In this document: piece by piece, positions 1-24,967 of the stretch
How positions within the stretch are numbered: position 1 is the first letter of the stretch
How the letters are laid out: every line of letters begins with the position of its first letter
Origin: a virus
IMG/VR virus record: IMGVR_UViG_3300031951_013550
Span: 1-24,967 of that record
Direction: 5' to 3' (one strand)
DNA: 24,967 nucleotides
The notes under the pieces: generated by a model
Seen by the model: the letters and a program-made list of their open reading frames with translations, nothing else
What the model was told of the DNA's origin: nothing
Database searches by the model: none
Made by a program: the position numbers and the translations under genes

Positions 1-1
1 G

Positions 2-250
2 CAACTCCGAGCGAAGATCGACGCCGCCTCTACCGCACCCGACCCTGTTGCCGCTGCGGAGGTGAAGGCCGAGCTGTCACGTCTGGCGACCGACGCCGCT
101 GCGGCCCGAGCCCTCGCCACCCAGTTCCGCGGGTCCACGCAGACGCAGAAGAACACGATCGTCGCCGACCGGTTTGATGATGTATTGGACTCCCTTGCGA
201 CGACGTACGACACGCTCGCCCGCCTGATCCGCGCCACCGTCCGAGACTAA
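2..250 (+). CDS. C-terminal part of an unknown phage protein (5' truncated)
   Basis: The reading frame is open from the first complete codon at the window edge to a TAA at 248-250, so the gene begins outside the window. An internal GTG at 62 is in frame, but it has no convincing ribosome binding site and the codons before it look coding. The visible 82 residues are alanine-rich and predicted mostly helical, with alternating acidic and basic positions as in a coiled coil. No family is recognised. It lies 10 bases upstream of the tail fibre gene in the same direction, so it is probably a virion-module gene, but its function is unknown. Confidence 0.6.
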   Translation, partial: QLRAKIDAASTAPDPVAAAEVKAELSRLATDAAAARALATQFRGSTQTQKNTIVADRFDDVLDSLATTYDTLARLIRATVRD

Positions 251-260
251 GGAGACCTCC

Positions 261-830
261 ATGCCCCCGTTCCTGTCGTCCCCCGTCGCGACGATCGACA
301 CTGGTGACCTCCAAGCCGCGGTCGACGCGTACCTGGCTGCGAACCCGCTGGACCTGACCGCCCACCTTGCTGCTGCCGACCCCCACACCGGCTACCAGCT
401 CGAGTCGCAGCGCGGTGTCGCGAACGGCTACTGCCCGCTCGACGGTTCCGGCACCGTGCCCGACATCCGGCTTCCCGCGTCGATCGCTCGTGACTCCGAG
501 GCGCAGGGCTACGTCACCACCCACACGAACGCGAACGACCCGCACGCCGACCGTGCCTTCGCCACCTCGTCCATCGCCACCCACGCCGCCGACACGACCT
601 CGGTCCACGGCATCGCCGACACCACCCAGCTCGAGACCTTCACCACCGGCGCCGCGCGCGTGTCGGACCACAACGCGCTCACCACGAACGTCCACGGCAT
701 CGCGAACACCGCGAATCTCGTCACCACGACGAACACGAAGCTGTGGCCGAACCGGGTGTTCGCGACCACCAACCAGACCGAACCGGGTGGTGCTGTCGAT
801 GGCGACTTCTGGATCGCTCCCGCCACCTGA
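261..830 (+). CDS. Tail fibre-like protein, 189 aa
   Basis: The start ATG is preceded by AAGGAGA at a good distance. The middle of the protein carries repeated short modules rich in Asp, His, Thr and Ala. The clearest pair is near residues 110-120 and 142-152 (TTSVHGIADT and TTNVHGIANT), with a related DPHADRA element near residue 92. Repeats with VHGI and DPH motifs are typical of phage fibre shafts that trimerise. The C-terminus (NRVFATTNQTEPGGAVDGDFWIA) resembles the end segments of small fibre proteins. The gene sits 12 bases before the spike gene, so this may be a connector fibre or the shaft of the receptor-binding apparatus. Fibre role: moderately sure. Exact partner: inference. Confidence 0.65.
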   Translation: MPPFLSSPVATIDTGDLQAAVDAYLAANPLDLTAHLAAADPHTGYQLESQRGVANGYCPLDGSGTVPDIRLPASIARDSEAQGYVTTHTNANDPHADRAFATSSIATHAADTTSVHGIADTTQLETFTTGAARVSDHNALTTNVHGIANTANLVTTTNTKLWPNRVFATTNQTEPGGAVDGDFWIAPAT

Positions 831-842
831 TCGGAGGCCCTG

Positions 843-2903
843 ATGCCACGGTTCGAGACCCCACTCCCGTACTCCCCTGACCGGACCCGTGTGTGGCCCG
901 AGTCGGTGTACAGCCTGCGTGTCGACGGGTTGCCGACCGTCGCGGACTCCGACGCGATCATCCAGTTCACCCACGACTACCACGCGTCCCTTCCCGACAT
1001 CCCCCATACCCATGTCACGTTCCAGCCGTTCGGTCTCACCAACTGGAACACCGGGGCACGGTCCGGGTACTTCGTCGACCGACTCCCCGCTGGCACGTCC
1101 ACCGCTTTCTCGTCCCCCGCTCGCCGCACCTGGACTGCGCTCAACCCCGACGCGCAGCACCCCGGCAAGCACCTGTACTTCGCTGACCTCCGACAGCAAG
1201 GCGCGACGAAGAACCTGCTGACCGGCGAGTACACGATCCTGCCGGTGTTCATCAACACAGGACCCGACGGCGGTGCCGACAAGCATTCAGTCATGTGGTC
1301 CCCCGACTCGAACGAGCTCGTCGAGTCGATCTCGTACCGTGGCGACCGGCCCGAATCCGCCCACGCGACAACCTTCATCACCACCGACTACGAGATGCCT
1401 CTCGGTGCTGATGGTGTCCGCAAGGCTGGTGCTAACTCGCCTCGCGTGCCGATCGGCCCCCTGTTCTTCACCTATCAGGATCTCGTCGACTGCGGCACGA
1501 CCGGCGACCTCGGCCACGTCATCGGCATCGCGATGAAGAACGGCAACGCCGACGAGGTGTGGCCGGCACGCGCGAACGACTTCGAGCTCGCCGAAGGCCC
1601 GTCGCTCGGCCACATCCTGCGTCTGCGCGCCGACTTCGACGAGAACCAGTTCACCCGCTCCGAGAACCGTGCTCTGATCCGTACGCTCAAGAAGCACGGC
1701 ATGATGATCATTGACCGTGGCCCGACCATGCGGATCCTCGCGTGTTCTGATCCGACGTGGCCGACGGGCAACACTGGCCTCAACGCCGACTGGGGCACGA
1801 AGGTCCAGATCCTCGACTTCGAGGTGGTCGACGTGTCCGGGGTCAAGACCGACTCGTTCACGCGCCGCTACCCGCTCGAGCCGCCTGCCGGCAAGATCCG
1901 GGTCGGTTGCGCGCAGACCTCCGGGTCGATCATCACCAAGCACGAAACGCCGACCGGTCAGCCGCTCGGCATGCACCGCCGCTACATCTCGGATTGGGCG
2001 CAGCGGGGCAACATCGCTTCCGAGATCGAGACCTCTGCCCTGGCTGGTCGTTCGTTGCACCTGTCGATCAAGACGCCGAACTGGGCGGCGGTCGCAGCCG
2101 GCAACCACGACGCCGAGATCGACGCGATGTGGAACGCGATCCGCGACACGTTCACCTGCATCTGGATCTCGTTCCACCACGAACCGGAGAACGACCTCAA
2201 CCGTGGCTTCGGTACCGCCACCGACTGGCGCAACATGCAGCTCAAGTTCGAGGCCAGGCGTGTCGCGCGCGGTGCGACGAACGCGGTGGTCGTCCCGCTC
2301 CTGATCGACGACACGATCCCCAACGGTGAGGGTGCCGACTGGGTGATCGAGGACACGTCGAAGTTCCCGATCTACGGCATCGACTTCTACTCGAACAACT
2401 ACCAGACCGGCCCGCTCGACCTTCGCAACAACCCGCGCTTCTACCCGAACGTCAACTACCTCGTGTCGCGCGGGATCGACGTGTGCTTCCCTGAGCTCGG
2501 TGGGGCGATCGACACGTTCACCGAACGCAACCCGCTGTTCCTCGAGGCTTTCATCAACGAGGCCGTGAAGCCAGAGAACCGGATCAAGGGGTACTGCTGG
2601 TTCGACGACGGTGCCAACCAGCTCGGCGGGGTGTCCTCGGACCCCGACGGCGAAGTGCTCGCGGCGTTCCACGCTTCTCTCGTCGCCGACTACTCGTACC
2701 GTGGTGGTGCGTGGCGCGGCAACCCGACCGGGGTGATCGACAGCATCCGCGTCACCGACACAACCCCCGAGGTCACCCCACCGCAGACCGGTGAGCAGAC
2801 CGTCCGACGCAAGGTCGCTGGCGAGTGGGTGAACTACTCCCTGAAGCGCAACGTGGGGGGCACCTGGGTGACTCAGCGGGTGAAGCGCATCGACACGGCC
2901 TGA
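843..2903 (+). CDS. Tail spike with glycoside hydrolase-like (GH26-type) domain, 686 aa
   Basis: A GGAGG six bases upstream sets the ATG. Residues about 210-345 resemble a beta-rich extracellular domain seen in secreted actinobacterial proteins (segments GHVIGIAMKN, LRLRADFDE, then a helical LIRTLKKHGMMIIDRG). Residues about 350-620 look like a TIM-barrel glycoside hydrolase of the GH26 type: FHHEPE at 444-449 would supply the acid/base Glu447, and FPELGG at 549-554 a candidate nucleophile Glu551. Trp residues at 462 and 586 could line the sugar site. Residues 654-683 form short repeats (VRRKVAGEWV, LKRNVGGTWV) like a C-terminal anchoring or trimerising tail. Likely a virion depolymerase that cleaves a surface glycan during adsorption. 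Enzyme fold: fairly sure. Substrate: unknown. Confidence 0.7.
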   Translation: MPRFETPLPYSPDRTRVWPESVYSLRVDGLPTVADSDAIIQFTHDYHASLPDIPHTHVTFQPFGLTNWNTGARSGYFVDRLPAGTSTAFSSPARRTWTALNPDAQHPGKHLYFADLRQQGATKNLLTGEYTILPVFINTGPDGGADKHSVMWSPDSNELVESISYRGDRPESAHATTFITTDYEMPLGADGVRKAGANSPRVPIGPLFFTYQDLVDCGTTGDLGHVIGIAMKNGNADEVWPARANDFELAEGPSLGHILRLRADFDENQFTRSENRALIRTLKKHGMMIIDRGPTMRILACSDPTWPTGNTGLNADWGTKVQILDFEVVDVSGVKTDSFTRRYPLEPPAGKIRVGCAQTSGSIITKHETPTGQPLGMHRRYISDWAQRGNIASEIETSALAGRSLHLSIKTPNWAAVAAGNHDAEIDAMWNAIRDTFTCIWISFHHEPENDLNRGFGTATDWRNMQLKFEARRVARGATNAVVVPLLIDDTIPNGEGADWVIEDTSKFPIYGIDFYSNNYQTGPLDLRNNPRFYPNVNYLVSRGIDVCFPELGGAIDTFTERNPLFLEAFINEAVKPENRIKGYCWFDDGANQLGGVSSDPDGEVLAAFHASLVADYSYRGGAWRGNPTGVIDSIRVTDTTPEVTPPQTGEQTVRRKVAGEWVNYSLKRNVGGTWVTQRVKRIDTA

Positions 2904-2949
2904 TCGGTCTACACTGATCCTGTCAACCCACCGCCCCTCGGAGGCAGTC

Positions 2950-3090
2950 ATGCAGGGACACAAGGCCACCACCAAGAAGGCCGAGTACAAGCAGGTCGGT
3001 CACACGACCGCGAAGAACTTCGGCCAGTCCGACTCGGCCATGGAGCGCGGCACCAAGTCCGGCACCGGCACCAAGCAGTCGTACAAGTGA
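2950..3090 (+). CDS. Small basic hydrophilic protein, 46 aa
   Basis: This short frame has a CGGAGG six bases before its ATG and ends at TGA 3088-3090. The protein is rich in Lys, Thr, Ser, Gly and Gln (start MQGHKATTKK, end TKQSYK), carries a clear positive charge and has almost no hydrophobic core, so it is probably disordered. A strong hairpin follows directly. It lies between the spike and the pre-scaffold genes on the same strand. It might be a minor virion or nucleic-acid-binding peptide, but no family is recognised and no function is assigned. Confidence 0.6.
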   Translation: MQGHKATTKKAEYKQVGHTTAKNFGQSDSAMERGTKSGTGTKQSYK

Positions 3091-3096
3091 TCTGAT

Positions 3097-3132
3097 CCCC
3101 CAGCCGGCGAACGTGGACGCGTCGGCTGGGGG
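3097..3132 (+). terminator. Strong hairpin, possible terminator or processing site
   Basis: CCCCCAGCCG at 3097-3106 pairs perfectly with CGGCTGGGGG at 3123-3132. The stem continues inward three more pairs (one G-U). No T-run follows, so it is not a classic intrinsic terminator. The GGGGG of the right arm (3128-3132) could instead pair with CCCCC at 3138-3142, just before the AAGGAG of the next gene, giving an alternative shorter fold. It could be a partial terminator, an mRNA end-protection element or a processing site between the 46-aa gene and the scaffold block. Confidence 0.5.
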
Positions 3133-3153
3133 CCAGACCCCCAAGGAGCACTG

Positions 3154-3591
3154 ATGGCTGCTGGTACCCGCCAGTCGAACACGATGGACGAGATCCTGCG
3201 TAAGCAGCTCTCGATGTTCGCCGACCTGAAGCTGGCCGACGACGCCGACTTCGACTGGATCGCCGAGCAGGAAGCGAAGATCATCGAACGCCTCCGCGGC
3301 CCCCAGGACCGTGCGAACGCGATGATGCAGGCGCAGGGCTCCACCGCGGTCACCCCGCAGATGGGTGGCCCGATCGGTGGTGCCGCCCCGCAGGCCGCTC
3401 CCGCGCAGGACCCGAACGTGGCGATGCTCATGCAGGCCATCGCCGCACAGCAGGGTGGCGGCATGCCCGTCCCGAACGCTGCCGGCGCAGTCCCCGGTGC
3501 CATGCCCCCCGGGCGTGGCCCCACCCCCACCGCACCCATGCCGAACCCCGACGAGCTGCGTCGGGTGATGGACCAAGGACAGGGAATCTAA
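3154..3591 (+). CDS. Unknown virion-module protein, 145 aa
   Basis: AAGGAG lies seven bases upstream of the ATG. The N-terminal half (residues 1-60) is charged and helical (DEILRKQLSMFADLKL, then IAEQEAKIIERLRG). The C-terminal half is low-complexity and rich in Pro, Gly, Ala, Met and Gln, probably disordered. It ends three bases before the scaffold-like gene, so the two are likely co-translated. A helical N-terminus with a flexible tail just before scaffold and capsid would suit a minor capsid or assembly factor, but no known family is recognised. Confidence 0.7.
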   Translation: MAAGTRQSNTMDEILRKQLSMFADLKLADDADFDWIAEQEAKIIERLRGPQDRANAMMQAQGSTAVTPQMGGPIGGAAPQAAPAQDPNVAMLMQAIAAQQGGGMPVPNAAGAVPGAMPPGRGPTPTAPMPNPDELRRVMDQGQGI

Positions 3592-3594
3592 CCC

Positions 3595-4563
3595 ATGACC
3601 GACCCCACTCCCGAGACCGAGCCGCTGCCCGACGAGTCCCAGGACCCGGCCAACGAGCTCATCGAGGAACAGGACTACGAGTTCTCGCGCGAGGACATGC
3701 TGGCCCTGTTCGACGACCCGGATGTCACCGCGGCTGACGAGGGTGAGGGGGGTGTCGCCGACGCTGGGGACGACACCCCCCCGGCCCCCGTCGCCGAGGA
3801 CGAGGGTGAGGACGCCCCCGTCGAGGATCCCGCACCCGAGGCCGAACCGGAGCCGATCGCCGCTGAGGCCCCTCCGGTCATCAACATCGGGGGAGCCGCC
3901 TACCGCGCCGAGGACATCGAAGGTCTCGTCAACTGGGTGTCGAGCCTGTCCCCGGAACAGCTCGCCCTCCTGCAGTCCCAGCCGGAACCCGAACCCGACC
4001 CCGCGGCCACCCTGCCTCCCGAGGACGAGATCGTCGACCCGCGCCTCGCCCAGTGGACCGACACCCGGTTCCAGACCGTCGAGCAGAAGCTGGACATACT
4101 GCTCGCTCAGCAGCAGGCGCAGCAGCAGTTCATCGCCCAGCAGCGCGAAGCGGAGCTCCACGCAGCCCTCGACACCGCGCGTCGTGGCATCCAAGAGCAG
4201 TACGGCCTCACCGACGCTGAGGCCGAACGCCTGCTCGCCGCCGCGAACTCGAACCCGGTCGCGACCGCAGCCGTCCAGAACTCGAACCTCGACGCGGATC
4301 CGACCGGAGCCTTCCGCGCCGCGCTCGAGACCACCTACTGGATCACCCCCGAGTTCCGCGACCGCGCGATCCAGTCCCAGGTCGTGTCGCAGGTGGCCGA
4401 GCTGCAGGTGAACAACGCGCTCGAGGAACGCAAGGCCCTCAACCAGTCGCTCGTCGGTCAGGGTGCCGCCACCCCGCGTGCCACCTCACCTGCCCCCGAG
4501 ACCCCGCAGGAGCATGAGGCCGCGGCCCTCGCTCTGCTGAAGGAACGGATGGCCGCGAACTAG
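3595..4563 (+). CDS. Scaffold-like capsid assembly protein, 322 aa
   Basis: The ATG follows the previous stop by three bases, with AGGGA upstream. The first ~95 residues are strongly acidic and Pro-rich (runs of Asp/Glu/Pro/Ala). A central Gln- and Glu-rich helical stretch, around residues 155-200 (VEQKLDILLAQQQAQQQFI), is a likely coiled coil. The C-terminus is again helical and charged (EHEAAALALLKERMAAN). Acidic N-terminus, coiled coil and helical C-terminus directly before the major capsid gene is the usual appearance and place of a phage scaffold, which fills the procapsid and leaves before packaging. The assignment rests on composition and position, not on a sequence motif. Confidence 0.7.
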   Translation: MTDPTPETEPLPDESQDPANELIEEQDYEFSREDMLALFDDPDVTAADEGEGGVADAGDDTPPAPVAEDEGEDAPVEDPAPEAEPEPIAAEAPPVINIGGAAYRAEDIEGLVNWVSSLSPEQLALLQSQPEPEPDPAATLPPEDEIVDPRLAQWTDTRFQTVEQKLDILLAQQQAQQQFIAQQREAELHAALDTARRGIQEQYGLTDAEAERLLAAANSNPVATAAVQNSNLDADPTGAFRAALETTYWITPEFRDRAIQSQVVSQVAELQVNNALEERKALNQSLVGQGAATPRATSPAPETPQEHEAAALALLKERMAAN

Positions 4564-4686
4564 CCCTCGCAGACCATTCCCCCATTCTCCCCACTCATGT
4601 GTGCGAGAATGTCCACACAAGATCCTCCACTCCCTGGGGTACCTACCAACTGACCCGTTCGGGGTGAGACCCCAGGGAGGAATCCA
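4564..4686 (+). promoter_or_regulatory. Structured leader of the capsid gene, SD buried in a hairpin
   Basis: CTCCCTGGGGT at 4630-4640 pairs perfectly with ACCCCAGGGAG at 4669-4679. The 3' arm contains most of the capsid Shine-Dalgarno (GGGAGG at 4675-4680), so the ribosome site would be closed when the stem forms. A smaller stem-loop (ACCC around a GTTC turn) sits inside the loop. A possible extended -10 element, TGC-GAGAAT, lies at 4602-4610 with no good -35. The leader could act as a translational switch, a stability element that boosts capsid mRNA, or a leaky terminator. No start codon with a convincing ribosome site is seen in this gap. Confidence 0.5.
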
Positions 4687-5661
4687 ATGGCAACCGCCGT
4701 CGGCACCGACACCGTGAGCACGATCGCACGGCGTCACATCTTGCCCACCGTCAGCGACGCGATCTACGGGTCGAACGTCCTGTTCTACCGGATGGTCAAG
4801 AGCAACAAGAAGATGATCCAGGGTGGCACCCACATCGAGCAGCCCGTGAACTACGCACGGTCCGGTCTCGGTGGTGCGTACCGCGGGTACGAGCAGCTCT
4901 CGACCGCGGCCTTCGACGTGATCCGCGCCGCCGCGTGGGACTGGAAGCAGTACCACTTCCCCGTCGCGGTGGACGGCCTCACGATGCTAAAGGTCGACTC
5001 GCCCGAGGCGATCCTGAACCACATCAAGATGCAGTTCGAGCTCGCCAAGACCGAGTTCGCCGACATGCTCGGCAACGACCTGTACGCCTCGACCGGCACC
5101 GGTGGTGACGCGAAGAAGATCGACGGCCTCACGATCGCCGTCGACAACTCGGGCACCTACGGCGACATCTCCCACTCGAACGCCTACTGGGCGTCGACGG
5201 TGGTGGGCACCCAGGCCCTGACCTCGCTGACCATCGCCCAGTTGCAGACCATGTTCGGTGGCCTGACCGTGGGCCGTGAGCACCCGACGATCATCCTGTC
5301 CAAGCAGGAGGTCTACAACTGGTACTGGGCGCAGGTGTACGGCACCAGCGGTGCGAACTACGACATCTCGATCCCGGCGACGGGCTCCGACGAGCTGCTG
5401 GGCCAGGCCGGCTTCACGAACCTGCTGTTCAACAACGTCCCGTGGGTCGTCGACTCGCAGGTGGACGGCTCGGCGAACGGCAAGGTCTACATGCTGAACG
5501 AGAACTGGTTCCACCTCGTCGTCAACCCGCGTGCGGACATGGCGATCGAGGAGTTCCAGACGCCGGTGAACCAGGACGCGATGGTCTCGCAGATCCTGTG
5601 GGCCGGCAACCTCATCTGCACCAACCCGCGGCTGCAGGGCTGCTTCGACGCACTGTCCTGA
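4687..5661 (+). CDS. Major capsid protein, 324 aa
   Basis: The ATG follows GGGAGGAATCCA. The protein has the layout of a major capsid protein: a helical N-terminus (TVSTIARRHILPTVSDAI), an extended-loop region with IEQPVNYARSG (about residues 51-61), a long helix around residues 100-130 (AILNHIKMQFELAKTEFADMLG) followed by LYASTGTGG, and a C-terminal beta-rich part that ends with MVSQILWAGNLICTNPRLQG. It comes straight after a scaffold-like gene and before a decoration-like gene, the normal head order. Length fits an uncleaved capsid subunit with a separate scaffold. The capsid role is quite sure; the exact capsid family is not determined here. Confidence 0.88.
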   Translation: MATAVGTDTVSTIARRHILPTVSDAIYGSNVLFYRMVKSNKKMIQGGTHIEQPVNYARSGLGGAYRGYEQLSTAAFDVIRAAAWDWKQYHFPVAVDGLTMLKVDSPEAILNHIKMQFELAKTEFADMLGNDLYASTGTGGDAKKIDGLTIAVDNSGTYGDISHSNAYWASTVVGTQALTSLTIAQLQTMFGGLTVGREHPTIILSKQEVYNWYWAQVYGTSGANYDISIPATGSDELLGQAGFTNLLFNNVPWVVDSQVDGSANGKVYMLNENWFHLVVNPRADMAIEEFQTPVNQDAMVSQILWAGNLICTNPRLQGCFDALS

Positions 5662-5676
5662 TCGGAGGATCACAAC

Positions 5677-6147
5677 ATGACCACACTCATCAACGACCCG
5701 CTCGCCGCGTACTCGGATGCCACCCTCGAGGGGGCACCCCAGGCCGACGTGCAGGAGTACCGCTGCGTCACGACCGTGACCAAGGGCGAGGCCGTCAAGG
5801 TCGCCGTGTCCTCCGGTGTGTTCACCGTGTCCCAGGCGACCGCCGCGACCGACGCCATCGTGGGTGTCGCCGCCGAGTCCGTCGTGGGCACGTCGGCCAT
5901 CCCGGTGCCGCTGAAGGTGGTCGTGTCGGGTCCCGCTCTGGCGCAGACCGCTGACGCGGACACCGACGCCGGTGACTGGGTGCAGCCCACGACCGGAGGC
6001 CGGTACACCACCGCCACGACCGCGGCCATCTCGGCGGCGAACGGCAAGACCCTCGGCTACACGCTCGAGGCGACCGTCGCCGCCGACGCCACCGCTGGTG
6101 ACCTGAAGTGGATCTGGGTGCAGCCCAGCCTCATCGCCGTCACCTGA
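5677..6147 (+). CDS. Capsid decoration-like protein, 156 aa
   Basis: GGAGG lies about eight bases upstream of the ATG (TCGGAGGATCACAAC). The protein is small, beta-rich, low in charge and full of Ala, Val, Thr and Gly. Alternating segments such as KGEAVKVAV, IVGVAAESVVG, PLKVVVSG and AGDWVQPTTGG resemble the barrel-forming decoration proteins encoded just after phage capsid genes. Position 16 bases after the capsid stop supports a head-surface role that stabilises the shell. The assignment is from composition, pattern and context. A small structural head protein of another type remains possible. Confidence 0.6.
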   Translation: MTTLINDPLAAYSDATLEGAPQADVQEYRCVTTVTKGEAVKVAVSSGVFTVSQATAATDAIVGVAAESVVGTSAIPVPLKVVVSGPALAQTADADTDAGDWVQPTTGGRYTTATTAAISAANGKTLGYTLEATVAADATAGDLKWIWVQPSLIAVT

Positions 6148-6188
6148 TCGGCACGAACACAGCCACCCATCGCTCGCATGGGTAGACT

Positions 6189-6220
6189 CCGGGGGTGGAT
6201 CCATCAGGGTCCACCCCCGG
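6189..6220 (+). terminator. Probable intrinsic terminator after the head genes
   Basis: CCGGGGGTGGA at 6189-6199 pairs perfectly with TCCACCCCCGG at 6210-6220 over a 10-base loop, followed by CCCGTTTCTC, a short T-containing tail. A smaller stem (CCCAT at 6166-6170 with ATGGG at 6178-6182) lies just before it. The pair sits in the 97-base gap after the decoration protein, so it probably reduces transcription between the abundant head proteins and the genes that follow. Confidence 0.55.
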
Positions 6221-6244
6221 CCCGTTTCTCACTCAGGAGCCCTC

Positions 6245-6937
6245 ATGGAGCAGTACGTCCGCATCGTCAACCGGAACCCCGAGGAACCGTTCATCGGCAA
6301 GTACGACGGCGACTACATCGCGATTCCCGCTGGCGGCGAGAAGATCGTCCCGTGGGACGTGATGGTCGTGTGGATGGGCGACCCGGCCCTCGACAACGAC
6401 GGGCGGCACAACGAGCGCCGAGAGACCTATCTGCGCCTCGCGAGCCTGTACCACGCCCGGGAGCTCACCGGGGTCAACGAGGATGCGTTCCCGCTGCTCG
6501 AGGCGTACACCGAGGACGGCGAGCGGATCGTCACGATCCTCGATGACCCTGAGGGTGAGACCATCCTCCCCGACTCCACCGAGAACACCGACATCGGCAG
6601 GCTGCAGCGCCAGATCGAACGGCTCGAGCAGCGGCTGGCCGAACGGCTCTCCGGTCTCACCGACACCCCCGACGCGCAGATCGAGGAACCCGAGATCGGT
6701 GGACGCAGCGCAGGGACCGAGGGCGACATCAACGCCGAGATCGCAGCGGAGCGTGCAGCCGAGACCGGAGAGGCCCCGCCCGTCACCACCGACGACGACG
6801 ACCTGGGCATCCCCGTCGACGAGCCGACCAAGGTGCCCGTCGGACGCGCGAAGAAGGCAGCACCGGTGAAGAAGCCGGCAGGCAAGCCGCGTGGTACAGC
6901 CGGCACCGCAGGCCGACGAGCAGCCGCGAAGAAGTGA
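6245..6937 (+). CDS. Unknown virion-module protein with basic Lys/Ala tail, 230 aa
   Basis: CAGGAG lies six bases upstream of the ATG. Residues 1-105 look like a compact mixed alpha/beta domain (YVRIVNRNPEEPFIGKYDGD, then IVPWDVMVVWMGDP). Residues ~117-140 are a charged heptad-like helix (IGRLQRQIERLEQRLAERL). An acidic linker follows, and the last ~35 residues are rich in Lys, Ala, Pro and Gly (RAKKAAPVKKPAGKPRGTAG), like a histone H1 tail. A DNA-contacting head protein or a head-completion factor would fit, but no family is recognised. Its stop overlaps the next start. Confidence 0.7.
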   Translation: MEQYVRIVNRNPEEPFIGKYDGDYIAIPAGGEKIVPWDVMVVWMGDPALDNDGRHNERRETYLRLASLYHARELTGVNEDAFPLLEAYTEDGERIVTILDDPEGETILPDSTENTDIGRLQRQIERLEQRLAERLSGLTDTPDAQIEEPEIGGRSAGTEGDINAEIAAERAAETGEAPPVTTDDDDLGIPVDEPTKVPVGRAKKAAPVKKPAGKPRGTAGTAGRRAAAKK

Positions 6938-7212
6938 CCACGCCGGCCTTCACCGAGCACAGCCAACTCGAAACCCTGACCCGCGAGCTGTCCCAGTTCC
7001 GGTTGGAGTTGGGGGAGCTGCTGGTAGCGGAGAAGGAACAACGCATCCGGGCGGTGCAGGACTCCGGTGAGGACACCGTGTCGGGCGCGAACCGGTACGC
7101 CGACATGGCATGCATGGACCTCGCGCTCGACATCATCCGCTTGAAGGCCGAGATCGCCGCAGCCGAAACCGAGTGGGAGTTCCTGATGCGCTGGATGGAG
7201 GTGGCAGGGTAG
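6934..7212 (+). CDS. Small helical protein of unknown function, 92 aa
   Basis: GTG start at 6934 overlaps the previous stop (GTGA) and the gene's own stop overlaps the next start (TAGTG), so translation is probably coupled on both sides. The protein is almost all helical with heptad-like spacing (LETLTRELSQFRLELGELLVAEKEQRI, then LALDIIRLKAEIAAAETEWEFLMRWM). Its position between a head-associated gene and the large tail protein suggests a small assembly or connector factor. No family is recognised. Confidence 0.65.
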   Translation: MTTPAFTEHSQLETLTRELSQFRLELGELLVAEKEQRIRAVQDSGEDTVSGANRYADMACMDLALDIIRLKAEIAAAETEWEFLMRWMEVAG

Positions 7213-9257
7213 TGGCTGCTCAGCAGGGGTCCGACCTGTACATCGACATCCGCGACTTCACCCGCGGCATCGCGTCGTCCCGTCACTCCCTCGGTGGAGC
7301 CCAGCCAGCTCCCGAGGACCAGGAAGCCGCTGCGGTGTTCGCCCAGGCCGACCACACCTACGGCTGCTACGGGCATCCCGCGGGTGGTCTGCACCCCCTG
7401 CCCGGTGTCGTGCTGGCTGTCGAGGACCCGGGTGACGACTGGCCCGACGAACCCCTCCCCGGTGCCCCTGCTGGCGGGTTGAGCTGGCCGGCGCACCCGA
7501 ACTACACCGCAGAGAAGTCTCTCGTGGTCAACGCGTCGCTCGTCGTGCAGGCAGCCCCCCGCCTCGATGTCGACGGCGAGCTCGACGCACCCGCGACCAC
7601 CTGGCGCAAGAACGTGCGCGACACCCCCGACCAGCTCCACATCCTCTACGGGGGGTACGGGCGAGCGGACGGCAACTCGACCTCCGAAGCGGTGCAGGGC
7701 ACGAACGAGTGGCGGGTCTGGCACATGGGACGCTTCCCACCCGAGACCTCCACGCTGCTCGGTGGGCATCTCGCCGATGACGACCTGCAGGACAGCCTCG
7801 GTGTGCGACGGTCGATCATCGGCACCCGCCTCGACCAGCTCGGTTTCGACGACCCCGACATCTGGGGCGACATGTTCATGTCGATCGGCATGACCCCCGC
7901 CAACCTCGTTGTCGCTACATCCGGCACCTACGAGTCGCCTGGTGGAGCGGTGTCGATGGACGGGTCGATCACGAACATCGGACGCACCGGTGTCGTCGCG
8001 CTCACCACCCGTGTCGGCATCTTCCCCCGCATCATCGGCAAGAACTCGGGTGCTCCCGTCAACGTGGACGACGACGTGATCGAGTCGTACATCATCGACG
8101 AGACCTCCCCGCTCGGCCCGAGGCCCGGGTCGCCGATCCTCCAAGGTCTCGTCCATCAGGGCCGCATCGTGTTCACCGTGCAGTCCGCGAACGGTGTCGC
8201 AACCGCGCAAGGCCTCGGCGTGTACTCGCGCACCACCACCGGCGACAACATCTGCCATTTCGCCGCGAACGACCTGTACTCGGACCCGACCACCAACCAG
8301 TACCGGTTCATGCCGGAGAACCCGGGGCCGATCGGTGTGATGGCCTCGATGAACGCGAACGAGCTCATCGCGATCAAGCATTCCGGTGGCGGGGGCCTGC
8401 TGCGGGGTGACGTGTCGAAGCCGCAGTTCGTCGCGCTGCCCGGTCTGCCGTCGATCCAAGGTGCGACGAACATCCCGGTCGTGACCCCAATGGGCCTCAT
8501 CTACGGGACCCGCGACGGGGTGTACGTCTGGCAGGGGTCCGAAGGTGCGGAGTCGATCTCCCAGCAGCTCGACGGGTGGTTCTGGCAGCCCGAAGGCACC
8601 CCCGGTCTCGAGGACGGGTTCCTGTACGCCGAGTACCCGCACCGCGGCAAGTTCAACTCGTCCGGGTACTTCGTGTACGCCCCGAACAACTGGGTGTACG
8701 ACATGCGGACCGGTGGCTGGTTCCGCCTCAACCCGACGATCCGCACCGTGGGCGAGACCACCTACAAGGTCGGGTACCGCAACTACGAGGTCAGCGTCAC
8801 CGGCAGGGTGTACGGCATCAAGCCGATGGTGAAGGAGACCGACCTCACCGTCGCGCATGTGTACGACCGCGACATCCCCACCCACCAGTACCGGTGGCGG
8901 TCCCAGCCGATCCCGCGCACTATCAACCGACGCGTGGATGCCAGGGAAATCGTGCTCACAGCCCAGGGTTCGGGGACGGTCGCGGTGTCGGTGTTCGGAG
9001 CGGGTGGCGGGTACGACAAGGTCACGTTCGAGGTCGACTCCCCCGACCGTCCGCGCGTCTACACGAAAGCCATCAACGTGCAGACCGAGGACCTCGAGGT
9101 GCAGATCGACTCGCGCGGTGACGCCGATCCCGACCTGACTGATGACGGTGTGCCGTACGCGGTCGAAGGGTCCCCCGCTCCGAGCGTGTACCGGGTGTCG
9201 GTCGGTGTGCGGAACGGCCCGTCGGTCTCGCGTGCCGGCGCTCTGGACAGGGTGTAG
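7212..9257 (+). CDS. Large beta-rich tail protein, nozzle/propeller-like, 681 aa
   Basis: The GTG at 7212 shares its G with the previous TAG and has GGAGG ten bases upstream. The frame is open further upstream, but that stretch lies in the preceding gene. The protein is dominated by beta strands and short repeated blade-like units such as PMGLIYGTRDGVYVWQGSEG and NWVYDMRTGGWFRLNP. Comparable repeats occur in podovirus nozzle and tail stabilisation proteins. The C-terminal ~170 residues (from YRWRSQPIPRTINRR) form a separate beta domain with RVYTKAINVQTEDLEVQIDS. Likely the main tail tube/nozzle component below the adaptor ring. The fold is inferred from pattern, so the exact role is moderately sure. 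Confidence 0.65.
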   Translation: MAAQQGSDLYIDIRDFTRGIASSRHSLGGAQPAPEDQEAAAVFAQADHTYGCYGHPAGGLHPLPGVVLAVEDPGDDWPDEPLPGAPAGGLSWPAHPNYTAEKSLVVNASLVVQAAPRLDVDGELDAPATTWRKNVRDTPDQLHILYGGYGRADGNSTSEAVQGTNEWRVWHMGRFPPETSTLLGGHLADDDLQDSLGVRRSIIGTRLDQLGFDDPDIWGDMFMSIGMTPANLVVATSGTYESPGGAVSMDGSITNIGRTGVVALTTRVGIFPRIIGKNSGAPVNVDDDVIESYIIDETSPLGPRPGSPILQGLVHQGRIVFTVQSANGVATAQGLGVYSRTTTGDNICHFAANDLYSDPTTNQYRFMPENPGPIGVMASMNANELIAIKHSGGGGLLRGDVSKPQFVALPGLPSIQGATNIPVVTPMGLIYGTRDGVYVWQGSEGAESISQQLDGWFWQPEGTPGLEDGFLYAEYPHRGKFNSSGYFVYAPNNWVYDMRTGGWFRLNPTIRTVGETTYKVGYRNYEVSVTGRVYGIKPMVKETDLTVAHVYDRDIPTHQYRWRSQPIPRTINRRVDAREIVLTAQGSGTVAVSVFGAGGGYDKVTFEVDSPDRPRVYTKAINVQTEDLEVQIDSRGDADPDLTDDGVPYAVEGSPAPSVYRVSVGVRNGPSVSRAGALDRV

Positions 9258-9259
9258 CC

Positions 9260-9922
9260 ATGCCGCTGCCCGACCAGGCGAAGGTGAAGATCCCGGTCGA
9301 CGAAGCCCCGACCGAGGACGTGTTCCGGCTGGGCACCCCGTCATCCGCTCCTGGTCCCACCCAGTATGACAAGCCGGCCTCGAAGCCCCTCTACGACCCG
9401 CGCTACCGGTCCCGCCAACCGACCCGCAACACGCGACTGTTCGACGATCGAACGATCCTCACCGAACGGGCGATCAACTCCATCCCGATCTTCACCGAGT
9501 TCGACCGCCGCCTCACGTTCCCCGCCGACTCGACCGAACTCCCCGCAGCGTCGAACGAGCTCACCATCAACCTCGTCGACGATGGCATCTTCTCCATCCC
9601 GTTCCAGAAGTTCGAGTCGTGGACCGACGTGAAGATCCGGTTCCACTGCTCCGGGTTCGTCGACACCGCGAACACGTTCCTCGCGGTGAGGGCCAGGCTC
9701 ACCGACCAGGCCGGCAAGATCACCTCGATTCCCGACGTGACCCGGTTCTTCTTCTCGCAGGCCGACGCCTACCACACGCTGTGGGGGGAGCGCCGCTGGC
9801 CCGATGTCCTGCCCGGGGTGTACACCCTCACCTTCCGCTGGGAAGTGTCCCAGGGCAGCTTCTTCTTCAACGAGAACTGCACGATGCACGGCTCGATCAT
9901 CGAGCTCTCACCCATCCCGTAA
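9260..9922 (+). CDS. Tail-associated structural protein, 220 aa
   Basis: The ATG is two bases after the nozzle-like gene stop, so it is probably co-translated with it. The first ~70 residues are Pro- and Arg-rich and extended (SKPLYDPRYRSRQPTRNTR). Residues ~75-220 form a beta-sandwich-like pattern (ELTINLVDDGIFSIPF, VKIRFHCSGFVDTANTFLAV, GVYTLTFRWEVSQGSFFF). It may be a small tail spike, plug or fibre-attachment protein. The gene ends only one base from the stop of the oppositely oriented 62-aa gene. No specific family is recognised. Confidence 0.65.
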   Translation: MPLPDQAKVKIPVDEAPTEDVFRLGTPSSAPGPTQYDKPASKPLYDPRYRSRQPTRNTRLFDDRTILTERAINSIPIFTEFDRRLTFPADSTELPAASNELTINLVDDGIFSIPFQKFESWTDVKIRFHCSGFVDTANTFLAVRARLTDQAGKITSIPDVTRFFFSQADAYHTLWGERRWPDVLPGVYTLTFRWEVSQGSFFFNENCTMHGSIIELSPIP

Positions 9923-9923
9923 C

Positions 9924-10112
9924 TCAAGATGGCAGGTTGACGGCAATGACCTGTGTGTCGAAGTCTGACGACTCCGCGGCCCAGAAAGCCTCGTTCTGGT
10001 CCCAGTGTGACGACAGGGCTGTGATCTCGGTGGCATCCAGGACGGCTTCACCGCTCATGGCATCGTCCCAGTATTCGGTCACCTTCACGACTACCCACAG
10101 CGTGGGAATCAT
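9924..10112 (-). CDS. Small acidic minus-strand protein inside the late operon (moron-like), 62 aa
   Basis: On the minus strand an ATG at 10112-10110 has a perfect GGAGG five bases upstream. The longer frame that extends to 10439 overlaps the + strand adaptor gene and is ignored. The protein starts MIPTLWVVVKV, contains four Trp and is strongly acidic (11 Asp/Glu, one Lys, no Arg). It lies alone against a + strand operon: its stop is one base from the tail gene stop, and 78 bases separate its start from the adaptor start. A single opposite-strand gene with its own expression signals matches the definition of a phage moron, often expressed in lysogens. Function is unknown; a DNA-mimic or host-modulating role is only a hypothesis. 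Confidence 0.65.
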   Translation of the reverse strand: MIPTLWVVVKVTEYWDDAMSGEAVLDATEITALSSHWDQNEAFWAAESSDFDTQVIAVNLPS

Positions 10113-10190
10113 TGCTACCTCCGGTCTCTCTGTTCCTCGTTCTATCAGCTCACTCCCCCTAATGCACCCGAAGCGTGGGAGAATGACCTC
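10113..10190. promoter_or_regulatory. Divergent promoter region between the 62-aa minus gene and the adaptor gene
   Basis: Both flanking genes start here in opposite directions, so both need a promoter in this 78-base gap. On the + strand, TGG-GAGAAT at 10176-10184 is an extended -10-like element six bases before the adaptor ATG (GAGAAT plus GACCTC). This could give a leaderless or near-leaderless message, but GGGAG in the same place can also act as Shine-Dalgarno. On the minus strand, TGA-TAGAAC at 10147-10139 is a weak extended -10 candidate that would give a short leader carrying GGAGG. No good -35 is seen for either. Confidence 0.4.
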
Positions 10191-10883
10191 ATGGCTCTGA
10201 CGATGGGACAGGCACTCGCAGCGGTGCGCGAACGGCTCGACGAGGTGGATTCGGCGGGCTGGTCCGACACCGAGCTGCGCCGCTGGATCAACGAGGCCGT
10301 CACCGACATCGCCCGCAAGACCGAGACCGTCCAGTCGACCACGACGATCGACGTGGATGCCGGCGAGCAGGAACACACCCTCCCCGCGACGGTGCTGCGG
10401 GTGTACCGGGCGACCTACACCGAGGACGGTAACGACCACATCTACCCGCTCGAATACGTCGATTTCAACGCAGCGGATTCGGTGTGGTGGTCCGACCAGG
10501 CGATCACCGAGTCCCGCCCCCGCATGTTCACCATGTGGGGTTACCCGCCGACGCTGAAGGCGATCCTGTACCCGAAGCCGTCGGTCAACGGCACCCTCAC
10601 CGTCTACTACTACGCGGCCCCCGCAGCCCTCGCGACGAACGGCTCAGCGGACACGACAGGGCTTTCGGTGGTCGAAGGGTTCACCGACCTCGTCCTCGAG
10701 TACGCGGCGTACATGGCGTTGCGCCGGGACCGGGATCCCCGCTGGCGGGAACACAAGGCGTACTACGACGAGCACATGGGTGTGATGCTCGACCAGACAC
10801 GCCGCTGGTCCGACCAGGCGGGCACGATCTCGCGGCAGGGGTACGGGCTGCCCGATTGGCTGGTAGGCGGATACGGGTACTGA
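10191..10883 (+). CDS. Head-tail adaptor-like protein, 230 aa
   Basis: The N-terminal pattern (MGQALAAVRERLDEV, then WSDTELRRWINEAVTDIARKTE), the short beta block with VLRVYRATYTEDGND, and the C-terminal helix with FTDLVLEYAAYMALRRDRDPRW followed by a tyrosine-rich helix fit the phage adaptor family of podoviruses, which docks under the portal and holds the tail. A segment LTVYYYAAPAAL is typical of these proteins. The start has GGGAG nine bases upstream. It is the first gene after the minus-strand interruption. Adaptor identity is by pattern and context, fairly sure. Confidence 0.7.
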   Translation: MALTMGQALAAVRERLDEVDSAGWSDTELRRWINEAVTDIARKTETVQSTTTIDVDAGEQEHTLPATVLRVYRATYTEDGNDHIYPLEYVDFNAADSVWWSDQAITESRPRMFTMWGYPPTLKAILYPKPSVNGTLTVYYYAAPAALATNGSADTTGLSVVEGFTDLVLEYAAYMALRRDRDPRWREHKAYYDEHMGVMLDQTRRWSDQAGTISRQGYGLPDWLVGGYGY

Positions 10884-10906
10884 AACGGGGGGACAGGATG
10901 GGTGGA

Positions 10907-10921
10907 TGGTAGGATCCACTC
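10907..10921 (+). promoter_or_regulatory. -10-like element / SD in front of the first internal protein gene
   Basis: TGG-TAGGAT (TAGGAT at 10910-10915) is an extended -10 matching TANNNT. Six bases follow before the ATG at 10922, the spacing expected for a leaderless start. The AGGA inside the same element, seven bases from the ATG, could also serve as a Shine-Dalgarno, so the two readings cannot be separated from sequence. No -35 is visible. Confidence 0.3.
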
Positions 10922-12067
10922 ATGGCCGGCCTGATCGACGCTGTGACCCGTGGGTCCCGGTTCTCTGCACCGAAGGCGGCGCTGCGAACCAGTGCAGCAT
11001 CGAGTGGCCCGCCGCCCACGTCGCTGTCGCCCGAACGCCCCGGGCAAACCGGCCCCGGGGTCGGCAACTTCCCGATCTTCAACCCTCGTCCCGTCCCCCA
11101 GCGTCCCCCTGCCGGTTCCCCCGCCGACGACTGGACGGTCTACGGCCCTGACGGTAAGCCGATCCCGTACGGGCAGTGGCCGAACCAGAACCCGACCTCT
11201 GGTGACGAGGTGGCTCGTCGACGCGAGGAACAGCGCCGCATCAACGAGGCCATCGCCGCCTACCAGAACTCGCTCAACTCAGGCATCGCCGGCATCAATG
11301 ACTCGCGTGCGGCGATGATGCTCAACCAGGCGGCACGCAACGCCGGCTACGGCCAGACCGCCAGTGCCTACCAGCGTCAGCTCGCCGGCCAGTTGGCCGA
11401 AGCGAACCTCGACATCCGAGCCGCTGACATCCAGCTCGGCAACATGCCCCAGTGGCAGTCGTTCCTCGCCCAGCAGTGGGGCAACCGGATGACCGCAGGC
11501 CGCGACGAGCTCAACTACATCGGCCAGCAGGGCGTGAACAACGTCCAGCAGCGGCTCATCGAGTGGCGGGGCATCCAGCAGGGCCGCAGGGAAGTCGGCC
11601 AGCAGGCCGAACGCGCGACCCGCGACGCCACCTCCGCTGCCACGGTGTCCGGTGTCATCCAGGGCGCGAAGCAGGACTTCGCCGACATCGAGACCGAGCG
11701 CGGCAACGCGCTGTACGGCCTGGACCTCGAGGACCAGCAGTCCCGCCTCAACGAAACCCAGCGCCGCCAGGAGCTCTCCAACCGTCGCAGCCAGCTCATG
11801 GCGGATCTGACCAGCTTCGACATCTCGACCCGTGAGCAGCAGGCCCGGTTGCGTGAGCGCGAGCAGTTGCTGGGGATCGAAGCCCAGCGTGCCCGCCTGA
11901 AGCCGCAGCAGTTGCAGGACGCGATGGCGGTCACCCTGTCGCGACTTGGACTCGAGCAGACCATGTCGACCGGTCAGTTCCTCGAGTCGATGGCGAACGC
12001 GAGCGCACAGGAGCGTGCCTTGATCGACCAGTTCCTCCGCAACGCCTACGCCACACGAGGGGGCTGA
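10922..12067 (+). CDS. Internal virion (ejection-type) protein, 381 aa
   Basis: The first ~75 residues are Pro-, Ser- and Gly-rich and probably disordered. From about residue 95 to the end the protein is almost fully helical and very rich in Gln, Arg, Ala and Glu (RRREEQRRINEAIAAYQNSL, LNETQRRQELSNRRSQLM, REQQARLREREQLLGIE), the pattern of coiled-coil core proteins in podoviruses. It is the first of three consecutive large genes (381, 494 and 1157 aa) between the adaptor and the lysis genes, matching in order and rising size the ejection-protein block of T7-like phages. Its proposed role is to be packed in the capsid and ejected with DNA. By analogy only. Confidence 0.6.
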   Translation: MAGLIDAVTRGSRFSAPKAALRTSAASSGPPPTSLSPERPGQTGPGVGNFPIFNPRPVPQRPPAGSPADDWTVYGPDGKPIPYGQWPNQNPTSGDEVARRREEQRRINEAIAAYQNSLNSGIAGINDSRAAMMLNQAARNAGYGQTASAYQRQLAGQLAEANLDIRAADIQLGNMPQWQSFLAQQWGNRMTAGRDELNYIGQQGVNNVQQRLIEWRGIQQGRREVGQQAERATRDATSAATVSGVIQGAKQDFADIETERGNALYGLDLEDQQSRLNETQRRQELSNRRSQLMADLTSFDISTREQQARLREREQLLGIEAQRARLKPQQLQDAMAVTLSRLGLEQTMSTGQFLESMANASAQERALIDQFLRNAYATRGG

Positions 12068-12068
12068 C

Positions 12069-13553
12069 ATGGCTGCACCGACCTTCACCCCCTACACCTG
12101 GCTCCGCATCAACGGCAACGGTCCCCTGCCCCCTCCCTCGTTGCCGATCGGACCGAACTCGCCGTACTTCCGGTTCCTGCCTCAGTCGAACGTCGTCGGG
12201 CCGAACTCGCCGTGGCCCCAGCGTGCCCTTCCGGCTGGTCGACCCGGCAGTGGCCTCGCGTCGACGATCCAGCAGGGTGCCCAGCGCACCCTTCCCGTGG
12301 GTGAGACTGCCCTACCGTCCGGTGTCGCTCCCCGCACCGCCTCTGCCGGTGTGGCCCGGGATCTCGTGCAGCGCGCCCTCACCCCTGCAGGCCCTGTCGA
12401 CGATGTGGCTACCGCTGCCCTAAACGCCGGCCCGCGTGTGTTCCCGATGGGTCCCGCTGCCCCCGCAGCATCAGGTGTCGCTTCCCAGGTGGGCGTGAAC
12501 GCTGCCCTCGCCGGCCCACCTGCCGCGACTGGTGCGCCGATGTTCGTGCAGGGTGCAGCGACCGGAGCCACATCCGCTGCCGAGTCCGCCGCTGCGCGTG
12601 GTGGCCTGATGGCGACGGCCCGTGGGGCACTCAGCTCCTTGAAGCCGGTCGGCATGCGCGGCATGGGCCTGGCGATCATCCCCGGCATCGCTGGTTCGGT
12701 CGGTGGCAACATGCTCGACGAGTCGAACGCTCTCGGCGGGTCCGAGTCGAAGCTGAACGACTCGGTGTCGAAGATGCTCAAGTGGGGCGGCTTCGGTGCC
12801 GGCCTCGGCATGGCTGCCGGTCCCGTCGGTGCTGCGCTCGGTGGCGCTGGTGGAGCAGTCGTCGGTCTCATCCATGAAGGGCTCGAGCGTCAGGGTGTCC
12901 TCGGGTCGGAGACCAAGCAGGAGCAGTTCAACACGACCCTGAACGACACCGAGAACGCGGTGCGCGAGATCGGTCTCCCCCAGGAGGTCATCAACGAGTA
13001 CCGCCGTCAGCTCGACGCCGGCCTGCAGTTCGCCAAGGACGACAGCGAGAAGCTGACCCTCGCCCAGACGTACGCCGAGTCGCTGCAGGCCGAAGCGATG
13101 AACTTCGCGAAGGACCCCAGCCAGTACGCGAACGCTTCCCCCGAAGCGCAGGCTGAAGCGCAACTCGCGAACGACCTCATCATGCGGTCGGTCATGGTCA
13201 ACGCGGTGAAGCCGTACGCCGACAACTTCCTGTCCCGCTCGCAGGCCGAGGCCCAGTCGTACCGCAACATGGCTCAGGGAGCGGGCGGCGCGCTCGCCCC
13301 CATGTACGAGCAGATGGCTGCCAACACCGAGCAGCAGGGTGCCCGCCACGCCATGGAGATCATGCAGTCGGTGGAGGTGACGCCGTACCAGATGGCAGCG
13401 GAGCGGCAGGCCCAGTACCTCAACCAGATGTCGAACCAGCTCGTCCAGCAGGCGATGAGCCAGGTGATGTCCGGGCAGCAGGGCGGGCAGGCCGGCTCGC
13501 AGGATCTCACCGCACTGATCGACCAGTACGCGTCCGCGGCCCAGCCGCAGTAG
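12069..13553 (+). CDS. Internal virion protein with Gly-rich membrane-active segments, 494 aa
   Basis: The ATG is one base after the previous stop, with GAGGGGG six bases upstream. N-terminal ~190 residues are Pro/Ala/Gly-rich with a short repeat (IGPNSPY near residue 27, VGPNSPW near 43). Two hydrophobic Gly-rich stretches follow, around 198-214 (GMGLAIIPGIAGSVGG) and 239-268 (AGLGMAAGPVGAALGGAGGA), with the look of membrane-inserting glycine-zipper helices. Residues ~280-494 are helical and rich in Gln/Glu/Ala. Membrane-active segments plus a coiled-coil tail fit a protein ejected into the host envelope to build a DNA conduit. The function is inferred from composition and neighbours. Confidence 0.6.
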   Translation: MAAPTFTPYTWLRINGNGPLPPPSLPIGPNSPYFRFLPQSNVVGPNSPWPQRALPAGRPGSGLASTIQQGAQRTLPVGETALPSGVAPRTASAGVARDLVQRALTPAGPVDDVATAALNAGPRVFPMGPAAPAASGVASQVGVNAALAGPPAATGAPMFVQGAATGATSAAESAAARGGLMATARGALSSLKPVGMRGMGLAIIPGIAGSVGGNMLDESNALGGSESKLNDSVSKMLKWGGFGAGLGMAAGPVGAALGGAGGAVVGLIHEGLERQGVLGSETKQEQFNTTLNDTENAVREIGLPQEVINEYRRQLDAGLQFAKDDSEKLTLAQTYAESLQAEAMNFAKDPSQYANASPEAQAEAQLANDLIMRSVMVNAVKPYADNFLSRSQAEAQSYRNMAQGAGGALAPMYEQMAANTEQQGARHAMEIMQSVEVTPYQMAAERQAQYLNQMSNQLVQQAMSQVMSGQQGGQAGSQDLTALIDQYASAAQPQ

Positions 13554-13557
13554 TCCG

Positions 13558-16500
13558 ATGGCGCTCGAGGACGTACTGGCCCGTATCCGCAACCAGCAGA
13601 TCGGTCAGACCCAGGACGACCGACTGGTGGACCGCGGCCCGTCCGCGCCCATCCAGCTCAACCGGCCCAAGGCCCTCACCGCGCTCGAGAACAAGTATCG
13701 CGACCCCGAGTACCAGGCAGCCATCGCACAGCTTCCCGGCCCGGTGCAGCAGGCCATCCAGCAGACCGACCTCCGCAGGATTGACCGCGGCCAGACCCCC
13801 GTCAACGCGGAGAACAGCATCAAGGCCGGGTTGGCGGCGATGACCGGGCAGGCCATCACCCCAGTGTCCGACCGGCGTGATGGCATCGCCTCCATCCCGA
13901 CGAACGCGATCGGTGACCTGGCGCAGATCGTGAAGTCGCTCCCGCAGCTCCCCCAAGCCCTCGCGGGTGAGGTGAAGGATCTGACCGACGGGTTCGCGGA
14001 TGACTACGCCCAGAACGCGAAGGAAGGCAAGACGGGGCTCGCTGCCACCCTCTCCCTCCCCGGCATCCGGCTCATCCCCGGCACCTACGCAGCCTCCAAC
14101 GCACTCTCCAACCGGCAGGCGTTCATCGAAGATCCCTTGCTGAACCTGCTCGACGTGCTGCCCGTCGCTGGGAAGCTCGCGAAGGCCACCCCGGTCGTGA
14201 AGGCCGCGGAGGAAGCAGCAGCCCTCGAACGGCTCGCCCCTCTCGAGAACACGACCCGCCTCCCGAAGCCGGTCCGACCACTCAAGACCCTCGCGACACG
14301 CCGACTCGATGACGCGGGTGAGGTGGTCCCCAACAAGCTCGGTGACCTGATCGAACGGGGCATGACCACCCGTCCCGGCCAGGCCCTCCGCACCACGTTC
14401 GGACAGGACGCGCGCGACGTGTCCCGGTCCGGTGTGCTGGCAGAGCAGGGGGCAGAGCAGCGGCTGATCCGACCCGACGACGCCGACCTCCCCGGCCAGA
14501 TCGGCAAGGCGTGGATGGATCTCCGCAACCCGGACCGGCTGCTCGAGGACTACGGCATCACGCCCGAACGTGAGATCGAGCTCGGCAAGATCACCACCGA
14601 ACAGCCGCAGCTCCGCGCGACCCTGCCCGAGAACGAGCAGCGGTACCTCAACGACACGCGCGCAGCGTCCGACCAGCTCGCCCAGTACCTCGTCGACAGG
14701 GATGAGCTCGTGCGCGTGGGCGATGAGGTGTTCGCACCGGCTGACGGCAAGCGGCTGAACCGGTATCTCGACCAGGCGATCAAGAAGCAGCAGACCGTCG
14801 TGCAAGAAGCGATGGACGACATCGACGCGCTCGCCCAGGTCGACACCCGTTGGGTCGAGATTCGCGACATGATCGACTACGGCGACTTCACAGGCGCGAA
14901 GAAGCGGATCAACCAACTGCAGAAGTACAACGGCTCGTCGGTCGGGATCAATGACCGGCGCATGCAGAAGATCCGCACGCTCATCAACGACGCCGGCACC
15001 TGGCAGGGCAACTACCAGCGGCTGCGTGCCCGCACCAACCCGGCCCGTTTCGACGAGCTCATCAACGACCGCGCCGCGAAGGCGTACCTCGACAACCTCG
15101 AGTCCCGGTCCCAGTTCACTGACCGCGCCCAAGCCGAGAAGTTCGTCCAGATGGGTGTGCTGGATCAGATCCCCGGGTTCGACGCGCGCGAGTGGGCGAA
15201 GTTCCGCGGCGGTATCCAACGCAACTGGGAGGCCCTGAAGGCTGCGGGTGAGGACCCTGACTTCCTGTCGCGCACCACGACCGCACAGGCCAACCGGATC
15301 GGTGTCGCACGCTTCGACGGGACCAACCGCTCCATCGCCACCGCGCGAGCGCGTGTCACCGACGTGTCCCCCGGAGTGCGCTCCCCTGCCCTCGCTCTCA
15401 CCCGCCAGGCGTGGGACATCATCCAGTCCGAAGGCGCGAAGGAGTGGGGCCGGCAGATCCAAGACGACTTCGGTGTCAGGGAGCAGGTGCTGCGCGACCA
15501 ATTCACCCAGCCCGCGGTCGCGCTGGCGGAACAGCAGGGCCTCCCGTTGTCGGAGGTGAGCCGGCTGCGTGCGGACCTCATCTCGGAGAAGTGGATGCCG
15601 TTCGACCCGGCGAAGATGACCCCGTTCTCCGGTCAAGTCCTGCCCGTCGGCGAGAAGGTGTTCATCCCCCGTGCGGTCGGCGAAACCCTCATGCAGATCA
15701 ACTCGGAGGGCCTGTCGAAGATGCGGGCGTTCTCCGACCCGGTGACGCGGCTGTGGCGGGTGGCCCTGCTCCCCCTCTCTCCCCGCTGGCATCTGTACAA
15801 CGCTGTCGGTGGGGCGATGATGATGTCCGCGGAGGTGGGGCCACAAGCCTTCCGCCACATGCGGGTGGCGCGAGAGATCGCGACGGCTGCACGCGAAGGC
15901 ACCGAGCTCCCCCGGTGGATCCCCCGGGAGCTCGAGCGGTCCATCGGCCTCATCGGCAAGGAGGAAGCGTCCCTCGCTCTGAAGAAGGGCGGGAGCCTGA
16001 ACCGCTGGTCACAGACCTGGGCGGCACAGAAGGGTCGCGACTTCGTCCAGTGGTCCTACGACACGAACTCGAAGTTCGACGACATGTACAAGGTGATGAC
16101 CTACCTCGAGGGTGAGGCCCAGGCCGTCAACCGGTTCAAGAAGGCCGGCATCTCCGACGACGTGGCCCGCAATATGGCAGCCGAGGAAGGCATCCGCGTC
16201 GCGCGCAAGGTCCTGCAGGACGTGGCTGGGGCGACCCCGTTCGAGCGGGGGATCTTGCGGCAGGTGTTCCCGTTCTACTCGTGGCTGTCGCACCTGATGC
16301 GGTTCGTGTTCACCTACCCCGCCGATCACCCGTGGCGTGCAGCGATCGTCGCGGCAGGGTCTCGCATCGTGATGGAGGACATGGGTGACGGTGCCTCGAC
16401 CGACATGCTCGACATCCTCTCCTGGGGTGAGCGTGACGAGCAGGGCCGGCAGCGTGGCCTCAACGTCCGGGGCCTGAACCCGTTCTCCGACGCTGCGAAC

Positions 16501-17031
16501 CTGTTCACCCTGGCCGGCTGGTTGGGGTCGACGAACCCGTTGTTCCAGACGGCGACCCAGGCTCTCGGTTTCGACCCGATGCAGGGTGGTATCGACCTGT
16601 ACCCGCAGATGTCCTATTCCCCCGAGACCGGCAAGATGGTGGTCGACACCGGCAACCCGGTGCAGAACCTCGCGATCAACTCGATCCCGCAGCTCGGTGC
16701 CCTGTTCCGGTACATGGGCCGCGACGAGGATTTCAACAAGCTGATGCGCGAGGACCCCGAGACCGCGCAACGGATCCTGCTGTCCGGTATCGGCATCCCC
16801 GGTTCGTACCGTCGTTACTCCCGCGAGGAAGACATGGTCGGCAACGAGCTGAAGCGACAGGAAGCGTCGTCCGATGCGACCTCCCGCGCTTACCGCACCG
16901 GCAACCTCGACGCGCTCATCCCGTTCATGGGTGAGGAAGCGGTCGCCCGACTCAAGGAGCTCCGCGAGTCCGGGGCGATCGACGAGTACCTGCCGTCCAC
17001 CACTCCCCAGAGATTGGAGCCCGCCGCATGA
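13558..17031 (+). CDS. Very large internal virion protein, 1157 aa
   Basis: The ATG is four bases after the previous stop. No strong ribosome site is visible, so translation may be coupled. The chain is mostly helical. A hydrophobic stretch lies near residues 735-755 (PRWHLYNAVGGAMMMSAE), and an aromatic patch near 900-925 (QVFPFYSWLSHLMRFVF, then TYPADHP) resembles the conserved core motif of large internal head proteins in actinobacterial short-tailed phages. No lytic transglycosylase or other enzymatic motif was seen. As third and largest of the ejection-type block, it would be the counterpart of the biggest T7 core protein. Its last codons overlap the XRE gene start (ATGA). Confidence 0.6.
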   Translation: MALEDVLARIRNQQIGQTQDDRLVDRGPSAPIQLNRPKALTALENKYRDPEYQAAIAQLPGPVQQAIQQTDLRRIDRGQTPVNAENSIKAGLAAMTGQAITPVSDRRDGIASIPTNAIGDLAQIVKSLPQLPQALAGEVKDLTDGFADDYAQNAKEGKTGLAATLSLPGIRLIPGTYAASNALSNRQAFIEDPLLNLLDVLPVAGKLAKATPVVKAAEEAAALERLAPLENTTRLPKPVRPLKTLATRRLDDAGEVVPNKLGDLIERGMTTRPGQALRTTFGQDARDVSRSGVLAEQGAEQRLIRPDDADLPGQIGKAWMDLRNPDRLLEDYGITPEREIELGKITTEQPQLRATLPENEQRYLNDTRAASDQLAQYLVDRDELVRVGDEVFAPADGKRLNRYLDQAIKKQQTVVQEAMDDIDALAQVDTRWVEIRDMIDYGDFTGAKKRINQLQKYNGSSVGINDRRMQKIRTLINDAGTWQGNYQRLRARTNPARFDELINDRAAKAYLDNLESRSQFTDRAQAEKFVQMGVLDQIPGFDAREWAKFRGGIQRNWEALKAAGEDPDFLSRTTTAQANRIGVARFDGTNRSIATARARVTDVSPGVRSPALALTRQAWDIIQSEGAKEWGRQIQDDFGVREQVLRDQFTQPAVALAEQQGLPLSEVSRLRADLISEKWMPFDPAKMTPFSGQVLPVGEKVFIPRAVGETLMQINSEGLSKMRAFSDPVTRLWRVALLPLSPRWHLYNAVGGAMMMSAEVGPQAFRHMRVAREIATAAREGTELPRWIPRELERSIGLIGKEEASLALKKGGSLNRWSQTWAAQKGRDFVQWSYDTNSKFDDMYKVMTYLEGEAQAVNRFKKAGISDDVARNMAAEEGIRVARKVLQDVAGATPFERGILRQVFPFYSWLSHLMRFVFTYPADHPWRAAIVAAGSRIVMEDMGDGASTDMLDILSWGERDEQGRQRGLNVRGLNPFSDAANLFTLAGWLGSTNPLFQTATQALGFDPMQGGIDLYPQMSYSPETGKMVVDTGNPVQNLAINSIPQLGALFRYMGRDEDFNKLMREDPETAQRILLSGIGIPGSYRRYSREEDMVGNELKRQEASSDATSRAYRTGNLDALIPFMGEEAVARLKELRESGAIDEYLPSTTPQRLEPAA

Positions 17032-17336
17032 GCCGGCCTTTCAACACCGACACTCCGCTCGGCCAACTGATGGTCGACCGCGGCTACACCGTCAAGGGCC
17101 TCGAGGCCGCGACCGACATCTCGTACCGGACGATCTCCGACTACCTCGCCGGCAGGAAACCGATCATCGCCCGCCACATGGCGGTCCTCACCGACACGTT
17201 CGACGTGAGCCGCGACGTGCTGCTCGGGTACGAGGACATCGAGTCGGTCCGTCAGCCGGTCGTGCCGCCCGTGTCGAAGCCCGAGCTCGACGATGTGGTG
17301 GCCCAGTGGCTCGAGCACAGGGAGGTGGCATCGTGA
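17028..17336 (+). CDS. XRE/Cro-CI-type HTH regulator, 102 aa
   Basis: Start ATG overlaps the previous stop by ATGA, with TTGGAG eight bases before it. Residues ~11-67 form a complete XRE helix-turn-helix: LGQLMVDRGYT, GLEAATDISYRTISDYLAGRK (the recognition region) and a C-terminal helix ending DVLLGYED. The C-terminal 30 residues are a Pro-rich linker and a short helix (PELDDVVAQWLEHREV). It lies inside the late operon between the largest internal protein and the endolysin, not near an early promoter or facing another regulator, which is unusual. Its stop overlaps the endolysin GTG. Possible roles are late-gene feedback, immunity or control of lysis. Target unknown. Confidence 0.75.
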   Translation: MSRPFNTDTPLGQLMVDRGYTVKGLEAATDISYRTISDYLAGRKPIIARHMAVLTDTFDVSRDVLLGYEDIESVRQPVVPPVSKPELDDVVAQWLEHREVAS

Positions 17337-18022
17337 CCACACCGGCGAACCTTCGCGGTTGGGGCCAGGGGTGGCCGACGAACCGGTCCCGCGACATGCT
17401 CACCGTCCGCACCGCGCGATCCAATGTCCCGTTCACGGTGCATCGCGACATCGCCCCGATCGTCAAGTACCTGATCGACGAGGTGGAGCGGCGCGGCTAC
17501 ATGATCCACACCCCCGGCCAGACCCCCGACGACTGGTCGTACGCGAACCGTGCGATCCGCGGGCGCAACCGTCCAAGCAACCATTCGTGGGGGTTGGCTA
17601 TCGACATCGACGCGACCCAGTTCCCCCTCGGCAGCCGGAAGCGTCTGCCGTCGTGGATCGTCGAGCTGTTCCGGGCGCACGGCTTCGACTACGGCGGCGA
17701 CTGGACCCGTCGCCCCGACCCGATGCATTTCGAGTTCGCCGGCTGGCCGTCCGACGCGCGCCGTATCCGCGAGCAGATCCTTCGCTACCCGACCGCTGGC
17801 TCCCCCGCCACCCCACCGAAGCCTTCCCTCATCCCCCAGGAGGACGACGACATGTACATCCGCGACCGTGAGTCCGGTGCCATCTATGCCCTGTCCGCGA
17901 CCCATTGGGACCACTTGTCCGGTCCCCAGTGGGAGGACCGCAAGCGTGAAGGTGCCCGCGCCCAGGACATGCACCCGCTCGAGGTGTTGGCCCGCATCAA
18001 GTCCCGCATCAAGGTGGGCTGA
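17333..18022 (+). CDS. Endolysin, M15-family zinc peptidase, 229 aa
   Basis: GTG start at 17333 overlaps the previous stop (GTGA) and has GGGAGG seven bases upstream. The catalytic domain (residues ~1-150) shows the M15 signature: S82-N-H84-SWGLAI-D91 (SxHxxGxAxD) and D129-P-M-H132 with FEF, so His84, Asp91 and His132 would bind zinc and Asp129 act as base. Members of this family cut peptide stems of peptidoglycan (L-alanyl-D-glutamate or D,D-peptidases). A Pro-rich linker (~155-170) leads to a ~56-residue C-terminal domain (from MYIRDRESG), probably for wall binding. It is the first lysis gene of the cassette. Lytic function is well supported; exact bond is not. Confidence 0.88.
   Translation: MTTPANLRGWGQGWPTNRSRDMLTVRTARSNVPFTVHRDIAPIVKYLIDEVERRGYMIHTPGQTPDDWSYANRAIRGRNRPSNHSWGLAIDIDATQFPLGSRKRLPSWIVELFRAHGFDYGGDWTRRPDPMHFEFAGWPSDARRIREQILRYPTAGSPATPPKPSLIPQEDDDMYIRDRESGAIYALSATHWDHLSGPQWEDRKREGARAQDMHPLEVLARIKSRIKVG
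17838..17854 (+). promoter_or_regulatory. Internal ribosome binding site inside the endolysin gene
   Basis: AGGAGG at 17838-17843 stands eight bases before an in-frame ATG at 17852-17854, exactly at the boundary between linker and C-terminal domain. Translation from here would give a separate 56-residue C-terminal domain (17852-18022). The Gln-Glu-Asp codons that form the site could be coincidence, but similar internal starts that add free binding domains to endolysins are established in several phages. Confidence 0.5.
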
Positions 18023-18029
18023 CGCGACA

Positions 18030-18062
18030 CCGCCCCCCGGAGAGACCATCAACGAGGGGCGG
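18030..18062 (+). other. Hairpin in the gap after the endolysin
   Basis: CCGCCCC at 18030-18036 pairs with GGGGCGG at 18056-18062 over a 19-base loop. A second small dyad (CTCGA at 18070-18074 with TCGAG at 18081-18085) follows. No T-run is present. The 109-base gap between the endolysin and the first membrane protein contains no credible gene. The element could be a weak terminator or an mRNA structure that separates lysis proteins. Confidence 0.3.
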
Positions 18063-18131
18063 CATCTCACTCGACTCACATCGAGCGGTAGGCCCGACCA
18101 CCATACCACCAGCCCCACAAGGATCCCAACG

Positions 18132-18500
18132 ATGGTCAACCAGTTCACTCTACGGGTGGTGCCGCTGTTCTTCGCTGCGGTGCTCTCGGTGTCGGTGGTG
18201 GGTGGGCTCGCCACATCCGCGGACAGCTATTACAACGTTGCTGCGGTGACTGCTGCGGTCGGGTTGGCGGTTGTTGCTGCTGTCCCGCACCTGTTGTTCG
18301 TCAGGTTGGCGGCGGTCGGTTTGGCGTCGATCACTTGGCTGGGGCGTGCCGGCTGGTTTCTGTCGGGCGAGTTCGGGTGGCCGACGTTGTACGCGGTGCT
18401 GGTGCTGATGACGTTGACCGCGTCGCTGTCGTTGTGGGCGATGGCCGCTGATTGGATCGTGGTGCGGGGCCGCCGCGACTTGGGGGGGAATCGTGGCTAG
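18132..18500 (+). CDS. Four-helix membrane protein, holin candidate, 122 aa
   Basis: AAGGA lies before the ATG at 18132. Hydrophobic segments at about residues 8-28, 35-55, 57-77 and 85-105 predict four transmembrane helices; the C-terminus is short and basic (VRGRRDLGG). A small multi-span protein right after an endolysin is a normal holin position. Codon use differs from the late genes: many TTG leucines and GCG/GCT alanines, with G-rich rather than C-rich sense strand, which suggests a separate origin. Its stop lies inside the next gene. It could also be an accessory membrane protein (antiholin or immunity). Membrane nature: sure; holin role: inferred. Confidence 0.65.
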   Translation: MVNQFTLRVVPLFFAAVLSVSVVGGLATSADSYYNVAAVTAAVGLAVVAAVPHLLFVRLAAVGLASITWLGRAGWFLSGEFGWPTLYAVLVLMTLTASLSLWAMAADWIVVRGRRDLGGNRG

Positions 18501-18771
18501 TCCGTGGGATGGTGCGTCGGTCGCGATCGAGAACTTGAGTTCGATCGCTGGGGCCATCGTGATCCTGAAGCTGTTGTGGAACTTTCAGCGGGGTGTGGTG
18601 GAGGGGTCGATGGCCCGGTCCGCTGCGCTCGATGAACGTCTGCGGGAAGCGGAGCATCGCATCGACGAGCTCGAGGCTGAGGTCGCGCACTGCGACCTGC
18701 GTAACGCCCAGTTGGTCAGGGCGATGACCCTGGCCGGCATCGAGATCCCGCCCCCAAGCACGGGGGCCTGA
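18493..18771 (+). CDS. Single-span membrane protein with coiled coil (lysis-associated), 92 aa
   Basis: GTG at 18493 overlaps the previous gene by eight bases, with a G-run acting as ribosome site. Residues ~14-30 are one hydrophobic helix (LSSIAGAIVILKLLW). Residues ~42-80 form a charged coiled coil (ALDERLREAEHRIDELEAEV). The C-terminus is Pro-rich. One span plus a coiled coil in a lysis cassette recalls spanin-like or holin-regulating proteins, though outer-membrane spanins would not be expected in a Gram-positive host. Function unassigned. Confidence 0.65.
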   Translation: MASPWDGASVAIENLSSIAGAIVILKLLWNFQRGVVEGSMARSAALDERLREAEHRIDELEAEVAHCDLRNAQLVRAMTLAGIEIPPPSTGA

Positions 18772-18784
18772 ACAGGAGGCCATG

Positions 18785-18997
18785 ATGGCTGACTACACAC
18801 TGACCCAGTCGGAGCCGGTTGCGCTGGCCGGCACGATCCAGGGGGCGCTGTCTGCGCTCATCGCCCTGGCGCTCGTGTTCGGCTGGGTGGACTTGACCCC
18901 CGATCAGATCGCTGCGATCCTCGCCGCGTACACCGCTGTGGTGGCGGTGCTGACGAGCGTGGCACGGTCCCGGGTCACCCCGACAGCGACCCTCTGA
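18785..18997 (+). CDS. Two-span small holin-like protein, 70 aa
   Basis: AGGAGG at 18774-18779 is five bases from the ATG at 18785 and only two bases from the ATG at 18782, so the second ATG is preferred (either would give nearly the same protein). Two hydrophobic segments, about residues 13-35 and 41-61, are joined by a short turn with DLTPDQ. The end ARSRVTPTATL is positively charged. The pattern GWVDLTPDQIAAILAAYTAVVAVLT followed by ARSRVTP is typical of small holins in actinobacterial phages. It is the last gene before the integrase region. Holin role fairly likely, but division of labour with the four-span protein is unknown. Confidence 0.7.
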   Translation: MADYTLTQSEPVALAGTIQGALSALIALALVFGWVDLTPDQIAAILAAYTAVVAVLTSVARSRVTPTATL

Positions 18998-19007
18998 GTC
19001 CTTCGCT

Positions 19008-19067
19008 GATCCCATGTGCCTAATTTGAACACGACAAACGTGTTGTGTAGATTAGGCACATGGGATC
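19008..19067. other. Long dyad in front of the integrase, candidate attP
   Basis: GATCCCATGTGCCTAAT at 19008-19024 is the perfect inverse of ATTAGGCACATGGGATC at 19051-19067, with scattered additional matches inside and the symmetry centre between 19037 and 19038 (central AA). Phages with large serine integrases normally keep attP right beside the integrase gene as a dyad of about 50 bp, and no other dyad of that kind is seen nearby. A smaller palindrome (AACACG at 19028-19033 with CGTGTT at 19039-19044) is nested inside. The right arm contains the integrase ATG. An operator or a hairpin function is also possible. Confidence 0.55.
19025..19053 (+). promoter_or_regulatory. Integrase promoter within the dyad, leaderless start
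   Basis: TTGAAC at 19025-19030 and TAGATT at 19048-19053 are separated by 17 bases, matching the housekeeping sigma consensus at four of six positions each, with TG directly before the -10. Transcription would begin about six to seven bases downstream, at the A of the integrase ATG (19060). No Shine-Dalgarno is present, so the message is predicted leaderless, which is common in actinobacteria. Confidence 0.6.
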
Positions 19068-20436
19068 GAAGGTCATCTACACGCGCATCAGCAAGGACCC
19101 CGAGGGGGTTTCCGCCTCACCGGAAGCACAGCACGATGAGTGCGTTCGGGAGGCCAAGCGGCACGGCTGGGCCGTCGACTCGATTCTCCACCTGTCCGAC
19201 GTGGACATGTCGGCATGGAACCGAGCGATCGAGCGGCCAGCTTGGAACGCTGTGCTCGAGGGGATCGCTGACGGGTCGATTGACGGCCTCATCGTCCACC
19301 ACCTCGACCGGATGCTCCGCCAAGTTCGGGAGCTCGAAGAACTCATCACCGTCATCGAGGATCGTGGTGGTCGGTTCCCCATCTACTCGGTCCACGGCGA
19401 CCTCGACCTGTCCACCCCCGACGGGCGGGCGATGGCGCGCATTCTGGTGACCATCGCCCAGAAGGAGTCGGACGACAAGAGCCGGCGACTCAAGCTGGTG
19501 CTCGCCAAGAATGCGGAGCAGGGCAAGGTCCACGGCGGGATCGCGCCGTACGGCTGGGACGAGGATCGCATCACGATCAACCCCCACGAGGCGCGCGTGG
19601 TGCGCCAGATGGTCGACTGGCTGATGGACGGAGAGTCCCTTGCCGGCATCACGCGTCGGCTCAACGCTGCAGGCGAGCCAACCAGAAAGGGAGGGCGTTG
19701 GTACCCCACCACCGTGAAACAGATCCTGATGAACCCACGCCTCGCCGGCATGCGGACCCACAACGGAGTCATCGTCAGTGAGGGTGAGTGGGAACCGATC
19801 ATCGACCTCGAGACCCACCGCTCGCTCTGTCTCCGTCTGGATGGGTCGGCTCATGATGGACACAACACGTCCCTGAAGCACTGGCTTGTCGGAGCTCTCA
19901 CCTGTGGGATCTGCGGTCGACGGATGCGAACAAGGCTGCACCACGTCCAAGGTCAACGCTACGTCTGCCGGAAGGATCAGGGAGGGTGCGGCAACGGCAT
20001 CGCCGCTCATATCCTCGAGCAGATCATGACCACCCTGACCATCGGGGTGCTGAAGAACCAGCAAGAGCAGATCAAGCCGGATGACACCCAGGTGCAGGAG
20101 TTCGAGGGTGAGCTGGCAGCGGCCAAGAGGCGGCGCGACCAGCTCGCTGCCGACTACTACGGACAGCAGCTTCTCGAACGCGATGAGTACCTTGCGGCAA
20201 AGAAGGCTGTCGGTGAAGTGATCGCTGACCTCACCATGCGGATCCGAGCCGAGGAAGTCAGCCTCGCCCAGAGCGCCACCGACATCGACGGGGCGTGGGA
20301 CGGGCTCAACCCGGTCGACAAGCGTGCGATCGTCACTGAGGTGTTCGAGTCGATCGTGGTCAACAAGGCTACGCCTGGCCGTCGATTCGATCCGACTCGG
20401 GTTGTGGTGACGGTGCGGGGGGCTTCGATCGCCTGA
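19060..20436 (+). CDS. int: Large serine recombinase (integrase), 458 aa
   Basis: Residues 1-150 are the resolvase catalytic domain: YTRIS at 7-11 with nucleophile Ser11 and Arg9, and HLDRMLR at 81-87 containing the conserved Arg84. Residues ~155-260 form the recombinase domain (HGGIAPYGWDED, GITRRLNAAGEPTRKGGRWYP). A zinc ribbon follows with Cys282, Cys285, Cys303 and Cys310. Residues ~340-405 are a coiled-coil insertion, then a short C-terminal domain. Length and order fit phage serine integrases, which join attP to attB in the host chromosome. The start codon lies in the right arm of the 60-bp dyad. Its 3' end overlaps a convergent gene by 68 bases. Function sure. Confidence 0.95.
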   Translation: MGSKVIYTRISKDPEGVSASPEAQHDECVREAKRHGWAVDSILHLSDVDMSAWNRAIERPAWNAVLEGIADGSIDGLIVHHLDRMLRQVRELEELITVIEDRGGRFPIYSVHGDLDLSTPDGRAMARILVTIAQKESDDKSRRLKLVLAKNAEQGKVHGGIAPYGWDEDRITINPHEARVVRQMVDWLMDGESLAGITRRLNAAGEPTRKGGRWYPTTVKQILMNPRLAGMRTHNGVIVSEGEWEPIIDLETHRSLCLRLDGSAHDGHNTSLKHWLVGALTCGICGRRMRTRLHHVQGQRYVCRKDQGGCGNGIAAHILEQIMTTLTIGVLKNQQEQIKPDDTQVQEFEGELAAAKRRRDQLAADYYGQQLLERDEYLAAKKAVGEVIADLTMRIRAEEVSLAQSATDIDGAWDGLNPVDKRAIVTEVFESIVVNKATPGRRFDPTRVVVTVRGASIA

Positions 20437-20533
20437 TCGCAGCACTGAGCATGCGGGCGACTTTCTCGGCGCGGTCATCGGGCAACCTCAAGTTGCCCTG
20501 GACCTTCACCCCACCAGTCTCTGTTCCTGCCAT
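20369..20533 (-). CDS. Small basic protein, 54 aa, convergent with integrase
   Basis: The start ATG at 20533 is preceded by GGGAGGGAG with good spacing; the longer frame to 20659 lacks such support. The protein (MAGTETGGVKVQGNLRLPDD, then a short basic helix RAEKVARMLSAAIRRSK and a Pro/Ser tail) has no recognised family. Its 3' end overlaps the integrase 3' end by 68 bases, and its 5' end overlaps the preceding gene by 28 bases. It is the last gene of the minus-strand early operon. Function unknown. Confidence 0.55.
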   Translation of the reverse strand: MAGTETGGVKVQGNLRLPDDRAEKVARMLSAAIRRSKPPAPSPQPESDRIDGQA

Positions 20534-21000
20534 GCCACTCCCTCCCTGTGCTCGATCGGTTCCCATGCGCGTGTGCTGTGCCGCTTGCACCACCACAGCC
20601 CCTCGTCGGTCCTGACGGTTGCGTCGCACCGGCACCGTGGGCAGATCGGGTCGTTCCACTCGTCGATCGGCAGGTTGGCGAACAGCTCCATGCGGGTGAT
20701 GTCGTCAACCCACGTCGGCCCATCGACGCGCGTACACAGCACCGCGCGCCGATCACTCGCCTGCACGATCAGACCCAGGAGCTCGTCGGGGCGCGCGTGC
20801 TGGGAGAACTCGTCGGGCATGCAGCCCACCCACACTTCGAGCCGGTGGGTGGGATCGGCGCGCAGCCACGCGTCCATCGTGTCCGGGTGGCGAAAGGTGA
20901 CCAGATCAGTCGGGAATTGGTCACGTCGGAGCTCGAGCCGGACACGCGCACGGTCCTTGCGCGACGCGGGAAAGATCCACAGGGGGGTGCGCGCGGTCAC
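20506..21000 (-). CDS. Zinc-ribbon-like protein of unknown function, 164 aa
   Basis: GTG at 21000 overlaps the previous stop (GTGA), with AGGGG upstream. Residues 1-110 look like a mixed alpha/beta domain with several Arg, ending in DPICPRCRCD. Residues ~119-141 carry CPRC, then a Cys and a His after GLWW (CKRH), a treble-clef-like zinc cluster. Similar domains occur in phage proteins that bind nucleic acid or act as adaptors. It sits in the replication-recombination operon with strong translational coupling. No precise family recognised. Confidence 0.7.
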   Translation of the reverse strand: MTARTPLWIFPASRKDRARVRLELRRDQFPTDLVTFRHPDTMDAWLRADPTHRLEVWVGCMPDEFSQHARPDELLGLIVQASDRRAVLCTRVDGPTWVDDITRMELFANLPIDEWNDPICPRCRCDATVRTDEGLWWCKRHSTRAWEPIEHREGVAWQEQRLVG

Positions 21001-21608
21001 CGGTCACCCCTGTCGGGGGAGTGCCAGGGGTCGAACACCCAACCGGGGCCGTCGCACTCATCCTCAATGGTGTCGGGGTCGTCGCTCCCGCACGTCGGGC
21101 ACACCGACGGCCACTCGTCGCGCAACGGCACACGAGTCACCCCATCGGCTGCGGTGGCCGGGGCCATGCTGTGCGGATTGTGCTCCCCCTCGGGGTCCAC
21201 CGACCCCACCGCCGCAGCGCCACCGTCCGACGCGATGTCGGCGGCAAGGTCGAGCAGCGACGAGTTGAGCGGCACCGGGATGCGATGCTCAGCGCAGGCG
21301 TCGATGAGGAAGCCGCACAGCTCCCGCAGCCGCTGAACCTCTGCCAGCGTGTTCGCCGCCTTCGACCCGCCCAACGGGCCGGGCTTGCCGAGCAGCACCC
21401 ACACGCGATCCCACTCGTCCATCACGGCGGTGGCCTCGGCCTTCCAGCGTGCGGCGGCGTCCACGTCGCGCTGCGGCACCACGGCGTACCCCGCAGCGGC
21501 GAGCTGGCCGATGATGCTCTCGGCGTTCAGGTGGTGGTTGGGCATGTACGTCGACAGCCCTGCCTTGATGGCGGCGGCGATCACGTCCTCGGGTGTCGGC
21601 TCACCCAT
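20997..21608 (-). CDS. Hypothetical phage protein with C-terminal Cys motif, 203 aa
   Basis: The ATG at 21608 overlaps the previous stop (TGATG) and is preceded by a G-rich ribosome site. A GTG one codon upstream is possible but less well spaced. N-terminal ~60 residues are helical (EDVIAAAIKAGLSTYMPNHH, SIIGQLAAAGYAVVP), then a long helix (RWKAEATAVMDEWDRVW), and near the C-terminus a CPTC and a later Cys (WPSVCPTCGSDDPD, DECDGPGW) suggest metal binding. Such proteins are common in early regions of actinobacterial phages, but their role is unknown. Confidence 0.7.
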   Translation of the reverse strand: MGEPTPEDVIAAAIKAGLSTYMPNHHLNAESIIGQLAAAGYAVVPQRDVDAAARWKAEATAVMDEWDRVWVLLGKPGPLGGSKAANTLAEVQRLRELCGFLIDACAEHRIPVPLNSSLLDLAADIASDGGAAAVGSVDPEGEHNPHSMAPATAADGVTRVPLRDEWPSVCPTCGSDDPDTIEDECDGPGWVFDPWHSPDRGDR

Positions 21609-21859
21609 CACCCCTCCCCTCGCGCAGCCGCAGCAGCGTCAGCGATGTCGTTCAGGACGTGGCGTCCCACCATCGGCGAGTAGCCCACAGCGGCCGAGAG
21701 CGATCGCAGTTCCTCGGGGTCACCGACAGCGTCGAGGAGGTCGGCGAGCTGGCGGGCGGCGGGGCCGAGGACCGCCAGAAGGTCGGGGGGCCAACATTCA
21801 CCACGGTTGAGCAGTTCGGCGGCGCGGTCGGCTGCGTTACGCAACTCGTCACTGGTCAT
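21608..21859 (-). CDS. Small helical protein of unknown function, 83 aa
   Basis: GGAGAG lies before the ATG at 21859, inside the end of the preceding gene (11-base overlap). The protein is helical and Ala/Leu-rich (ELRNAADRAAELLNRGECWP, LLAVLGPAARQLADLLDAVG). No motif is recognised. The stop overlaps the next start, so it is part of the coupled early operon. Confidence 0.65.
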   Translation of the reverse strand: MTSDELRNAADRAAELLNRGECWPPDLLAVLGPAARQLADLLDAVGDPEELRSLSAAVGYSPMVGRHVLNDIADAAAAARGEG

Positions 21860-22517
21860 TGATCTCTCCGATCCTTGGCACTGCTCGCATCATCTTCTCG
21901 ACCTTCCCCTTGCCCAGCCCCTGCACTCCCAGCAGTTCCCCCTCGGTCACCCGCCACCCCAAGGGCATGCCGACCTGATCCAAGATCCTGCCGGCCAGCT
22001 CGACCCCCACCCCGGGCAGACCTTGCAGCAGATGCTCCTGCCATTCGCGGTTGTCGGCGCGCCCCCACTTCCCCACCGGCCCCGGTCTCGTGCTCAGGCT
22101 CTTGTGCTCGGGCTTGCGGCACCACCGCTCCCACTCCTGGCACAAGGCGATCGTGTCGGCGAGGTCGCGCGTGTAGTCCACCCACACACCGCGGTCCCGC
22201 ACACTCCACAGCAGCCCACGCAACTGCGCCCGGGTCACCTTCGCGTACCGGTCCGACAGCCTGCCGTCGGTCGTCCAGTGGGCGTCCTGCCAGCCCTCGA
22301 TCACGACCATCGCCTGCTCGAGCTCGGCCATCATCGACACCTGCTGGCCGAGTCTCCCGTCCTGCATGGAGTGGATCAGATCCTTGAACTCCTTGCGCTG
22401 GATCCCGAACCACTTCCCCCCCGCAGCGAACAGCACATCGCACCCGTAGGTCTCGGGGCGTAGGGACGTGGTGCCGATCTTGCGGAGGGCGGGGGGTTCG
22501 GTGGGTGAGATCAGCAC
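21849..22517 (-). CDS. ERCC4-type nuclease with helix-hairpin-helix motifs, 222 aa
   Basis: GTG at 22517 directly follows the previous stop, with GGGGGAG upstream. Residues ~20-76 match the ERCC4/XPF nuclease core: YGCDVLF with Asp27, then FGIQRKEFKD at 38-46 (usual form ERKxxxD), the DGRLGQQ segment and VVIEG. Here the Glu of ERK is Gln40, while Arg41, Lys42 and Asp46 are kept. Residues ~163-185 and ~193-212 are helix-hairpin-helix motifs (LQGLPGVGVELAGRIL, LLGVQGLGKGKVEKMM) that bind DNA. Family members cut branched or flapped DNA. Likely acts in phage replication or recombination. Catalytic state is uncertain because of Gln40. Confidence 0.78.
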   Translation of the reverse strand: MLISPTEPPALRKIGTTSLRPETYGCDVLFAAGGKWFGIQRKEFKDLIHSMQDGRLGQQVSMMAELEQAMVVIEGWQDAHWTTDGRLSDRYAKVTRAQLRGLLWSVRDRGVWVDYTRDLADTIALCQEWERWCRKPEHKSLSTRPGPVGKWGRADNREWQEHLLQGLPGVGVELAGRILDQVGMPLGWRVTEGELLGVQGLGKGKVEKMMRAVPRIGEINDQ

Positions 22518-22784
22518 CTACTCCCCCTCTGCCTGCAGCACCACCGCGTCCTGCCTGCCGGCCAGCACCTCGCGGAGATTGCTCTCGTACTGGGCGATCG
22601 CGTTCTTGAGCACCGCCACTCCCGGCACGGACACGGCGAACACCACACTCTGCCCGTCGTCCTCGCCGTGGAACAGCTCGAGCAGCATGCCGTGCTCGAC
22701 ACCGTCGGGTGTCAGGAACTGCCCGACCTGGGTGGCGACACCGATCGCCGGCAGCACCTGTGGCCCTGTGAACTCACTCTCCAT
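22518..22784 (-). CDS. Small beta-rich protein of unknown function, 88 aa
   Basis: The ATG at 22784 has AAGGGG upstream; an ATG at 22829 in the same frame lacks one and encodes an unlikely Gly/Arg-rich start. The protein (MESEFTGPQVLPAIGVATQV, then GMLLELFHGEDDGQSVVFAV) looks like a compact beta sheet with a C-terminal helix (VLKNAIAQYESNLREVLAG). It follows the Sak4-like gene by 48 bases and abuts the nuclease gene, so a role linked to recombination is plausible. No family is assigned. Confidence 0.65.
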   Translation of the reverse strand: MESEFTGPQVLPAIGVATQVGQFLTPDGVEHGMLLELFHGEDDGQSVVFAVSVPGVAVLKNAIAQYESNLREVLAGRQDAVVLQAEGE

Positions 22785-22832
22785 CGTGTTCCCCTTCCTG
22801 CCCCAGCCGTGACCATACCCGCGACTCACGCT

Positions 22833-23639
22833 TCATGCTTCAGGCTTCCACGGTCGGGGCTTCCACCCTGCGGTCTGCTGCAGGTACTGCTTCGCGAAGT
22901 CGTCCAACTCCACTTCGTCCAGGTCCACGCGTCCCCGGTCCTTCACCGTCGACAGCAGGAACCCGTCACGGTTCTTCTTGGTCAACAGCACCGTCTGGGT
23001 GAGGAACCCGATCTTCTTCTGACCCGCGGGCTTGAACCCGTGCGGGCCGTACACGTCCCTCATCCCCTTGCCGTCGTTGTCGCCCAACCTGTCGGCCTCA
23101 GCGGTGATGACGAGGTGCCCGGGGTGCTGGGTGATGAAGCGGTACAGCGGGAAGTACATCGAGTTGATGACCGACCAGTCGGTCCAGCCGTCAAACGCCT
23201 CGAGGTTCGCACCCTTCTTGCCGGCCTTCTCCCGCTGGATACGGATGTCGAGCAGGTAGTCGTCGATGCTGGTGCCATGCACCTGCTCGGTGTAGTGGTC
23301 GCGCACCGACTGCCACGACGGGGTCATGCTGTCGACCACCATCCAGTCACCCGGCTCGATCGACCTCTGCACCTCCTTGACCGTCGACAGCAGCTTCGGC
23401 CAGTCCCACGGCCCCACCACATGCAGGGTCGTGTTGCCGTTCTCGCCCACGTCGATGTACTCGGTGGCGATCATGCGCCCGTACGAGCTCGAGTAGTCCG
23501 TGTCGATGATGTGGAAGTGGGCGTCGGGCAGACGCCTCGCCAGCGACAGGACCGCGGAGGTCTTGCCGGTGCCTTCCTGGCCGAACAGCAGGATCCGCTC
23601 GGGCGGCATGCCGGGGGGTGGGGTCATGGTGAGAGCCAT
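22833..23639 (-). CDS. Sak4-like RecA-fold ATPase (single-strand annealing recombinase), 268 aa
   Basis: ATG at 23639 overlaps the previous stop (TGATG) with GAGGGGG six bases before. Walker A is G20-QEGTGKT-27 and a Walker B is WMVVDSM with Asp103. After residue 130 a helical, charged region leads to a C-terminal beta/alpha part with FKPAGQKKIGFLTQTV and DRGRVDLDEVELDDF. The pattern matches phage nucleotide-binding proteins of the Sak4 type, RecA-related ATPases that help pair or anneal single strands. It shares the operon with an exonuclease, as such pairs often do. Function by family likeness. Confidence 0.75.
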   Translation of the reverse strand: MALTMTPPPGMPPERILLFGQEGTGKTSAVLSLARRLPDAHFHIIDTDYSSSYGRMIATEYIDVGENGNTTLHVVGPWDWPKLLSTVKEVQRSIEPGDWMVVDSMTPSWQSVRDHYTEQVHGTSIDDYLLDIRIQREKAGKKGANLEAFDGWTDWSVINSMYFPLYRFITQHPGHLVITAEADRLGDNDGKGMRDVYGPHGFKPAGQKKIGFLTQTVLLTKKNRDGFLLSTVKDRGRVDLDEVELDDFAKQYLQQTAGWKPRPWKPEA

Positions 23640-23863
23640 CAGCCAGCCACCCCCTCGTCGAACAGCCGCGGGTGCGGTGGGGTGTACGCCTCGATCGCGT
23701 CGTCGACCTTGATGCCGGCCAGCAGGCTCATCAGTCCATCCACCTCGTCACCGAAGATCAGGAACGTCGCCGGCCCTGCGATCTGGTAGCCCGTGACCCC
23801 GGCGTCCCCTCTGACCAGATGCGACACCGACCACGCTTCCTCAGGTCCTCCACGTTCGGTCAC
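23639..23863 (-). CDS. Small conserved-type hypothetical protein, 74 aa
   Basis: The preferred start is a GTG at 23863 overlapping the previous stop (GTGA), with GAGGGG eight bases upstream. A longer version from 23893 would overlap the preceding gene by more and has no better site. The protein contains a beta pattern (VTGYQIAGPATFLIFGDEVDG) and a Pro-rich tail (YTPPHPRLFDEG). It sits between a 66-aa protein and the Sak4-like ATPase in the coupled early operon. Function unknown. Confidence 0.6.
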   Translation of the reverse strand: MTERGGPEEAWSVSHLVRGDAGVTGYQIAGPATFLIFGDEVDGLMSLLAGIKVDDAIEAYTPPHPRLFDEGVAG

Positions 23864-24060
23864 TTGCCACGCCCCTCGACCCAGCAGGCCCACCGGACCC
23901 GGACCACCCCGGCGACGGTCATCTCGCGCCGCTCGTAGCCACCGGACTCCAACCGCAGATCCGGGTAGTTCTTCTTCAGCTCCAAGTCCAGGTCCCGCAC
24001 CATCGCGTACGGGTCCTGGTCAGGGAAGATGTCCGCTTCCAACCTGACAACTCGTGCCAT
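23860..24060 (-). CDS. Small protein of unknown function, 66 aa
   Basis: ATG at 24060 overlaps the nuclease stop (TGATG). The longer frame starting at 24159 lies inside the nuclease gene and is ignored. The protein is MARVVRLEADIFPDQDPYAM, then helix VRDLDLELKKNYPDL and a beta part (RREMTVAGVVRVRWACWVEG). The alternating beta pattern and charge resemble small early proteins, but no family is recognised. Its stop overlaps the next GTG. Confidence 0.65.
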   Translation of the reverse strand: MARVVRLEADIFPDQDPYAMVRDLDLELKKNYPDLRLESGGYERREMTVAGVVRVRWACWVEGRGK

Positions 24061-24967
24061 CAGTCCTTCTCCTTCACTGTGAACTTCGGGTACGCACGGA
24101 TGGACTCCTTGCGCTCGTACTTCTCGATGACCTTCGCCTCTGTCTTGCTGTACACCCACTGCACCTCGAGGTCCCCGGCGCGCAGCTTGTGGCCGGCGTC
24201 AGGGGTCAGGTCCTCCGCAGCCAGGACTTCCTCGACGAGTGCCTTCGCGTCGGCCTTGAGCTGCTTCGCGTCCACGTCGTGCTGCTTGGCGAGCTCGGTG
24301 TAGCGGCGGGCCAGCTCCAACTTCTCGGCCATCGTCTGGTCGGTGACCTCGATCGCCACATCCCGTTCCTCGTGCAGCCAGTCGAACGCGCACGGGTACT
24401 GGAACGGCACCGGGCACTCAGGCCACTCGTCCGCGGGCCTACCTGCCAGCTTCTCCAACCCCATGACACGGGCCTTGATCTGGGCGACGGTCGGGAGGTC
24501 GTCCACGTCCACCCACAGGTAGTGCATCTCGTCGATGCCGGTGATGACCCGGTCCTCACCCTTGCCCTCGATCTGCTTCAGCCCCATCGCTAGGCAGATG
24601 TTGTCGACCTTGTACCCCTCGGCGCGCATGCCGTGGGCGTACACACCCTGCTGCCACCAGTAGTGGGGGAACGCTTGGATCCCCCCGTCCTTCAGCTTGG
24701 CGAACAGGTCGGGGCCGAGGAACTTCGCGTCGACCACCGTCCCCAGGTCGTCGTAGGCATCGATCGACCCTCGGACCGCGGCCTGCTTGCCCACCTCGAG
24801 GATCGTCTGGTGCTGGGCCAACCCGAGGCTGACCGACTGGTCGTCCTCCATGCGGGCGAGGATCCGCGCCTCCCAGTCGTGCCCCTCGTCGAAGCGCACC
24901 TGCAGCCAGTCGGGGGTCGGTCCCCCCACCATGCCGCGTCGGTGTGCGACGAGCTCCCGGTCACACG
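24060..24967 (-). CDS. PD-(D/E)XK nuclease, RecB/Cas4-like (5' truncated)
   Basis: The frame stays open to the window edge (last complete codon at 24963-24965), so the start is outside; the ATG at 24932 is internal. Counting from that Met, Glu21 (GHDWEARIL), Asp58 (RGSIDAYD), Asp68-Ala-Lys70 (VVDAK) and Gln94/95...Tyr98 (QQGVYA) form motifs of the RecB/Cas4/lambda-exonuclease-like fold. A Cys at the upstream edge (CDREL) and two later Cys (ECPVPFQYPC) hint at an iron-sulfur arrangement, but a fourth Cys is not seen. The C-terminal part is a long charged helix. As exonuclease it would make single strands for the Sak4-like protein. Confidence 0.75.
   Translation of the reverse strand, partial: CDRELVAHRRGMVGGPTPDWLQVRFDEGHDWEARILARMEDDQSVSLGLAQHQTILEVGKQAAVRGSIDAYDDLGTVVDAKFLGPDLFAKLKDGGIQAFPHYWWQQGVYAHGMRAEGYKVDNICLAMGLKQIEGKGEDRVITGIDEMHYLWVDVDDLPTVAQIKARVMGLEKLAGRPADEWPECPVPFQYPCAFDWLHEERDVAIEVTDQTMAEKLELARRYTELAKQHDVDAKQLKADAKALVEEVLAAEDLTPDAGHKLRAGDLEVQWVYSKTEAKVIEKYERKESIRAYPKFTVKEKD

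Follow-up and report, generated by a model that had tools for sequence, protein, structure and literature searches.

Where does attachment end and gene expression begin at the integrase locus of this phage? In the viral DNA analysed here, a stretch of 24,967 nucleotides that we call the window, the start codon of a large serine recombinase gene lies within a long inverted repeat, and a sequence-only reading had proposed that this 60-bp dyad is at once a candidate phage attachment site (attP), a promoter and the integrase start. The features of the region are as follows:

18782-18997, plus strand: open reading frame for a small membrane protein, holin-like by eye, ending 10 bp ahead of the dyad
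19008-19067, no strand assigned: candidate attP, 60 bp (dyad scan; form as in PMC4068962 and PMC5311408)
19008-19024, no strand assigned: left arm of the dyad, outer P half-site of the candidate attP (repeat analysis)
19025-19030, plus strand: candidate -35 hexamer TTGAAC, on the P side of the crossover (sequence pattern)
19037-19038, plus strand: central AA, predicted crossover dinucleotide, non-palindromic (fixed-geometry scan)
19048-19053, plus strand: candidate -10 hexamer TAGATT, on the P' side, whose TAG is an in-frame stop barring an earlier start (sequence pattern)
19051-19067, no strand assigned: right arm of the dyad, outer P' half-site, which holds the integrase ATG (repeat analysis)
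19060-20436, plus strand: large serine recombinase (integrase) of 458 aa (PF00239, PF07508, PF13408), with its start codon at 19060-19062 and a predicted leaderless transcription start at 19060

The dyad consists of two perfectly complementary 17-bp arms around a 26-nt spacer, exactly as had been claimed, and it clearly outranks every other dyad in the window, scoring 17 against 11 for the runner-up and against maxima of 10 to 15 in ten shuffles. Each shuffled window contains 0.017 perfect 14-bp repeats with spacers of no more than 60 nt; extrapolated from this rate, the chance expectation for a perfect repeat of 17 bp is about 3e-4. Shorter, closely spaced perfect inverted repeats (10-12 bp) are also overrepresented throughout the window (1-24967), outnumbering those in shuffled sequence about 5- to 20-fold (21 versus 4.5 for 10 bp, and 6 versus 0.3 for 12 bp), these counts including sub-repeats of the 17-bp dyad. 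The domain make-up of the adjoining gene's product is that of a large serine recombinase: Resolvase, Recombinase and zinc ribbon. Its start is fixed, as the TAG at 19048 closes the frame and leaves no earlier in-frame start, and the protein aligns with its relatives from the first residues on; the placement of the ATG inside the right arm thus stands.

Attachment sites of serine integrases take the form of a perfect inverted repeat with a spacer no shorter than 20 bp and a total length of 42-69 bp (PMC4068962; PMC5311408). The window dyad has this form in its arms, spacer, length and non-palindromic AA centre, and it adjoins a large serine recombinase gene. When one fixed geometry was scanned from -250 to +60 around 24 integrase starts, the predicted crossover in the window was the AA at 19037-19038, centred at -22.5 from the integrase start. 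The same scan recovered known centres, namely, GG for phiJoe, as in its record, and TT for phiC31, which is the known phiC31 core. Significant dyads directly upstream of the integrase gene were found in L001, Saftant, Dexers, Rusticus, Pumpkins, Elezi, Joemato, Alvy, Thestral and SpecialK, the named phages among these coming from Streptomyces, Arthrobacter and Curtobacterium, and the dyads of the Arthrobacter phages Pumpkins and Elezi directly adjoining the gene; some of the tested relatives had no dyad. Weak dyads near the integrase genes of Bongo and of an M. avium plasmid were not significant in the scan and were set aside; M. abscessus prophages of the related cluster-M type in fact have their attP about 8 kb from the gene.

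Two relatives have integrases 47% identical to that of the window. The first, L001, harbors a 56-bp dyad in the same place, with its centre at -25.5 and the core CC; this is the top dyad of its contig, and the integrase ATG again falls inside the right arm. The innermost P' bases are common to both sites (CGTGT after the core), whereas the outer arms differ and are unrelated in sequence. Geometry has therefore been kept without sequence, which argues for a protein-bound dyad that evolves together with its integrase. In the second, L002, no dyad was found upstream of the integrase gene. Among the closest known counterparts is phiJoe (Streptomyces, Camvirus), in which a dyad attP with a non-palindromic central dinucleotide likewise sits immediately ahead of a serine integrase gene, and whose attP has been confirmed experimentally 18 bp upstream of int (PMC5311408). 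However, the phiJoe attP ends those 18 bp before the gene, with its centre at -43.5 and the start region outside the dyad, whereas the window dyad is centred at -22.5 and includes the ATG in one of its arms.

The sequence-only reading had named the junctions of related prophages as a check on the attP assignment, and those we could place gave a divided picture: one break lies just upstream of the integrase gene, but two prophages of M. abscessus have theirs about 8 kb away. The former is in a genome of the phylum Chloroflexota (G088) that carries an integrase 30% identical to that of the window. Just upstream of this integrase gene, around position 99190 of contig C11, a host secretion-ATPase gene (cpaF-like, T2SSE family) stops mid-frame, and the other part of the host gene lies at C9:1. 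An intact homolog of the ATPase, 88% identical in protein sequence, is present in a second genome (G036:C29:63418-64263), and homology between the two genomes ends at ACAGGGCA; the remaining ATPase part opens contig C9 with the same ACAGGGCA, reading ACAGGGCACCCGGG. The break in homology and the start of C9 together place the G088 crossover about 34-38 nt before the integrase start codon. On the phage side are a -10-like TACAAT and the start codon, and the -35 position (at 17-nt spacing) straddles the crossover. A search for the inverted P half of the site returned only the known half itself, the P half being absent from the assembly.

The two M. abscessus prophages, prophiGD54-2 and prophi86-1, have integrases about 30% identical to that of the window, and their records begin and end with the same five bases (GACTA and GGGCT, respectively). 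These shared 5-bp cores are seen at the ends L107/L108 and L109/L110 (MW584202, MW584160). As the extracted M. abscessus prophage sequences include the common core at both ends, according to their authors (PMC8092301), the shared cores place the attP of both prophages about 8 kb from the integrase gene. Few usable relatives came from profile searches based on divergent alignments.

Searches with the 17-bp arm in genomes and viral contigs found no host, attB, prophage or junction of the window phage itself: the exact arm had three chance-like matches in genomes, none within a prophage, and it matched three unrelated phage contigs, none of which encodes a serine recombinase. Among annotated phages, the 111-bp region spanning the dyad had no match. 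No Rfam family reached its gathering threshold at the dyad, and no tRNA overlaps it. In these three phage contigs, intergenic sequences (L009:6264-6292, L010:2924-2952 and L011:2854-2882) match the right half-site only (26/29 over 19039-19067), the centre and left half of the window dyad being unmatched; this resemblance may be due to chance or to a shared element. Judged from sequence comparison, the identity of the dyad as a putative attP is well supported by its form, its position, the L001 counterpart, the controls with known attP sites and the junction in a distantly related prophage.

The promoter proposed within the dyad is laid out as TTGAAC, 17 nt, TAGATT and then 6 nt to the A of the ATG, so that both hexamers fall inside the dyad; their positions are certain, and the quality of the promoter is moderate. 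The elements claimed by the sequence-only reading are present, and the arrangement of TTG, TAnnnT and start codon is the sole instance on either strand of the 25-kb window, but 'near-consensus' overstated a match of 8/12, and a consensus promoter scan with a threshold of 9/12 reported nothing for this pair. Further evidence comes from a comparison across related integrase genes (the window, L001, L002, L026-L046, L056, L057, L061, L063, L067, L069 and G012). A TAnnnT box 5-9 nt ahead of the start, which we call a flush -10, precedes 20 of these 31 genes but only 3 of the 96 other genes from the same loci (Fisher p about 1e-12; about 2e-11 for 17/27 after removal of near-duplicates). The integrase gene of the window has such a box and almost no Shine-Dalgarno pairing (-1.8 kcal/mol, against -5 to -11 for most window genes), which are the two marks of a leaderless gene. 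The flush -10 enrichment and the missing Shine-Dalgarno sequence make it likely that the integrase mRNA is leaderless and starts at or next to 19060, as had been predicted for this ATG, and the comparison suggests that leaderless integrase mRNAs may be customary in this clade.

The flush promoter is one trait and the neighbouring attP another; in the window and L001 the two coincide. The integrase gene of prophiGD54-2 has a flush -10 despite an attP about 8 kb away, showing that the promoter form is independent of the attP. The integrase gene of mycobacteriophage Bongo has a flush -10 as well. A strong promoter, TTGACA-17-TAACTT, also precedes the integrase gene of another Chloroflexota genome (G012), which we set aside as an attP or junction case because it has no dyad and no close relative to reveal a junction.

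Taken together, we consider it probable that the 60-bp dyad is the attP of the adjacent serine integrase, with the integrase promoter and start codon embedded in it. The sequence-only reading was largely right on the anatomy. It had further proposed that late transcripts reading through from the lysis genes contain the two arms and bury the ATG in a stem, so that the dyad would also act as a translation lock. In the form weighed here, the lock would be selected, with integrase made from the short leaderless transcript only. RNA folding bears out the pairing: bases from about -10 to +5 around the ATG have a pairing probability near 1 in the read-through RNA, as part of a hairpin of -40.5 kcal/mol (z -7.2), whereas in an RNA starting at 19060 the ATG is mostly open. 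Lysis-type genes do lie upstream on the same strand, no terminator-like site was found between the small membrane-protein frame (18782-18997) and the integrase gene, the L001 ATG is likewise within a dyad arm, and stem-loops in the 5' UTR of the ICEKp1 integrase gene are known to lower full-length int transcripts (PMC13023037). However, a symmetric attP yields such a hairpin automatically, without selection for one, and where the attP of a relative is farther upstream, its dyad does not reach the ribosome-binding region; phiJoe, Dexers, Saftant, Rusticus and phiC31 all have their start region beyond the dyad. The lock is thus physically plausible but unproven, since the symmetry would produce the hairpin anyway; we regard it as speculative, and selection for it as rather doubtful. 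Slightly less likely still is that the 60-bp element works at three levels, as a recombination site, as a promoter split by integration and as an RNA lock on late read-through transcripts; if so, integrase production would be confined to the free genome and to the gene's own leaderless transcript.

The same folding result weighs on another explanation, in which the dyad is the attP but the integrase is expressed from a promoter farther upstream, the match to TTGAAC and TAGATT being accidental. The merely moderate consensus match would fit such an accident, as would the base composition of the dyad, which is AT-richer than the genome (45% versus 67% GC). On the other hand, a transcript from upstream would bury the ATG and offer no Shine-Dalgarno sequence in compensation, and an accidental match sits poorly with the strong enrichment of flush -10 boxes among related integrase genes, so we consider this explanation unlikely. 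That the dyad is instead an operator, through which a phage or host repressor acts on the integrase promoter, and not a recombination site is very improbable: it does overlap the promoter, and an HTH protein is encoded at 17028-17336 (its Pfam match being under the curated cut-off), but each half extends about 30 bp from a non-palindromic centre, a length that matches an integrase site and exceeds that of the usual dimeric operator, and the homologous layout with unrelated arms in L001 agrees with the attP sites of phiJoe and phiC31.

Returning to the dyad as a probable attP with an embedded promoter, it would belong to a familiar type of attachment site but be unusually compact, since its 60 bp hold the promoter and the start codon as well. 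Integrase dimers would bind the P and P' halves and cross over at the AA at 19037-19038. In the free phage genome the promoter would be whole, with the -35 in the P half and the -10 and ATG in the P' half, and would direct a leaderless integrase mRNA from 19060 or next to it. Because the centre lies between the -35 and the -10, integration would separate the former from the latter and the ATG: the P half would move to the far prophage end, while the integrase gene would keep its -10 and ATG, with host DNA in place of the -35. The earlier expectation that the crossover replaces the -35 side follows from this geometry, and it has a parallel at the G088 junction. We infer that integrase synthesis should drop after integration, and that integrase bound at attP should block its own promoter (autorepression), just as we infer the binding, the crossover and the start site.

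Parts of this scheme are found in other elements. Tn4451, a mobilizable transposon and not a phage, encodes the large serine recombinase TnpX, whose promoter is likewise complete on the circular form only; a start codon inside a perfect dyad is not known from that system. For intS of the KplE1 prophage, overlap of the integrase promoter with the recombination site and repression by its own product are established (PMC2951348), as proposed here. However, KplE1 has a tyrosine integrase with arm and core sites, its RDF also represses, and the overlap involves attL in the prophage, whereas in the window it involves the free attP. ICEKp1, besides the stem-loops mentioned above, uses different int promoters when integrated and when excised (PMC13023037), but it is an ICE at a tRNA gene, has a 5' UTR, is driven by the host tRNA promoter when integrated, and has neither a serine-integrase dyad nor a leaderless start.

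If the proposed arrangement holds, recombination itself would remove half of the promoter, and the integrase would be switched off without an extra regulator. For the clade as a whole, the comparison predicts leaderless integrase mRNAs from genes with a flush -10. Those who work with serine integrases should be aware that a native attP may coincide with the native promoter of the gene.
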